Shown here in pieces: positions 1-64,000 of a stretch of 64,000 nt of DNA. Source of the stretch: an uncultured Ignavibacteria bacterium (GTDB taxonomy: Bacteria > Bacteroidota > Ignavibacteria > Kapaibacteriales > Kapaibacteriaceae); NCBI GenBank assembly GCA_937870915.1, contig CALMZQ010000062.1, positions 1 through 64,000 on the forward strand. The letters run 5' to 3'. Below the pieces are notes generated by a model, which searched no databases, was not told the DNA's origin, and saw only the letters and a program-made list of their open reading frames with translations. The position numbers were made by a program, and so were the translations under genes. How positions within the stretch are numbered: position 1 is the first letter of the stretch; each line of letters opens with the position of its first letter.

Positions 1-2154
1 TTGAGCGTCATACATACGAATGCCTTCAACAGACGCCATGGTTGAGCTTACGTTTATACCACTCCAGGAATTGCCACCATTGGCTGACCGGGAGATTGTA
101 GCAACATTGTTGGCCAACCCACCAATGAGAATGGCACTCGTGCTTGTGGCTTCGAGAGCCGTTGCAACGAACGGAATCGCGGAATACCCACCTCCACCGG
201 TTTGTGTGCCACGGATTATTGCGCGTTGGCCAAACAGTGAGCCTGTGGCGTACAATGTTCCATCAGTTGTATAGTCGAATTGGTCCCAACTTGATGACGG
301 AACTTGGACGAGTGCGGAAAAGTCATTCGACGTCGGAAGTTCAACAGGAACAAAGATCGTTTCGAAGTTGATGTACGATCCGCTGGTAATTGTCAGGCCA
401 ACCTTGATGTTGGAACTGTACCATGGATACATCGAATCTAGTTGTAAATCGAAGGTCCCACTCACCTCACTATTTCTTGCTATTGCTCCCAGAGCGATCG
501 AAGCAGTGCCAAAATATCTGGCACGGGCATCATAAACGCGTGGGACAACAGTAACACTCTGTGCATCGGCCAAAACGTTTTTGATTTTGAAACTAATCGT
601 AGTGCGAGCAAAGGATGTGATCTTGCCGGTGGCTGAGCCACCTATGCTAAGACCCTTCATCATCAGACCGGGCATACGTTCGCCGCTTGTAAAGGTGGTG
701 TTCACCTTAACGGCACGCTCTGCATTCACTCTACCCCAATACATCGGCTTCGTATCGATGGTTACACCAACGAGAGGGTCAACGGTACCTCGGAGCTGTG
801 CCGCGATCATTTCCGGTGTCCAGTCCGGGTGAACGGCCTTTACCAGAGCCGCAACTCCTGATGTAAGTGGGCTGGAGAAGGACGTTCCTGTAAGTCCGCG
901 GTATTGATTGCCAGGGTAGGTGCTAAGAATGTTCTCGCCCGGAGCATAGACATCTACGTTCATACCGTAGTTGGAGAAGTTGGACACGCGATCGGAAACA
1001 GAACACGATCCAACACTCAGCACTCCATCGAGACTGGCCGGTGATTGAAGGTACTCGTCATTGTTCAATCCGTCGTTGCCGGAGGCTGCAATAACAAGCG
1101 AGCCTTTTGCCGTTGCATAGTCTATCACATCCTGAGCGTTGGCATCAATGCCGGGACCACCCCAGGAGCAGTTGATAACATGAGCTCCCAGATCCGCAGC
1201 GTATGCTATTGCGTTATAGCCCTGTAGGATGCCTCCAAAGCTTGGATTATCAGAGCCACACTTGATAGGAATGATCTTGCAATTGAAACCCGGACTGGCA
1301 ACACCCTTGGCGTTGTTGGTTACTGCGCCGGAACAGCCCCCTACCACAGTGCCGTGGGCCGTATTGTCGGTAATTGTGCCATTAACGCGGGGGTCATTAT
1401 CCGGACGGAGGATGCCATTCTGAGCATCTGCCGTGGAGATGTTGCCAACAAAGTCCCAACCGCGTACATCGTCGATATACCCATTTGAGTCATCGTCAAT
1501 ACCGTTACTTGGAATCTCCTTTGTGTTCATCCAAATATTCGCAGAAAGATCTTCGTGTTGCCAATCTGTTCCGGAATCGATGATAGCGATAACAACGGTG
1601 GCGGCTCCCTTGGTAACGTCCCAAGCCTTATCAACCTTCATCGAGCCCATCCACGGTTGCTGGCCATACCGCGTGTCGTTAGGAGCGTAGAAGAGTTTGT
1701 GCGTATAGAAAGGAATAGCGTACTCAACTTCCGGATCGTCCATAAGTCGGGCGCAGGCATCGAATGGATCGATCGCATCAGTATAGCGCACATAATAGAC
1801 ACGGTCGAGGCCGATCTCCCGGGCGAGCATGCCGTCGGCAACCTTGGTGTAGGCCGAATTCACTTCGGCTACACTCAAAGCTTCCAAAGACCGATTCACG
1901 GTACTGCCGGGAATGGTTGAGTGCTGTTTTGCAACCCCGTGTGCAATGCGGGTCTTGACGACAATGATGCCGGGCACATACGTTCCGGGTGAGGTGCGCC
2001 GGATGATTGCGTTCGATGCAGACCGTTCAACGCCATTCGGCAAAGAGACCTGAGCGCGCTTGATCAGGTATGCATCCTGGCCGGGTAGAAGTCCGGCTGA
2101 AAGGTGTAAGGTTGTCGCAACCGTGGCGAGCAAGAGGGAAAAGGCTATTCTCAT
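1..2154 (-). CDS. secreted subtilisin-like serine protease (S8), 3' part outside window
   Basis: The frame is open on the minus strand from ATG at 2154 to the window edge, so at least 718 residues are present and the C-terminus is missing. It begins with a hydrophobic signal peptide (MRIAFSLLLATVA...). All three subtilase catalytic motifs are in one frame: Asp193 in IIDSGTD, His267 in TAHGTVVGG and Ser425 in GTSFSSP. An Asn-containing oxyanion-type motif (AASGND) lies between His and Ser. Residues after about 450 look like beta-sandwich domains. In this lineage such proteases usually end in a T9SS sorting domain, which cannot be seen here. Expected role: extracellular or cell-surface proteolysis. 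It is divergent from the DUF2252 gene. The family call is firm; substrate is unknown. Confidence 0.9.
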   Translation of the reverse strand, partial: MRIAFSLLLATVATTLHLSAGLLPGQDAYLIKRAQVSLPNGVERSASNAIIRRTSPGTYVPGIIVVKTRIAHGVAKQHSTIPGSTVNRSLEALSVAEVNSAYTKVADGMLAREIGLDRVYYVRYTDAIDPFDACARLMDDPEVEYAIPFYTHKLFYAPNDTRYGQQPWMGSMKVDKAWDVTKGAATVVIAIIDSGTDWQHEDLSANIWMNTKEIPSNGIDDDSNGYIDDVRGWDFVGNISTADAQNGILRPDNDPRVNGTITDNTAHGTVVGGCSGAVTNNAKGVASPGFNCKIIPIKCGSDNPSFGGILQGYNAIAYAADLGAHVINCSWGGPGIDANAQDVIDYATAKGSLVIAASGNDGLNNDEYLQSPASLDGVLSVGSCSVSDRVSNFSNYGMNVDVYAPGENILSTYPGNQYRGLTGTSFSSPLTSGVAALVKAVHPDWTPEMIAAQLRGTVDPLVGVTIDTKPMYWGRVNAERAVKVNTTFTSGERMPGLMMKGLSIGGSATGKITSFARTTISFKIKNVLADAQSVTVVPRVYDARARYFGTASIALGAIARNSEVSGTFDLQLDSMYPWYSSNIKVGLTITSGSYINFETIFVPVELPTSNDFSALVQVPSSSWDQFDYTTDGTLYATGSLFGQRAIIRGTQTGGGGYSAIPFVATALEATSTSAILIGGLANNVATISRSANGGNSWSGINVSSTMASVEGIRMYDAQ

Positions 2155-2316
2155 GACACTTTTGGATTGTCGGTGATCACTGCAAGAGCGTTTGGGTAAC
2201 TCGCATGTTACTGAAAACCTCTGTTTTTCATGATGATGATTTCTGTCATAAGAATGTGTACCGGCTTTTTGTAGTGTTGTTCAGTTGCTTCCTTCTCAAG
2301 AATCGGCGAGGTTGGT

Positions 2317-3702
2317 ATGAAATTCGAAAAGGTCACTCGATTAGCCAGGCGTGAGCAAGGTAAGCTCCTACGGGACGTATGTAGTAGGCTCGATCATGGA
2401 ACGTGGAAGGCTAGATCGTCAAAGAACGACGTTATCAAGCTTCTTGAGGAATCGAACAAGGACCGGATTAAGGGGCTCATCCCCGTCCGTTATGGTAGAA
2501 TGTCGGAATCGCCATTCCATTTCTATCGAGGATCGGCCATCATCCAGGCCAGGGATCTCTTTGACGCCCCGTCACCGGGTATTATCGCTCAGGCATGCGG
2601 CGATTGCCACCTCAGCAACTTTGGAGGGTTCGCAACACCTGAGCGCTCTCTTGCTTTCGATATCAACGACTTTGATGAGACCTTCCCGGCTCCGTGGGAA
2701 TGGGACATGAAGCGTTTGGTGGCAAGTATTGTGGTTGCGGCACGGTACCTCGATCTCGGGGATGATACTGCGAGATCGGCCGTGCGGAAATGTGTGCGGT
2801 CATATCGCGAGCACATCGACGAATATGCCGAATGCTCAACGCTTGAGACGTGGTATGCGCGGATAACGATAGACGATATCGTAGAGTCCGTAAAGGGTGA
2901 CAAAGAGTTAATCGCTCGATTGAGCAAAAAGAAGGAGGAGGCTGGATCTCGCACTTCTGAATCAGTCTTTCCAAAACTCACAAAGGTTGTGGATGGGACT
3001 CCAAGGATCATTGATGACCCGCCCCTTATCTACCATTTTCAGGACCAAGTGAAGGATCTCGATAAATTGCGGGCGGAGATCATCACATCCTACAGAGCCT
3101 CGTTGATTTCAGACAGACGAGTGTTGTTTGATCGATATCAACCTGTTGATTCTGCGATCAAGGTTGTTGGAGTTGGGAGTGTTGGCACGCGTTGCTTTGT
3201 AACTCTCCTGCTTGCAGACAATGATGATCCACTCTTCCTGCAGATCAAGGAGGCCCGCAGGTCAGTCCTGGAAAAACCACAAGGCAAGAGTAAATACGCT
3301 CACCAAGGAGAGCGGATTGTGAGTGGCCAGAGGTTGATGCAGGCTGCGAGTGACATATTCATCGGGTGGACTTCCGACGACAAAGGCAGACACTATTATG
3401 TGCGTCAGTTGCGAGACCAGAAGGTGTCGGCCGAACTCGAGACGATGAAGAAAAAGACCCTTATTGCCTATGCCGGACTGTGTGGATGGGCTCTCTCCAG
3501 AGCACATGCTAAGGGGGGAGATGCCGCAACGATCGCCGGTTATGTGGGCAAGAGTGAGCGCCTCGATGATGGCATGGTAAATTATGCAATTGCCTATGCA
3601 GATCAGGTTGAACGTGACTTCGCAAGCTTTAAAAAGGCTATCAGATTGGGCAAACTTCACACAGACAGCAGTAACATGATGGGGCAACAATTCAACCTCT
3701 GA
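2317..3702 (+). CDS. DUF2252 family protein
   Basis: 461 residues. The sequence carries the family's typical blocks: an RYGRM...FHFYRG segment near residue 60, GDCHLSNFGGF near 95, FDINDFDE near 113 and WEWDMKRLVAS near 128, followed by a lysine/aspartate-rich C-terminal half. DUF2252 proteins are widespread in bacteria and distantly resemble aminoglycoside-phosphotransferase/kinase folds, but no reaction is established. There is no signal peptide or membrane segment, so it is expected in the cytoplasm. The gene stands alone between the divergent protease and the downstream lipoprotein, 180 nt away, so no operon partner helps assign a function. Confidence 0.85.
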   Translation: MKFEKVTRLARREQGKLLRDVCSRLDHGTWKARSSKNDVIKLLEESNKDRIKGLIPVRYGRMSESPFHFYRGSAIIQARDLFDAPSPGIIAQACGDCHLSNFGGFATPERSLAFDINDFDETFPAPWEWDMKRLVASIVVAARYLDLGDDTARSAVRKCVRSYREHIDEYAECSTLETWYARITIDDIVESVKGDKELIARLSKKKEEAGSRTSESVFPKLTKVVDGTPRIIDDPPLIYHFQDQVKDLDKLRAEIITSYRASLISDRRVLFDRYQPVDSAIKVVGVGSVGTRCFVTLLLADNDDPLFLQIKEARRSVLEKPQGKSKYAHQGERIVSGQRLMQAASDIFIGWTSDDKGRHYYVRQLRDQKVSAELETMKKKTLIAYAGLCGWALSRAHAKGGDAATIAGYVGKSERLDDGMVNYAIAYADQVERDFASFKKAIRLGKLHTDSSNMMGQQFNL

Positions 3703-3882
3703 AATATTTCCCCTTCATCCTGTAACCCAACCTCTGAACAGGGGTTTTTCCCACCAAAGCACGGGATCGCGAGCCACAAAAGGGAATACATGGTAGCGAT
3801 TAAACGTGCAGACGATTCCGGGGTCTCAGAGCCCCAACACACAGGGCAAAAAGAATTCTTATCATTTTTTGTGGAGTGAACT

Positions 3883-4593
3883 ATGAAAAAGCAAAATGTT
3901 TGGACGGCCTTGGCCGTTACGGCGTTTGCGGCCCTCTCTTTTGGTCTAACGGCCTGTAGTGAGAATGGCGTAACACCGGAAGACCCGATGGGCATGACGG
4001 CAACATCAACGTCATTCGACCTCAACGCATCACCGCTTGAGATCAATGATGCCACAATGGAAATGATGATGTCTGAGCGTCCGGATCCAAACAAGGGCAG
4101 ACCAGTTCGTAATCCGTTTATGGATTTCCTCCGTCGCCTCAACCTTACAGAACGCCAACAAGCGGCACTCGTTGAACTTCAAACAGCTCATCATGACTGT
4201 GTCTCTGCCGCTCTTGCAGAACTCCGCGCTGCCGAAAAAGCAATCATCGAAGCAGCTCGTGCTGAAGCCGAAGCCATCAAGCAACAGGTAGTAGACGGAA
4301 CACTCACACGTGACGAAGCTCGTACACAACTCCGGGCGATCAATCATCGAGTACGCGAAGCACTCAAGGCCCTTCCGGGTCGTGAAGAAGCTCGCGCCGC
4401 TATGAAGATCTGCGACGAGACATTCATCGCCGGTGTGAAGGAGATCCTAACGGAAGAACAACTCGCAAAGCTCGAGCGTTGGCTTGCATCCCGCAAGGGT
4501 GGTGGTCATAACCCCCCTCCTCCTCACGGCGGCGGACGTGGTGACCGTGGCGGCCATGGCGACAGCACCGGTACAGGTAGCGGTCGCGGTTGA
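3883..4593 (+). CDS. Spy/CpxP-like LTxxQ-motif lipoprotein
   Basis: 236 residues. The N-terminus is a lipoprotein signal with lipobox LTAC (Cys25), so the mature protein should be lipid-anchored in the periplasm or outer membrane. The middle is a long, charged alpha-helical region with two LTxxQ-type motifs (LTERQQAAL near residue 88 and LTEEQLAKL near 190), the hallmark of Spy/CpxP/CnrX-like periplasmic stress chaperones or metal sensors. The last 35 residues are a Gly/His/Pro-rich tail (HGGGRGDRGGHG), unusual for Spy and possibly metal-binding. No Cpx or metal-resistance genes are adjacent. A GC-rich hairpin (4624-4651) follows the gene. The family call is moderately sure; the exact role is unknown. 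Confidence 0.65.
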   Translation: MKKQNVWTALAVTAFAALSFGLTACSENGVTPEDPMGMTATSTSFDLNASPLEINDATMEMMMSERPDPNKGRPVRNPFMDFLRRLNLTERQQAALVELQTAHHDCVSAALAELRAAEKAIIEAARAEAEAIKQQVVDGTLTRDEARTQLRAINHRVREALKALPGREEARAAMKICDETFIAGVKEILTEEQLAKLERWLASRKGGGHNPPPPHGGGRGDRGGHGDSTGTGSGRG

Positions 4594-4623
4594 TCTCAAG
4601 AAGTACGTCAATGTACATTCAAT

Positions 4624-4651
4624 GCCCGTCGTCACATCTGTGGCGACGGGC
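4624..4651 (+). terminator. strong hairpin between the Spy-like gene and mlaE
   Basis: GCCCGTCG (4624-4631) pairs with CGACGGGC (4644-4651), and an inner CAC/GTG pairing closes the loop further. It sits 30 nt after the lipoprotein stop and 18 nt before the chosen mlaE start. There is no T-tract, so it may slow or attenuate rather than fully terminate transcription into mlaE. Confidence 0.5.
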
Positions 4652-4669
4652 ATCGTTGTAGATTGCAGG

Positions 4670-5452
4670 ATGTTCTCGACGTTCCTGGCCAGTGTAGGCC
4701 GCATCACCATGAGTATCCTCGCCGAGATCGGGCAGATCGTTCTGCTTGTCCTTGGCATCATTCGATACATTCCGCGCATCTTCAAGGACCGTGGACTTGT
4801 TCTCGAACAGATGAAGATCGTAGGCTCAGATTCGTTGCCACTCGTGATCCTCGTTGGATCTTTCACCGGCGCCATCGCTGCGCTCCAGGCAACCAATCTC
4901 TTCGCAAAATTTAACCTTATCGGTATTGCACGCCCCTTTATTGGAGGCTCCATCGCAACGGTGGTGTTTACCGAACTCACGCCCGTTCTCACGGCACTTG
5001 TTATTGCTGGTAGAGTAGGGGGCGCAATTGCCGCACAGATCGGAACCATGAAGGTATCGGAACAGATCGATGCACTAGACATGATGGCAATCGATAAGGA
5101 TCGTTACCTAGGCATGCCGCGAGTGATGGCCGCGATAACGATGATGCCTGTGTTGGCCGTGTTCTCAAGTGCGGTTGCTTTGTTCGGAGCATTTATCCTT
5201 ACCAGTTTCTTGTTTGATTTTAGTGCCGCTACGTTCTTTGTCTCCGTTCAGAACTTCTTTAACATAGGAGAAGTGGTCCGCGGACTTTTTAAGTCTCTTG
5301 TGTTTGGTGGATTCACAGCGCTTATCGGATGTCACGTAGGTTTTAACACCGAAGGTGGTGCCGAGGGCGTAGGTAAGGCCACGGTACGCGCCTTCACCAT
5401 CTCTGCTGCAGGCATACTTGTGATCGATGCGCTATTCGGCGTAGTTCTGTAA
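4670..5452 (+). CDS. mlaE: MlaE/YrbE-family ABC transporter permease (lipid transport)
   Basis: 260 residues from ATG 4670. The open frame extends upstream to 4484, but that part overlaps the preceding gene and a hairpin; the start at 4670 gives the usual MlaE length. There are five to six hydrophobic segments and the conserved core with ELTPVLTALVIAGRVGGAIAAQ followed by the MKVSEQIDAL(D)-type motif. MlaE is the inner-membrane permease of the MlaFEDB/Mce phospholipid-transport complex that maintains outer-membrane lipid asymmetry. The ATPase (MlaF) and MCE protein (MlaD) are not adjacent: the next gene is an asparagine-synthase-like protein. In Bacteroidota/Chlorobiota these partners often follow directly, so their absence here is slightly unusual. 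Confidence 0.88.
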   Translation: MFSTFLASVGRITMSILAEIGQIVLLVLGIIRYIPRIFKDRGLVLEQMKIVGSDSLPLVILVGSFTGAIAALQATNLFAKFNLIGIARPFIGGSIATVVFTELTPVLTALVIAGRVGGAIAAQIGTMKVSEQIDALDMMAIDKDRYLGMPRVMAAITMMPVLAVFSSAVALFGAFILTSFLFDFSAATFFVSVQNFFNIGEVVRGLFKSLVFGGFTALIGCHVGFNTEGGAEGVGKATVRAFTISAAGILVIDALFGVVL

Positions 5453-5470
5453 ACGTTAGGGCTACACCTC

Positions 5471-7027
5471 ATGAACGATGTTCATGGATATCGTGCCGGG
5501 CGCAGAGTAGACGCTGATCTTCATGATCGTCTGCGCACAACCGCAGGTGCGGTACATACGGCAACATCTGCTGTAGTGTGGAGCGGAAAAGCCCCTTATA
5601 GGCGACTTTTTTCCGCAACGATCATTGATGGCGTGGTTCGCTTGTCTGTGGATGCGTATGAGCAACGCCGCTTGTATTGGCGCTTGTTGGAGGATGAAGG
5701 GGGCATTGAATTTGCCTCTCGTATCGATCTGTTATCGCGGCAATCGGACACGCTGTGTCTTGAAGCATTGGCCTGTCAGTGGACTCTTTTTACAAGTGTT
5801 TCTAAGCGCACGTTGTTTAATGAGATTCAGCGGGTTCCTTCAGGGATGGAGCTCATGTACGATGGTGAGACTCTGAGATTTCAACCGCTTTCCACTCCTG
5901 TAACAACTCAAGATCCTGACTCGGCACTGCGTACGGCACTGCGCAACCTGGATTCCTCCAATGTTGTGCTCGGGCTCAGTGGCGGCTTTGACAGTAGGAC
6001 ATTAATGGCCGCGCTTCATGGTGCCAACGTACCATTCAGTGCCCATACGTATGGTACGCTGCAAATGCCAGACGTGCAGCGCGCTCGCGAGGTGTGTGGT
6101 CTCGACGGAGTGCCGGTGCGTATCAGTGAGCTCAACAATGAGGTGTGGAAACGAGATGATGTTCTTGCCTCTATCAAACAAACCGCTTGGCAAACGGAGG
6201 GATCGTATCCCGGGATACATGCCCTTGTGTTCGACAATGCCGCAGACCGTTTAGGTCAAGATTCCATATTAGTTGATGGGGCTTATGGAGCATTGTTGAG
6301 AGGGGGCTTCGGCAACGGACTTCTTGCGAGTTGCTATCGCGCTCTTTGCGATAGTAATGCCGTAGGTGTTGTTGATGCGATGCGCGTGCGTGATTTTTCG
6401 CTCCTTCACAGAGACATTCAACACGAGGCCGAATCACGTGTAGTGAATGCCCTGCAGCTGGCTTTAGAGGAAATGCCAGGGCTCAACCGAGGTAATTCCC
6501 GAGACTGGATAGACGAATTCTTCGTTCGATGGTACACCCGAGGATTCGCCGCGTCTCCTCAGGCCGTGTATGATGCTCGACTACGCTCGGCAATGACGTT
6601 TCTGGATGAGTCGGTTGTAACGTCTGTATTTTCTCGTGGCTCACGATTTCGGAGCAGTGGGCGCTGGTTCCGACGTTTGATCACAACTCATCGCCCCCTT
6701 TTGCAGTTGCGCCCAATGGTAGGAAAGAAGTGTGATGTACCATGGAGCTGTGCCGGACGCCCCCTGGCAACTGCTCTGTGGACAAAGTTCGCACGCCATT
6801 ATCCATCTCAGGAACACGGTAGTATAGAGCAAGTCTTCTATCCGCTCTTGCGGCCGGTGATTCTCGACCTTGTGGGTTCTTCGTCACATCCAATTTCCGA
6901 TGTGTGGGACCGAACGGCTATTGAACGCTTGGCAACGAAGACCACAGACTCTGAAGGTTCAGACGCCGATAGAGCGTCACTTCTGCTGTGGCTTGGACAT
7001 AGGATGATGTCCGATGACCTGGCCTAA
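5471..7027 (+). CDS. asparagine-synthase-like ATP-pyrophosphatase, no N-terminal Cys
   Basis: 518 residues. The PP-loop SGGFDSR (residues 170-176) marks an AsnB-type ATP-pyrophosphatase domain that adenylates a carboxylate and makes an amide. Upstream, the segment TLFNEIQRVPSGMEL (about 114-128) matches the end of the class II glutaminase domain of AsnB. The residue after Met is Asn, not the catalytic Cys, so glutamine hydrolysis looks lost, as in beta-lactam synthetases and lasso-peptide cyclases. It starts 18 nt after mlaE. No precursor peptide, protease or other biosynthetic partner is visible nearby. It could act in peptide, polysaccharide or small-molecule amidation; the substrate is unknown. 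Confidence 0.65.
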   Translation: MNDVHGYRAGRRVDADLHDRLRTTAGAVHTATSAVVWSGKAPYRRLFSATIIDGVVRLSVDAYEQRRLYWRLLEDEGGIEFASRIDLLSRQSDTLCLEALACQWTLFTSVSKRTLFNEIQRVPSGMELMYDGETLRFQPLSTPVTTQDPDSALRTALRNLDSSNVVLGLSGGFDSRTLMAALHGANVPFSAHTYGTLQMPDVQRAREVCGLDGVPVRISELNNEVWKRDDVLASIKQTAWQTEGSYPGIHALVFDNAADRLGQDSILVDGAYGALLRGGFGNGLLASCYRALCDSNAVGVVDAMRVRDFSLLHRDIQHEAESRVVNALQLALEEMPGLNRGNSRDWIDEFFVRWYTRGFAASPQAVYDARLRSAMTFLDESVVTSVFSRGSRFRSSGRWFRRLITTHRPLLQLRPMVGKKCDVPWSCAGRPLATALWTKFARHYPSQEHGSIEQVFYPLLRPVILDLVGSSSHPISDVWDRTAIERLATKTTDSEGSDADRASLLLWLGHRMMSDDLA

Positions 7028-7171
7028 CGAGTGCCCGACACCAATTTGAGATCGTCGCACGACCGTCAGCCTTGGTTGTAAGTGCATGTAATAATAGGCA
7101 GTTACGTAGCATTGACCTAAACTGACGCAATCCTCAGCTCATAAGTCCTATTTTCGCACCCCACACTTGTG

Positions 7172-7198
7172 TTAGCACTCCTACACGAAGAGTGCCAG
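7172..7198 (+). promoter_or_regulatory. CIRCE operator (HrcA binding site) of groESL
   Basis: TTAGCACTC, nine bases, then GAGTGCCAG. The left half is a perfect match to the CIRCE consensus TTAGCACTC-N9-GAGTGCTAA; the right half matches seven of nine. It lies 57 nt upstream of the groES start. CIRCE is bound by the repressor HrcA, so groESL should be heat-induced through GroEL-dependent loss of HrcA activity. Confidence 0.93.
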
Positions 7199-7255
7199 CT
7201 CATTCGTCATGTGCGCTCTAGTACAGTCTCACAATTCTATTCAGATGGAGGAACT

Positions 7256-7543
7256 ATGAATCTTACGCCATTGCACGACAGAGTGCTTGTTAAAGCCGCA
7301 GAGGCAGAAGAAGTAACCAAGGGCGGAATCATCATCCCGGATACAGCAAAAGAAAAGCCGATGCAGGGAGTGATCATTGCAGTTGGAACGGGCAAGCAAA
7401 CAGAAGAGGGCAAGGTAACGCCGCTTCAGGTGCAGGTAGGTGATAAGGTGCTGTACGGCAAATATGCCGGCACGGAGATCAGCGTTGAAGGCGACGACTT
7501 CCTCATCATGCGCGAAGCCGACATCTTTGCTGTGATTAAGTAA
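7256..7543 (+). CDS. groS: co-chaperonin GroES
   Basis: 95 residues from ATG 7256. A longer frame opens at 7169 inside the CIRCE operator, but ATG 7256 is preceded by GGAGG at the right distance and gives the normal family length. It has PLHDRVLVK at the N-terminus, the mobile-loop region [18 protein letters not shown] (about 18-35), and the [14 protein letters not shown] beta-barrel segment. GroES caps the GroEL ring in the cytoplasm during ATP-dependent protein folding. groEL follows 57 nt downstream and both sit behind the CIRCE operator. Confidence 0.98.
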
Positions 7544-9232
<1,689 letters not shown>

Positions 9233-9288
9233 GAAATGACGTAATGACGTAATGACGAAGTGACGAAATGACAAAATGACAAAGTGAC
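9233..9288. repeat. tandem 8-nt array after groEL, 7 units (consensus GWARTGAC)
   Basis: Seven consecutive octamers (GAAATGAC, GTAATGAC twice, GAAGTGAC, GAAATGAC, AAAATGAC, AAAGTGAC) begin at the base immediately after the groEL stop codon. The same octamers occur three times at the end of the MFS gene near 55029. The array is outside any gene and is followed by GC-rich sequence (9289-9345) that resembles a short dispersed REP-type element. No coding function is visible. Confidence 0.85.
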
Positions 9289-9356
9289 GTCATCCCGAGC
9301 GGAGCCTGCCCTGCCGAAGGGAGGGTCGAGGGACAAGGAGTCATTCCGAAATCTAT

Positions 9357-9394
9357 AAGCCCGATGTTCAGATGAGCGTCGGGCTTTCTTTTTT
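9357..9394 (+). terminator. intrinsic terminator of groESL
   Basis: AAGCCCGA (9357-9364) pairs with TCGGGCTT (9379-9386), followed by TCTTTTTT. It serves groEL on the plus strand; the T-tract runs into the stop codon of the convergent minus-strand gene. The sequence is closely similar to the hairpin at 12183-12221. Confidence 0.85.
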
Positions 9395-12119
9395 ACTTCG
9401 GGGAGGAGATAGTGCGAGTGATTCGATGTGGACACGAAGTCACAATGTAGTAAGGATATCGAACAGTGGCGGTTTCGTGCTCTTGAATCGAAGTGCCGTT
9501 GTATGCAAAGCGTACCGTCTGTGGAAACGAACAAAGAGAGCAGTGAAAAGCACCAGTGCCTCGCTGGTCACCTTCCACTGAGGTTGAATTGTAGGTAACA
9601 GGAAACCAAGAACTTTGAATCGTCATTTGCTCAGGTATCTGGCCCAAAAAGAAGGGTAGCCAGATGAGGGCTGAATCGATCAAAAGAACTGAGCGGCCTC
9701 TATCGCCTAAGATGATGTTGTCTCCGACCGTTGTTATTTCAGTAGGAAGAGTGGGCCGTTCGCGGTAACGCGCATCGTACACGGCAGTCTCATTCATCAA
9801 TGTCCTAGGCAGGACGTCATCTGAGATATTCGTGCTACGTGTTACGATCACGAGATCATCATACCCAACACCTAAAACATCGTGATAGAATGGTCCAGTT
9901 GCAAGTCCACTTCCTTGTTCAACGAGGTAGTGAATATCACTCGAATCAGAACGATAGTAGACATCAAGAAGTCCAATATTAGATCTGCTTTCAATGACGT
10001 GTGTATGAGTTCCGCGAGCGTGTGGCAGATCGACCCGATGGCTCGCAATAGTATCTCCGTTAATAGTGCTGAATTGATTGATCCACATTCCTGTCGACGT
10101 TGAAGTGCTGACGGTAATGGCATTCTTTGCTGAATCAAATTCATGCGGAGTGACATTGAGAGATCCGACTCGAGTATTCATTCTCATTTGATTGACTCTG
10201 ACAGAGGAAGTAATTTGGCCGGTATGAAGGTTGATCGAGGTCAACTGAATCCATCTATCAAATGCATAGTATGGCCCTTCTTCACACTTGTGTGCAACAA
10301 GAATCGAGCTGTCCACGTTGCGAAAACTAGCAAGAGCCAGTCGATGCTTCGTCCCACTCTTGTACGGGATCATTAGGGTCCGCTCGTCATTCGTAAGTAC
10401 ATACATAGCAGCAGATGTCTGCACTAGCACACCAACACCAGGCACTTGAATGATCGTGTCGATCTTTGTACCTACTGTAAGACCCAAACGACTCTGCACC
10501 TTCTCCGGATCTATGACAATGAGCTCGGTGCCATACAATGCAACGAGCCGCTCCGGGTTACTCAACCAACCAGACCATTGTTGTTCGCCAAGCAATATCA
10601 TGTTGCCTGTGTTGACTCCGCGAGATCCCAAATCGTGAAATCTGAAGCGATCACTGTCGATGAGAGACCCGCTCGCAGAATCATAGTACCAGTGCTCCTT
10701 GATAACAAGCCATTTGCCATCGGGTGATACCAACGGAGAGTGGTTGGCTGAGAAATTGAAGCGAATTGAAAACTCAGAGAGATAAATCAGCCGGCTATCT
10801 AATACGATAATCCGATCGCCCGATTCCAAATAGAACCCGGAAGTCCCATTCTTCTTTAACTGCCAGGGTTGACCATTATCACGATTAGGCAACAAAGCTC
10901 GTTCACATTGTTCAAAACCGTTCTTAGAGACTCGATACCTCATGATGCTATCTCGTCTTTTGAAAACGAATGATGAGTCATGATATGATGAGATAAAATG
11001 CCCATGAGAGCCATCATCGAGGTCAAGATCATCAGCGCGATTGTCGTTGGGTCTAATGACATGAAGTCTACCCGAGTATTCTATGTATGCGGCTAGCTCA
11101 AAACCAATAGAGAATAGAGAAGAAGATGAACTGCTAAACGAGACTGGGACCGTCATGACTGTCTTACCTGTAGTTCTCTCTGTTACAATGACCGATCTAT
11201 TGTCGGCCGACAATGTAAAGTTGTAACGCCCTGACGCTAGCGACACATACCAAGGAGTAGGAACATTCCCTGTAAAGTCCTTGCCCGTTCTTACGTCGAT
11301 CCGCCGCGTCTTGGCATGGTCACCAAATTCAACGTATTCGTCCGTGATGGAGTAGACTCGCAGATTCCCGCTACAGGCGATTCGCCAATTGGAGATCACT
11401 GAGCCGGATGTTGGATCTAGTGTCGTAATGGAAAGTTCGAACTCACCCTTTGCACCTGGCCGAGGTACCATGCCCGCATGCGTACACAGGGTAGAGCTGA
11501 ATTCGTTTTCGTTGATTTGTGGACTCGTGATAGATGGAAGATGATGGTGAACTTCTCCAGTGATTATATCGCACCAATACCAGCCATTGCGGTCGCGATA
11601 GGCAAACTTCGAATTGACGGTGCTGTAGAGTACTACATCATAGCCCGAAATACATTCACCAATGGGAAGAAGGTGATTCCGAATGAAAGCGCCTTGAACC
11701 GGGTCAAACACCTGCAGTCGCTGATAGCCCATGGTTGTTGACTGTAATACGAGTTTCCCGCCACCTGTTGTCCAAACTTTCTGTGACAGACTATTTGAGT
11801 ACGGTATCACTATCGGTTCAGCACTCCCCGGATCAATGATTGCCCTAAACTGTATCTGCTCAACCCCGGTAGGTACTCGCCAATGTGCTTGTCGGTTTGG
11901 GGTTGATTTCAAAATCTGACGCCACTGTGTATCAGATGAAGACCGCCATTCGAGGTCTACGCGCTGTCCACCAGAAACCGATGGCCATGCGATCTTGATC
12001 GAATCTCCAGGGCTCAGCGGTGCTCGAGCCGACGTGATCCGTAGTTCTGGGATCTGTGAAGGTAACACGCCGGGGAGCGAAACGAGCAGTGTGCCGATAA
12101 GAAGTACGATGATTTTCAT
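9393..12119 (-). CDS. secreted protein with propeller-like repeats, function unknown
   Basis: 908 residues from ATG 12119, chosen because it begins a clear signal peptide (MKIIVLLIGTLLVSLPGVLPSQ); the frame is open further upstream to 12296 but that part runs through a hairpin. Residues about 25-110 resemble the Ig/fibronectin-like domain seen in Bacteroidota surface proteins (LSPGDSIKIAWP...VDLEWRSSSDTQW). The rest holds repeats such as LVSPDGKWLVIKE that suggest a beta-propeller. No T9SS sorting motif is recognisable at the C-terminus. Codon use is richer in AGA, ATA and A/T-ending codons than in neighbours. It stands alone, convergent with groEL and divergent from tatD. No function can be assigned. 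Confidence 0.7.
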   Translation of the reverse strand: MKIIVLLIGTLLVSLPGVLPSQIPELRITSARAPLSPGDSIKIAWPSVSGGQRVDLEWRSSSDTQWRQILKSTPNRQAHWRVPTGVEQIQFRAIIDPGSAEPIVIPYSNSLSQKVWTTGGGKLVLQSTTMGYQRLQVFDPVQGAFIRNHLLPIGECISGYDVVLYSTVNSKFAYRDRNGWYWCDIITGEVHHHLPSITSPQINENEFSSTLCTHAGMVPRPGAKGEFELSITTLDPTSGSVISNWRIACSGNLRVYSITDEYVEFGDHAKTRRIDVRTGKDFTGNVPTPWYVSLASGRYNFTLSADNRSVIVTERTTGKTVMTVPVSFSSSSSSLFSIGFELAAYIEYSGRLHVIRPNDNRADDLDLDDGSHGHFISSYHDSSFVFKRRDSIMRYRVSKNGFEQCERALLPNRDNGQPWQLKKNGTSGFYLESGDRIIVLDSRLIYLSEFSIRFNFSANHSPLVSPDGKWLVIKEHWYYDSASGSLIDSDRFRFHDLGSRGVNTGNMILLGEQQWSGWLSNPERLVALYGTELIVIDPEKVQSRLGLTVGTKIDTIIQVPGVGVLVQTSAAMYVLTNDERTLMIPYKSGTKHRLALASFRNVDSSILVAHKCEEGPYYAFDRWIQLTSINLHTGQITSSVRVNQMRMNTRVGSLNVTPHEFDSAKNAITVSTSTSTGMWINQFSTINGDTIASHRVDLPHARGTHTHVIESRSNIGLLDVYYRSDSSDIHYLVEQGSGLATGPFYHDVLGVGYDDLVIVTRSTNISDDVLPRTLMNETAVYDARYRERPTLPTEITTVGDNIILGDRGRSVLLIDSALIWLPFFLGQIPEQMTIQSSWFPVTYNSTSVEGDQRGTGAFHCSLCSFPQTVRFAYNGTSIQEHETATVRYPYYIVTSCPHRITRTISSPK

Positions 12120-12182
12120 ACATGCAACATTGGTCGTAGCCACTTCATCCCAACCTTGACAAAACCTTAACTCCCTAGAAAC

Positions 12183-12221
12183 AGCCCGGTGTTCGCAAGA
12201 ACATCGGGCTTTCTTTTTTTT
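12183..12221 (+). terminator. orphan terminator-like hairpin upstream of tatD
   Basis: AGCCCGGTGTTC (12183-12194) pairs with GAACATCGGGCT (12199-12210) across a GCAA tetraloop, followed by TTCTTTTTTTT. It reads as a terminator on the plus strand, yet no plus-strand gene lies upstream before groEL, 3 kb away. It may be an attenuator in the tatD leader, stop antisense transcripts, or be a remnant of the groEL terminator. Confidence 0.65.
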
Positions 12222-12255
12222 GGAATAGCATCGTTTCTGCATCTTTGCAGCAACA

Positions 12256-12912
12256 ATGTTGTACGTCGACGCCCACTCGCATAACCGGTCCGCCAATCAG
12301 GACGTGACCACACTGGTCAATATTCGTATTACGGCTTCTACGGAGGTCTTTGAAACGGATGGTGTCTGTAGTGTAGGACTTCACCCGTGGGATGTTGGCG
12401 AAGACTGGCGAGATGCCGCAGATCTTCTCGAAGACCTTGCCTCAGAGCCACTTGTCCTTGGTATCGGTGAATGTGGCCTTGATAGAGCCTGTGATGCACC
12501 ATGGATACATCAGGTAGATGCCTTCGAATACGTAGGCGATCTTGCCGAGCGTGTCTCGAAGCCCCTTATCGTCCATTGCGTGAAAGCACATGACGAACTA
12601 CTGCGCGTTCACAAGTTTATCGACCCCGGTCAACCATGGATCTTGCACGGATTTGTGAAGGGGGCAGAGCTAGCCCGACAATGCCTTGATGCCGGTATGA
12701 TCCTGTCCTTTGGTGGTGCTGTTCTGAAAGAATCTGCGTCTCTGGTAGAAGCGGTTCGCCTTTGCCCAGCAGATCGATTCTTGCTCGAAACGGACGACGA
12801 TGACGTGAAGATCGAAAATGTCTATTCTGCCGTGGCCGCGATGCGCGGTGTGCCCATTGAGGAGCTATGCGCGACGCTGCATCAGACTTTCGAAGCCGTC
12901 TTCAAGCAATGA
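12256..12912 (+). CDS. TatD family metal-dependent hydrolase (DNase)
   Basis: 218 residues, somewhat shorter than the usual 255-265. The metal ligands of the family are visible in order: HSH in DAHSHNR (residue 6 onward), Glu in GIGECGLD (about 74), His in PLIVHCVKAHDE (about 111), His in WILHGFVKG (about 133) and Asp in LLETDDDD (about 178). TatD proteins are cytoplasmic exonucleases or DNA/RNA phosphodiesterases. The gene heads an operon: its stop codon overlaps the start of tcdA (ATGA). A CATCTTTG box, one base off the Bacteroidota -7 consensus, lies just upstream. Confidence 0.85.
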   Translation: MLYVDAHSHNRSANQDVTTLVNIRITASTEVFETDGVCSVGLHPWDVGEDWRDAADLLEDLASEPLVLGIGECGLDRACDAPWIHQVDAFEYVGDLAERVSKPLIVHCVKAHDELLRVHKFIDPGQPWILHGFVKGAELARQCLDAGMILSFGGAVLKESASLVEAVRLCPADRFLLETDDDDVKIENVYSAVAAMRGVPIEELCATLHQTFEAVFKQ

Positions 12913-13637
12913 CCGATGCGGGATGGTCTTCCCGCACGCGACTCCTCCTTGGCGACGAAGCTGTTGACAAACTCGCCAACATGCACGTACTCGTCGTTGG
13001 CATGGGCGGTGTTGGCTCGTACGCCGCTGAATTCATCGCCCGCGCCGGTGTTGGACGCATGACGATCGTTGACGGAGATGTTGTTGACCCGTCCAACCGC
13101 AACCGACAACTACCAGCTCTTACCTCAACAGAGGGCCTCTACAAGGTTGATGTGATGCGTGATCGTTTGCGCCTGATCAACCCTGACCTTCGTCTTATTC
13201 CACTGAGAGAATTCCTCACACCTGTAAAGATCGATCGCATCCTATCTACGTCGTACGACTATGTGGTTGATGCAATTGACTCGCTCACTCCAAAAATCAC
13301 TCTCCTTCATCGCGCTCATGCCAAGGGGCTGAAACTCGTTAGTTCGATGGGAGCAGGGGGCAAGATCGATCCAACAAAGGTTCGTGTTGCCGATATCTCT
13401 GAAACGCAGAAATGTGGTCTTGCCCGTTTCGTCCGAAAACGTCTCAAGCGTCACGGAATCAGTGACGGTATTACAGCCGTGTACTCTTTGGAAGAGACAG
13501 ACGAAGATTCACTCATGTTTACCGACGGACTGAACTTTAAGAAATCTGCCTTTGGTACGGTCTCGTATCTCCCGGCAGCCTTCGGTGGTGCCTGCGCGAG
13601 TGTTGTGATCAGAGACCTCTCCGGCAAATTCCCATGA
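12909..13637 (+). CDS. tcdA: tRNA threonylcarbamoyladenosine dehydratase TcdA (ThiF/MoeB family)
   Basis: 242 residues from ATG 12909, which overlaps the tatD stop (ATGA); a longer frame from 12867 would intrude into tatD. It shows the Rossmann ATP-binding motif VVGMGGVGSYAAE (about 31-43), NRNRQLPA (the adenylation Arg/Asn motif), and VDAIDSLTPK (about 122). The pattern SSRTRLLLGDEAVDKL at the N-terminus is typical of TcdA (CsdL/YgdL), which cyclises t6A37 in tRNA to ct6A using ATP. MoeB and ThiF are alternatives, but those usually carry zinc Cys pairs that are not seen. It sits with two further apparent tRNA-modification genes. Confidence 0.85.
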   Translation: MTDAGWSSRTRLLLGDEAVDKLANMHVLVVGMGGVGSYAAEFIARAGVGRMTIVDGDVVDPSNRNRQLPALTSTEGLYKVDVMRDRLRLINPDLRLIPLREFLTPVKIDRILSTSYDYVVDAIDSLTPKITLLHRAHAKGLKLVSSMGAGGKIDPTKVRVADISETQKCGLARFVRKRLKRHGISDGITAVYSLEETDEDSLMFTDGLNFKKSAFGTVSYLPAAFGGACASVVIRDLSGKFP

Positions 13638-14629
13638 AACATGCCCATATCGTTGGTTGTGGTCTGGCAGGGACCCTTCTTGCATGGGAACTGAAGAAGC
13701 TTGGCGTAGAGGTGTCAGTCGTAGATACGGCAAATCCTGAATCATCCTCCCGCGTAGCCGCAGGGATGATCACACCGATCACTGGACGCCGTCTCAAGCC
13801 TTCATGGCGCGGGCATGAGCTCACGCAGATAGCCCGCACCACGTATGCGGAGATCCAGCAAGAGTTTGGCATCATTCTCTGGAGTGATTGGACGCTAAAG
13901 CGTGTGTTCCGTGAAGAGATTATGCGAGAGTGGTTTCATGATCGTCGCGATAAGCACGAGTACGACCCAATCGTTGTCACAGACATCGAACCCGGTGTTC
14001 ACGATGGTGTTACCTATCCGTTCGGTGGCTTCGAGCACGGAAGCGTTGCAACGGTGGACATTCCCACCCTGCTCAATACGGTTGGGCAAAGCTTGGCCCA
14101 ACAGAAGGATGTTGGAGGCACGGTTCACGTTCCGGATATTACCATCACCTGTACCGGTTATCAAACGCTTCATGATCCACTATGGTCCTGGCTACCAATA
14201 GAGCCTTCGAAGGGCGAGATCCTCGATGTTCGTATTCCTGGACTTCAGCTTGATCACATCCTCACAAACGGGACATGGATCCTCCCGGTAGGGGGCGATC
14301 ATTATCGTATCGGGGCAACCCACGATTGGGACGATCATGAGCCGAGTCCAACCGAGGCAGGCAGGATCAAATTGCTAGCCGATGCTCAACAATTGGTTGG
14401 AAGGGAGATTGTTGTACTCGGTCAGCGAGCAGCCATTAGACCATCCACAAAGTTCAAACGTCCATTTGTAGGACGTCATCCCACGAACCCAACGCAGGCC
14501 GTATTCACAGGGTTGGGCACAAAGGGCGCATTACAAGGTCCATGGGCGGCACAACAACTCGCTCGGCATCTTGTTTACGAGGAGCCCCTTGACCCAGACA
14601 TTGATATCATCAAATGGTGGAAATCATGA
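13634..14629 (+). CDS. FAD-dependent oxidoreductase, DAO family, MnmC(o)-like
   Basis: 331 residues. The N-terminus has the dinucleotide-binding pattern HIVGCGLAGTLLAWEL (residues 4-19) and the acidic residue at the end of beta-2 (VVDTANPES). SRVAAGMITPITGRR (about 39-53) matches the DAO motif seen in MnmC(o), which oxidatively removes the carboxymethyl group from cmnm5(s2)U34 of tRNA. The C-terminus holds the second FAD contact, VFTGLGTKGALQGPW. It overlaps tcdA upstream and the methyltransferase downstream by ATGA junctions, so the three should be translationally coupled. Glycine/D-amino-acid oxidase is the alternative; the context favours tRNA modification. Confidence 0.7.
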   Translation: MKHAHIVGCGLAGTLLAWELKKLGVEVSVVDTANPESSSRVAAGMITPITGRRLKPSWRGHELTQIARTTYAEIQQEFGIILWSDWTLKRVFREEIMREWFHDRRDKHEYDPIVVTDIEPGVHDGVTYPFGGFEHGSVATVDIPTLLNTVGQSLAQQKDVGGTVHVPDITITCTGYQTLHDPLWSWLPIEPSKGEILDVRIPGLQLDHILTNGTWILPVGGDHYRIGATHDWDDHEPSPTEAGRIKLLADAQQLVGREIVVLGQRAAIRPSTKFKRPFVGRHPTNPTQAVFTGLGTKGALQGPWAAQQLARHLVYEEPLDPDIDIIKWWKS

Positions 14630-15192
14630 TGTACGAAAACGCAGTTACCTATGTCCACCGGATCTTGCGAGATGTTGTCCGTCCGGGCTCTGTCGTTGTT
14701 GATGCAACGATGGGCAACGGATGGGACACCGCCCTCATGGCCGTTCTGGCCGGAGAAGGTGGCACGGTGTACGGTTTTGACATACAGCCTGTTGCTCTTG
14801 AGGTCACAAAAACGCGAATCTCTGGTGCTGCGGCAGATGTGAACCTGATACTTGCCGGACATGAAGAGATGTCTACACACATCCCTCCTGAGCACCACGG
14901 CAAGGTGCAGGCGGTAACCTTCAATCTGGGATATCTGCCAGGTGGCCACAAGGACATCACTACGCAGGCCGAGACCACTCGTAGAGCCATAGAACAGGCC
15001 CGTGCAATTCTCGCTCCGGGCGGCGTGATCACCATCGTCTGTTACCGTCACGCCGAAGGTGAACGAGAACTGGAAGTTGTGCGAGGTCTGTTGGCTTCTC
15101 TTCCACAACACACCTTAACGTGTACGGAAACAACATTTTTAAATCAAGCAGGGAATCCTCCGGTGGTATTTGTTGTTGTGGCACGATCATGA
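14626..15192 (+). CDS. SAM-dependent methyltransferase, YtqB/MnmM-like
   Basis: 188 residues from ATG 14626, which overlaps the stop of the oxidoreductase (ATGA); the upstream ATG at 14614 lies inside that gene. The SAM-binding motif VVDATMGNGWDTALMA (about 27-42) and the motif NLGYLPGG(HKD) (about 103) are the signature of the YtqB family. In Bacillus subtilis YtqB was shown to be MnmM, which methylates nm5(s2)U34 of tRNA to mnm5(s2)U. Placement directly after an MnmC(o)-like oxidase suggests that the two domains fused in enterobacterial MnmC are separate genes here, with a non-homologous methyltransferase. The family call is firm, the substrate inferred. Confidence 0.8.
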   Translation: MMYENAVTYVHRILRDVVRPGSVVVDATMGNGWDTALMAVLAGEGGTVYGFDIQPVALEVTKTRISGAAADVNLILAGHEEMSTHIPPEHHGKVQAVTFNLGYLPGGHKDITTQAETTRRAIEQARAILAPGGVITIVCYRHAEGERELEVVRGLLASLPQHTLTCTETTFLNQAGNPPVVFVVVARS

Positions 15193-15208
15193 ACCAGCGA
15201 ACACACCT

Positions 15209-15745
15209 ATGCTGAACAGTCTTATTTCTACAGTCTTACTCCTATTTGCCATGAACACAACACTCCACGAATTTTCACTGAAGAATATCAGCGGCAAAAC
15301 AATTGATCTCTCGGAGTACAAGGGTAAGGTGGTGCTCGTGGTCAATGTTGCTTCATACTGCGGTTACACAAAGCAGTATGTATCCCTTGAGAGGCTCTAC
15401 AACACGTTCAAGGATAAGGGGCTCGTAGTTATCGGAATTCCCTCGAATGACTTCGGCGAACAAGAACCTGGCACGGATGAAGAGATCATGCAGTTTTGCT
15501 CAACCACGTATAATGTAACCTTCCCAATGTACTCCAAGGTGGTGGTAAAGGGTGATGACAAGGCGCCCCTTTACAAATGGCTTACAAGCGGTGATGGCGA
15601 TGCCACGCGTGCCGGAGAAGTTGGATGGAACTTTGAAAAGTTTCTTGTCGGTAAGGATGGTAGGCTTGTTCAGCGGTTTGCCACTAGGATGGACCCAATG
15701 GCAGCAGAAATCACAACCGCTGTTGAAGCTGCGCTTACAAACTAA
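15209..15745 (+). CDS. glutathione peroxidase-like thiol peroxidase
   Basis: 178 residues from ATG 15209; Met15 (15251) is the alternative. The first 15 residues (MLNSLISTVLLLFAM) look like a signal or membrane anchor, so it may act in the periplasm. Conserved motifs are NVASYCGYTKQY (catalytic Cys, about residue 50), GIPSNDFGEQEPGT, and WNFEKFLVGKDG (catalytic Trp/Asn). The active-site residue is Cys, not selenocysteine, as in most bacterial GPx proteins, which are often thioredoxin-dependent. It reduces hydrogen peroxide or lipid peroxides. It begins 16 nt after the methyltransferase and may be the last gene of the tatD operon. Confidence 0.93.
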   Translation: MLNSLISTVLLLFAMNTTLHEFSLKNISGKTIDLSEYKGKVVLVVNVASYCGYTKQYVSLERLYNTFKDKGLVVIGIPSNDFGEQEPGTDEEIMQFCSTTYNVTFPMYSKVVVKGDDKAPLYKWLTSGDGDATRAGEVGWNFEKFLVGKDGRLVQRFATRMDPMAAEITTAVEAALTN

Positions 15746-15783
15746 ACTTTAGCCTATGTAGGCCACAGTACCGCTCCATGCCC

Positions 15784-15809
15784 TATGTTCGCAGGAACAT
15801 TTTAGGGGT
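15784..15809 (+). other. hairpin upstream of the OmpA-PD40 gene
   Basis: TGTTC-gcag-GAACA forms the top of a stem, flanked by CCCTA and TAGGG, with three unpaired T. The stem-loop resembles the one at 12183-12210 (TGTTC-gcaa-GAACA). It lies between gpx and the OmpA gene and may terminate gpx transcripts weakly or structure the leader of the next gene. Confidence 0.4.
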
Positions 15810-15812
15810 CTC

Positions 15813-17915
15813 ATGCGCTTCCTTGCCGTCTTCGCCGTTCTTTTCTGCTCTTGCACTCTTCTTGAGGCACAGGAGCAAACGCTCTCCAAACGAACATTCG
15901 AAGAGGCCGGTGATTGGTTTACCGGCACAACGTCTGATGGAAAATGCACGGTTGAAGCCGATGACGGCGTCATTCGCTATGTGGAAGTGGATGACAATGG
16001 CTTCCGCTATTTCTCAGAAGTCGCTGCGCTTAGCCCAGAAAAAAACTGGTCGATCAAGATGCGCGTGCGCCAAACAGCCGGGCAAGAGAAGCACGCCTAC
16101 GGAATTGTGTTCAATACAGCCGACGCCAATAACCTCTATCACTTCATCATACGAGATGACAGCCGAGCACGCATAGGTCGGATAAAGGAAGGGACCTATG
16201 AGAATGTAGATGAGTGGACAACGTGTAATGATGTAAAGAAGCAAGGTGAGTGGAACGTTCTTGAAGTGCGTAAGGAGAACGATGCCATATCAGGTTATGT
16301 GAATGGTAAGGCCATTGTGACGATGACGGCTTCGTATTATCTCGTCTTTGGTAATAAACAAGGCCTCGTCTATTACGGTGCACAAACACTTGAATTGGAT
16401 GACCTCGAGATCAAGCAGTGGGAGCCAATGCCCGTGAGACCAGTAGCTGGTGTTGATCCGAATGTAAAGCCCGTGAGTTTGGGTGGGCAGATCAATAGTG
16501 CTGCCGATGAATCCATAGACTGTATCTCACCAGACGGAACGGTACTCTACTATAGTCGTAAGGACCACGATGGCAACGTCACAAAGGACAAACTAGATGT
16601 CTGGGTCACCACACGTATGGCCAATGGTTCGTGGTCCACACCAACTAACCTTGGTGCACCGGTCAATACTCCCGGCAATAACTTCGCAATTGCTGTAACG
16701 CAGGACCTCAATACGCTCTTCCTACAAGGAACGTATGAGAGTGACGGTTCGATCGGAAGGGGCGTTTCATATTCTACGCGAAACAAAGATGGCTGGAATG
16801 CTCCCACGAATATGTCGATCGAGAACTATGAAAATCTCAACACATATGTAAGTTCCCACCTCGCGCCCGATGGTTCGGTGCTTCTTACATCAATTCAAAC
16901 GCGCGATTCTCGTGGCAGCAATGACATATACGTTTGCTTTCGGCAGGCCAACAATACGTGGTCAACGCCGAAGAACATCGGCACGGTAATCAACACGCAA
17001 GGTGTTGAACAAGGGCCATTCATTGCCGGTGATGGAAAGACGTTGTTCTTCAGTAGTAACGGTCACCCGGGATATGGTGGACATGATCTTTTTGTTTCTC
17101 GTCGCCTAGATGACACCTGGCTCAATTGGTCTGAACCAGAGAATCTGGGCAATGGGGTGAATTCAGATGAGCACGAGACCTTCATCCAGGTGTCTGCTAA
17201 GGGAGATTCGGCCTACTACAGTACAACGAAGAACTCATTAGGTCAGGACGATATCGTTGCAATCCCTCTTCCTGTAGGTGCGCGGCCTGTGGCCTTGCTC
17301 ATGGTGCGCGGACGTGTGCTCGATGCAGAGACCAAAAAACCTGTGACGGCGAATGTGTTCTACGAAGCACTCCCAAGCGGAAAACTAGCCGGCACAGCAA
17401 CATCCAGCGCGGTTGATGGCTCCTATCGCGTTGGCCTTGTAAACGGAACGCTCTACGGTGTCCGGGCAGAAGCAGATGGCTATTATGCCCTCAGCGAGCA
17501 ATTCGATGCCCGCACAATTGGCGCTTATGGAGAATCCGATCGTGATCTCTTCCTAACACCGATCAAGATGAATGTTGCCATTCGATTGAACAATGTGTTC
17601 TTCGACGTAGGTAAGTACGAACTGCGCTCTGAATCGTATCCCGAACTTGATCGCTTGGTTGACTTTCTCAAGAAGAATGCAACAATTCGTATCGCTCTTG
17701 CCGGACACACGGACAATGTTGGTGCGGATGCAGACAACATGAAGCTATCGCAAGATCGCATCAATAGCGTGCAGACATATGTTGTTGCCAAGGGTATCCC
17801 CGCATCTCGTCTCACGGCAAAGGGATTCGGCGAGACTTCTCCTGTTGCTTCGAATGAAACCGACGATGGCCGGCAACAAAATCGTCGTGTTGAGTTCACG
17901 ATCGTGAGCAAGTAA
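15813..17915 (+). CDS. OmpA-family envelope protein with PD40 propeller repeats
   Basis: 700 residues with a signal peptide (MRFLAVFAVLFCSCTLLEA). Domains in order: a LamG/DUF1080-like beta-sandwich (about 25-205), TolB-type PD40 repeats (about 225-480, e.g. SPDGTVLYYSRKD and DGKTLFFSSNGHPGYGGHDL), a carboxypeptidase-regulatory-like Ig domain (about 495-575), and a C-terminal OmpA peptidoglycan-binding domain (about 590-700) with VFFDVGKYEL, GHTDNVG and the QQNRRVEF end. The Asp and Arg that bind diaminopimelate are present. Such proteins tie the outer membrane or a surface complex to peptidoglycan; T9SS components PorE/PorW-like and gliding proteins have related designs. maf overlaps its stop by one base. 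Confidence 0.88.
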   Translation: MRFLAVFAVLFCSCTLLEAQEQTLSKRTFEEAGDWFTGTTSDGKCTVEADDGVIRYVEVDDNGFRYFSEVAALSPEKNWSIKMRVRQTAGQEKHAYGIVFNTADANNLYHFIIRDDSRARIGRIKEGTYENVDEWTTCNDVKKQGEWNVLEVRKENDAISGYVNGKAIVTMTASYYLVFGNKQGLVYYGAQTLELDDLEIKQWEPMPVRPVAGVDPNVKPVSLGGQINSAADESIDCISPDGTVLYYSRKDHDGNVTKDKLDVWVTTRMANGSWSTPTNLGAPVNTPGNNFAIAVTQDLNTLFLQGTYESDGSIGRGVSYSTRNKDGWNAPTNMSIENYENLNTYVSSHLAPDGSVLLTSIQTRDSRGSNDIYVCFRQANNTWSTPKNIGTVINTQGVEQGPFIAGDGKTLFFSSNGHPGYGGHDLFVSRRLDDTWLNWSEPENLGNGVNSDEHETFIQVSAKGDSAYYSTTKNSLGQDDIVAIPLPVGARPVALLMVRGRVLDAETKKPVTANVFYEALPSGKLAGTATSSAVDGSYRVGLVNGTLYGVRAEADGYYALSEQFDARTIGAYGESDRDLFLTPIKMNVAIRLNNVFFDVGKYELRSESYPELDRLVDFLKKNATIRIALAGHTDNVGADADNMKLSQDRINSVQTYVVAKGIPASRLTAKGFGETSPVASNETDDGRQQNRRVEFTIVSK

Positions 17916-18544
17916 TGATCAGACTGAACGACCTACTCAACATCCCATATCCCTTGGTGCTCGCATCTCAGTCTCCACGGCGATCAGCTCTGTTACATCA
18001 TGTGGGGTTCACGTTTTCCACAGTAGTGCCTGATGTTGATGAAGATAGTGTAGATATGCTGCTTCCTCCGAGCGAGTATGTAGAAACGCTTGCCATGATG
18101 AAGGCTATTCGCGGATCTGAATTGTCCGAGGCACCGGCCGTCATCATAGGCTCTGACACAACGGTTGTTCTCAGCGGTGAGGTCCTGAATAAACCAATGG
18201 ATGCCGATGATGCCATTCGTATGCTCGGTAGACTCAGCGGTAGAACGCACACGGTCTATACTGGTATTGCATTGGCAACCAATTGCCCAGAACAACATCG
18301 AATGATGGCATCTCGTGCAACTCAGGTTACGTTTCGCGAACTCGAGAGCGCTGAGATACAGGCTTACGTTGCGTCGGGTTCGCCCCTTGACAAGGCAGGT
18401 TCGTACGGCATTCAAGACGACTTCGGTGCGGTCTTTGTATCCCATGTAGAAGGGTGCTATTACACCATCGTTGGCCTGCCCCTTGAATTGCTCTACACAT
18501 CACTTCGCCAGTTCGTTAAGGAGATCGCCGGTGCGCGGGCGTAA
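17915..18544 (+). CDS. maf: Maf family nucleoside triphosphate pyrophosphatase
   Basis: 209 residues. It starts on the last base of the preceding stop (TAATG). Maf signatures are visible: LASQSPRRSALL (residues 16-27), GSDTTVVLSGEVLNKP (about 74-89) with the conserved Asp and Lys/Pro, GRTHTVYTGIAL, and KAGSYGIQDDFG near 165. Maf proteins hydrolyse dTTP/UTP or modified NTPs to monophosphates and PPi, acting as housekeeping enzymes in the cytoplasm. The FGAVFV segment fits the dTTP/UTP (YhdE-like) subgroup. The following permease gene starts within its last 14 nt. Confidence 0.95.
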   Translation: MIRLNDLLNIPYPLVLASQSPRRSALLHHVGFTFSTVVPDVDEDSVDMLLPPSEYVETLAMMKAIRGSELSEAPAVIIGSDTTVVLSGEVLNKPMDADDAIRMLGRLSGRTHTVYTGIALATNCPEQHRMMASRATQVTFRELESAEIQAYVASGSPLDKAGSYGIQDDFGAVFVSHVEGCYYTIVGLPLELLYTSLRQFVKEIAGARA

Positions 18545-19400
18545 CGTTCATACTTGGACACTTCTAGCCCCTTGGTTGATCACCCTGCTCGTGTTCTGGG
18601 TTTATCCATTGATCTATGCCCTGGTGCTGAGCTTCTCGGAGTATCGAACACTGACAAATGAGATCTCGTTTGTTGGGGTCAACAATTACCTTCGTGCATT
18701 TCAGGACGAGGGATTTTGGCGGGCACTGCGCAATACCACGATTTTCACTGCGGGGACTGTACCGTTTACAACAGTGTTTGCATTGCTGTTGGCTACGGCA
18801 ATACGAAGGCGCAGTCCGGCACTCGCATCATTCTTCCGTGCATCATACTTCTTGCCGTCTGTTACGTCACTGGTAGTAATTGCTTTGGTGTTCACCAACC
18901 TCTACGCCCGTGATGGATATGTGAACGTCCTTGCAGGTATGCTTGGATTGCCTCATCCTATACAAGGATGGTTGCTCGATCAGAATACAGCTCTTGGTGC
19001 CATCATGGCAATGGACGTGTGGATCTCCACGGGATACTATATGGTGCTCTTCCTCGCGGGTATGGAGGCAATACCCAAAGACCTGTATGAAGCAGCTGAC
19101 CTAGCCGGCGCATCGCGGTGGCAGCAGTTCTGGCGTATCACACTGCCTATGCTTCGATCAACGATGTTATTTGTGGTTGTTATCAATAGCATCAAGTCCT
19201 TCCAGATCTTTGTTGAGATCTACATCATGACTAAGGGCGGCCCACTCGACGCAACCTCCACATTGGTATACGAGGTCTACCACCAAGCGTTTGAGCAATC
19301 CGACATGATGGGGTATGCCAGTGCACTTGCCTATATCATCTTTGTGATCTTGTTGGCCATATCATTTATCCAAATGCGGCTACTGAAGGTGCGCTCATGA
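18531..19400 (+). CDS. ABC transporter permease, MalF/UgpA sugar type (orphan)
   Basis: 289 residues from GTG 18531, preceded by AAGGAG eight bases upstream; the frame is open from 18471 but that overlaps maf heavily. Six hydrophobic segments are visible, with the ABC-contact EAA loop EAADLAGASRWQQFWRITLP (about 190-209). The fold matches MalF/UgpA/LacF permeases of carbohydrate importers (CUT1). No second permease, ATPase or solute-binding protein is adjacent: maf lies upstream and plsY downstream with an ATGA overlap. The partners must be elsewhere, or the transporter is incomplete. The family call is firm, the substrate unknown. Confidence 0.85.
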   Translation: MRGRNVHTWTLLAPWLITLLVFWVYPLIYALVLSFSEYRTLTNEISFVGVNNYLRAFQDEGFWRALRNTTIFTAGTVPFTTVFALLLATAIRRRSPALASFFRASYFLPSVTSLVVIALVFTNLYARDGYVNVLAGMLGLPHPIQGWLLDQNTALGAIMAMDVWISTGYYMVLFLAGMEAIPKDLYEAADLAGASRWQQFWRITLPMLRSTMLFVVVINSIKSFQIFVEIYIMTKGGPLDATSTLVYEVYHQAFEQSDMMGYASALAYIIFVILLAISFIQMRLLKVRS

Positions 19401-20038
19401 ATCTCGGACTTCTCGTGATTGGTCTTATCGGATATGCCATCGGGTGTATTCCCACGGCGTGGATCGCCATGAAGCTCTCACATGGAAAGGACATTCGCAA
19501 CGAGGGTACCGGTAATGTTGGCGCTCATAATGTCTATGATGTATCTGGAAGTACATGGCTCAGTATCACTGTTGGTGTGGTGGATGCCATTAAGGGAGTT
19601 GCCGCGGTGTATGTAGCGCAACTTCTTCACGGGGATTGGTTTGCTGCTGTTGCTGTGTCGGGCACGGCTGTGGTGCTCGGACATAACTGGAATGTTCTGT
19701 TGCGATTCAAAGGTGGTAGGGGGCTTGCCACGGCTACTGGTGTCTTTGCCATGGTGGACCCACTCTTCTTGATCGTATGGTGGATCACGTACCTCACCGG
19801 GTATTTTGCGATCCGTAAGAATGTCCATGTTGGCTCTATGACAGCCATTATCGGCACTGCTGTGCTAGCGTGGAGTACGCCGGACAGAGTGATTCGTGAC
19901 ACAACACTTGTTGTTTGCCATGACCCAATGCAGATGCGACTCTTTGTTGCAGCAGTTTCGCTCCTTCTCTTCATCCGCCATGTTGAGCCCATCCGCGAAG
20001 TCCTCAGAACGATGTCCTTTAGCGATGACGAGGAATGA
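19397..20038 (+). CDS. plsY: glycerol-3-phosphate acyltransferase PlsY
   Basis: 213 residues, integral membrane. Family motifs are in order: GCIPTAWIAMKL with GKDIRNEGTGNVGAHNVY (about 17-50, the GSGNxGxTN-like motif), GHNWNVLLRFKGGRGLATATG (about 95-115, the G(H)xxPxxxxFKGGKG motif) and a third loop near 140-155. PlsY transfers the acyl group from acyl-phosphate to glycerol-3-phosphate, the first step of phospholipid synthesis. It overlaps the ABC permease by ATGA and its 3' end overlaps the convergent aspartate kinase by 20 nt. Confidence 0.95.
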   Translation: MNLGLLVIGLIGYAIGCIPTAWIAMKLSHGKDIRNEGTGNVGAHNVYDVSGSTWLSITVGVVDAIKGVAAVYVAQLLHGDWFAAVAVSGTAVVLGHNWNVLLRFKGGRGLATATGVFAMVDPLFLIVWWITYLTGYFAIRKNVHVGSMTAIIGTAVLAWSTPDRVIRDTTLVVCHDPMQMRLFVAAVSLLLFIRHVEPIREVLRTMSFSDDEE

Positions 20039-21332
20039 TCGCATGAATCGCTCGTAAAGCTTCATTGCTCTGCAATTCGTCCACTGCAACAAAGATCGTG
20101 TGTGTAGCAGCGCCGGTGGTAATGGCACGTATCGTGAATGCAGAAATCGATGCAGCTATCTCTGCAAGTATGATTGGCATGTTCACGTGAGGGCCACTGA
20201 CGGCTAAGAGTGATGTTGGTTGAATGACCACCTCTGTGTCTGTTATAGCTACCTCAAGTGCGAGTATTCCATCATCGCCCGAGATCTTAAGTACTAGCAT
20301 GGCAGACTCAACCGTCTCGGACTCAAGAATAATGGAGCGTCCTAGCTCCGGTACCGACCTGATGTGAGCCGCAGTCGCAACGCTGCACTGCACCAACGAG
20401 CATCCACGGACGATAGAAACGGCGTGAATGGCCGCTGTTGATGGTGTATGCGCAACAATCCGTGTACCGGCATCTTCCGGACGGAACGTATTCAGTACAC
20501 AGACGGGAATAAGCGCTTCAACAGCTGGTGCAATCGTATCCGGGTGAAGAACCTTGGCGCCGTACAGCGCAAGTTCGCGTACCTCTCCGAATGATAGTTC
20601 AGTGATGGGTTGAGCTTCGGGAACATAGCGCGGATCTGCAGAATACACGCCACTTACATCAGTCCAGATCTGAATCTCTCGTGCTGAAAGTGCGGCTCCG
20701 AGAATTGCTGCGGAATAATCGGAGCCCCCTCTACCTAATGTTGTTGTTCTACCATCCGATGTAGAACCGAGGAAACCCTGTGTGATCACAATGCTGCCGG
20801 ATGCACATAATGGGGCGAGGTGTTGCGAACAAAGGCTGCGAGTGTGATGCATATCCACTTGAGCAGCGCAGAATTCATCATTGGTCCGCATCACCGTGCG
20901 TACATCAAAGTAGACGGAAGAGGGGGTATTGGCGCGAAGTGCAGAAGAAAGGATGGTAGTACTTAACCGCTCACCGAATGCCGTCATATGATCGAGTGAC
21001 TGTGGTGTACACTCGCCTAAAATCTGCAACGCACGTGCATATGACCTACACTCGTGAAGGAGCTCGTTGAGATCGGTATGTGAGGCTTGTGGTGCGAGTT
21101 CAGATAAAATGCCGGAGTGCCTCACCTCTAACATTGTAAGCTCATCGCTAATCACTTCGCCTCGTCCGGCACGTTCAGCCAAGGAGAGCAGTGTATTTGT
21201 TGTGCCCGAAGTTGCAGACAACACAACAACCACACCACCGGGTTCGGCGGCATGGTTGTGAATGATAGAGGCTACTTGACGGAGTGCGCTGGCATCCTGG
21301 ACGGATGTACCGCCGAACTTCATAACGAGCAT
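20019..21332 (-). CDS. lysC: aspartate kinase
   Basis: 437 residues. It begins with VMKFGGTSVQDASAL (ATP-binding motif) and has TAFGERLSTTILSSAL (about 117), GRGGSDYSAAILGAAL (about 200), WTDVSGVYSADPR (about 219) and LSFGEVRELALYGAKVLHP (about 244). Two ACT-type segments form the C-terminal 130 residues, so feedback control by lysine or threonine is likely. The enzyme phosphorylates aspartate, the first step towards lysine, threonine, methionine and diaminopimelate. It is the last gene of a three-gene minus-strand operon, starting one base after the stop of the unknown gene upstream, and overlaps plsY tail to tail. Confidence 0.96.
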   Translation of the reverse strand: MLVMKFGGTSVQDASALRQVASIIHNHAAEPGGVVVVLSATSGTTNTLLSLAERAGRGEVISDELTMLEVRHSGILSELAPQASHTDLNELLHECRSYARALQILGECTPQSLDHMTAFGERLSTTILSSALRANTPSSVYFDVRTVMRTNDEFCAAQVDMHHTRSLCSQHLAPLCASGSIVITQGFLGSTSDGRTTTLGRGGSDYSAAILGAALSAREIQIWTDVSGVYSADPRYVPEAQPITELSFGEVRELALYGAKVLHPDTIAPAVEALIPVCVLNTFRPEDAGTRIVAHTPSTAAIHAVSIVRGCSLVQCSVATAAHIRSVPELGRSIILESETVESAMLVLKISGDDGILALEVAITDTEVVIQPTSLLAVSGPHVNMPIILAEIAASISAFTIRAITTGAATHTIFVAVDELQSNEALRAIHAIIPRHR

Positions 21333-21333
21333 G

Positions 21334-21936
21334 TCAGCCTACGTCGAAATGGGTCGATAGATGATCCGCCTTTGGCACATGGACGATGATGCGATCTTCA
21401 ACGAGTGCGGCAACAGCCTTCTTGGCTCGCTCCAGCTCTACACTTCTGCGATAAGCAAAATGCCAGATGTCTGTTGGACCGGCCGAGATCTCTACGGTGA
21501 GTGCCTGCTCCGGAGAAAGCGTGCGGCCACCAACGAATCGGTCTCGTACGGCGGAGACAAAGTCTGTTGACTCTTTGTCGAGAAGCATGTCCGGCGTAAA
21601 GAAGTAGTTGTCAGTCTTCTGCAGATCACAAATAAAGAACGCCCCTTCATTTGGCTTGCCAATCATGTCGCTGAGAAATGCAAGAGAGATCGTGTATGGT
21701 GGCTCATCTTGGTCATCCCAGAGATCTCTCCATACAGCGGGGTCATTCACCTTCAGCCACTCCTGAAACGCAATCTCATGCTCTGGCATACGCATCAACA
21801 AATGTGAACCGAACTTCTTCTGGAGAATTTCGGCCTGTTCGGGTGTTATATCAACGAGCTCTTCAGTAGTGATTGCTAGGGGGCGTTTCTCAGCAATGGA
21901 ATTTTCGGCTCGAGATAAAAGTTCTTCGGTTGTCAT
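21334..21936 (-). CDS. hypothetical protein, soluble, 200 aa
   Basis: I do not recognise this family. It has no signal peptide or membrane segment, is acidic, and has an N-terminal helix-rich half (LLSRAENSIAEKRPL, ITPEQAEILQKKFG) followed by a mixed region with WRDLWDDQDEPPYTI. It is tightly packed in an operon: its start overlaps the YfhO stop (ATGA) and its stop lies one base before the aspartate kinase start. Codon use matches the neighbours, so it is a real, long-resident gene. The context gives no clear role. Confidence 0.75.
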   Translation of the reverse strand: MTTEELLSRAENSIAEKRPLAITTEELVDITPEQAEILQKKFGSHLLMRMPEHEIAFQEWLKVNDPAVWRDLWDDQDEPPYTISLAFLSDMIGKPNEGAFFICDLQKTDNYFFTPDMLLDKESTDFVSAVRDRFVGGRTLSPEQALTVEISAGPTDIWHFAYRRSVELERAKKAVAALVEDRIIVHVPKADHLSTHFDVG

Positions 21937-24461
21937 GCTAATGGTAACTCCTTGCGTCTACGGTACCAGAAGCCAAGTCCGGCAAGGCCAATGAGGATCG
22001 CCGCGGCATTGGATGCCATGCTCACGGTGCGCCCTTGTTGGAAGGACGGACTGATAAAGCGAAATTCTACGTTATGTTTTCCTGCAGGCACATTCACACC
22101 TCTGAGGACAAAGTCGGTCTTGATCATCGGCACTTCAACACCGTCAACATAAGCGTGCCATTCGTTATAGTACACCTCGCTCACCACAAGCATTTGTGAT
22201 GTGGTAGAAGTAGTGGCGATTGAAAGGTGTTGATTACCCTTGCCTGTGATGCGAGCTGACGCCGTAGGGTCAGCGCCGAGTGAAGTGCGCCCTGCAAAAT
22301 CATCCTCAACATAGGCGGTTGTTCTCGCGTTAAACGTACCATCCCGTAGCTTCTCAAGTATCGTACGTTTGTTCTTCTCAACGAGCACCGTATCCACAAA
22401 CCATGCGCGTGGTAGCACATCTTGATTGATGTAGACCATCAACCCTGTAGATGGCGAGCGGAATGCAGGTTCAACACCTTGATACAATGGTTGTGAAGAA
22501 ACGATGTACTTCACGTTGAGCAGGTTCCACAGATAAGGATTGAGGATCATCGAATTGCCCGGTACCGGTTCACGCGTTGGGCCGGGTCCTGCTACGTCAA
22601 GCAGATCCTGATAGACGCGAAGTTTCGCTGATGAATAGCCATGGACATTCTCAACAAAATGGTACGCCCACCAGTTTGGGGTTGCGCTGCTGGAGAGGTC
22701 GCAAATGCGGTACACACCAGGGTCCCGCTTAATGAAGTCCACTACGTCTGTCGTTGCAAAAACATTCTTCTCCGGTGATCCCTTCTTCGGGTCGTAGGGG
22801 CGCTTGTCAACGCGCCAAAGATCTCCAACCAACAGAACAAGGAAGAGGGCAATAGCAACATTGGGTTTCACTGTACCGCGAGCGACCAGAAGTATGAGAC
22901 CTCCGAATGCAATAAGGATAAGCCCCGATGTTGTGGCATCACTCTTCATCTCGTTATAGACCAGATCGAGAAACTGAGGCGAAACGCTTTGGCCCTGAGG
23001 TACATCGCGCTTTTCAACGAGGGCATCATTCACCAGTTGTTTGTAGTCGCCTTCATCGCTTGCGAACAGGAACATGATGGCGAACACTGCAAGAGACGCA
23101 CCGCCAATGATAAGCCCCTTACGCTTTGTATCTGGAGTGACGTTTGATGACCACGCAAAAATGGATGCTAGTCCGTACCCCGCAAGGACTGGTGTTGCGA
23201 ACTGCAACAAACACAAGGCCATGGAAGGGGCTCTGAACTTGTTAAAGGCAGGTACCACATCATAGAACAACTTGTACAAGAGTGGCATGTTCTTTCCGAA
23301 GGACAGAAGCAGCGAAAAGACGCTTACAGCAATCAGGAAGATCACAAATGGATCCTTGCGATAATTCCATGCTCCAACGATGGCTAGGAGCAGGACGCCG
23401 ATTCCCATGTAGTTAGCAGCATCAGTAAAGGGCATCTGACCCCAATAGAGGTTGGTGCGCTGTTCCTTTGCCTGACCAGGTGCCTTAATGGATGTATTTC
23501 CAAACCCATAATAGTTTGGAATGAGGAAGGTCATCATTTCGTCGGGTGAGAACGACCAATTCGTAGCGTATTCGTAATCGTTGCCGCCCGTTTGATCAAC
23601 CTTGTTCTTGTCCGATTGTACCAATGGTGCAGAGCCACGTGTTGAAATTGGTGTGTATTCTCTCGTTGCAAGGAACATGTCTGCATGGGTACCCAGGGCG
23701 ATCACGCCTGCAATTGCCAATCCGCCCCCTGCCTTTAACACGTTTATCCAGCCCTGCTTTGTGATGATGCGCGTCACCAATTCAACAAGTAGGTACAGAG
23801 CGGTGCCGCACCCTATGTAGAACATCATCTGCGGGTGTGTGGCCGTAACAAGAACGATGAGTGGCAGAATGAGGAGAAAGAGGTTGGCAAGTGTGAAACG
23901 CTCACGGAGTCTCTCTAGGGCGAGAAGGATCCAAGGAAGCGTAGCCATGGAAACCGGCTTTGTACTATGACCAATCATGATCCAGACGATCACGAAGGTG
24001 CTGAAGATGGCCCCAAGAGAGGAGAACACGCCAATCGCACGAGTGTGACCCTTCACACGCATGAGGGTGTATACACCCCAGCCATAGATTGTGTACCACA
24101 TGGCGAGGCGTGCTGTGTCGTTACCAAAGATGTCGCCAATGGCTCGAGGGATGGAGAAGATCAATCCACCCAACACATCCCACGACCGTTCTCCTGCTGC
24201 CAAGAAAGATGCAAGTGACGGCATACCGCCAAAGATGTACGGCATCCATAAAGGGAACTCGCCACTCTCCTTGGCTGCATCGAGGTATGGAACAAAAGAA
24301 TAGAAGGCAACATTGTCGCCCCCGCTCATAAAGTTCTTACCGCCGAACAACGCGTCGGCAAAGAAGGCAATAACAGCCAATAGGATTGCGCCATACGCAG
24401 CGAGGTCTGCATATCGCTCTTTTGTGATACCGGTTGGTCTCTTGGTGGCTTCAGATGCCAT
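21933..24461 (-). CDS. YfhO family membrane protein (GT-C-like)
   Basis: 842 residues from ATG 24461, chosen over the frame opening at 24521 because it has GGAG upstream and gives a charged N-terminus before the first membrane segment. About twelve transmembrane helices span residues 20-560, followed by a periplasmic domain of about 240 residues and a final helix (AAAILIGLAGLGFWYRRRK). Early motifs GGDNVAFYSFVPYLD and FPLWMPYIFGGMP fit YfhO/GT-C proteins. YfhO in Gram-positives is linked to glycosylation of lipoteichoic acid; in Bacteroidota the role is open, probably lipid-linked sugar transfer at the periplasmic face. It heads the operon with the unknown gene and lysC. Confidence 0.85.
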   Translation of the reverse strand: MASEATKRPTGITKERYADLAAYGAILLAVIAFFADALFGGKNFMSGGDNVAFYSFVPYLDAAKESGEFPLWMPYIFGGMPSLASFLAAGERSWDVLGGLIFSIPRAIGDIFGNDTARLAMWYTIYGWGVYTLMRVKGHTRAIGVFSSLGAIFSTFVIVWIMIGHSTKPVSMATLPWILLALERLRERFTLANLFLLILPLIVLVTATHPQMMFYIGCGTALYLLVELVTRIITKQGWINVLKAGGGLAIAGVIALGTHADMFLATREYTPISTRGSAPLVQSDKNKVDQTGGNDYEYATNWSFSPDEMMTFLIPNYYGFGNTSIKAPGQAKEQRTNLYWGQMPFTDAANYMGIGVLLLAIVGAWNYRKDPFVIFLIAVSVFSLLLSFGKNMPLLYKLFYDVVPAFNKFRAPSMALCLLQFATPVLAGYGLASIFAWSSNVTPDTKRKGLIIGGASLAVFAIMFLFASDEGDYKQLVNDALVEKRDVPQGQSVSPQFLDLVYNEMKSDATTSGLILIAFGGLILLVARGTVKPNVAIALFLVLLVGDLWRVDKRPYDPKKGSPEKNVFATTDVVDFIKRDPGVYRICDLSSSATPNWWAYHFVENVHGYSSAKLRVYQDLLDVAGPGPTREPVPGNSMILNPYLWNLLNVKYIVSSQPLYQGVEPAFRSPSTGLMVYINQDVLPRAWFVDTVLVEKNKRTILEKLRDGTFNARTTAYVEDDFAGRTSLGADPTASARITGKGNQHLSIATTSTTSQMLVVSEVYYNEWHAYVDGVEVPMIKTDFVLRGVNVPAGKHNVEFRFISPSFQQGRTVSMASNAAAILIGLAGLGFWYRRRKELPLA

Positions 24462-24495
24462 GAAGGGGCTCCGTGGAAGAGAAAACGTGTGAAGG

Positions 24496-24503
24496 CAAAA
24501 GTA
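24496..24503 (-). promoter_or_regulatory. Bacteroidota-type -7 box for the YfhO operon
   Basis: TACTTTTG on the minus strand fits TAnnTTTG exactly and lies 34 nt upstream of the YfhO start. No good TTTG -33 box is seen at 19-21 nt, so this is a partial match. Confidence 0.4.
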
Positions 24504-24510
24504 CGTATGT

Positions 24511-24533
24511 TCAGGGTTCATGACTGAACCTGA
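24511..24533. promoter_or_regulatory. inverted repeat between divergent operons (possible operator)
   Basis: TCAGGGTTCA, four bases, TGAACCTGA pairs over nine positions with one bulged G. It sits between the YfhO -7 box and the DUF1800 gene, upstream of both, so an operator role is possible. No T-tract follows on either strand. Confidence 0.4.
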
Positions 24534-24566
24534 TACCCGACCTCTCCATTACGTCATAGGCTTGGT

Positions 24567-25958
24567 ATGATCGACCTTGCGACGCGCACAACCCCACTTA
24601 CATTGGAAGATGCCGTCCATCTTCTGCGCAGAACAACGTTTCACCCTTCATGGACACTCGCTTCTTCACTCGTGGGGAAGACTCCATCAGAAGCGGTGAC
24701 GAGCATCATCGAAAATATTGAGCCCCCTCCAACACCACCTCAATGGGCCAATACCCCTCCGGAGTTTAATGACTTCGCAGCAGCGGCTCGACTATGGCCT
24801 GAGTTGCAACAATGGTGGATGGAGCGGGCAATAACGTTGCCCTCGTTACGGGAACGTTTGGTGATGTTGTGGCAGAATACGTTTTCAACAGACTACATCA
24901 CGGTCTATGCCGGACAGTGGATGTTGAAACAAAGTGAAACCATACGGTCGCAAGCATTTGATTTTAAGTCCTTGGCCACAAGTATGGTCTCGGACCCGGC
25001 AATGCTACGCTATCTCAGCGGGGATCAAAGCATCAAGGGAAATCCTAACGAGAACTTTGCTCGTGAGTGGTTTGAACTGTTCACACTGGGGGTTGGCAAC
25101 TATACGGAACGTGATGTAGTGGAAGCCGCACGCGCATTCACTGGCTGGCGTATATCCGGTAATCAGGGGGTCTATAATCGCGGACTCGCTGACCTTGGCG
25201 AAAAGACAATTCTCGGTCAAACTGGTCCTTGGGAATGGGGCGATGTGGTCCGTATCACATTTGAACAAGATGCTTGCGCTCGCTGGGTTGCCCGCAAACT
25301 TCTCATGACCTTCGTTGAGTTTGCCCCAAGTGTTGATGATATTCAGGCAGTTGCCCTGCTCGTACAACAGAACAACTATGAGCTAAAGCCGGTGTTGAGA
25401 AGTCTACTTACCTCTCAACATTTCTTTGAACCCGCTCGTCGGGGAGCGCTGATCAAGAGTCCCGCCGAGCTTGTTATTGGCCTAGCTTCAGTCTTGCAGA
25501 CCACTAACGTTGATCGTTCCTACGCAATTGCTTCGATGACAAAACTCACGCAAGAGCCGTACTATCCGCCAACGGTTGAAGGGTGGAAGGGGCACCATGC
25601 GTGGATCACAAGCTCCACGTTTCCGCAAAGACAACGCTACGCAGAAAGCTTTATTGATGGACGGCAAACAGGTAGCTCGTCAAAACTCCTCGATGTTTCA
25701 GGCTCGCCTCTCACACCGGATGTTGTAGCGCTGATCAAATCGATGCCGAATAATGATGACGCAACAAAGGTGGTAGAGAATGTAGCCAAGCTTTTACTAC
25801 CTGTGCCTACAACACAAGAACAGCGAGACGTGCTCCTCGAGATCATGCTTGCGGGTGCACAGGTCTATGAATGGGACATTGACGCTCCATCGGCCGCCCA
25901 ACGAGTGAAGTTCCTGCTACAGGCGATTGTTCGAATGCCTGAATTCCAGTTGATGTAA
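24567..25958 (+). CDS. DUF1800 family protein
   Basis: 463 residues. The diagnostic block NENFAREWFELFTLGVGNYTERDVVEAARAFTGW is present at about 156-189; the N-terminal AVHLLRRTTFHP and the segment WMERAITLPSLRERLVMLWQNTF (about 85-107) also match. DUF1800 proteins almost always pair with DUF1501 proteins, as here (9 nt apart), and occur in planctomycetes, proteobacteria and Bacteroidota. No reaction is established. There is no signal peptide, so it may remain in the cytoplasm while its partner is exported. It starts a run of three co-directional genes that ends in a glycoside-hydrolase-like T9SS protein. Confidence 0.9.
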   Translation: MIDLATRTTPLTLEDAVHLLRRTTFHPSWTLASSLVGKTPSEAVTSIIENIEPPPTPPQWANTPPEFNDFAAAARLWPELQQWWMERAITLPSLRERLVMLWQNTFSTDYITVYAGQWMLKQSETIRSQAFDFKSLATSMVSDPAMLRYLSGDQSIKGNPNENFAREWFELFTLGVGNYTERDVVEAARAFTGWRISGNQGVYNRGLADLGEKTILGQTGPWEWGDVVRITFEQDACARWVARKLLMTFVEFAPSVDDIQAVALLVQQNNYELKPVLRSLLTSQHFFEPARRGALIKSPAELVIGLASVLQTTNVDRSYAIASMTKLTQEPYYPPTVEGWKGHHAWITSSTFPQRQRYAESFIDGRQTGSSSKLLDVSGSPLTPDVVALIKSMPNNDDATKVVENVAKLLLPVPTTQEQRDVLLEIMLAGAQVYEWDIDAPSAAQRVKFLLQAIVRMPEFQLM

Positions 25959-25967
25959 GGACATACT

Positions 25968-27545
25968 ATGAACCGTAGAAAATTCCTTCGCTCGGCTGGA
26001 CTCACGGGAGTGGCCGTAACTACTCTGCCTACGATCATCGATTCGTTTGCAGTAAAGGCACTTGCAGGCGGCGACCCACGACTCAACCAGCTGCTTGAAT
26101 CGCAGGACCGCATCTTGGTGCTCATTCAATTGCCAGGTGGTAATGATGGACTCAACACGGTGATCCCATACACGGATCCTCTGTACTACGCCAGCAGACC
26201 TACAATTGGTATTCCGAAGAACAGGGCCCTTCGACTAAACGACTCGCTCGGCTGGCATCCCGCCATGTCCGGCATGCGAGATCTCTTTGAAGGGGGCGAA
26301 CTCGCCGTTGTTCAAGGTGTGAGCTATCCTAATTCTGATAGGTCACATTTCCGCGGAACCGACATCTGGCTCACGGCAACAGATGCCGATGTGTTCGGAT
26401 CTACAGGATGGGTTGGACGGTATATGCAGACCCTTGCTCCGAACTATCCAACAGAACTTCCGGCACATCCTCTGGCCGTGCAGATCGGAACGTCTACTTC
26501 GTTAGGTCTCCTTGGCACTACAGGGCCGATGGGGATCAGCTTCCGCGACCCTGATGAATTCTACAGACTCGTTAATGGCGGTGGCGGTAACGAAGAAGTA
26601 CCAAGTAGCGCACAGGGTGATACGCCTGCCGGGCGTGAAGTTGCATTCATGCGCAACATCGCACGTAGTGCAGACGTGTATGCCTCTGTAGTAAAGAAGG
26701 CAAACGATGATGCCGGCGCATCAACGGTCACGTATCCGGCGTCTGATATCGGAGCAAAACTTCGTGTGGTCTCTCAACTTGTTGCCGGCGGTCTGAAGTC
26801 GAGAATATTCTTGATCTCATGGGCAGGCAACAACTTCGACACCCATGCCAACCAAACGTCCACAGCGGATCCAACCATAGGCGCACACGCAAGTTTGTTA
26901 GGAGAACTCAGCACTGCTGTTTCGGCATTCATGCAAGACATGAAGAATCGGGGATTCAGTGAAAAGGTCTCCGGCATGACGTTTTCTGAGTTCGGCAGAA
27001 GAGTGGCCGAAAACGGAAGTGTTGGCACAGATCACGGTACAGCAGCCCCGCTATTCGTCTTCGGTTCAAATGTGAACGGTGGTATCTATGGTAAAGACCC
27101 AAATCTGACTGAGCTTGACGATCGTGGAGATCTTCTTATGGAGAATGACTATCGTGATGTATATGCCAGCGTTCTCCTTCAGTGGTTCGGGGTTTCTTCA
27201 ACAAAGGCACAAGATGTGTTGTTGCGAGACTTCAGTTCAAAAGCACTGCCATTGTTCAAGAGTCCGGTGAGCGTGCAAGACGAATCATCCTCAAGTGTTG
27301 GCTTCATCAGCGTTGGCCCTAATCCGGCAGTGGACCATGTTGTTGTGCGCGTGCGCATTGAATCCACAGCAAGCGCATCTATTGCAGTAAGCGACATGCG
27401 CGGCAAGGAACTTCGGACGTCCTCCGTAGATAGTTGGACCGGCGTTGGCACCATCGACCTCAGCGGTCTCACGTCCGGCACGTACGTTCTTACGCTCAAG
27501 GCCGATCGTGCCATTACCCACACCTTTGTGAACATTACTCGGTGA
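25968..27545 (+). CDS. DUF1501 family protein with Tat signal and T9SS sorting domain
   Basis: 525 residues. The N-terminus NRRKFLRSAGLTG followed by a hydrophobic stretch is a twin-arginine (Tat) signal. The body has DUF1501 features: ILVLIQLPGGNDGLNTVIPY (about 46-65), GVSYPNSDRSHFRGTDIW (about 120-137) and SEFGRRVAENGSVGTDHGTA (about 341-360, resembling alkaline-phosphatase/sulfatase-fold metal sites). The last 85 residues are a type A T9SS sorting domain (VGPNPAVDHVVVRV, DMRGKEL, LTSGTYVLTL). The protein should therefore cross the inner membrane by Tat and the outer membrane by T9SS. It is paired with DUF1800; its activity is unknown. Confidence 0.88.
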   Translation: MNRRKFLRSAGLTGVAVTTLPTIIDSFAVKALAGGDPRLNQLLESQDRILVLIQLPGGNDGLNTVIPYTDPLYYASRPTIGIPKNRALRLNDSLGWHPAMSGMRDLFEGGELAVVQGVSYPNSDRSHFRGTDIWLTATDADVFGSTGWVGRYMQTLAPNYPTELPAHPLAVQIGTSTSLGLLGTTGPMGISFRDPDEFYRLVNGGGGNEEVPSSAQGDTPAGREVAFMRNIARSADVYASVVKKANDDAGASTVTYPASDIGAKLRVVSQLVAGGLKSRIFLISWAGNNFDTHANQTSTADPTIGAHASLLGELSTAVSAFMQDMKNRGFSEKVSGMTFSEFGRRVAENGSVGTDHGTAAPLFVFGSNVNGGIYGKDPNLTELDDRGDLLMENDYRDVYASVLLQWFGVSSTKAQDVLLRDFSSKALPLFKSPVSVQDESSSSVGFISVGPNPAVDHVVVRVRIESTASASIAVSDMRGKELRTSSVDSWTGVGTIDLSGLTSGTYVLTLKADRAITHTFVNITR

Positions 27546-27549
27546 CCGA

Positions 27550-30459
27550 ATGACCCGCATTGTCCTCGTTGTCATGGTTCTGTGTCTTGCATTGAGTGCC
27601 CATGCTCAGCCCCTTCCCAATGCCTATGCGTTCTCGATCGATGAGAATGTGAACCTCGACACCTCGCTTCTTGGGATCCCCTTTGAGAAGGCTGGTAGTA
27701 GGGGGCGAGTGGTTCTAACAACAGACGGACATCTTGGCTTTGCTGATGGCGCACGACTGCGGATCGTTGGCACAAACTTACAGTGGAGCGGTCAGTGGCC
27801 CGACAGTGCCCAGGCTATTGCAATGGCGAGGCGATTCCGTGCTCTTGGAATAAACTGCGTACGATTCTCAACATTCGACTACAGTGCTTGGGAGGGGATA
27901 AGTATACTCGCCAATGGTGCTACATCTACCGACGCAGGTTTAAGCACAACTCAAATGAAGAAGTTTGATTGGTTTATGCATCAGCTTCGCGAGAATGGCG
28001 TGTATTATGTGTTCACGTTTCATTCTGTATGGCAACCGCGTGATGGTGATGGAGTTCGACAGCCAGATTCACTTGGATGGGGTGCACGTATACCGTTGAT
28101 CTTTGACGCAGCAGTGCAAAGGATCCATCGAGCTATCATCGGACTCCTCCTTAACCACACAAATGCCTACACCGGGGTGGCATATAAGGACGATCCCGCC
28201 CTAGCCTACATCGTTGCTGCGGAGGATGCGTCTCTGATGGCCTATTGGCTTTACACCGGAGACGTTGTGCGCCCAAATGGTATCTACGCAAATAATTCGG
28301 GCTCTGCACACATTGCATTGATCGACTCATTGTGGATCTCCTGGCTCAAGAAGAAGGGGTATACCAATGATGCGGCACTGAACACTGCTTGGACGTCAAT
28401 ACCTACGTCAACGGCAAACATGATTCGCAACAGTGGCTTTGAAGATCCGTTCAGTGCAGCTTGGCAGCTTGGAGTTAACACAGAGGCGGGAGCGCAGGCC
28501 CTTCTACAATTCAGTGATGCTGAAAAGAAGGAAGGTTCATCGTCGGGACGTGTTCGAATCAACTCCCTTGGTAGTCCCGTTTACACATATGGCATCAACC
28601 TCTTTCAGAGACTTCCCGAACTCAAGAGATTGGCACGGTACCAAATGTCATTTTGGGCTAAGACAACACCTCAGCGTGGTTCAAGGAAGATGCTCGCCTA
28701 CGTCTACAATGGAACCTTCCCATTTAATGGCTATGGTCTTAGTGAAGAAGCAACCCTTACTTCTGACTGGAAACAATTCAGCTATTCGTTCACATCCAGA
28801 TCTACCGATGAAGCAACCGCCAATGTGTCGTTCTTTCTCGGTGCCGATAGTGGTGATGTGTTCATCGACGATGTGCAGTTCAGAGAGATTGCTACTTCGG
28901 GTTTGCGTGCGGGCGAGAGCATTGAGCGTAACTCCGTTCCACGGAGTCAGGCGTTGGCTGGTGATGTTTCCAATGTTCGATACAAGGACAACGCAGTATT
29001 CAACTATGAACACCTGCGCTCGATGTTCCTTAGCGTTCGCCGATTTGTTCGGGACACCCTCAATAGCAATGTGCTGATGTGTCCGTCCACTAGGCTGACG
29101 TCGTTCTTTGAGCTTCATGCTGCGCGCGAATACGATGTGTTCTCTTCTACAGACTGGCGTAGCGGAGCAAATTCGATGCTTGTTGAGCAATATGGCGGAA
29201 CGATCTACACCGCAGCACAGAACCACATTAAAGGAAAGGCCTTTGTGGTGTCTAATGCCTCCACAGCCTACCCTCTCGATTATCAATCCGAATTGATGAC
29301 GGTTCTTCCGGCATATGCAGGCCTCCAAGATTGGGATGGCATCTTCTTTGGGATCTTCACTGAATCACCTCGAGCTGGTGCTTCAAAGGCCGACTCAAAC
29401 TCCTATTGGAATCTTTTCGACAAGCCAAATGTGCTCAGTCTCTTTCCACTTACATCCGCAATGATGAGAAGGGGCGATGTAGTACCCTCTGTGAAGGAGA
29501 TCGTTATCGACAACGTTCAAGAGGCGATCGATCAGCCCCGTTTCCATGTACAGCAAGCATTCTCGCTAAGTATCTCACCGGATGCTCGGATGCCTCTCTT
29601 CCGCAGGGTTGTAATGAATCCCGAGGTGGCTCCAACGGAGTCATTCCTGCCACATAGAGACATCTCAGCGTTGAGTGATCAGATAGACGTTGCTGCTCTT
29701 GATGCTGAGAACGAACAGATCTTTTGGGACGCAACGCGTGGGACATTGCGTGTAGTAACCCCGCGGTACATTAGCCTTTCTGGAGGTGGCGTCGGTCAGA
29801 TCACATCATTGCCGTCGATGATCATTGAACAAACCGCCGGTACCAAAGCGCCTACTCTTTCGATTTCGTCGTTAACAGCTGACCCCATCGTTGCATCATC
29901 TCACAGCTTGTTAGCCATCAGCACACGCGCACAGAATGTTGGAACGCAATACAATGCTGAAACGGGGGAGTTTGCTACGTGGGGAAATGGACCAATGCAA
30001 ATGGAAGGCGCTACGATGCGCATCACCATTACAGCCCCACTCTTCGACACGTTAAAGATCTATCCACTCACAAGCAGCGGCGTAAGCTCCGGGTTGCCCC
30101 TGATCGTTGATCGTAAAGCTGGTGGAAAGTTCACGGCTACATTGAACACGCAGCAATACGCAACTCCGTGGTATCGACTAGAATTTATCGGGCAAACCAC
30201 GAGTGTTGAAGAGGTCGGAGAGAACGCTGGGATCGTTGTTTCACCCAATCCGGCCGAAAGTGGCACAGTCTCCGTGACTGTAACCGGGAATGATTCTCAG
30301 ATTCGGGTCTATAATGTGACCGGTGTAGAGGTGCTTAGGCAAGCAGTGGCGGGAACAAACGTCTCCATGGACGTGTCTACGCTCCCGACAGGGGTGTATG
30401 TGGTGTCGGTACTCAACGGCACATCTGTCCGTGGTTCCACCGCCCTTCTCATCCGCTGA
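27550..30459 (+). CDS. secreted glycoside-hydrolase-like protein with CBM and T9SS domain
   Basis: 969 residues with a signal peptide (MTRIVLVVMVLCLALSAHAQ). Residues about 30-285 resemble a clan-A (cellulase-like) barrel: LRIVGTNLQWSGQWP, RFRALGINCVRFSTFDY, and the strand-4 region DPALAYIVAAEDASL. The conserved Asn-Glu pair normally found there is Ala-Glu (Glu225), so the first catalytic position is atypical. Residues about 290-440 form a CBM4/9-like carbohydrate-binding module (MIRNSGFEDPFSAAWQLG...). The last 75 residues are a T9SS type A domain (SPNPAESGTVSV, NVTGVEVL, LPTGVYVVSV). It begins five bases after the DUF1501 stop. It likely acts on polysaccharide outside the cell; the substrate is unknown. 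Confidence 0.75.
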   Translation: MTRIVLVVMVLCLALSAHAQPLPNAYAFSIDENVNLDTSLLGIPFEKAGSRGRVVLTTDGHLGFADGARLRIVGTNLQWSGQWPDSAQAIAMARRFRALGINCVRFSTFDYSAWEGISILANGATSTDAGLSTTQMKKFDWFMHQLRENGVYYVFTFHSVWQPRDGDGVRQPDSLGWGARIPLIFDAAVQRIHRAIIGLLLNHTNAYTGVAYKDDPALAYIVAAEDASLMAYWLYTGDVVRPNGIYANNSGSAHIALIDSLWISWLKKKGYTNDAALNTAWTSIPTSTANMIRNSGFEDPFSAAWQLGVNTEAGAQALLQFSDAEKKEGSSSGRVRINSLGSPVYTYGINLFQRLPELKRLARYQMSFWAKTTPQRGSRKMLAYVYNGTFPFNGYGLSEEATLTSDWKQFSYSFTSRSTDEATANVSFFLGADSGDVFIDDVQFREIATSGLRAGESIERNSVPRSQALAGDVSNVRYKDNAVFNYEHLRSMFLSVRRFVRDTLNSNVLMCPSTRLTSFFELHAAREYDVFSSTDWRSGANSMLVEQYGGTIYTAAQNHIKGKAFVVSNASTAYPLDYQSELMTVLPAYAGLQDWDGIFFGIFTESPRAGASKADSNSYWNLFDKPNVLSLFPLTSAMMRRGDVVPSVKEIVIDNVQEAIDQPRFHVQQAFSLSISPDARMPLFRRVVMNPEVAPTESFLPHRDISALSDQIDVAALDAENEQIFWDATRGTLRVVTPRYISLSGGGVGQITSLPSMIIEQTAGTKAPTLSISSLTADPIVASSHSLLAISTRAQNVGTQYNAETGEFATWGNGPMQMEGATMRITITAPLFDTLKIYPLTSSGVSSGLPLIVDRKAGGKFTATLNTQQYATPWYRLEFIGQTTSVEEVGENAGIVVSPNPAESGTVSVTVTGNDSQIRVYNVTGVEVLRQAVAGTNVSMDVSTLPTGVYVVSVLNGTSVRGSTALLIR

Positions 30460-30494
30460 ACAGTTCTTATTGCACTATTCGAAAGAGTTCTCCT

Positions 30495-31208
30495 ATGCGC
30501 ATCCTAGCAGCCATCGCCATTGCGGCCTCACTTTTCGCCTTTTCCTGCGCCGGCGACTCTACGTCGACTGACGGCAACGTAACGGTTGAATCATCACTTG
30601 CCAATTCTACGGTGAGTTCCTTCGTAAAGTCCTCCGATCGTGTTCAGGGTGGTTCCATCGTGGATTCGATCACGGTAACAAGAGTTCGTGTTCTCGTCTC
30701 TCGCATGATACTTCATCCGGACAACAATGCAGACACTACGGACTCTACCAACGACAAGAACATCAAGCTTCAGCCCTTCCTTTACGTGGCTGACAGCACG
30801 GGCGTACGTGTAGTGGCTTCTGCAGCAGTACCAAACGGTACTTATGAGAAGATCAAATGGGAGATCCATCGGTTCTCTTCAAGTGAAGCCCCTTCCTATG
30901 CCGGAGACACTGTCTATCGTGACTTCGTAACAGGCGACCGTTATACCTCGATCATCGAAGGCTGGCTCGTACGCAACGGAGTGCGTGAGCGCTTTGTCTA
31001 TCGTAGTGATGCAACGTCTAACATCACGATCAAGTTCGAGCCATCTGTTACAGCAAGCGATGCAACACCATTGATTCTGTCGCTCATGTTTGATGCGCGC
31101 GCAACCTTCTTCAAAGATGGTGAGATCCTCGATCCCGCAGACTCAAAGAACGAGTCCAAGATCGACAACAACATCAAGGCAGCGTTTAAAGCGAATAAGA
31201 AGCGGTAG
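30495..31208 (+). CDS. DUF4382-like lipoprotein
   Basis: 237 residues. A lipoprotein signal ends in FAFSC (Cys18), followed by a Ser/Thr-rich linker. The segment DSITVTRVRVLVSRMILHPDN and the later PNGTYEKIKWEIHRF are reminiscent of the DUF4382 family of exported lipoproteins found in Bacteroidota, but the match is by pattern only. It should sit in the outer membrane or periplasm. It lies 35 nt after the glycoside-hydrolase-like gene and is convergent with the HNH gene across an 8-nt repeat array that begins at the base after its stop codon. Confidence 0.6.
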   Translation: MRILAAIAIAASLFAFSCAGDSTSTDGNVTVESSLANSTVSSFVKSSDRVQGGSIVDSITVTRVRVLVSRMILHPDNNADTTDSTNDKNIKLQPFLYVADSTGVRVVASAAVPNGTYEKIKWEIHRFSSSEAPSYAGDTVYRDFVTGDRYTSIIEGWLVRNGVRERFVYRSDATSNITIKFEPSVTASDATPLILSLMFDARATFFKDGEILDPADSKNESKIDNNIKAAFKANKKR

Positions 31209-31295
31209 TTAGATTGCTAGAGTGCTAGAGTGCTAGAGTGCTAGAGTGTTAGATTGTTAGAGTGTATCTAACAATCTAGCACTCTAACTCTCTAA
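31209..31295. repeat. 8-nt tandem array that inverts into a long hairpin
   Basis: Seven units of YTAGAKTG (TTAGATTG, four CTAGAGTG, TTAGATTG, TTAGAGTG) run from the base after the lipoprotein stop, then about three units in inverted orientation (CAATCTAG, CACTCTAA, CTCTCTAA) lead to the stop of the convergent HNH gene. AGATTGTTAGA and TCTAACAATCT form a perfect 11-bp stem, and the pairing extends with few mismatches to about 25 bp. It fills the whole intergenic space and could end transcription from both sides. Confidence 0.88.
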
Positions 31296-31805
31296 CTAGT
31301 CCATAAACAAATACGGTCTCCATGTCTCGTCTACCTTACCAAGGTAGTGCTTGAGGAAGAGAACGTGATGTGGTTTCTTAGGAATAGACATCAACCGCAT
31401 GCGGGCTTCGTCCGGCGTGCGGTTTCCTTTTTTGTTGTTGCACTTCACGCAGGCGCAGGTGAGATTTTCCCATGAATCATTACCGCCGCGAGAACGAGGG
31501 ATGATGTGATCAACGGTAAGGGGCGGATGATTATTTCCACAATACTGGCATCTGAATCCATCACGCCGGAGGATGTTCTTGCGAGAGAGCTCGATCTTGC
31601 GAAACGGAACACGCAAGTATGCAGAGAGTCTGATAACGGAAGGGAAGGGGTAGAATCCGCGGACGCTGCGAACAACACTTGTTGATCGTTCTTCTACGAT
31701 TTCAGCCTTCGTCAAGAAGAGAAGCAGGAGTGCTTTTTTCGTAGAACACACACTGATCGGTTCGTACGATTGGTTGAGAATGAGCACACGAGAATTTAGC
31801 GACAG
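31296..31805 (-). CDS. HNH endonuclease
   Basis: About 169 residues. The complete HNH module is visible: CQYCGNN (about 93), TVDHIIPRSRGGND (about 104), NLTCACVKCNNKKGNRTPDEA (about 122). The family often occurs beside housekeeping genes in Bacteroidota and cyanobacteria and its role is unclear, perhaps DNA repair or defence. The start is uncertain: homologues begin near NSRVLILNQSYEP, where no ATG exists; a CTG at 31805 with CAGGAG upstream is my choice. The frame also has an ATG at about 31949, which would place the start against the carA start. The gene is divergent from carA. Confidence 0.85.
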   Translation of the reverse strand: MSLNSRVLILNQSYEPISVCSTKKALLLLFLTKAEIVEERSTSVVRSVRGFYPFPSVIRLSAYLRVPFRKIELSRKNILRRDGFRCQYCGNNHPPLTVDHIIPRSRGGNDSWENLTCACVKCNNKKGNRTPDEARMRLMSIPKKPHHVLFLKHYLGKVDETWRPYLFMD

Positions 31806-31904
31806 GAATACTGCGGTCTCCTGCCGACCGGTCTGATCGTGGCGAAACTGAGCAAATGTGGTGCTGAAGGCAATTCTCCTGCACGAAAAATAGGATACAA
31901 AAGG

Positions 31905-31912
31905 TATTTTTG
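31905..31912 (+). promoter_or_regulatory. Bacteroidota-type -7 box for carA
   Basis: TATTTTTG matches TAnnTTTG and lies 35 nt upstream of the carA ATG. No clear TTTG -33 box precedes it. If it is used, the HNH gene cannot extend far upstream of it without overlapping this promoter. Confidence 0.45.
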
Positions 31913-31947
31913 CACGCCTTTTTCGCACTGATAACCTAAGGATTTTC

Positions 31948-33072
31948 ATGTCACGGATGACAGCAGTTCTCGCCCTTGAAAACGGCACGACCATCGAGGG
32001 TGAGGCCATTGGTGCCATCGGAGCAGAATGCACCGGTGAACTGGTGTTCAATACGGCCATGACGGGCTATCAAGAAGTGCTAACCGACCCCTCGTACAAG
32101 GGGCAAGTGGTAACATTCACGTACCCGCATATCGGGAATTACGGCGTTAACGAGGACGATGTGGAGTCGGTAGGCATCCAAGCTGCTGGACTGGTAGTCC
32201 ACGAACTTTCTCCTGTGGTCTCCAACTTTAGGGCCAACCGCTCCCTCCAGAGTTACCTGGAATCCAACTCCATTGCCGGTATAGAGGGCGTAGATACTCG
32301 AATGATTGTTCGCATTCTCCGGACGGAAGGGGCCATGCGCTGTGTGATTGCCCATGGCGAGAACCTCGACCACAACGAACTTGTTGAGAGGGCGCGCAAT
32401 ATTCCCTCAATGAACGGTCTGGATCTCACACCGTTGGTAACAACGAAAGCCCCCTATCACTGGGAGAACGAGCAAGAAACAGAGTGGGATTACCGCCCCG
32501 AGCAGCGAGGTGCTGGTGCTCGAAAGCGGGTTGTGGCTGTGGATTTCGGTATCAAGCGTAACATCCTGCGTAGGCTCAGTCACCACGGATGTGACGTAAC
32601 GGTGGTTCCGGCAACAGCTACTGCGGCCGAGATCTTGGCATATAACCCTGACGGAATCTTTTTGAGCAACGGTCCGGGAGATCCGTCCGCTGTTACGATC
32701 GCAATCCAGACTGTCAAAGACCTCCTTGGCAAAAAGCCGATTTTCGGCATCTGCCTAGGACACCAGATACTGTCTTTGGCCGTAGGCGCTACCACGTATA
32801 AGCTCAAATTCGGTCACCGCGGGGCTAACCACCCTGTCCAGAACATCAATACGGGTTCTATTGAGATCACCTCGCAGAACCACGGCTTTGCTGTGGATCC
32901 GGCCACTCTGCCTGCAAATGCAGTGATGACGCACGTAAATCTCAACGACAACACCTGCGCCGGCATCGCACTCACGAATATGCCCGCTTTTGCCGTCCAA
33001 TATCACCCCGAAGCGAGCCCGGGACCCCACGATTCAGACTACCTCTTCGATGACTTCGTGAAGATGATGTAA
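31948..33072 (+). CDS. carA: carbamoyl-phosphate synthase small subunit
   Basis: 374 residues, normal length. AAGGA lies six bases before the ATG. The N-terminal half has [18 protein letters not shown] (about 43-60) and [12 protein letters not shown]. The C-terminal class I glutamine amidotransferase domain has [20 protein letters not shown] (nucleophile Cys, about residue 270) and [12 protein letters not shown] (His/Glu of the triad). It supplies ammonia from glutamine to CarB for carbamoyl phosphate in arginine and pyrimidine synthesis. carB is not next to it in this window. Confidence 0.98.
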
Positions 33073-33083
33073 CTCAGCCCCGT

Positions 33084-33122
33084 AAAGAAGGCGCTTGAAG
33101 AAGGCGCTTGAAGAAGGCGCCT
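33084..33122. repeat. 13-nt tandem repeat after carA, 3 units
   Basis: Three units of (g/a)aagaaggcgctt start 12 nt after the carA stop. The array runs up to the stop codon of the convergent acyltransferase. GGCGC occurs in each unit; no long stem is formed. No gene is visible. Confidence 0.8.
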
Positions 33123-33128
33123 AACACG

Positions 33129-34319
33129 CTAACGAAACGCCCGTCTACGGAGGAATTGGGAAGTTGGCCGCTCGAACAAAAGGAAGATGCCTATGGCGAC
33201 AAGGTTCAGGGCTGCGTAATTGAGAGCCCAGGCTGCAACGGGGTGGAGACCTGTAGCTTCAAGCCACATTTGGATGCCAAGGCTGAGCTGTGGCATTCCC
33301 GGCAATGGCATAAAGTGAATGAGGTAGAGCGAGAACGATGCGTTGCCCAGAAGCACCATCCATCGGCGGGAGAGGAGCCATTGTGCAGGGTTCCTGCCCT
33401 GAACACCAATGATGATGAAGGCGCTGGCCAGAGCGATCAAATGTCCGGCTACGATGCCCATCTTGTGTTTTGCCATCAAGACCGGCCCGCCCACAGAATC
33501 AATGAAAACCATGCAGGCAAAAAGCAGTGCAATGCCAAGCACTAGGGAGATGGCCGTGGTCTTCTGTTTCACTGATTCGGTGTGGCGCATAGCTACGGCA
33601 GCCAACATTCCTGCTACAAAATCCGAAAGTCGGCCGAGGAATGTAAAGGTGTAGGCGCCATTATCCCATGTGTTTACCAAGAAGAGTCGCGTTTCGAGGT
33701 AGTGAAGGACAAGCCCCCTAGAAAGAGCAAAAGAGAACACCCAAAGCACGATAAGGAGGGCGGCTAACTGCCACCAAATCAGTTTGTGATCGCGGCGTAC
33801 AGTGTATCTGCTCCACATTCTGGAGAGTCCGGCGGCGAGAAAGATCCCCACTGGTGCAACGAGGTAGAACGACTCTTCAACAGTGAGTGTCCACATTGGA
33901 GCATTTATCGTTGACCGGAATTGGGGGAACCATCCGTGGACCAGGGTGACATGGGCGATCGCGTCTACCCAGTACACACTTCCAGCTCCAATGATTGAGG
34001 CTACCAGGACAAGAGTCGTTACCGGATAGATGCGTATGACCCGTTTGACGATGTAGGTCCGATACGAAAACGTGCCTTGCTCAAGCTCTTCCATATAGAG
34101 CTTTGTGAACAGAAATCCGGAGAGTGCAAAGAAGATGTTGACGCCGACCCAGCCGAATTGGACGAACAGTGGCGTCCAAGCAGCATGGGGCTCCAAGACA
34201 TGCCCAACAAAGACTAACCCTGCGGCTATCGTACGGAGTCCAGTAAGCTCCGGGATCGGTGTTCGCGTGGTTGACCTAGGTTCTTGAGTGTTTGTCCTAG
34301 GGTTTTTTGCAAGGGGCAT
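33129..34319 (-). CDS. acyltransferase 3 (OafA/YrhL-like) membrane protein
   Basis: 396 residues with about ten membrane helices. Family marks are ELTGLRTIAAGLVFVGHV near residue 24 (the catalytic-type His in the first helix), FFALSGFLFTKLYMEE (about 60) and YIVKRVIRIYPV (about 85, the RxxRIxP-type motif). MWTLTVEESFYLVAPV (about 140) completes the pattern. Such enzymes O-acylate extracellular polysaccharides, LPS or peptidoglycan at the inner membrane. No polysaccharide genes adjoin it, so the acceptor is unknown. Confidence 0.9.
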   Translation of the reverse strand: MPLAKNPRTNTQEPRSTTRTPIPELTGLRTIAAGLVFVGHVLEPHAAWTPLFVQFGWVGVNIFFALSGFLFTKLYMEELEQGTFSYRTYIVKRVIRIYPVTTLVLVASIIGAGSVYWVDAIAHVTLVHGWFPQFRSTINAPMWTLTVEESFYLVAPVGIFLAAGLSRMWSRYTVRRDHKLIWWQLAALLIVLWVFSFALSRGLVLHYLETRLFLVNTWDNGAYTFTFLGRLSDFVAGMLAAVAMRHTESVKQKTTAISLVLGIALLFACMVFIDSVGGPVLMAKHKMGIVAGHLIALASAFIIIGVQGRNPAQWLLSRRWMVLLGNASFSLYLIHFMPLPGMPQLSLGIQMWLEATGLHPVAAWALNYAALNLVAIGIFLLFERPTSQFLRRRAFR

Positions 34320-34389
34320 GGGACAAATTAGGAAGAACCCATCCGTTGGCTCATCCTATGGATTTATCCCACACAGATCCCATCCTGTA

Positions 34390-34421
34390 TTTGGAATAAC
34401 GGTCCCCGTCCCCTAACTTTG
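34390..34421 (+). promoter_or_regulatory. promoter of the tRNA-secE-nusG operon
   Basis: TTTG (34390-34393), 20 nt, TAACTTTG (34414-34421): both boxes of the Bacteroidota vegetative promoter are perfect. The predicted start of transcription falls just before tRNA-Tyr at 34438. Confidence 0.75.
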
Positions 34422-34437
34422 TCGGCTCTGACAATTC

Positions 34438-34519
<82 letters not shown>

Positions 34520-34542
34520 CATCAAGCGGAAAAGGTCAGAAC

Positions 34543-34615
34543 GCGGGAGTAACTCAGTTGGTAGAGTCACAGCCTTCCAAGCTGTTGGTCGCGGGTTCGA
34601 GTCCCGTCTCCCGCT
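34543..34615 (+). tRNA. tRNA-Gly (TCC)
   Basis: Acceptor GCGGGAG pairs with CTCCCGC; the anticodon loop CTTCCAA gives TCC. T arm GCGGG/CCCGT with TTCGAGT. CCA is not encoded. It lies 23 nt after tRNA-Tyr. Confidence 0.97.
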
Positions 34616-34642
34616 CGATGATGTCAGACCCTGACGTGAGTG

Positions 34643-34669
34643 GCCCTCGGTGGCCGTTTGCCGAAGGGC
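34643..34669 (+). other. hairpin between tRNA-Gly and tRNA-Thr
   Basis: GCCCTCGG (34643-34650) pairs with CCGAAGGGC (34661-34669) apart from one mismatch, and TTTGG follows. It may be a tRNA processing signal or a weak terminator inside the operon. Confidence 0.4.
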
Positions 34670-34693
34670 TTTGGTGTCTCTGGCAAGCTGGAT

Positions 34694-34766
34694 GCTGATG
34701 TAGCTCAGTTGGTAGAGCACCACCTTGGTAAGGTGGAGGTCACCGGTTCAATCCCGGTCATCAGCT
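34694..34766 (+). tRNA. tRNA-Thr (GGT)
   Basis: Acceptor GCTGATG pairs with CATCAGC; the anticodon stem CCACC/GGTGG encloses TTGGTAA, anticodon GGT. CCA is not encoded. In many bacteria tuf follows this tRNA; here a short palindromic spacer follows instead. Confidence 0.97.
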
Positions 34767-34780
34767 CAAGGACGAAGTGG

Positions 34781-34836
34781 CATCGGGCTTCAGCCCGATG
34801 AGAGTGACGGGATGACGTCGGGCTTCAGCCCGATGA
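34781..34836. repeat. two REP-like palindromes between tRNA-Thr and tRNA-Trp
   Basis: CATCGGGCTTCAGCCCGATG (34781-34800) and a second copy with the core TCGGGCTTCAGCCCGA (34818-34833), each followed by AGA. A related palindrome (ATCGGGCTAAAGCCCGAT) ends the repeat at 53718-53800, so this is probably a dispersed family in the genome. Confidence 0.8.
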
Positions 34837-34854
34837 GACGAGGACGACACATAC

Positions 34855-34927
34855 ACGGGTGTAGCTCAGCTGGTAGAGCGGCGGTCTCCAAAACCGTAGG
34901 CCGCGGGTTCAAATCCTGCCGCCCGTG
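34855..34927 (+). tRNA. tRNA-Trp (CCA)
   Basis: Acceptor ACGGGTG pairs with CGCCCGT (one G-T); the anticodon loop CTCCAAA gives CCA. T arm GCGGG/CCTGC. The 3' CCA tail is not encoded. secE starts 27 nt downstream, the conserved tRNA-Trp/secE order. Confidence 0.96.
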
Positions 34928-34953
34928 CAAATTTCACGCATCGGAGATGCAAG

Positions 34954-35136
34954 ATGATAGAAGGCATACGTCAGTTTTTCACGGAAGTGAACAAGGAGAT
35001 GAAAAAAGTCTCCTGGCCAACACGTGACCAGCTGCAAGAGAGCACAATGGTAGTAGTGGTGACGTGTTTGATCATCGCCGCTATTGTGTTCATCATCGAT
35101 CAAGGCATGACGTTCGTCATGAAGTCGATCTACTGA
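34954..35136 (+). CDS. secE: preprotein translocase subunit SecE
   Basis: 60 residues with one C-terminal transmembrane helix (VVVVTCLIIAAIVFIIDQG, about 33-51), preceded by the conserved amphipathic segment VNKEMKKVSWPTRDQL (about 12-27). The length is that of the single-helix form found in most bacteria. SecE is the essential small subunit of the SecYEG channel in the inner membrane. It lies between tRNA-Trp and nusG, the canonical order. Confidence 0.97.
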   Translation: MIEGIRQFFTEVNKEMKKVSWPTRDQLQESTMVVVVTCLIIAAIVFIIDQGMTFVMKSIY

Positions 35137-35150
35137 GGCAGGACCAAGCA

Positions 35151-35714
35151 ATGCTTGACGCAGCGCAGACACAGACGATCGAACCGAAGTGGTACGCCCT
35201 TCGCACATTCACCGGCCATGAGGCAAAGGTGAAGACGGCTATTGAGCTTGAGATGCAACGTCTCGGGTTGGAGAACCGTGTTCGCAGCATTGTTATCCCT
35301 ATGGAGACGGTGTACGAAGTGCGTAATGGTAAACGTCGTACGAAGGTCAAGAACTTTCTTCCGGGGTACATCCTTGTAGAGCTGTCTTTGGACAAGCGCC
35401 TCAAGGAAGTTATCCTTTCACTCCCGTCCATCGTGAGCTTTGTGGGTACCAAGACGGAACCTCAGGCATTGCAGAAGGACGAAGTAGACCGGATCCTGGG
35501 CCGCGTTGAAGAACGCAAGGACATCTCGACTGTGGAGACGGCATTCCGTGAAGGCGATCCCGTAAAGGTGATCGACGGACCATTTGCCAACTTCAACGGT
35601 ACGGTAAAAGAGATCAACATCGAGAAGCAGAAGCTTAAGGTCGAGGTTGGCATTCTGGGTCGCAAGACTCCGATCGAACTCGATTTCGGACAAGTCGAAT
35701 TGGAAAACCATTAA
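35151..35714 (+). CDS. nusG: transcription termination/antitermination factor NusG
   Basis: 187 residues from ATG 35151; the frame opens at 35064 but that overlaps secE, and GGCAGGA precedes the chosen start. The NGN domain has KWYALRTFTGHEAKVK (about 13-28) and FLPGYILVEL; the C-terminal KOW domain has FREGDPVKVIDGPFANFNGTVKEI (about 130-153). NusG binds RNA polymerase and links it to Rho or the ribosome. It starts 14 nt after secE and is followed by rplK. Confidence 0.97.
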   Translation: MLDAAQTQTIEPKWYALRTFTGHEAKVKTAIELEMQRLGLENRVRSIVIPMETVYEVRNGKRRTKVKNFLPGYILVELSLDKRLKEVILSLPSIVSFVGTKTEPQALQKDEVDRILGRVEERKDISTVETAFREGDPVKVIDGPFANFNGTVKEINIEKQKLKVEVGILGRKTPIELDFGQVELENH

Positions 35715-35770
35715 CACATAGAGTGGGAGGCGGGTGAAGATCCGCCGCAGACCACGAAAGGATATACATC

Positions 35771-36196
35771 ATGGCAAAGAAAGTCATGGGCACGTTCAAG
35801 CTTCAGCTCAAAGCAGGTGAAGCAACGATGGCGCCTCCCGTGGGTCCGGCATTCGGACAGCGCGGACTTCCTGGTATGGAATTCGTGAAGCAGTTTAATG
35901 CGAAGTCGGCAAAACAGCCGGGCATGATCCTGCCGGTTCTTGTTACGTTCTTCAGCGACAAGAGCTTCACGTTTGAGATCAAGTCTCCTCCTGCCTCCAT
36001 CCTTCTCATCAAGGCCACAGGCGTTGCCAAGGGTTCGGCTCAGTCGCACCGCGACAAGGTTGGCAAGGTTACGCGCGAGCAGCTCGCCGAGATCGCCAAG
36101 ATCAAGATGCAGGATCTCAACTGTGCAACTGAAGAGAGTGCCATCAGCATGATCGCAGGAACAGCACGCTCGATGGGCATCGTTGTGGAAGGTTAA
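35771..36196 (+). CDS. rplK: 50S ribosomal protein L11
   Basis: 141 residues, normal length. [25 protein letters not shown] (about 19-43) and the [14 protein letters not shown] segment are conserved; the C-terminal RNA-binding domain ends with [13 protein letters not shown]11 binds the GTPase-associated centre of 23S rRNA with L10-L12. It lies between nusG and rplA in the usual rplKAJL-rpoBC order. Confidence 0.99.
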
Positions 36197-36288
36197 GCCC
36201 CTTTCACACTCCTTACAAACAACGAAACTCTCAAAACGTTGGAGGCTGTTCTAGGACGGCCGCTCGCACAACACAAAGGAATCTCCCC

Positions 36289-36987
36289 ATGGCACAAGGG
36301 AAGCGATATAAAAAGGCAGCTGCTGCATTCAACCGCACGCTTGCTCATGATTTCAAGAAGGCAGTAGCACTCGTAAAATCAAATGCTACAGCCAAGTTCG
36401 ACGAGTCATTCGAAGTAGCAATGAACCTCGGCGTTGATCCGCGTAAGGCAGATCAGCTCGTTCGCGGTACAGTAGCACTTCCGCACGGTACCGGTAAGAG
36501 CGTACGTGTTCTCGTGGTTGCAAAGGCCCCGAAGGACAAGGAAGCTCTTGATGCCGGAGCTGATTTTGCCGGATTCTCTGAGTATATCGAGAAGCTTCAA
36601 GGGGGCTGGGCAGACATCGACATCATTATCGCAACTCCGGATGTGATGGGTGAAGTTGGTAAGCTTGGTCGCGTGCTCGGACCTCGCGGTCTGATGCCTA
36701 ATCCTAAGAGCGGTACCGTTACGTTCGACGTAGCAAAGGCCGTTGCAGAGGTAAAGGCCGGTAAGATCGAGTTCCGCGTTGACAAGGCCGGTAACATCCA
36801 TGCTTCGGTTGGCAAGTGTTCATTCGACGTAGACAAGCTCGTAGACAATGTTCAGCTGTTCGTTGGTACGGTTATCCGTGCCAAGCCGTCTTCAGCCAAG
36901 GGCAAGTATGTAAAGAGCATTTCGTTCAGCTCCACGATGGGACCTAGCGTTCGTGTTGAAGAACAATCCCTCGGCGCTGACCTTTAA
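36289..36987 (+). CDS. rplA: 50S ribosomal protein L1
   Basis: 232 residues. It has [34 protein letters not shown] (about 37-70) and [20 protein letters not shown] (about 125-144), the signature of L1. L1 forms the mobile L1 stalk at the E site and in many bacteria represses its own mRNA. The 92-nt gap before it and the 92-nt gap after it (36988-37079, before rplJ) may hold autoregulatory leaders, but no definite structure was derived here. Confidence 0.99.
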
Positions 36988-37079
36988 TTCACAAGACTAT
37001 TACGCATTGTTGGTGATTCAAGCTTCTAACGCGTCTTCGGATGTGTTGAATTGCCAACGGAACCATAATCAACAGGTTT

Positions 37080-37604
37080 ATGATCACGAAAGAGCAAAAA
37101 AAGGTCGTCGTCGCTGAACTCGCGGACATGCTTCGCGAAGCAACGAGCCTCTACTTCGTGGACTTCACCGGTATGACCGTTGCAACGGACCAAGCGTTCC
37201 GCAACGAGCTACGGAAGAAGGGCGTTACGATGCGGGTTGCCAAGAACACCCTCATCATTCGCGCTCTTGCTGACGTCGGTGGCTACGAGATCGAGGATTC
37301 GAAGTTTGCAGGTCAGACGGCAGTGATCTTCGGAGGTGCAGACCCTATCGCTCCGGCTAAGATCATTCGTCAATACTTTGAAAAGGGCGAAAAGCCTAAG
37401 CTCAAGGTGGCGGTGGTCGAAGGTCAGGTGTTCGATGGCACGCAACTCAAGCAAGTGTCCGAGCTCCCAACACGTGAGGACCTCATCTCCGCAATGATAG
37501 GCAGCATCCATGCCCCGATCTCGGGTATCGTTGGAAGCATCAATGCCGTTATGCGCGATGTGGCATCTCTCGTTGAAGAGGTCGCAAAGAAGAAGGCTGC
37601 GTAA
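37080..37604 (+). CDS. rplJ: 50S ribosomal protein L10
   Basis: 174 residues. It begins MITKEQKKVVVAELADMLREATSLYFVDFTGMTV, with RVAKNTLIIRAL (about 52) typical of L10, and a C-terminal helix that carries L7/L12 dimers. L10 anchors the L12 stalk to 23S rRNA and commonly binds the leader of its own mRNA to repress rplJL. rplL follows 81 nt downstream. Confidence 0.98.
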   Translation: MITKEQKKVVVAELADMLREATSLYFVDFTGMTVATDQAFRNELRKKGVTMRVAKNTLIIRALADVGGYEIEDSKFAGQTAVIFGGADPIAPAKIIRQYFEKGEKPKLKVAVVEGQVFDGTQLKQVSELPTREDLISAMIGSIHAPISGIVGSINAVMRDVASLVEEVAKKKAA

Positions 37605-37685
37605 TCCTTCTGAGTGTAACACCATACGTGGTGTTGCCATCTGAATCACGAACGAATAACAATCATCCCAAAAGTGGAGAACAAC

Positions 37686-38060
37686 ATGTCAGCAATCGTT
37701 GATGAACTCGTAGAAAAGATCGGTGCCCTTACACTTGTTGAAGCTGCCGACCTCAAGAAGGCACTTGAAGACAAGTTCGGTGTAACAGCTTCGGCTCCAA
37801 TGATGATGGCAGCAGCCCCAGGCGCAGCCGCAGCAGCAGTTGAAGAAAAGACAGAATTCGATGTAGAACTCACAGACGCTGGCGCACAAAAGCTCAACGT
37901 TATCAAGGTTGTACGCGAAGTGACCGGTCTTGGCCTCAAGGAAGCAAAGGACCTCGTAGAAGGCGCTCCGAAGATCGTAAAGGAAGCCGCTCCGAAGGCA
38001 GATGCCGATGCTCTCAAAAAGAAGCTCGAAGAAGCTGGCGCCAAGGTTACACTCAAGTAA
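37686..38060 (+). CDS. rplL: 50S ribosomal protein L7/L12
   Basis: 124 residues from ATG 37686; the GTG at 37674 is in frame, but GGAG lies between it and the ATG. The N-terminal dimerisation region ([24 protein letters not shown]), an Ala-rich hinge ([12 protein letters not shown]) and the C-terminal factor-binding domain ([21 protein letters not shown]) are clear. It recruits translation GTPases. A strong hairpin follows. Confidence 0.98.
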
Positions 38061-38081
38061 TCAGCAAAACTCAAAAACAGC

Positions 38082-38110
38082 CCCGGGACGGTCATTTGTA
38101 CCGTCTCGGG
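38082..38110 (+). terminator. attenuator hairpin between rplL and rpoB
   Basis: CCCGGGACGGT (38082-38092) pairs with ACCGTCTCGGG (38100-38110) over 11 positions, one G-T. A T-rich but broken stretch (CGTTGTTGT) follows. A partial terminator between rplL and rpoBC is common and sets the lower expression of rpoBC. Confidence 0.7.
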
Positions 38111-38237
38111 CGTTGTTGTCTTAGGACAATTCTTGTTCAAGGGACTTATCGACCGCTGATCGACCATGCTCGATCACTCGAACGCACGGTCATCGATCGA
38201 TAGGTTCTACTTTTCTAAGCATTCGGGAGCCAACTCC

Positions 38238-41200
38238 ATGAATGGATCAACCCTGGACACGTCACTGTACCAGCTTCCGCTACCTCGCCTTCGCGAACGA
38301 ATTTCGTTCGGGACGATCGAGTCGGAATCAACGTACCCAGACCTCCTTGGCATTCAGATCGATTCTTTCCACGACTTCCACCAGGAAGACGTTTCCGCGT
38401 CCGAACGCCGCTTCATCGGTTTGCAGCGTGCGTTCGAAAGCAACTTCCCTATCGAGGACAACTCGGGCGTCTACGAGCTCAGTTTCCTTGAGTACCTCGT
38501 CGAAAAGCCGAAGTACTCTGAAGAGGAATGTCGCGAGCGCGAGCTGACGTACGCCAAGACGCTCAAGGCGAAACTTCGCCTTTCGTCGAAGGCAGACCCA
38601 AGCTCCGAGGACTATATCGAAGCGATCGACCAAGAGGTTTACCTCGGTCAGATCCCGGCGATGACTCCACGCGGCACCTTCATCATCAATGGCGCAGAAC
38701 GCGTAGTGGTTGCACAGTTGCACCGCTCGCCGGGCTGTTTCTTTGATGAAGCTGTGCACCCGAACGGTACCAAAATCTTCTCTGCTCGTATCATCCCATT
38801 CAAGGGATCGTGGGTAGAGTTCACAACAGATATCCATGATGTGATGTATGCGTACATCGACCGTAAGAAGAAATTCCCGGTCACTACGTTGCTTCGCGCT
38901 CTTGGATATTCAAGTGACGAAGATCTTCTCAACCTCTTCGACCTCACAACGGACGTTCCAGTGAAGAAGATGACGGATGAGTTCCTCGGTAGACGCATCG
39001 CTGCAGACGCAGTTGATATGTCCACTGGTGAGATCGTTGCACAGCGTGATCTGATCGTAGATGAAGACCTGCTTCAGCGTCTGCTCAATGCAGATGTTGA
39101 GTCTATTCGCATCTACAAATACGAAAACACAAACGACGAGCCTATTATCGCAAAGACCCTTGCGAAGGATACCTCGCGTACACGTGAAGACGCACTTGAG
39201 ACGATTTATCGTCAGCTCCGCTCATCAGATCCACCGGATCTGGACACGGCATGGGGCCTTCTCGAGAAGTTGTTCTTCAATCCGAAGCGTTACGACCTCG
39301 GCGTAGTTGGACGTTATCGCATCAATGAGAAACTCGGCATGGCCGTTCCTCTTGATGTTACAACGTTGACTGTTGATGACATCGTTTCGATCGTGAAATA
39401 TCTGATCGATGTTCGTGATGCTAAGGTTCCGGTTGACGACATCGACCACCTTTCAAATCGCCGCGTTCGCACCGTTGGCGAGCAGCTCGAAGCAACATTC
39501 AACCTTGGCCTCACGCGCATGGCGCGTACGATCAAGGAGCGTTTGAGTGTTCGCGACAGCGAGAACATCACTCCGAGTGAGCTTGTTAATGCGCGAACGA
39601 TCACAAGCGTGATCAATCAGTTCTTCGGAACGAATCAGCTGTCGCAGTTCATGGACCAGACCAATCCGCTCTCTGAGATCACGCACAAGCGTCGTACCTC
39701 GGCACTCGGACCTGGCGGTCTTACACGTGAGCGTGCCGGCTTCGAAGTACGCGACGTACACTATACGCACTACGGTCGCCTTTGCCCGATCGAAACACCG
39801 GAAGGCCCGAACATCGGTCTGATCTCGTCGCTTGCTATTCACGCCCGCGTGAACAAGTTCGGCTTTATCGAGACGCCGTATCGCAAGGTTGTAAACGGAA
39901 TCTGCACGGAAGACATCGAGTTTCTCCCGGCTGACAAAGAAGAAGGGTTGATTATCATCCCTGCTTCTACAGCCATGGACAAGAAGGGGAAGATCCTCGG
40001 CGAGACCGTAAAAGCACGTTTGAGTGGTGACTACAAGGTTGTTCACCCTACTGAAGTGCACTATATCGAGGTTAGTACAGACCAGATCACATCTGCTGCT
40101 GCTGCACTTATCCCGTTCCTCGAACACGATGATGCTAACCGCGCACTCATGGGTTCGAACATGCAACGCCAAGGCGTGCCGCTCCTTCGTCCGGAAGCCC
40201 CGGTTGTTGGTACCGGTATGGAAGCACGTGTCGCTCGCGATTCGCGCGCCATGGTACTTGCAGAAGATGACGGTGTTGTTGAGTATGTATGTGCAGACTT
40301 CGTACGCGTGAAGTATGATGATAAGCGGACCGGTGACGAAAAGCTTATCTCCTTCGACAATGATCGTACGATCACCTACAACCTCCACAAGTTCTATCGC
40401 ACCAATCAAGACACCTGCATCAATCAACACCCTATCGTGTTGGCGGGTCAGCGTGTGAAGAAGGGGCAGCCCCTTATCGACGGTGCGTCTACGGACATGG
40501 GCGAACTCGCACTTGGACGTAACGTGATGGTGGCCTTCATGCCATGGCGTGGATACAACTTCGAAGATGCTATCGTGATCAGCGAGCGCATGGTGGCTGA
40601 GGATGTCTTTACATCCATCCACATCGAAGAGTACACACTTCAAGTTCGCGACACAAAGCGCGGAGAAGAAGAATTCACGCGTGAAATTCCGAACGTGAGT
40701 GAAGAAGCCACAAAGGATCTCGATGATCGCGGTATTGTCCGCATCGGTGCAAAGATCCGTGAAGGTGATATCCTCATCGGTAAGATCACACCGAAGGGTG
40801 AAACAGATCCAACACCGGAAGAAAAACTCCTTCGCGCCATCTTTGGCGATAAGGCCGGTGATGTGAAGGATGTTTCACTCAAGGCACCTCCCGGACTCAA
40901 GGGTACGGCTATCAATACGAAGCTGTTTGCACGTCGTGTCCTTACGAGCGACAGTGAATTCCGCCTCGAAGAAAAGAAGCGCCAAGATCTCATCACAAAG
41001 CGTGAACAACAGGCACTCCGTGCCCTTGACATCGACTGTGTTGAGCGTATCGGCGAACTGCTTGATGGCGAAACAAGTCTTGGTATCCGCTCTTCGAATG
41101 ACACAACGATCTTCCGTAGCGGTGCAAAGCTTGTTGCAAAGGAATTCGCAGCAAAGTTTGAAGCAGGCGCATTCATCCCGTCCGCAGTGAATGTGGAGCA

Positions 41201-42065
41201 GGATTGGGTGGCCGAGAAGAAGACAATGAAGTTGCTTCGCAAGCTCCTTGAGAACTACGAAACACGTCGAAACGACATTATGATGGATGGTCGTATCGAG
41301 CGAAACAAGATCGCAGCCGGCGACGAACTTCAGCCTGGTATCCTTCAGATGGCAAAGGTCTATGTGGCCAAGAAGCGCAAGCTTCAAGTTGGTGACAAGA
41401 TGGCCGGACGTCACGGGAATAAGGGTATCGTTTCGAAGATCGTTCCGCTAGAGGACATGCCGTTCCTTCCGGATGGCGCTCCTGTAGATCTTGTTCTTAA
41501 CCCGCTCGGTGTGCCTTCTCGTATGAACCTGGGCCAGCTCTACGAGACCGCTCTCGGATGGGCTGCCAAGAAGCTAGGTGTGCATTTCGCTACACCGATC
41601 TTTGATGGTGCAACGTGGGATCAAGTGGGTGACTATCTCGAACAGGCAAACCTTCCTCGAACAGGGAAAACAGTTCTGTATGATGGTCGCTCAGGTGAAG
41701 CCTTCCAGAATGAGGTTACGGTAGGTATCATCTATATGATGAAACTCTCCCACCTTGTGGAAGACAAGATCCACGCTCGTTCCATCGGACCATACTCGCT
41801 CATCACACAACAACCTCTTGGCGGTAAGGCCCAATTCGGTGGCCAGCGTCTCGGGGAAATGGAAGTGTGGGCGCTTGAGGCCTATGGCGCAGCGCACACG
41901 CTTCAGGAAATGTTGACGCTGAAGTCAGACGATGTGCAGGGTCGTGCAAAGATGTACGAGTCGCTCGTAAAGGGCGAAAACCTGCCAGCGCCAGGCATTC
42001 CGGAGTCATTCAACGTGCTCGTTCGCGAGCTGCAGGGTCTATGTCTGGACGTTAAGCTCGACTGA
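38238..42065 (+). CDS. rpoB: DNA-directed RNA polymerase subunit beta
   Basis: 1275 residues from ATG 38238, preceded by CGGGAG; the frame opens at 38166 (start-rich upstream segment with no homology expected). Fork-loop and rifampicin-region motifs FFGTNQLSQFMDQTNPLSEITHKRR(TSALGPGGL) are intact, so no resistance substitution is obvious in the Q-FMDQ-NPL-E-THKRR-S core. GRHGNKGIVSKI (near residue 1057) and the C-terminal GGKAQFGGQRLGEMEVWALEAYGAA segment are present. It forms the catalytic core of RNA polymerase with beta prime. rpoC starts 48 nt downstream. Confidence 0.98.
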   Translation: MNGSTLDTSLYQLPLPRLRERISFGTIESESTYPDLLGIQIDSFHDFHQEDVSASERRFIGLQRAFESNFPIEDNSGVYELSFLEYLVEKPKYSEEECRERELTYAKTLKAKLRLSSKADPSSEDYIEAIDQEVYLGQIPAMTPRGTFIINGAERVVVAQLHRSPGCFFDEAVHPNGTKIFSARIIPFKGSWVEFTTDIHDVMYAYIDRKKKFPVTTLLRALGYSSDEDLLNLFDLTTDVPVKKMTDEFLGRRIAADAVDMSTGEIVAQRDLIVDEDLLQRLLNADVESIRIYKYENTNDEPIIAKTLAKDTSRTREDALETIYRQLRSSDPPDLDTAWGLLEKLFFNPKRYDLGVVGRYRINEKLGMAVPLDVTTLTVDDIVSIVKYLIDVRDAKVPVDDIDHLSNRRVRTVGEQLEATFNLGLTRMARTIKERLSVRDSENITPSELVNARTITSVINQFFGTNQLSQFMDQTNPLSEITHKRRTSALGPGGLTRERAGFEVRDVHYTHYGRLCPIETPEGPNIGLISSLAIHARVNKFGFIETPYRKVVNGICTEDIEFLPADKEEGLIIIPASTAMDKKGKILGETVKARLSGDYKVVHPTEVHYIEVSTDQITSAAAALIPFLEHDDANRALMGSNMQRQGVPLLRPEAPVVGTGMEARVARDSRAMVLAEDDGVVEYVCADFVRVKYDDKRTGDEKLISFDNDRTITYNLHKFYRTNQDTCINQHPIVLAGQRVKKGQPLIDGASTDMGELALGRNVMVAFMPWRGYNFEDAIVISERMVAEDVFTSIHIEEYTLQVRDTKRGEEEFTREIPNVSEEATKDLDDRGIVRIGAKIREGDILIGKITPKGETDPTPEEKLLRAIFGDKAGDVKDVSLKAPPGLKGTAINTKLFARRVLTSDSEFRLEEKKRQDLITKREQQALRALDIDCVERIGELLDGETSLGIRSSNDTTIFRSGAKLVAKEFAAKFEAGAFIPSAVNVEQDWVAEKKTMKLLRKLLENYETRRNDIMMDGRIERNKIAAGDELQPGILQMAKVYVAKKRKLQVGDKMAGRHGNKGIVSKIVPLEDMPFLPDGAPVDLVLNPLGVPSRMNLGQLYETALGWAAKKLGVHFATPIFDGATWDQVGDYLEQANLPRTGKTVLYDGRSGEAFQNEVTVGIIYMMKLSHLVEDKIHARSIGPYSLITQQPLGGKAQFGGQRLGEMEVWALEAYGAAHTLQEMLTLKSDDVQGRAKMYESLVKGENLPAPGIPESFNVLVRELQGLCLDVKLD

Positions 42066-42113
42066 GCGTAACGCCCACGTCCCACTGAACAGGAATATTC
42101 CGTCGGAGTCACG

Positions 42114-45100
42114 ATGCAGTTCCATAACATCCCTAAGCGCGGCTATCAGCAGATCACGATCCGCATTGCCTCGCCGGATGACATTCTCAATCGCTCTCAT
42201 GGTGAGGTTACCAAGCCAGAGACGATCAACTACCGTTCCTTCCGTCCAGAGAAGGATGGTTTGTTCTGCGAAAAGATCTTTGGTCCTATCCGGGACTGGG
42301 AATGCGCATGTGGTAAATACAAGCGCATTCGCTACAAGGGTATCGTATGTGACCGCTGCGGCGTGGAAGTGACGCAAAAGAGCGTCCGTCGCGAGCGCAT
42401 GGGTCACATCATGCTCGCCGTACCGGTTGTTCATATCTGGTTCCTTCGCTCGCTTCCGAGCAAGATTTCCGGTGTGATCGGTATGCCAACAAAGGACGTC
42501 GAGCGGATCGTGTATTACGAATCCTACGTCGTCATTCAACCGGGTTCCACTGGTCTTCAGCCGAAGGACCTCCTTACGGAAGAACAATATCTCGACGTGC
42601 TGCAAAACCTCCGTCCGGAGGAACGCAACATGGACGATGATGATCCTCGCAAGTTCATCGCCCTCATCGGTGGTGAAGCTGTGAAGGAACTCCTCCGTCG
42701 TGTTGATGCAGATGAAGCCTATTTCGTCCTGCGCGAAACGGCTAAGGACGACATGTCCCAAGCCAAGAAGGCGGACGTGCTCAAGCGTCTGCGCATCCTT
42801 GATGCGTTCCGCACGAGTGAAACAAAGGAACCGAATCGTCCTGAGTGGATGGTTCTTGATGTTATTCCTGTGATCCCACCGGATCTCCGCCCGCTCGTTC
42901 CTCTCGAAGGGGGCCGCTTCGCTACGTCTGACCTCAACGACCTCTACCGCCGCGTTATCATTCGTAACAATCGCCTCAAGCGCCTGATCGATATCAAAGC
43001 GCCGGAAGTGATCCTGCGTAATGAAAAGCGGATGCTTCAAGAGGCTGTTGATGCGTTGTTCGACAATTCACGTCGGGCCGTTCGCAGCGAATCGCAGCGC
43101 GCTCTGAAGTCGCTCGCAGATACACTCAAGGGTAAGACAGGCCGCTTCCGTCAGAACCTTCTCGGTAAACGCGTCGACTATTCGGGTCGTTCGGTTATCG
43201 TTGTGGGCCCAGAGCTCAAGCTCTATGAATGTGGCCTTCCAAAGGACATGGCTGTTGAGCTCTTTAAGCCACTTGTTATCCGTAAGCTCATCGAGCGTGG
43301 ACATTGCAAGACTGTAAAGAGTGCTAAGAAGCAAGTAGAGAAGAAGACTACGGAAGTATGGGACATCCTGGATACCGTTATCGACGGCCATCCGGTGCTC
43401 CTCAACCGTGCTCCAACTCTTCACCGATTGGGTATTCAGGCGTTCCAGCCAAAGCTCATCGAAGGTAAGGCCATTCAGCTGCACCCGCTTGTTACAACGG
43501 CTTTCAACGCTGACTTTGACGGTGACCAGATGGCCGTTCACGTGCCATTGAGTCACGAAGCGCAGCTTGAGTCCTTGCTCCTTATCCTTTCCGCGCACAA
43601 CATCATGCACACGCAGAACGGCGAGCCTATCGCAGTTCCGTCGCAAGACATGGTTCTTGGGGTGTACTACCTCACAAAGGCGCGCAATGGTCTGAAGGGT
43701 CACGGTAAGATGTTTGCCAATGTCGAAGAAGTGGTTGTTGCATACAACTCCGGTCGCATTGACATGCATGCCAAGATCAAGGTCCGCATCAACGGCGAAA
43801 TGATCGACACAACCTCGGGCCGCGTAATCTTCAATCTCATCGTACCTGAAGAACTCGGGTACATGAATGAGATGCTCGGTAAGAAGCGCCTGCGCCAGGT
43901 GATCTCCGACTGCTTCCGCAAGGCAGGTCTTGCAAAGACCGTTGAGTTCCTCGACAAGCTCAAGGAAGCCGGCTTCCAGACTGCTACTCGTGGTGGACTC
44001 TCTGTGTCTATCGCAGATGTTGTGGTCCCGGCCGAAAAGGTTGCGATCATCGACAAGGCGCAGAAGGAAGTTGACAAGATCGAAGACTACTACCACTCCG
44101 GTGTTATCACCGAAGGTGAGCGGTACAACAAGATCATCGATACATGGTCCACAGCAACGAACCGTGTAGCCGACAAGCTCTACAACGAGCTTGCATCAAA
44201 CCTTGATGGATTCAACACCTTCTTCATGATGCTCGACTCGCAAGCTCGGGGTTCGAAAGAACAGATCCGTCAGCTTGCAGGTATGCGCGGTCTGATGGCA
44301 AAGCCACAGAAAACCGCGGCGGCATCGTCAGCCGAGTTGATCGAAAACCCGATCATCTCGAACTTCAAAGAAGGCCTTACGATCCTTGAGTACTTCATCT
44401 CCACGCACGGTGCCCGTAAGGGTCTTGCTGATACAGCTCTGAAGACGGCCGATGCCGGTTACCTCACACGTCGTCTCCACGACGTTGCGCAGGACATGGT
44501 GATCTCCGATGATGACTGCGGTACCATCCGTGGTATCGAGATGAAGGCGCTGAAGGACGGCGAAGAAGTGAAGGAGCCATTGAAGGAGCGCATTCTTGGC
44601 CGTACATCTCTTGTTGATGTGGTTGATCCACTCACAGGGGAACTGTATTGCGCCAAGGGTACTGTGATCGACGAAGATGTTACGGACAAGATCGAACGCA
44701 GTCCGATCGAAGCCGTCCTTATCCGCTCGGTACTCACCTGTGAATCACGCCGTGGAGTTTGTGCACGCTGTTACGGCCGCAACATGGCCACAGGCCAGAT
44801 GGTTGATACAGGCGAAGCGGTCGGTACGATCGCATCGCAGTCCATCGGCGAACCGGGTACACAGCTTACGCTTCGTACGTTCCACACAGGTGGTACTGCT
44901 TCGCTTTCGATGTCGCAGAGTGCCGTAATCGCAAAGTTCGATGGTGCCGTGCAGTTCGACGGTATCAGACTCGTTACGTATCCGGGCGATTCAGAGGACA
45001 TTCATGTTGTTGTCTCGCGTGCCGGTGTGATCAACATTGTTGAGCCGGGCTCCAACCGTGTTGTTACGAAGTATGACGTGGTCTATGGTTCGGAACTCAA

Positions 45101-46391
45101 GGTGCAAGACGGTCAAGCAGTCAAGAAGGGCGACATGCTCTATGACTGGGATCCGTACAACTCTGTGATCATCACTGAAAAGGCCGGACGTGTTCGCTAT
45201 CGCGACCTCGTTCCGAACCTTACATTCAAAGAAGCTATCGATGAGCAGACGGGTCACACAACCAAGATCGTTATCGATTCTCGTGACCGGACCAAGAGCC
45301 CGGCAATTGAGATCGTTGACGAAGATGGCGTGTCCATTCAATCCTACATTATCCCTTCTCGTGCACAGATCGTTGTGGACGACGGGGAAGTAGTAACGAT
45401 CGGTTCCAAGCTTGTTAAGATGCCACGCGACCTTGGTCGTCTCCGCGACATCACAGGTGGTCTGCCACGCGTTACGGAGCTCTTCGAAGCTCGTGCGCCT
45501 CAGGCTCCTGCCGCCGTAACGGAAATCGATGGTATCGTTGCCATCGACAAGCCGAAACGTGGTTCCCGTGTGATCTCGGTAACGTCCCTCGACGGTGAAC
45601 TTCGCCGCGAATATTCGGTGCCGATCGGTCGTCACGTTCTTGTGCAAGAGGGAGACCTCGTGCGTTCCGGAGACCGTCTCACAGAAGGCGCTATCAACCC
45701 GCACGATATCCTCCACATCAAGGGTATCAATGAGGTGCAAGTCTATCTCGTGAACGAGATTCAAGAAGTGTATCGCATGCAGGGTGTGAAGATCAACGAC
45801 AAGCACATCGAAGTGATCGTTCGTCAGATGCTCCAAAAGGTTCGTGTTACCGATTCCGGTGATGCACAATTCCTTGAGGGAGATCAAATCGACCGTATCC
45901 GCTTCAATGACGAAAATGAGCGTCTTCGTAATTGCGTGATCGTAACTGATAAGGGCGACTCAAAGCTCAAGCTCGGTCAGGTCATTGACAAGAAGATCTT
46001 GCGCGAGATCAATGCCGAACTCAAGAAGAAGGAAAAGGAAGGCGCAAAGAGTCGCACGGCCGAACCGGCGATCGGCGAGCCACTTCTCCTCGGTATCACT
46101 CAAGCGTCTCTCACAACGGAATCGTGGCTGTCTGCAGCATCGTTCCAAGAGACAACGCGTGTACTTGCCGATGCTTCTGCTGCTGCAAAGGTCGACCGTC
46201 TTCTTGGCCTCAAGGAGAACATCATCCTCGGTCAGCTCATTCCTGCCGGTACGGGTCTCCGTGCTTATCAGGAACTGCTCGTGGCCTCGGACGTTGGCAA
46301 CATCTTCGGACCGGATGCTATCATCCCGAAAGTAGAAGAAGAGGAAGCACCGCGCCGCCCGGCTCGCAAGACCGCACGCGCCACGGCGTAA
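42114..46391 (+). CDS. rpoC: DNA-directed RNA polymerase subunit beta prime
   Basis: 1425 residues. It has the N-terminal zinc site ([20 protein letters not shown], about 63-82), the catalytic Mg motif [12 protein letters not shown] (about 464-475), the trigger-loop/bridge region and the second zinc cluster [13 protein letters not shown] (about 870-883). The C-terminus ends in a basic stretch ([12 protein letters not shown]). Length and order follow Bacteroidota homologues. Long minus-strand open frames opposite rpoB and rpoC are codon-bias shadows. A terminator follows at 46416. Confidence 0.98.
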
Positions 46392-46415
46392 CCTTCTCAT
46401 CAGTTGAATGTCTTC

Positions 46416-46450
46416 AAGGGGCTGTCCAGAAACGGACGGCCCCTTTCTTT
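46416..46450 (+). terminator. intrinsic terminator of rpoBC
   Basis: AAGGGGCTGTCC (46416-46427), loop of six, GGACGGCCCCTT (46434-46445), then TCTTTT. The 12-bp stem with a T-rich tail is a good terminator. Its left arm is one of the over-represented AAGGGGCT octamers. Confidence 0.9.
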
Positions 46451-46471
46451 TGTGCCGTATTTTCTCAGATC

Positions 46472-48550
46472 ATGATCAATACAACAACTCTGCGCCTCGT
46501 TGTCTGGCTAACCTTCATTTTGTTGGCACATCCGTTCACTGCGCAATCGCAAGCCCCTTCTCGACTCCCGCTTACAACAGGTGTCTCCGGTTATCAGATG
46601 ATTGTCCATGCGGACACAACAATCTGGATGGCAGATGGCTCCGTTGTATATCGCAACACTCCATCCAATGCACAACGCTGGCAGGCGATGCCCCAACTCT
46701 ATCGTTGCGCATCGGCCTTTATCGTTCGTGCAACTCCCGAAATAGCTACGGTTGTTGCAAAGCGTTTCATGTCCAGTGACTCATCATGGTGGGTGTTTAC
46801 ATCCAACGCAGGTGGAACGGCGTGGTCGGATTCGTTGAAGCTTGATGCACGTGGCTCAATACGTGGCTCTACTCCGTCACACCTGCTCTTCAGTGAATCT
46901 CCACGAGACACCACTATGGCCTTGACTGTGTGGCGATATGATGGCACATTCGCAACAACAGTGTTGATGCCTAACGTTCACAACAACGATTGGGTTAGTG
47001 CTCGCCTTTGTGGAGATTCGATCATCGTCTCCGATCCGCTGCGTGGTGCTCCTGCCTATGATGTGATTCGGAATGTTGATCAAGATCCGGCTACGTGGAC
47101 GTCTGACATGCTCACTGATGTTGTCTTCGGTTTTGTTGGAGAGGGCAATTCATTTGTCTATCTCACGAGCGGTGCCGCCTACATCGACCATGGCGGCGAG
47201 GTGAAGCCACTTGGCGTGTTCTTTGATCGTATTCAAGACCTCTACGTTGATGGACTCAAGGCAGGACGTATAGGAGGGGGCGGCCTAGAGATAACACCAG
47301 ATATCACCTCGGATTCTTCTCGGCGGATATCGCTCGGTGTTACGCTTGCTCCTGGTATCGACAAGGTCTTTACGCTGCGACGAGAGTATGCGGGTGTTGA
47401 ACGCGGCACTCGAGGACTATTGGAACTTGCTACTCGTATCGTTGATGGAAGTGCTCAACGTGACGTATTGATACCATGCGTTGATGGCACGTTTACTCGC
47501 GGAACTACCTCTATTCTGGCGGGCGAACGTGTTGTTGTAGGCGAGTATCTACAGCTGCCTACTGAACGTGAAGCTGTCCCCTCGATCTGTGACCTTACTC
47601 CGTCATCCAATGGCGCTTCACTTGAACCATTAACACACGTAGCCTCATCGAGCGGACAGATCTTCCTACGGAATGTTAACGGTGAAGTTTGGGCAGGAAC
47701 ACGTGATGGTACGTATACCTTCCCTGACTATGCAAAGGTGAGCAACCGCACTGCATTTGATGTAGTGGGAGGGGGCGATCGAGTTTTTATGCTAACGCAA
47801 CGTGGCATTGAAATTCGTGAAGGATCAGACTCTACGTTTCGCGTCTTTGTTGAGGAACAAGCACCTGCCGGATTTGCTGTTGCGGGTGATACGCTTGTTG
47901 TGATCCGCATCGAAGACATCACAACGGATGTGCCTGAAGCGCGTTGGGTTGTTGATGCCTATGACCGACTAGGAAACGTGATGTTCTACGGTGCACTTAT
48001 CGCAGACTCTGTTGTGAAGTCGGGTCTACGTTGGAGGTCAATCGTTTCAACCCCCTATGGTTTGTTGATCAACGGACAGAAGCAGCTCTTCCTTAGCATC
48101 AATGGCGGTGCCTCTTGGACAACCGTCAATCCTGGTCTTGAACTCACAACACCCACTTCTGCCACTACAGAACGAATCTGTGCATGGGGCATCCTTCCAA
48201 ATGGCACTGAAGGTCCAAGCCTCATGATTTCGCCCGATCGTTGGGTTACGCAGACCACAATGTTGCGCACGCCACAGCCGGTTATCGCTTGTGCTTCAAT
48301 GCCTGGATTCTTCGTCTTCTCTACCGGAGAAGGACTCTACTCTCTGAAACAAACCATTTCGTCCATATGGGAAAGCCCCCTTCAAGGAGCTCCGAACATT
48401 CCTATCGGCGCGGTGCCGGACGAGACAACCATTGTTGATCTCATGGGCAGAATATGCCAAAGCAACGAAAACCTCCCAACTGGGTGGTATGTTGTGACCC
48501 AACGGTTCGGGCATGCAGTCCGTTCTCAGATCCGCCTCATTGTTAAGTGA
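46472..48550 (+). CDS. secreted BNR/propeller protein with T9SS-type C-terminus
   Basis: 692 residues from ATG 46472; the frame is open back into rpoC but the start chosen gives a clear signal peptide (MINTTTLRLVVWLTFILLAHPFTAQ). The body is a series of short beta-rich repeats; LSINGGASWTTVNPG (about 530-545) is an Asp-box (BNR) motif typical of sialidase- or sortilin-type propellers, and ASSSGQIFLRNVNGEVWAGTRDGTY looks like a two-component-regulator propeller blade. The final 40 residues (DLMGRICQ, LPTGWYVVTQ, IRLIVK) look like the end of a T9SS type A domain, although the usual PNP start is not obvious. No enzymatic residues can be identified. It lies 20 nt before the next secreted protein. 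Confidence 0.7.
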   Translation: MINTTTLRLVVWLTFILLAHPFTAQSQAPSRLPLTTGVSGYQMIVHADTTIWMADGSVVYRNTPSNAQRWQAMPQLYRCASAFIVRATPEIATVVAKRFMSSDSSWWVFTSNAGGTAWSDSLKLDARGSIRGSTPSHLLFSESPRDTTMALTVWRYDGTFATTVLMPNVHNNDWVSARLCGDSIIVSDPLRGAPAYDVIRNVDQDPATWTSDMLTDVVFGFVGEGNSFVYLTSGAAYIDHGGEVKPLGVFFDRIQDLYVDGLKAGRIGGGGLEITPDITSDSSRRISLGVTLAPGIDKVFTLRREYAGVERGTRGLLELATRIVDGSAQRDVLIPCVDGTFTRGTTSILAGERVVVGEYLQLPTEREAVPSICDLTPSSNGASLEPLTHVASSSGQIFLRNVNGEVWAGTRDGTYTFPDYAKVSNRTAFDVVGGGDRVFMLTQRGIEIREGSDSTFRVFVEEQAPAGFAVAGDTLVVIRIEDITTDVPEARWVVDAYDRLGNVMFYGALIADSVVKSGLRWRSIVSTPYGLLINGQKQLFLSINGGASWTTVNPGLELTTPTSATTERICAWGILPNGTEGPSLMISPDRWVTQTTMLRTPQPVIACASMPGFFVFSTGEGLYSLKQTISSIWESPLQGAPNIPIGAVPDETTIVDLMGRICQSNENLPTGWYVVTQRFGHAVRSQIRLIVK

Positions 48551-48570
48551 ACTACCGATAGGTCAAAACC

Positions 48571-50580
48571 ATGAAGTCTCTTCTCCTCTTTCTTTGTGTT
48601 GTATCCACGATTTCGGTTGCAACGGCAGACACACTCTTCGTTGCACCTATCAGCGAACTCGGTGGTGATGGACAGAGCTGGAACACAGCGTATCGCACGC
48701 TGAACTTTGCCTTCGCAGATTGGGAAGCAGGCGATGAAATCTGGCTCGCACACGGCACGTATATGATGCCTGACTCAGGCATGCGCGTAAAGAATGGGAT
48801 GAAGATCTATGGTGGATTCAAAGGTTCTGAAACACGCAGAGAGCAACGTGATTGGTTCCGCAATCGAACGATTCTTCATTCTGAAGGTGGGCAATCGGTA
48901 TTGAAAGCGTCAAACTGCGACTCCACAACACGCCTTGATGGACTTGTGCTGGAAGGTGCTACCACATCTGCCCTTATGGTGTCAGGGGGCGAGCCCAGAT
49001 TGTTCAACTGTCACTTCCGTAACAATGCATCGGAGGTGTTTGGTGCTGCTCTCTCAGCGATAAGAGTTGGCCGGATGCGTGTAGAGTATTGCGTCTTTGA
49101 GGACAACAGCTCAAGTTTTGAAGGCGGTGCGGTATCCATATTGAATTCCACCGCTGATGATAAGGGGTTTGGACCATTCTTCGGCCAATGCCTCTTCGTC
49201 AACAATCAGTCTGATGAGGGCGGAGCTATCTATTTCTTTAATTGTGCGGGAGTTCCACAGATAGCGTCATCAGTGTTCCATGGTAATAAGGCTGCGACTT
49301 TGGGAGGTGCCATCAGTATCGTTAGTTCGTATGTCTATATCACGAATAGCACTTTTTCGCGCAATTCCTTGACATCTGGTCCTTCGATGGGTGGAAGAAC
49401 ACTTGCGACGAATGGTGGACATTTGCAGAATAGCATAATCTGGAATGGCGATGAGGATACGTCGCAGCACATCCAGATATATGAAGTTGAAGGTGATACG
49501 ATGAAGTTCACATCACTCTCCAACTTGGTAGAGCGCGATTTCGTCAACGGTTTCTGGCAGAACGATCCTGTGTTTGAGAGTGCCGATAACGTGAATGGTC
49601 CGGACGGTTACTTCGGTACAGACGATGACGGGCTAGTCCTCTCGTCGTTCTCTGCAGTTCGCAATGCAGGCATCATCGACAAATTCGTCAACCACCGTCA
49701 ACAAGATGTGATCGGAAATCCGCGTTTGGCAGGTAGAAAGATCGATCTCGGTGCATATGAGTCACAGAGGTCCGGACGTGTGAGCTATCGTGAAGCGATG
49801 ACGGAGATGCGTACTGGCAAGCTTGTCTTCCTGTTCCGTCATGGCAAAACAGACTGGGATCAGAATGATCCCGGACCTGAGCCAGGCTGCTTCCCTGGCC
49901 GCAACCTCATTGCTGAAGGTCGCGAACAATGTACAGGAATCGGCGCTCAACAACGAGCGCTCGGTGTGCCAGTGGGAGACGCGTTCTCAAGTCCTGTTTG
50001 CCGCTGTTGGGAAACGCTCGACAAGATGGTAGGGCGTTATGAAAAGAAGAGCCATTGGGCAAGCGGCGGTTCAGGTACGGTTGTGGAAGCGCGTTTGGTC
50101 GACCTCGAAACAGTACCAACAAATGGCAATAGGGTTATCTCTACCCATGATGCCGTTGCGAATCTCGTCTTCAACCCGGCAGGTGATGGCGAAATCATGA
50201 CCACAGCTGAACTGATGGAAGGTGATGCTCTTATCGTTCGTCCAACCGGCGACACAATGGAAGTGATCGCACAATGGTGCTCCGATACGTGGGAGCGTTA
50301 TCATGTTCGTTTCCCTGAAAATGCTACGTCCGTTAATGACGAGCAGCAAGTCCGCTATGCGAACATCGTGGTTTCCCCAATGCCTGCTACTGATGTGGTT
50401 CGTATCAGTGCTGACAATGCATGTGCTGTTCGGATCGTTGATATAACGGGCAGAGTGATAGCATCCCTAACCCTAGCCGGAAGTGGTCAGCCCCTTGACG
50501 TGAATGTTTCAACGTGGGCACCTGGACTCTACTCTATCGTAGGTGGTGGCGTATCAGGTCGGATCATGATCACTCGCTGA
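48571..50580 (+). CDS. secreted beta-helix / histidine phosphatase fusion with T9SS domain
   Basis: 669 residues with a signal peptide (MKSLLLFLCVVSTISVATA). Residues about 20-390 form a right-handed beta-helix (Pfam NosD/Beta_helix type; DGLVLEGATTSALMV, FNCHFRNNAS, IAYFFNC-like rungs). Residues about 415-575 are a histidine-phosphatase domain: VFLFRHGKTDW (Arg423/His424), SSPVCRCWET (second Arg) and VISTHDAVANLV (His526). The last 70 residues are a T9SS type A domain (SPMPATDVVRIS, DITGRVIA, APGLYSIV). All four catalytic-type residues are kept, so activity on phosphoesters outside the cell is plausible. The combination is unusual. It overlaps gltP tail to tail by 11 nt. Confidence 0.82.
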   Translation: MKSLLLFLCVVSTISVATADTLFVAPISELGGDGQSWNTAYRTLNFAFADWEAGDEIWLAHGTYMMPDSGMRVKNGMKIYGGFKGSETRREQRDWFRNRTILHSEGGQSVLKASNCDSTTRLDGLVLEGATTSALMVSGGEPRLFNCHFRNNASEVFGAALSAIRVGRMRVEYCVFEDNSSSFEGGAVSILNSTADDKGFGPFFGQCLFVNNQSDEGGAIYFFNCAGVPQIASSVFHGNKAATLGGAISIVSSYVYITNSTFSRNSLTSGPSMGGRTLATNGGHLQNSIIWNGDEDTSQHIQIYEVEGDTMKFTSLSNLVERDFVNGFWQNDPVFESADNVNGPDGYFGTDDDGLVLSSFSAVRNAGIIDKFVNHRQQDVIGNPRLAGRKIDLGAYESQRSGRVSYREAMTEMRTGKLVFLFRHGKTDWDQNDPGPEPGCFPGRNLIAEGREQCTGIGAQQRALGVPVGDAFSSPVCRCWETLDKMVGRYEKKSHWASGGSGTVVEARLVDLETVPTNGNRVISTHDAVANLVFNPAGDGEIMTTAELMEGDALIVRPTGDTMEVIAQWCSDTWERYHVRFPENATSVNDEQQVRYANIVVSPMPATDVVRISADNACAVRIVDITGRVIASLTLAGSGQPLDVNVSTWAPGLYSIVGGGVSGRIMITR

Positions 50581-51838
50581 TAAGCCCCTTGCCATAGGCC
50601 TTTGCCTTGGCATCGTCGAACACCCCTTCCCATCGCGCTACAACAACACTTGCAAGGCAGTTGCCTACGAGGTTCACACTTGTACGCGCCATGTCCATGA
50701 ATTCGTCAACACCGAAGATCATGGCCACGGCTATCGGTCCATAATGCTGCAACTCCGGTGGGAGGAATGATGAGAGTGTTGCAAGCAGAATCACAAGCGA
50801 TGCGCGCGGAACAGCGGCAACACCTTTGGAAGTGATCATCAAGGCAAACATCATCGTTATCTGCTGCCCGATATCAAAGGAAAAGCCTGCCACAGTTGTT
50901 GCCATAGCCTGCATCACAAATACACTGGCCATTGACAGATAGAGCGTTGTTCCATCGAGATTAAAGGTATAGCCAGCCGGCATCACAAACCCAACAACAT
51001 GCTTCGGCACGCCAAAGGCCTCCATCCGTTCCATAGCCATCGGGAGAGCACTTTCGCTTGATGTGGTTACGAATGCCAAAGTGAACGGCTCGCGTATTGC
51101 CTTGATAAAGGGGCGAAGTGGCACTCGAGCAATGAGGACCACGGCACCCAGTACGAGGACAACAAAAAGAACGAGTGCCGCGTAGAGCGAGCCGATGAGC
51201 ATGCCAAGCGAGGCAAGGATAGAGAGTCCTTGATGTCCGATGGTGGCCGCCATAGCTGCACCAATGCCGATTGGAGCGTAGAGCATGATGATGTTCGTGA
51301 ACTTGAACATCGTTTGCGCTAATGAGTCGCACCACTCAACAACCGGACGTGCCTTCTCGCCAATGGCATTGAGTGCTAGTGCGAAGATCACGGAGAACGT
51401 TACGATCTGCAACACGTCTCCCTTAGCCATGGCATCAATGATGCTGGTAGGGAAGATGTGGATGATGGTCTCAATGATTGTTTTCGGATGGTTCTGTGCG
51501 ATCGCGCCCAGCGTTCCTGGGTCTCCCACAAGAGTGATCCCTGTGCCCGGTTGCACAACGTTTACAACAAGAAGTCCGATAAAGAGTGCTAGCGTGGTGA
51601 CGATCTCGAAGTAGACGATCGACTTTAGTCCCATGCGCCCAACACCCTTGGCGTGCCCGCCCCCTGCAATACCTACAACCACTGTTGCAAAGACGAGAGG
51701 GGCAATGATCGACTTGATCAGGTGTAGAAAAATGTCGCGCAACCAGCCGATCTGCGTTCCGAACTCCGGAGCAAAGTGACCGATGGCAATGCCGATCACA
51801 ACGCCGAGGAGGATCTGTTTGGTGAGGGAGAGTTTCAT
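50570..51838 (-). CDS. dicarboxylate/amino acid:cation symporter (GltP/DctA family)
   Basis: 422 residues with about eight hydrophobic segments. Family marks are LIKSIIAPLVFATVVVGIAG (about 40-59), the serine-rich loop TTSSESALPMAMERMEAFGVP (about 255-275), the substrate motif PAGYTFNLDGTTLYLSMA (about 284-301) and SKGVAAVPRASLVIL (about 333-347). It carries Na+ or H+ coupled uptake of glutamate, aspartate or C4-dicarboxylates across the inner membrane. Its start lies next to a tandem 8-nt array (51841-51880). Confidence 0.95.
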   Translation of the reverse strand: MKLSLTKQILLGVVIGIAIGHFAPEFGTQIGWLRDIFLHLIKSIIAPLVFATVVVGIAGGGHAKGVGRMGLKSIVYFEIVTTLALFIGLLVVNVVQPGTGITLVGDPGTLGAIAQNHPKTIIETIIHIFPTSIIDAMAKGDVLQIVTFSVIFALALNAIGEKARPVVEWCDSLAQTMFKFTNIIMLYAPIGIGAAMAATIGHQGLSILASLGMLIGSLYAALVLFVVLVLGAVVLIARVPLRPFIKAIREPFTLAFVTTSSESALPMAMERMEAFGVPKHVVGFVMPAGYTFNLDGTTLYLSMASVFVMQAMATTVAGFSFDIGQQITMMFALMITSKGVAAVPRASLVILLATLSSFLPPELQHYGPIAVAMIFGVDEFMDMARTSVNLVGNCLASVVVARWEGVFDDAKAKAYGKGLISE

Positions 51839-51840
51839 TA

Positions 51841-51880
51841 GTTACAGAGTTGCGGGGTTACGGAGTTACGGGGTTACCAG
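51841..51880. repeat. 8-nt tandem array, 5 units (consensus GTTACGGR)
   Basis: GTTACAGA, GTTGCGGG, GTTACGGA, GTTACGGG, GTTACCAG. The array begins three bases upstream of the gltP start codon and contains the stop codon of the minus-strand gene 51874-53706 in its last unit, so it fills the junction between the two genes. Confidence 0.85.
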
Positions 51881-53706
51881 TGCAGAAGTGGGGCGCGGTG
51901 TTGTCCAATGCGCACAACATACAAACCCCGAGGTGTTTGGCTGAGATCAATGTGAATGGTGTGATCGTTGACCAAACGTGTAGGTGCTGTTACGTGGTTG
52001 CCGAGCAACGAGAAGAACTCTGCGTTGAGATTAGATGCGAGTGCGTCCGTTGCGTAAATGGTTGCTGACTGCGTTTCGTGATGGTAGGTAACGCGAAGTG
52101 GAGAGATCGTTGCTGGCTCAAATGCAACAGCTGTTGAAGTGCCGATGATTTCGCGCAATGCTTGCATCTTGAAATTGCGATCAGGCTGAGAGGGATCGTC
52201 GGTTATTCCCCAACAACCATATCGATTGTAACCTGAGGCGAGTGTGAAATACATCGCAAGACCACCATCGAAATCCTTCCACCCAGCGAGGTAATTTGCC
52301 TTGAGTACATCTGCCATGGCTTCTGTGCGATGCGAGAGGATCTGAGGGCCGAGATTAACGGTGCCACCGCCGGCAGGCATATGTGGGCCGCCTTCGTACG
52401 AAGTTGAGCCCCCTACCAACTGCCATTGATTGGCCTTGTTGATATGATTGAGTCGGTAGAATGGAGACGAAGCATTCGAGATCTGGTCATTGATGTCTTC
52501 GAGCATGCCCTCGTTGATCGATGAGGGATCCGGATTGTCGTCCTTCGTTGATCCAAAGTACAACGCGGTGCTTGTGGCGTAAATGAAATTCTTGGGCTCG
52601 CCGAATGTTCGCTGGATGTATCGCAGGTGGTTGTCGCTGCGACCATGGTAGGCGTGTTGTCCGGCCATGATTACACGAATGCGGTTGTTGATCGCCCCTT
52701 GACCAAAGACCGAAGCGAACCATCTCGAAAGTAGAACGGTGCGATGGGCGTGATTGTCGTCGAATGTTATCCCACGTGATGCCGCCTCAGCAGCGTTGTA
52801 TGGTCCGTGCGTCAGCTGCGTAGGGCTCCATACTTCATTGCTGCTCTCAACGTAGATGTTGATCGACGGGTCGAGTTCACGCTGGAGCATTGATGCGAGA
52901 GAGGTGACGTAGGCGGAGTCACACGACATATGGATGTTGATCCAAATGTCCTTCTTGAGTGTGTTGCCGAGCTCCACGATATACTCCCAACACCAGCCAT
53001 CGCGCTTGCCATTTGTTGCCGCCATCGACACCTGGGCAGCATCATCAGGCGTCTTGCGTTGTTGCCATGTAGTTTTTGCTGGATACGTTGGTTCTCCATC
53101 CCAAATGTTCTGCACGTTGTAGAACCTATAACAGGCAAAGTCCGCTGCCGCACACAGCTTCAAAAATGCATCGGTAAAGGTGGATCGATCACCACGTAGA
53201 TAGCCGGGACGATTAACACTAAGCCCCGTGATCCCTGAGTTCGGAGTTGAAAGGGGCACACGTCTCGTTTGAGTGAACGACAGAAAGACCAGTCCATGAT
53301 TGGCACTATTGCGTCCGCCAACCACAACATCAAACGTGGTGATGTTTGTTGATTCTGTGTAGATGAGATTTTCGATCGCAACACTGGTTCCGGAAACGGC
53401 AACGTTTGCTTGACCCGTGAACTGCGCTTCATAACGACCACTGTAGTCGATGCGGTACTGCTCCGGATCATCTATTGTGCCATTCCATTCCGTTGCCGGA
53501 CGTCCATCCATAAGCACCAGATCGAAGTCACTCGTGGGCCATCCATGTTCATCGTATCCAGTTGCCTTCGAGTACCGTGCTGTATGATTCACGATATTCA
53601 CAAAGGCATTTGCGTTGTCGAGGTTCACCCCCATCGCAAATTGCGATTGTGCACTCCCTGCGGTAACAGACGCAAGTGCAGCAAGGATTAGGGCAACAGT
53701 CTTCAT
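51874..53706 (-). CDS. secreted glycoside-hydrolase-like protein, T9SS C-terminus
   Basis: 610 residues from ATG 53706, which gives the signal peptide MKTVALILAALASVTAGSAQ; another ATG at 53724 lies inside the repeat at 53718. The motif NIYVESSNEVWSP (Asn290-Glu291) is the Asn-Glu pair of clan-A glycoside hydrolases, and IWINIHMSCDS and RVIMAGQHAYHG follow barrel strands. The family is often annotated as cellulose-binding or cellulase-like in planctomycetes and Bacteroidota. The C-terminus (about 540-610, FFSLLGNHV, TPRGLYVVRI) is a T9SS type A domain. It likely binds or cleaves a plant- or alga-type polysaccharide. Confidence 0.75.
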   Translation of the reverse strand: MKTVALILAALASVTAGSAQSQFAMGVNLDNANAFVNIVNHTARYSKATGYDEHGWPTSDFDLVLMDGRPATEWNGTIDDPEQYRIDYSGRYEAQFTGQANVAVSGTSVAIENLIYTESTNITTFDVVVGGRNSANHGLVFLSFTQTRRVPLSTPNSGITGLSVNRPGYLRGDRSTFTDAFLKLCAAADFACYRFYNVQNIWDGEPTYPAKTTWQQRKTPDDAAQVSMAATNGKRDGWCWEYIVELGNTLKKDIWINIHMSCDSAYVTSLASMLQRELDPSINIYVESSNEVWSPTQLTHGPYNAAEAASRGITFDDNHAHRTVLLSRWFASVFGQGAINNRIRVIMAGQHAYHGRSDNHLRYIQRTFGEPKNFIYATSTALYFGSTKDDNPDPSSINEGMLEDINDQISNASSPFYRLNHINKANQWQLVGGSTSYEGGPHMPAGGGTVNLGPQILSHRTEAMADVLKANYLAGWKDFDGGLAMYFTLASGYNRYGCWGITDDPSQPDRNFKMQALREIIGTSTAVAFEPATISPLRVTYHHETQSATIYATDALASNLNAEFFSLLGNHVTAPTRLVNDHTIHIDLSQTPRGLYVVRIGQHRAPLLHW

Positions 53707-53717
53707 CGCGCAATATA

Positions 53718-53800
53718 TCTTCATCTCATGTCATCGGGCTAATCTTCATCTCATGTCATCGGGCTAATCTTCATCTCATGTCATCGGGCTAAAGCCCGAT
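53718..53800. repeat. 25-nt direct repeat, 3 copies, ending in a REP-like palindrome
   Basis: Three exact copies of a 25-nt unit (53718-53742, 53743-53767, 53768-53792), each carrying CATCGGGCTAA. The third copy leads into AGCCCGATG, giving ATCGGGCTAAAGCCCGAT (53783-53800). It lies between two divergent genes, covering their shared upstream region; the alternative ATG of the minus gene falls in copy 1. Confidence 0.9.
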
Positions 53801-53824
53801 GCTAGAAAGCCCGTAACTTTCCCA

Positions 53825-55030
53825 ATGGAATTCCTCGCCTTTCTTCAGCTCCGCCTCTTTCTTGCCATGGGGTGGCACATGCAAGCGCTCGTTGTGAGCT
53901 GGTATGTGTATGCGCTCACGCACGACCCGTTGATGTTGGCGATGGTGGGGTTGGCTGAAGCAGTGCCCGCAATCGGACTCGCTCTTCCATCGGGGTATTT
54001 CGTCGATCGCATGGACAAGCGGAAGGGGATACGTATTGCGGTCTTCATGATCATCACGTCTGCAATAGTATCTGCCGTATTGGTGCAGCCCTGGGTTGCC
54101 GCGGAGTACGGTGTGGGTCCAGTCATCACGGGATTGTTGGTGATGATCATGATCAACGGTAGTGCGCGGGCGATCTATTCGCCCTCGATGTTCAGTGCTT
54201 TGGGACAGATCGTACCACGCGACGAAATAGCGCGCGCATCGGCAATGAGCAGTTCTGTATGGCAGGGGGCTATGATCGCCGGCCCATTACTCGGTGGACT
54301 TATCTACGGACTCTATGGAGTGGGCGTTGCTGCCATTGTGTATGTGGGACTGATGGTCCTTGGTGGTGCAGGATCGTTGCGACTGACCCCCAAGCCCCCT
54401 GTCGAGCAGACAGAACGACGATCCATGAAGCAGGACCTCACGCTTGGCATTCGATTCATCTTCTCACGTCCGGTTATCCTTGGAGCATTGTCACTCGATC
54501 TCTTTGCCGTACTCTTTGGCGGTGTGGTTGCACTGCTTCCCGTCTTTGCTCACGATATCCTGCATGTTGGGGAGTCAGGCCTTGGACTATTGCGTGCGGC
54601 GATGAGTATCGGCAGCGTGTCAATGATGGCATTCCTTTCGTGGAAGCCTATTGGAAAGAACGCCGGACGCTACATGTTGTGGTCGGTGGCAGGCTTTGGA
54701 GCTTGTATGCTCGCATTCTCAGCAAGTACGGTGTTTGCTCTAAGCGTTACCATACTCATCATCGCTGGTTCCTTTGACGCCGTGAGCGTGGTTGTACGCC
54801 ATACCATCCTCCAACTCGAAACTCCCGAGGATATGAAGGGGCGAGTGGCGGCCGCCAACACGATGTTCATCTCCAGCTCAAACGAGCTCGGTGCCGTAGA
54901 GAGTGGCGTTGCGGCCAAACTCTTCGGCACCGTGCCAAGTGTTGTAATTGGTGGAATGATGACGTTGCTGGTGGTTGCGATTGTTGCGTGGAAGAATCCG
55001 AAACTTCGACGTATGGATATGACGTCTTGA
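53825..55030 (+). CDS. MFS transporter (enterobactin-exporter-like)
   Basis: 401 residues, twelve hydrophobic segments. The loop GYFVDRMDKRKGIRIA (about 58-73) is the MFS motif A region, and RAIYSPSMFSALGQIVPRDEIARASAMSS (about 118-146) matches the EntS/MFS_3 subgroup of drug or siderophore exporters. The N-terminus is short (membrane helix from residue 4), so the true start may be slightly upstream, but the repeat at 53718-53800 argues against a long extension. It is divergent from a secreted protein. Three 8-nt units overlap its stop codon. Substrate unknown. Confidence 0.85.
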   Translation: MEFLAFLQLRLFLAMGWHMQALVVSWYVYALTHDPLMLAMVGLAEAVPAIGLALPSGYFVDRMDKRKGIRIAVFMIITSAIVSAVLVQPWVAAEYGVGPVITGLLVMIMINGSARAIYSPSMFSALGQIVPRDEIARASAMSSSVWQGAMIAGPLLGGLIYGLYGVGVAAIVYVGLMVLGGAGSLRLTPKPPVEQTERRSMKQDLTLGIRFIFSRPVILGALSLDLFAVLFGGVVALLPVFAHDILHVGESGLGLLRAAMSIGSVSMMAFLSWKPIGKNAGRYMLWSVAGFGACMLAFSASTVFALSVTILIIAGSFDAVSVVVRHTILQLETPEDMKGRVAAANTMFISSSNELGAVESGVAAKLFGTVPSVVIGGMMTLLVVAIVAWKNPKLRRMDMTS

Positions 55031-55103
55031 AATGACGTAATGACGCAATGACCTGAACAGGTCACCTGCATAGGTCACCTGCATAGGTCACCTGCACAGG
55101 TCG
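55029..55103. repeat. 8-nt units then 13-nt units after the MFS gene
   Basis: GAAATGAC, GTAATGAC, GCAATGAC (55029-55052) share the unit of the groEL array and overlap the TGA stop. They are followed by three copies of AGGTCACCTGCAY (55059-55097), a 13-nt unit with internal ACCTG/CAGGT complementarity. The array ends a few bases before the stop codon of the convergent TonB-receptor gene. Confidence 0.85.
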
Positions 55104-55106
55104 ATT

Positions 55107-58100
55107 CTAAAAGCTATAACTAGCGCTCACGTATGTAAGGCGTGGGATGTTGGATGCGCCATAAGCTTCGTAGTGCTTCCTATCAAGGAGGTTGTTGATC
55201 GCGAGACCGAGTCGGAGTTCGTCTGTCACAAAGACGCCGGCGTTGAGATTCACAACGGCGTAGGATGGAACGAACCCTTGGAAGTCTCCGGCAAGCCATG
55301 CAAATCCCTCTACGTAGCGAAGCATCACCGAAGCGTCCCATGAGAGCGGGACTTCGTAGCTGGCACCAACATTGATGCGGTGTGGCGACGTGTTCGGTGA
55401 GAGAAGGGCACTGCCAGTGGCAAGGAATGGATTGGTTGTTTTCGCGTCAAGCAGATTCGCGTGGTAATATGCGTAGTTCGCTGTAAGCTGGAGATAGTTG
55501 GTGAGTGAATATTGTGCGCTCACTTCAACACCGAACTGCTCCACAAGACCAAGATTCGTGTTCGAGACTATAAAGGCCGCCTCGTCTTCATAGGTAGTGA
55601 AGCGCGCTCTATCCTGCGGGGTGAGAGCCCCATAGACCATACTGTCAACGAGACCGGTGTATTGTTTGAGATCGTCCGGAAGTTCTTTCGAGCTGGACCA
55701 TGTGCTGTAGTTGGCATTCACACCGGGAAGGAATCCGGAGATGAAGTTCTTCATGCGGTTATAGTACACGTCCACAGTAACAAAGAAGCGATTGGTGATC
55801 TGTCCATTGTAGCCGAATTCGAATCCGATGTTTTGTTCTACATCGAGCTCTAGGTTTCCAACGCCATAGGCAACGGGTTGGATGCCACGAGGGTCCGTTG
55901 GACTCGTTATGGTAGTGTCATACAGTCCCAAGTCTACGTTCTGTGGGGTTCCCGTGAGCTTGGACAGTGTGTCGTTGATGCTTACTTGAACAGGGCGGAA
56001 GTTGACGGGTTTCCCTTGAGCGTTGAAGGCTGGACGGAAGCCATACTTGCGATAGAGCTCCGAAAAGTTTGCGCGTTGGAAGGACCTGCCAGCCGAAACA
56101 CGGAATGTCTGACCAACGATCGGGGAGAACAGCACGGCAAGTCGCGGTGAAAACTGCTGCGGATAGATGTTTGCGTTATCATAGCGAGCAGATGCAACGA
56201 TGGAGAGATTCTCAACGGGCTTGGCTTCGATCTGACCGTACAAACCGAGGAGTCGTGCAAGAATCGGTTCATCCGGGAAGACAGTATTCTCCGATGCAAT
56301 GGACATGTGTTGGTACTGTGTGCCAACGATGTAGTTTACAGACTCACTGATGTTGTTCGTGTATTGTGCGTCGAGATTGAGATCCCAGGAATCATCGAGA
56401 ATGATCGTTCCGGGAGGCGCAGCAAGGATGCGCATAGTGTCTAGCGTCCGACGTGCATTGTATGTAGACTGCACATGGAAGTGTGTGTCATTGTAGGCAA
56501 TGCGTGCGAATGGTTTCTCCGATTGTGGAACGTGAATACGACCGGAGCCGGCAAGCATCACTTCGTTGCCAAACTGCGAATACCCGAATTCGCCAAGGAT
56601 CACCTGTGTTGGACTGAGGTCGTAATCAAGGCGTACGGTACCGTAGGTTGCAAAGGTCTCGCGATCTTCAGATGTGACCTGATTGAGCTCGCGAGCGGCT
56701 GGCCATAGTGATGGGTACTCTGCCACCATGGACGCACTATCTGTGCGGTTCTGTGCGAGATTGTAGGACTGCGAATGCCCGATAGTAACCTTATAGGCAA
56801 GGTCGCCAAGTGTACCTGCATGCCGAACGTCTCCGCGCAGCGTTTTATAGTCGCCCGCAAGCAACGAGACCTTCGTTCCCAGTGCCTCGCGCGGCGAGAG
56901 CGTGGTCATGTTCAAAACACCATTGAAGGCATTTGCACCATATAGTGCCGCAGCTGGTCCACGAACAAGTTCTATACTACGGAAGTCTCCAAGCGAACTC
57001 GCAAAGGAATTCCACTCAACGGCTCCGATCTGTTGCAACGAAACATCTCGTCCGTCTACAAGTACCAGAAGTCTGCGATTCGTACTGTTGTTAAAACCAC
57101 GCGTGTTTACGTTGAAATCTGTTGCACCGTTCTGTACGATGTCTACACCATTCAATCCCTCGAGTGCCTTGCCAAGTTGATTGCCACGCGAAAGGCGTTG
57201 AATGTCTGCCTCCGTTACGGCGGTTACTGCTGAGGGTGTTTCGGTGATCTTCTCCATGCGCTTGCTAGCGCTATAGACCACAACTTCGTTGGCTGAGATC
57301 TCCCCACGCTCAATCGTCGCTTCCATGCGTGTAGTGTCATTATCCTTTACCTCGATGTCCGTAATCGTCGTATCAAGGATCTCAAGCCCCTTAAATGAAA
57401 GAGTGTGTTTCCCGGGAGCAAGGTTCTTTAGTACAAACATGCCCTTGCTGTTCGTATATGCAGTGCGCTTTGCTTCTACGTTGTTCACGCGTACGTTGCG
57501 TGCCGGTTCTTTTGAATCGGAGAGTCTTACCGTGCCAATGATCGTACCGGTTCCTGCCACGAGCGACGTGCTTGCAAGAATTGTCATGATCACCAGTTTC
57601 ACTGCCCAAAGGATCTTCCTGTATCCTTGCGCGGCACGCTCCTTGCCCATGGTTGCATAGACGTTTGGATCGGTTGGTGTATAGGTATCTAGTCCGTCAA
57701 CGTAGCGATTGAACATGCAGAACGAAGCCCCTATTAGTAGTGAATCGTGGATCTCGAGACTTGTTGCCCCAACATCACGTGCGTTTTGAATTGCCTCCTG
57801 AGAGACGGACGAACCGGAATCCCGGATGAGGAGTGCCAGAGTGATTAGTGCATTCAGCTTGGTCGAGATGTTCGCGCTCGTGTGATCAGTAGCAACAGCT
57901 TCCACCAGAGCAACATCATTGTTCAGATGTGCCGCGGCGATGGCACCATGCACTGCGGAGCAATACACGCAGGAGTTTGCTCGTGATACCGCGGTGGCGA
58001 TGAGTTCTCGTTCGCCCTTTGTTAGAGAGTGTGCGTCGTGCAGCAACACGCTGGCAAGTTCGTTGAGGTGAACGGCGATGTCCGGACGCGACATCATTGG

Positions 58101-58145
58101 ACCTCGTATTCCCGGTGCGCCCTCGGGGAGCTCAATGTGTGGCAT
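55107..58145 (-). CDS. AhpD/CMD-peroxidase domain fused in frame to TonB-dependent receptor
   Basis: 1012 residues from ATG 58145, which has GGAAGGGGC upstream and overlaps the previous gene by 14 nt; the frame opens at 58214. Residues 1-178 are a carboxymuconolactone-decarboxylase/AhpD-like domain (MPHIELPE start, Cys59-x2-Cys62-x3-His66, FCMFNRYVDGL about 142), closely like the two upstream paralogues. Residues 179-198 (ILWAVKLVIMTILASTSLVA) look like a signal-peptide core. Then follow a CarboxypepD-regulatory domain (about 200-285), TonB plug (SASKRMEKITETPSAVTAVTEAD, LVLVDGRDVS, ELVRGPAAALYGANAFNGVLN) and beta-barrel ending in the terminal Phe (YSF). No stop separates the two. Either a true fusion, or an internal start (Met166 or Met187) makes the receptor. 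Confidence 0.85.
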   Translation of the reverse strand: MPHIELPEGAPGIRGPMMSRPDIAVHLNELASVLLHDAHSLTKGERELIATAVSRANSCVYCSAVHGAIAAAHLNNDVALVEAVATDHTSANISTKLNALITLALLIRDSGSSVSQEAIQNARDVGATSLEIHDSLLIGASFCMFNRYVDGLDTYTPTDPNVYATMGKERAAQGYRKILWAVKLVIMTILASTSLVAGTGTIIGTVRLSDSKEPARNVRVNNVEAKRTAYTNSKGMFVLKNLAPGKHTLSFKGLEILDTTITDIEVKDNDTTRMEATIERGEISANEVVVYSASKRMEKITETPSAVTAVTEADIQRLSRGNQLGKALEGLNGVDIVQNGATDFNVNTRGFNNSTNRRLLVLVDGRDVSLQQIGAVEWNSFASSLGDFRSIELVRGPAAALYGANAFNGVLNMTTLSPREALGTKVSLLAGDYKTLRGDVRHAGTLGDLAYKVTIGHSQSYNLAQNRTDSASMVAEYPSLWPAARELNQVTSEDRETFATYGTVRLDYDLSPTQVILGEFGYSQFGNEVMLAGSGRIHVPQSEKPFARIAYNDTHFHVQSTYNARRTLDTMRILAAPPGTIILDDSWDLNLDAQYTNNISESVNYIVGTQYQHMSIASENTVFPDEPILARLLGLYGQIEAKPVENLSIVASARYDNANIYPQQFSPRLAVLFSPIVGQTFRVSAGRSFQRANFSELYRKYGFRPAFNAQGKPVNFRPVQVSINDTLSKLTGTPQNVDLGLYDTTITSPTDPRGIQPVAYGVGNLELDVEQNIGFEFGYNGQITNRFFVTVDVYYNRMKNFISGFLPGVNANYSTWSSSKELPDDLKQYTGLVDSMVYGALTPQDRARFTTYEDEAAFIVSNTNLGLVEQFGVEVSAQYSLTNYLQLTANYAYYHANLLDAKTTNPFLATGSALLSPNTSPHRINVGASYEVPLSWDASVMLRYVEGFAWLAGDFQGFVPSYAVVNLNAGVFVTDELRLGLAINNLLDRKHYEAYGASNIPRLTYVSASYSF

Positions 58146-58686
58146 TGGCAAGCCCCTTCCGAACATATCCCTGCGTGGAAAGTCTATCGGCAAGTGTTTC
58201 GAAGTATGCATCATCGTCCGGACACACAGACGCTAAGCCATCCACGTATCTGTTGTACATGCAGAATAATGCCGCGATCAAAACCGTATCGTGAATCTCT
58301 ACATCCGTGGCACCAACCCTACGTGCATCGTCGATGAGCTCCTGCGATACACCACGTGGACTTGCTCGAACGGCCGAGGCGATCACGAGCAATCTGGAGA
58401 TTCGAGGGTGAAGGGGGCTTGCCAACGGGTTGTCGATGATCGATCGAACGAGATCCATGGACCCAACGTAGCGAGCTGCTGTAGTCGTATGTGCGCGTGT
58501 GCAGAACTGGCACTCATTGCCATCACATACGATTGAGGCGATGAGTTCGCGCTCACCTTCAGTGAGTGAGGATGGACCACGAAGAATGAACTGCGTCAGC
58601 TCGCGGATTGATTCTGATGTATCGAGTCTGCTCTCAAGGAGACCCGTTATTCCAGGAAGTCCGGACGGGATTTCAATGTGTGGCAT
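58132..58686 (-). CDS. AhpD/CMD-like alkylhydroperoxidase paralogue 2
   Basis: 184 residues from ATG 58686, with GGAGG eight bases upstream; an upstream frame to 58779 lies inside the neighbour. The start MPHIEIPSGLPGITG matches that of the fused paralogue (MPHIELPEGAPGIRG). Cys59-x2-Cys62-x3-His66 (ECQFCTRAH) is the CMD/AhpD redox motif; HDTVLIAALFCMYNRYVDGL is the conserved C-terminal motif. AhpD-like proteins reduce peroxides through the Cys pair or act as redox carriers. It overlaps the fused gene by 14 nt and follows paralogue 3 by one base, so all three are co-translated. Confidence 0.85.
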   Translation of the reverse strand: MPHIEIPSGLPGITGLLESRLDTSESIRELTQFILRGPSSLTEGERELIASIVCDGNECQFCTRAHTTTAARYVGSMDLVRSIIDNPLASPLHPRISRLLVIASAVRASPRGVSQELIDDARRVGATDVEIHDTVLIAALFCMYNRYVDGLASVCPDDDAYFETLADRLSTQGYVRKGLANATH

Positions 58687-58687
58687 A

Positions 58688-59227
58688 TCACCGACCTCCG
58701 TCATAGCCAACTTCGGCCATACGCTTGCCCATTTCGATGTAGGCGGCAGGATCGCGAGGTGTAAGCGCTTGCAACCCATCTACGTAACGATTGAACATGC
58801 AGAAGGCCGCAGAGATCAGGACAGCATCATGGATATCTCTATCAACGGCACCTTCTGCGCGGGCAGCTGCAACGTCTTCATCGGTGACGATACGACCACC
58901 CCTGCGAACCTTTTCGGCAATGACGAGCAATGCCTGCAGCTTTGGGCTAACAACGGAATGATCACCACGATAGACAACGGCGTCAACCACGTCGGCCTCC
59001 GAGCCATAGTGATGCCTAGCCGCTGCGGCGTGAGACATCGTGCAGAATGTGCACTGATTGCCATGAGAAATGAAGGCCGCTATCAGCTCACGTTCGCCCT
59101 TTGTGAGGGGGCTTTCCCCATGTAGCAGTGCGTGTGCAAGTCTGCGCAATGGAGCACCGGTTTCCGGACGGAACTCAAAGAGACTGCGGATTCCGGGTAT
59201 AGACGCGTCAACAGGAACAAAGGCCAT
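58688..59227 (-). CDS. AhpD/CMD-like alkylhydroperoxidase paralogue 3
   Basis: 179 residues starting MAFVPVDASIPGIRS. It has Cys59-x2-Cys62-x3-His66 (QCTFCTMSH), in the same position as its two paralogues, the shared LTKGERELIA (about 41) and HDAVLISAAFCMFNRYVDGL (about 134-153). The C-terminus YIEMGKRMAEVGYDG corresponds to YATMGKERAAQGYRK in the fused protein, where that protein continues into the membrane segment. It lies seven bases after the MFS stop and one base before paralogue 2. Likely a cytoplasmic peroxidase-related redox enzyme; the substrate is unknown. Confidence 0.85.
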   Translation of the reverse strand: MAFVPVDASIPGIRSLFEFRPETGAPLRRLAHALLHGESPLTKGERELIAAFISHGNQCTFCTMSHAAAARHHYGSEADVVDAVVYRGDHSVVSPKLQALLVIAEKVRRGGRIVTDEDVAAARAEGAVDRDIHDAVLISAAFCMFNRYVDGLQALTPRDPAAYIEMGKRMAEVGYDGGR

Positions 59228-59233
59228 GATGAG

Positions 59234-60448
59234 TTAGATCGTTGGTGATTGAAGTGCAGGGTGTGGTTCGCGCGCAAACCACGTGATGGTAAGTCCAATG
59301 GCAAGGGGCGCTGTAAAAACAAGCAGTGCTTCTTGATAACCGCCAAGTGCAACGGCAAGAAAACCCACGTTCAACACGGCGCCGGCTGTGATGAGTCTGC
59401 CGGCGTTGAAGCAGACTCCCACACTCGTTGCTCGTATACGCGGTGGGAAGAGCTCAGGGATGTAGAATGCCATCATACCCTGACACATGCCAAAGAATAC
59501 AGCCAGAGCCGATACGAGAAACATCATCGTGCCTGGCGTTGATGGTGCAGAGGTGTATAGTGCGAGGCAGCCAATGAGTGCACCCGAATAACACACAACA
59601 ACCGTCTTGACGCGGCCGATGCGACGTGCGATCACACCGGAAAAGATGCTACCAACGATGCCACCAATGCCCAGTGATACCATGATGGAGCCACGCAAAC
59701 CAGCTCCTGAATCATTGCCCGGGAAGAGTGCTGTTGCCCACGTAGGCAGCCATGAAAAGGATGCCCAGAGAGTGATGAGCATGCAGCCAAACAACAGCGA
59801 ACCGATGATGAGGTCCCGACGTGATTGACGGAGCGCACTTGCAAGCCTTTCTGTGGGCTCCGATTCGTGGTGCATCGTGGTCGCCACCGGCTTTGTAGAT
59901 AGTGACCCAACGGCAGGGACGAGTAATGCAAAAAAGAGCATAACGAATGATGCATCACTCCATAACATATCGGTGGACTGTAACCCGCCAAGAAAGACGA
60001 TGCCAAAGGCGTAGGAGTTAGCAAGGAGCCCCATGAAAACCGGACGACGCCCGTGCGATAGTACTTCTGCTCCAAGTGTTGTTGATATCACCATCGTAGA
60101 TCCGACACCGATCCCGGTAATGAACCGAACGATGTAGGCAAATGCTGGAGAGGGGGCTAGTGGCAATGAAGCAGCGCCCAGAACTGCGATACTTAATGCT
60201 ATTGCAAGAACGGGGAGCCTTCCGCGGAGGTCCGCAAACAGTCCAAGGACAACACCTCCCGTAACCCAACCAACAAGAAAGACGGATTGCAGGAATGCTC
60301 CTATCTGCGCAGTCTCCTCCAATGGTGCTGTTGGCGCCAAGGTTGCAGTGATAGACGGGAGAAAGGTAGGAACCAGAGTGGCGATGGAGCCGGAGGCTAG
60401 TCCGGCGCACCAACACAGGGCGAACGTAAGCCATTGGCGTGTTGTCAT
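59234..60448 (-). CDS. MFS transporter (AAHS/SP-like) of the AhpD operon
   Basis: 404 residues, twelve membrane segments. Motif A region LGLFADLRGRLPVL (about 69-82), SGVIARRIGRVKTV (about 267) and YIPELFPPRIRATSVGVCFNAGRL (about 324-347) fit the sugar/organic-acid (SV2/AAHS) branch of the MFS. The start ATG 60448 gives the first helix directly after MTTRQWL. A TACCTTTG box lies four bases upstream of it on the minus strand, so transcripts could be nearly leaderless. It is the first gene of the operon that continues with three AhpD-like proteins and the TonB receptor. Confidence 0.85.
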   Translation of the reverse strand: MTTRQWLTFALCWCAGLASGSIATLVPTFLPSITATLAPTAPLEETAQIGAFLQSVFLVGWVTGGVVLGLFADLRGRLPVLAIALSIAVLGAASLPLAPSPAFAYIVRFITGIGVGSTMVISTTLGAEVLSHGRRPVFMGLLANSYAFGIVFLGGLQSTDMLWSDASFVMLFFALLVPAVGSLSTKPVATTMHHESEPTERLASALRQSRRDLIIGSLLFGCMLITLWASFSWLPTWATALFPGNDSGAGLRGSIMVSLGIGGIVGSIFSGVIARRIGRVKTVVVCYSGALIGCLALYTSAPSTPGTMMFLVSALAVFFGMCQGMMAFYIPELFPPRIRATSVGVCFNAGRLITAGAVLNVGFLAVALGGYQEALLVFTAPLAIGLTITWFAREPHPALQSPTI

Positions 60449-60452
60449 CAAG

Positions 60453-60460
60453 CAAAGGTA
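60453..60460 (-). promoter_or_regulatory. possible -7 box of the AhpD/TonB operon
   Basis: TACCTTTG (minus) matches TAnnTTTG exactly, with ATTG 21 nt further upstream (60482-60485, one base off TTTG). It ends four bases before the MFS start, which would imply a leaderless or almost leaderless transcript, so confidence is low. Confidence 0.3.
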
Positions 60461-60550
60461 GACGCGATTGAGGGCACTGTGCAATGTCGTAATTGAACTA
60501 AGGAACATAGGTTCATTAACAATTGGGATACTATCGAATCAGTATGACGC

Positions 60551-60558
60551 TATCTTTG
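60551..60558 (+). promoter_or_regulatory. -7 box of the DUF2238 gene
   Basis: TATCTTTG matches TAnnTTTG and lies 29 nt upstream of the start at 60588. The -33 box is weak (ATTG at 60522 with 25-nt spacing). Confidence 0.5.
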
Positions 60559-60587
60559 CCGATCAACGTCATAAACACAGAGTTGTC

Positions 60588-61229
60588 ATGACCACCGCTA
60601 CGTCCCCAACACTTCATGCAATAGCAAAGAACCCATTCTTGGCCATAGTGACATCTGTCTACGCCTTAGTCTGGATCTGGTTCGCCATAGACCCTGCCTG
60701 GAGACCCCAATGGTGGTTGGATAACATCATGGTCTTTGTTTTTGTGGGCGGACTTGTCGCCACCTATCGGCGCTATCCGGTATCAGATCTCTCGTATCTG
60801 CTCATTGCAATCTTTATGTGTTTCCATGCAGTGGGCGCAAACATGAGCTATTCAAGTGTTCCGCTTGGTGCGTGGATGTCGGAGGTGCTTGGTTTTGCCC
60901 GACCCAACGTCTACGATCGACTAGTACACTTTCTCTTCGGACTATTGTTGGTGTATCCATTGCATGAAGTGTTGAGACGCTATTCGCATCTTCAAGGGAA
61001 GTGGCTGATCATACTCCCGGTGGACTTCATACTCTCCTACAGTGCGGCCTACGAGCTCATCGAGGCTGCAACGGCATGGACCATGTCCCCTGAAGACTAT
61101 GATCCATTTGTAGGGCTCCAGGGTGATATCTGGGACGGATATCGAGATATGTTGTGTGCTGTATCCGGTGCGTTTATTACAATGGCGTCTCTTTCGGTTA
61201 AGAGGCGGTTGTCAATTCGTTCTCGATAG
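60588..61229 (+). CDS. DUF2238 (YjdF-like) membrane protein
   Basis: 213 residues from ATG 60588, downstream of a TATCTTTG box; the frame opens at 60468 but that would precede the promoter. About six hydrophobic segments. The YjdF family motifs include MCFHAVGANMSYSSVPLG (about 77-94), NVYDRLVHFLFGLLLVYPLHEVLRR (about 105-129) and DPFVGLQGDIWDGYRDM (about 178-194). It is an inner-membrane protein of unknown function. It diverges from the AhpD/TonB operon and converges on the IgGFc-like gene with a 15-nt gap. Confidence 0.88.
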   Translation: MTTATSPTLHAIAKNPFLAIVTSVYALVWIWFAIDPAWRPQWWLDNIMVFVFVGGLVATYRRYPVSDLSYLLIAIFMCFHAVGANMSYSSVPLGAWMSEVLGFARPNVYDRLVHFLFGLLLVYPLHEVLRRYSHLQGKWLIILPVDFILSYSAAYELIEAATAWTMSPEDYDPFVGLQGDIWDGYRDMLCAVSGAFITMASLSVKRRLSIRSR

Positions 61230-61244
61230 AACAGGTCCTGACAA

Positions 61245-62567
61245 CTACCGCTTTAGCACAGTACTCCCGCCTACACCATAGGCGTCGAATGCGTTGCTTG
61301 AATAACCGAACCCGTGCACAAACACGCCAACTGGTTCATCTGAGCTGATAGTATGCATGCCCGGCGTGACCATGACCGATGCCCAACGAAACTCGCTGCT
61401 GCTATGCTTCCGCACAGACGAATCAGCAAGGAGCGTACCGTCGATCACTACATCGTCGCTATGGCCGGGTGGTAGGATCACTGTGAGATAGTTGTTCCAC
61501 TCGGCATCAGTTATGGCCATAACAACCTGCACTCTAGCGTAGTCCGAAACAGATGGAACAGCGATCATGCACGGGTCGCCTACACTATCGCCATTGTTAA
61601 AGCCTGGTGAAAGCAACATCACTTGCATCGCCTGATTGGCTTCGATCCAAACCGGCTCGAGTTTCCGATCGAGGTCTACAAACAGTTGACTCGCAAGCTT
61701 CTCGCCTGTCTCACCATTTACGGTAAGATTAGCCCCCTCCGATGCAGCGATAACTCGTACGATGGAGAATGATCTGCCTTCGAGCGGAGGAACAAACACA
61801 CTTGCGCCAAGGGAGGGGATGGGGCGGAGTTGTTCGTACAGCGGATTGCATGCCTCCGTTTTTTCCGGGACATAGGCGCAGTTGTGACCCGTGATTACAG
61901 CCACCGGAGCCGTGGCGTTGATAATCGTGCCCGTTGGATCACAGTTCGAATCCGTTGTGAAAGGGGCTCGATAGGTCCAAACCTCGCCCTTGCCAAGTGA
62001 TATCATGAAGCCTGCTGCGAGAGACGAATCAAATGCGCGGCTCTGTGCCGGACCAGTGATGCGCAGCTGGGTGCCATCTGTTGTCCCAATGATGGAGAAG
62101 AGACCAGTGAGATCAGCTGCGAGCTTCGTAAAGCTTGCAACAACGTACGATGTACCGAGCTGTCCCGTAGAATGCACGCTAAAGGCTTCTGTGGACTGGA
62201 AACGAGAAGAAAGAGCTGTGATCGCAACCGGTGATTGGGTTGTAACAAAGATTGCGTGTTTCGATGAGCCCTGTTCAGCAACAATCGCCTCGCCGGGAAG
62301 TTGAAGTACAGCGGCTACGCCAGCCTGCAGCGTTAGCGATGTGTCGAAGCCTACTGACGGAATGCGCACATGTACTGTGTTTGCCACGGAAGAGCCCAAA
62401 TGGACTGTGTGCTGCACTTCTGCCGGCGTAACACGACGCAGATCGGATGTGCTCCGCTGATTGGCTCGGAAATTCGGTGGGAAGCAGAACACATAGTCTT
62501 CTGCTAATGCCGGCGGGATGGCTATTGCAACAAAAAGCACGAAAAGGATAAGTCGGGAGATACCCAT
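61245..62567 (-). CDS. secreted IgGFc-binding-domain-like protein
   Basis: 440 residues from ATG 62567; a GTG at 62576 is the alternative. A signal peptide (MGISRLILFVLFVAIAIPPALA) is followed by YVFCFPPNF. Motifs QLGTSYVVASF (about 140), PVAVITGHNCAYVP (about 220) and VFVHGFGYSSNAFDAYGVGGS near the end match the IgGFc-binding N-terminal domain (Pfam IgGFc_binding), common in secreted Bacteroidota proteins and not necessarily antibody-related. No T9SS domain follows. It may mediate surface adhesion; function unknown. It is divergent from the EF-G gene. Confidence 0.75.
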   Translation of the reverse strand: MGISRLILFVLFVAIAIPPALAEDYVFCFPPNFRANQRSTSDLRRVTPAEVQHTVHLGSSVANTVHVRIPSVGFDTSLTLQAGVAAVLQLPGEAIVAEQGSSKHAIFVTTQSPVAITALSSRFQSTEAFSVHSTGQLGTSYVVASFTKLAADLTGLFSIIGTTDGTQLRITGPAQSRAFDSSLAAGFMISLGKGEVWTYRAPFTTDSNCDPTGTIINATAPVAVITGHNCAYVPEKTEACNPLYEQLRPIPSLGASVFVPPLEGRSFSIVRVIAASEGANLTVNGETGEKLASQLFVDLDRKLEPVWIEANQAMQVMLLSPGFNNGDSVGDPCMIAVPSVSDYARVQVVMAITDAEWNNYLTVILPPGHSDDVVIDGTLLADSSVRKHSSSEFRWASVMVTPGMHTISSDEPVGVFVHGFGYSSNAFDAYGVGGSTVLKR

Positions 62568-62624
62568 ATCGAACACCCTCCAAGGTAGTGCGACAAATAT
62601 GCCCTAATTCTACGCACCTATTCA

Positions 62625-62657
62625 TTTGCCGTGTCTCGACTAATTCCCCTATCTTTG
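62625..62657 (+). promoter_or_regulatory. promoter of the EF-G gene
   Basis: TTTG (62625-62628), 21 nt, TATCTTTG (62650-62657), both boxes perfect. The gene has its own promoter rather than lying in an rpsL-rpsG-fusA operon. Confidence 0.7.
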
Positions 62658-62699
62658 TGGTCTTTGGCTATTCTCTCAAACTTTCTTAGGTGACCTGCT

Positions 62700-64000
62700 A
62701 TGGCAGATCTGTCGAAAATCCGGAATATTGGGATCAGTGCCCACATCGACTCCGGTAAAACGACGCTGTCCGAGCGCATCCTGTATTACACGGGTAAGAT
62801 CCATGCAATCCATGAGGTGCGCGGTAAGGACGGCGTAGGCGCAAAGATGGACTCAATGGACCTTGAGCGCGAAAAAGGCATCACGATCCAGTCGGCCGCC
62901 ACGTACTGTACGTGGGGAGACTTTGACATCAACCTCATCGATACTCCAGGCCACGTTGACTTCACTGTAGAAGTGGAACGCGCCCTTCGCGTTCTTGACG
63001 GTGCTGTTCTTGTGTTGTGCTCGGTGGCTGGTGTTCAATCGCAGTCCATTACCGTGGACCGTCAGATGCGTCGTTACAATGTTCCGCGTCTGGCCTTTAT
63101 CAATAAGTGCGACCGCTCTGGTGCAAACCCTGATCGTGTAGCGGACCAACTTCGTGAAAAGCTTGCACACAACCCTGCATTCGTTACCTATCCTATCGGT
63201 CTCGAAGACAAGCTCGAAGGTGTGATTGACATCATCGACATGAAAGCTGTGTATTTCGACGGAGAAGGTGGATCTAACATCCGCAAGGAAGAGATTCCTG
63301 CAAACCTCATGGACAAGGCGAAGGAACTTCGTCACCGTCTTATTGAAGTTGCAGCTGATTTCGATGATGCACTAATGGAGAAGTTCCTTCTTGATGAGCA
63401 GCCAACTCCGGCAGAGCTCACTGAGGCGGTTCGTAAGGGCACGCTTTCAATGAAGATGACGCCTGTGTTCTGTGGCTCGGCCTACAAGAACAAGGGTGTT
63501 CAAACTCTTCTTGATGGTGTAACTGCGCTTCTTCCTGCACCCGCAGATGTGAAGAACGAAGCACTTGACCAAGACAACAACGAAGCTCGCGTAACGCTGG
63601 AAACGAATCCGAATAAAGATCTCGTGATGCTGGCATTCAAGCTTGAAGATGGCCGTTATGGTCAGCTCACCTACATGCGCATCTATCAAGGCACGATCAA
63701 GAAGGGCGACTCCATCATCAACATTGCCAATGGCAAAAAGGTGAAGGTTCCGCGTCTCGTTCGTATGCACTCTGATGACATGAATGAGATCGATCAAGCA
63801 TCGGCCGGCGATATCGTAGCCATGTTTGGTGTTGACTGTGCATCGGGTGACACGTTCACAGACGGTAACGTTCGTTATACGATGACGTCGATGTTCGTTC
63901 CGGACCCGGTTATCGAACTTGCTGTTGCCCCGAAGGACAAGGCGGGCTTGGTGAATTTCTCAAAGGCTCTCAACCGCTTCACAAAAGAAGACCCAACCTT
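62700..64000 (+). CDS. elongation factor G, mitochondrial/spirochaete type (spdEFG1-like), 5' part
   Basis: Open from ATG 62700 to the window end (about 433 residues of an expected 690-700). G motifs: AHIDSGKTT (G1, about 14-22), [11 protein letters not shown] (G2), DTPGHVDF (G3), INKCDRSG (G4). The segment [26 protein letters not shown], and later [20 protein letters not shown] and CASGDTFTD, follow mitochondrial EF-G1 and spirochaete/planctomycete spdEFG1, not the usual bacterial EF-G (which has [20 protein letters not shown]). It translocates the ribosome by GTP hydrolysis; in organisms with spdEFGs a second paralogue does recycling. The rest lies outside the window. Confidence 0.85.

Follow-up and report, generated by a model that had tools for sequence, protein, structure and literature searches.

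AhpD and the peroxidase-related CMD proteins (PF02627, TIGR01926; structures 2PRR, 3C1L and 6K40) are known as stand-alone, cytoplasmic proteins that share one fold and a CxxC motif plus histidine. TonB-dependent receptors that have the Cir/BtuB/PfeA fold and a CarboxypepD_reg domain combine this regulatory-like domain with a plug and a β-barrel. Signal peptides are normally found at or near the N-terminus. One bacterial gene, the Bradyrhizobium fbcH gene for the cytochrome b/c1 precursor, gives rise to two proteins which are parted at an internal signal peptide; in that case, however, the leading part is an inner-membrane protein rather than a soluble enzyme, and the trailing part is no outer-membrane barrel. 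A literature search found no description of a fusion between an AhpD/CMD protein and a receptor, or of an operon of AhpD, receptor and MFS genes.

The window analysed here is a stretch of 64,000 nucleotides from an uncultured Ignavibacteria bacterium. It contains a gene in which an AhpD-like domain runs on, via a predicted internal signal peptide, into a TonB-dependent receptor. Its parts are as follows.

55107..58145, minus strand: fused gene for AhpD-like domain, putative internal signal peptide and TonB-dependent receptor (open frame; Pfam and NCBIfam domains; five other genomes)
57621..58145, minus strand: AhpD/CMD-like domain, residues 1–175, with Cys59, Cys62 and His66 (PF02627, TIGR01926, model, dN/dS)
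57648..57650, minus strand: Met166 codon, the sole internal start conserved in all fused proteins (invariant in six of six; inside model helix 160–173)
57555..57617, minus strand: internal signal-peptide-like segment, residues 177–197, with a small-residue, cleavage-like end (hydrophobicity, models, alignment with split receptors)
57312..57545, minus strand: CarboxypepD_reg-like domain, residues 201–278 (PF13620; β domain in the model)
56916..57248, minus strand: receptor plug domain, residues 300–410 (PF07715, 65.6 bits)
55110..56477, minus strand: receptor β-barrel (PF00593, 99 bits; model matches)

The gene's 1012 codons plus stop form a single open frame, uninterrupted from the ATG at 58145 to the stop at 55107, and in this respect the original prediction was correct. 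Pfam and NCBIfam place CMD/AhpD, CarboxypepD_reg, Plug and β-barrel on this one protein, in the order AhpD/CMD (residues 1–175), hydrophobic segment, CarboxypepD_reg, plug and β-barrel. Together with hydrophobicity, they bear out the earlier claim of a complete AhpD domain followed by a signal-like segment, plug and barrel; Cys59, Cys62, His66, Met166 and Met187 all lie where that claim had put them. The ATG at 58145 is the likely start codon. Its Shine-Dalgarno site, GGAAGGGGC, is strong (-7.7 kcal/mol), and the start overlaps with the end of the AhpD gene ahead of it, stop codon included, the overlap being ATGCCACACATTGA; a start at 58214, to which the listed open reading frame extends, was dropped in its favour because of this site and the operon overlap. 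Shine-Dalgarno energies at the fused-gene start are strong in all six genomes that carry the fusion (-5.0 to -11.9 kcal/mol). Since no stop lies between the two parts, ribosomes initiating at the AhpD start should continue into the receptor, and a separate third AhpD-like protein (AhpD3) would be obtainable only via proteolysis.

The AhpD part has the full domain length, fold and CxxC plus histidine of its stand-alone relatives. The window's protein matches PF02627 with 38.7 bits (cut-off 23) and TIGR01926 with 83.5 (cut-off 81.8); TIGR01926 scores of the other fused copies are under the cut-off, at 62–77 bits. A model of residues 1–202 (mean pLDDT 90.9, above 90 over most of the AhpD domain) shows the full, all-helical AhpD fold and matches 2PRR, 6K40 and 3C1L, the best PDB match being 2PRR (TM 0.72 normalised by target). 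Its structural neighbours include peroxidase-related proteins and a debrominase, Bmp8, so that a peroxidase reaction is only one of the candidates. Cys59, Cys62 and His66 are invariant across the six fused proteins, and Cys62 and His66 are present in all 208 AhpD homologues compared. The dN/dS ratio of the domain is 0.035 for the closest pair, G008 and G005, and about 0.1–0.2 in the other measurable pairs, many pairs being saturated at silent sites. These ratios indicate that the AhpD domain of the fused gene is under purifying selection and has been retained.

The receptor part is conventional in its fold. Both PF07715 (plug) and PF00593 (barrel) score over their cut-offs, the model matches Cir, BtuB and PfeA, and the plug, barrel and regulatory-like domain are shared with receptors of this fold. 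In contrast to these, the fused protein has no cleavable N-terminal signal peptide; its signal-like segment is internal and begins at residue 177, which is a departure in position and not in receptor fold. Another receptor of this family, not fused, is encoded elsewhere in the window's own genome (G000:C34:1773-4271, 42% identity); it branches with receptors of G010, G018 and G016, apart from the AhpD operon clade.

When related genomes were searched, as the original prediction had proposed, the same fusion was present in five others, with 64–67% protein identity to the window. The six genomes represent six species in three genera of one family of uncultured Kapabacteria. They are separately assembled MAGs, labelled Candidatus Kapaibacterium, Bacteroidetes or Ignavibacteria; like all genomes compared, they are draft assemblies. 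The fusion is full length in G009, G008 and G016, and extends up to the contig ends in G015 and G005. No stop or truncation was found at the junction in any of the six copies, including the two that run off their contigs. No further fused copies were found outside these six Kapabacteria genomes among 123 genomes of the order, a phylum sample of 395 genomes and the 80 best named loci; rarer fusions may exist beyond these. The idea that homologues are always two separate genes thus fails within the close family and holds outside it.

In four relatives, two from the same family (G012 and G017) and two from other families of the order (G027 and G115), AhpD3 and the receptor are two genes of the same operon. 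A stop codon and a spacer lie between them, the spacer lengths being 35, 48, 86 and 148 nt, and the receptors begin at their own start with their own signal peptide. Two further candidates for fusion were rejected: G017 itself, for which both pieces had been listed with a frame of 1052 codons, has two stops between the pieces, and in G008 an apparent joint between AhpD1 and AhpD2 consists of a stretch of N in the assembled sequence. The fusion of AhpD-like domain and receptor is genuine and conserved.

When the receptor part was analysed by maximum likelihood, the tree placed all six fused receptors in one clade (support 100/99) nested among split ones. G012, G017, G027 and G115 are successively more distant from it, the order of G115 and G027 having weaker support (88/82). 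The tree of the AhpD part has weaker support and is compatible with the receptor tree. The nesting of the fused clade inside split forms points to one fusion that arose and was retained, and a split ancestor with one fusion event, kept since, would be the simplest history. Compared with G012, the fusion appears to have removed the AhpD3 tail, the stop, the spacer, the ribosome site and the receptor start, if a deletion is indeed how the two genes were joined. In the fused forms, the C-terminal helix of AhpD now abuts the hydrophobic core of the former signal peptide.

This junction has several features of a signal peptide. In all six fused proteins, no other 12-residue stretch is as hydrophobic as the one at the junction. 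Net charge just before this 12-mer is +1 to +4 in four species; in G008 and G005, whose automatically picked 12-mer includes the nearest arginine, it comes to 0 by this count. The segment ends in small residues across the fused proteins (for example LVAG, LFAG, AFA, LLAG and MLA), and it aligns with the ordinary N-terminal signal peptides of the split receptors. In the full-length model residues 181–198 are the sole long low-confidence stretch, lying between two well-predicted modules, and the signal-like segment is modelled as a separate low-confidence helix. Its composition—hydrophobicity, charge and small residues—and the comparison with split receptors suggest that the junction is a signal peptide, and by these two measures all six genomes have a single frame with an internal signal-like peptide and no stop. 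Two matches to signal peptidase I were found over cut-off in the window's genome.

The silent divergence between G008 and G005 (loci L046 and L051) is 0.06–0.09 at the junction and CarboxypepD_reg domain compared to 0.24–0.32 elsewhere in the gene, perhaps owing to recombination between lineages or to constraint at the DNA level.

The product of the fused gene is probably a natural precursor: its internal signal peptide would export the receptor, signal peptidase would release it and the AhpD domain would stay in the cytoplasm. Cleavage at the internal segment is also the best supported of the options originally put forward. According to this model, a single fusion event in the ancestor of part of the Kapabacteria family would have joined the third AhpD-like gene to the receptor, the C-terminal helix of AhpD then providing the signal peptide of the receptor with its positively charged front. 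The AhpD domain would be completed and folded in the cytoplasm, and the internal signal peptide would insert in the Sec translocon, oriented with AhpD towards the cytoplasm. Signal peptidase I would cut behind a motif such as LVAG or AFA, and the released receptor would move to the outer membrane. The AhpD domain would not leave the cytoplasmic side, and the remnant of the signal segment would anchor it there at least temporarily. More tentatively, such anchoring could hold the enzyme at the cytoplasmic face of the inner membrane beside its MFS partner, in amounts equal to those of the receptor; we rate this as somewhat short of an even chance.

Alternatively, translation may also initiate internally at Met166, yielding a separate receptor whose signal peptide would be MGxxRAxQGYR plus the hydrophobic core, with the full-length product acting mainly as an AhpD enzyme. 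We regard this as rather unlikely. A receptor started at Met166 would carry some 30 residues that could plausibly serve as its signal peptide. The position is methionine in six of six fused proteins, while the four split orthologues have L, I, N and I there, a pattern which could hint at an internal start in use. However, a Shine-Dalgarno site is absent at Met166 in five of the six fused genomes (energies 0, -5.8, -1.5, -1.8, 0 and -1.5 kcal/mol; the median over internal ATGs generally is -2.4), whereas the fused-gene start has one in all six. Met166 also lies inside a conserved AhpD helix, at a position where methionine is frequent among AhpD proteins (85 of 208 in the wider set), and the full-length fusion would still be made, as no stop intervenes. 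Other internal ATG, GTG and TTG codons vary among species, and G008 and G005 have no internal start codons between Met166 and the receptor. The earlier suggestion of a separate receptor made from Met166 or Met187 is weakly supported: the former is invariant but has no Shine-Dalgarno site in five of six, and the latter is not conserved as a start.

It is very unlikely that the whole fusion crosses the inner membrane to give an outer-membrane receptor with a periplasmic AhpD domain. The sequence itself would permit such export, and some receptors do bear extra N-terminal periplasmic domains. Nevertheless the signal-like segment comes after and not before AhpD, the positive residues preceding it would favour cytoplasmic retention, the split AhpD genes have no signal ahead of AhpD, and AhpD relatives are cytoplasmic proteins. 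Export with the AhpD domain in tow, as the original prediction had envisaged among its options, need not be invoked and ranks as the least likely of them.

The chance of a decaying or accidental read-through fusion with a dispensable AhpD part is slimmer still: two intact AhpD paralogues in the operon make redundancy possible, but selection on the domain is strongly purifying, its active-site residues are intact in six of six proteins, and there is no truncation or stop. Finally, a sequencing or assembly error masking a stop or frameshift is excluded in practice, even with every genome a draft, because the same in-frame fusion occurs in six separately assembled genomes at the protein identities given above and relatives have clear stops at the boundary.

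Upstream of the fused gene lie the other genes of its operon.

58132..58686, minus strand: tandem AhpD-like gene 2, the end of which overlaps the fused-gene start (PF02627)
58688..59227, minus strand: tandem AhpD-like gene 1 (PF02627)
59234..60508, minus strand: MFS transporter, first gene of the conserved operon (PF07690; adjoins AhpD and receptor genes across relatives)

The split MFS–AhpD–AhpD–AhpD–receptor operon of Kapabacteria has the same genes and neighbours, but AhpD and receptor are separate there. The same is true of Chryseolinea, Ohtaekwangia, Spirosoma, Mucilaginibacter and other Bacteroidota, in which the gene set occurs as AhpD–receptor–MFS–AhpD–AhpD, all separate genes (seen at loci L144, L107, L090 and others). 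In Spirosoma (L144) a SnoaL-like gene adjoins the set, and a DUF3179 gene does so in Spirosoma and Chryseolinea (L107). The split operon is thus widespread in Bacteroidota and only the fusion is new; of the new coupling of peroxidase and uptake expression that was first claimed, the fusion stands as novel, while the separate genes were already side by side across the phylum.

Two other features of the window were observed. At 55051–55102, between the convergent ends of an MFS gene on the plus strand and the fused gene on the minus strand, a 13-nt unit, ACCTGCATAGGTC, is repeated head to tail in about four copies, each with an ACCT...AGGT inverted pair. At 48571–50580 a predicted secreted protein has a beta-helix-like region and a type IX secretion C-terminal tail; it also has an RHG motif and a weak histidine-phosphatase-like match, below cut-off.

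The gene set shared across Bacteroidota ties the enzymes to the receptor and the MFS transporter, and the three probably form one uptake-and-processing unit. The operon would take a small molecule through the outer membrane via the receptor and through the inner membrane via the MFS transporter, to the AhpD-like enzymes in the cytoplasm.

Automatic annotation may label fusions of this kind as plain receptors, missing both the enzyme and the export signal. A conserved, folded cytoplasmic domain ahead of the signal of a barrel protein would test the tolerance of Sec for large N-terminal passengers. If the precursor reading is true, the fusion would be a new way of locking the output of enzyme and receptor at 1:1, and it would also tie a widespread AhpD–receptor–MFS gene set together as one functional unit.
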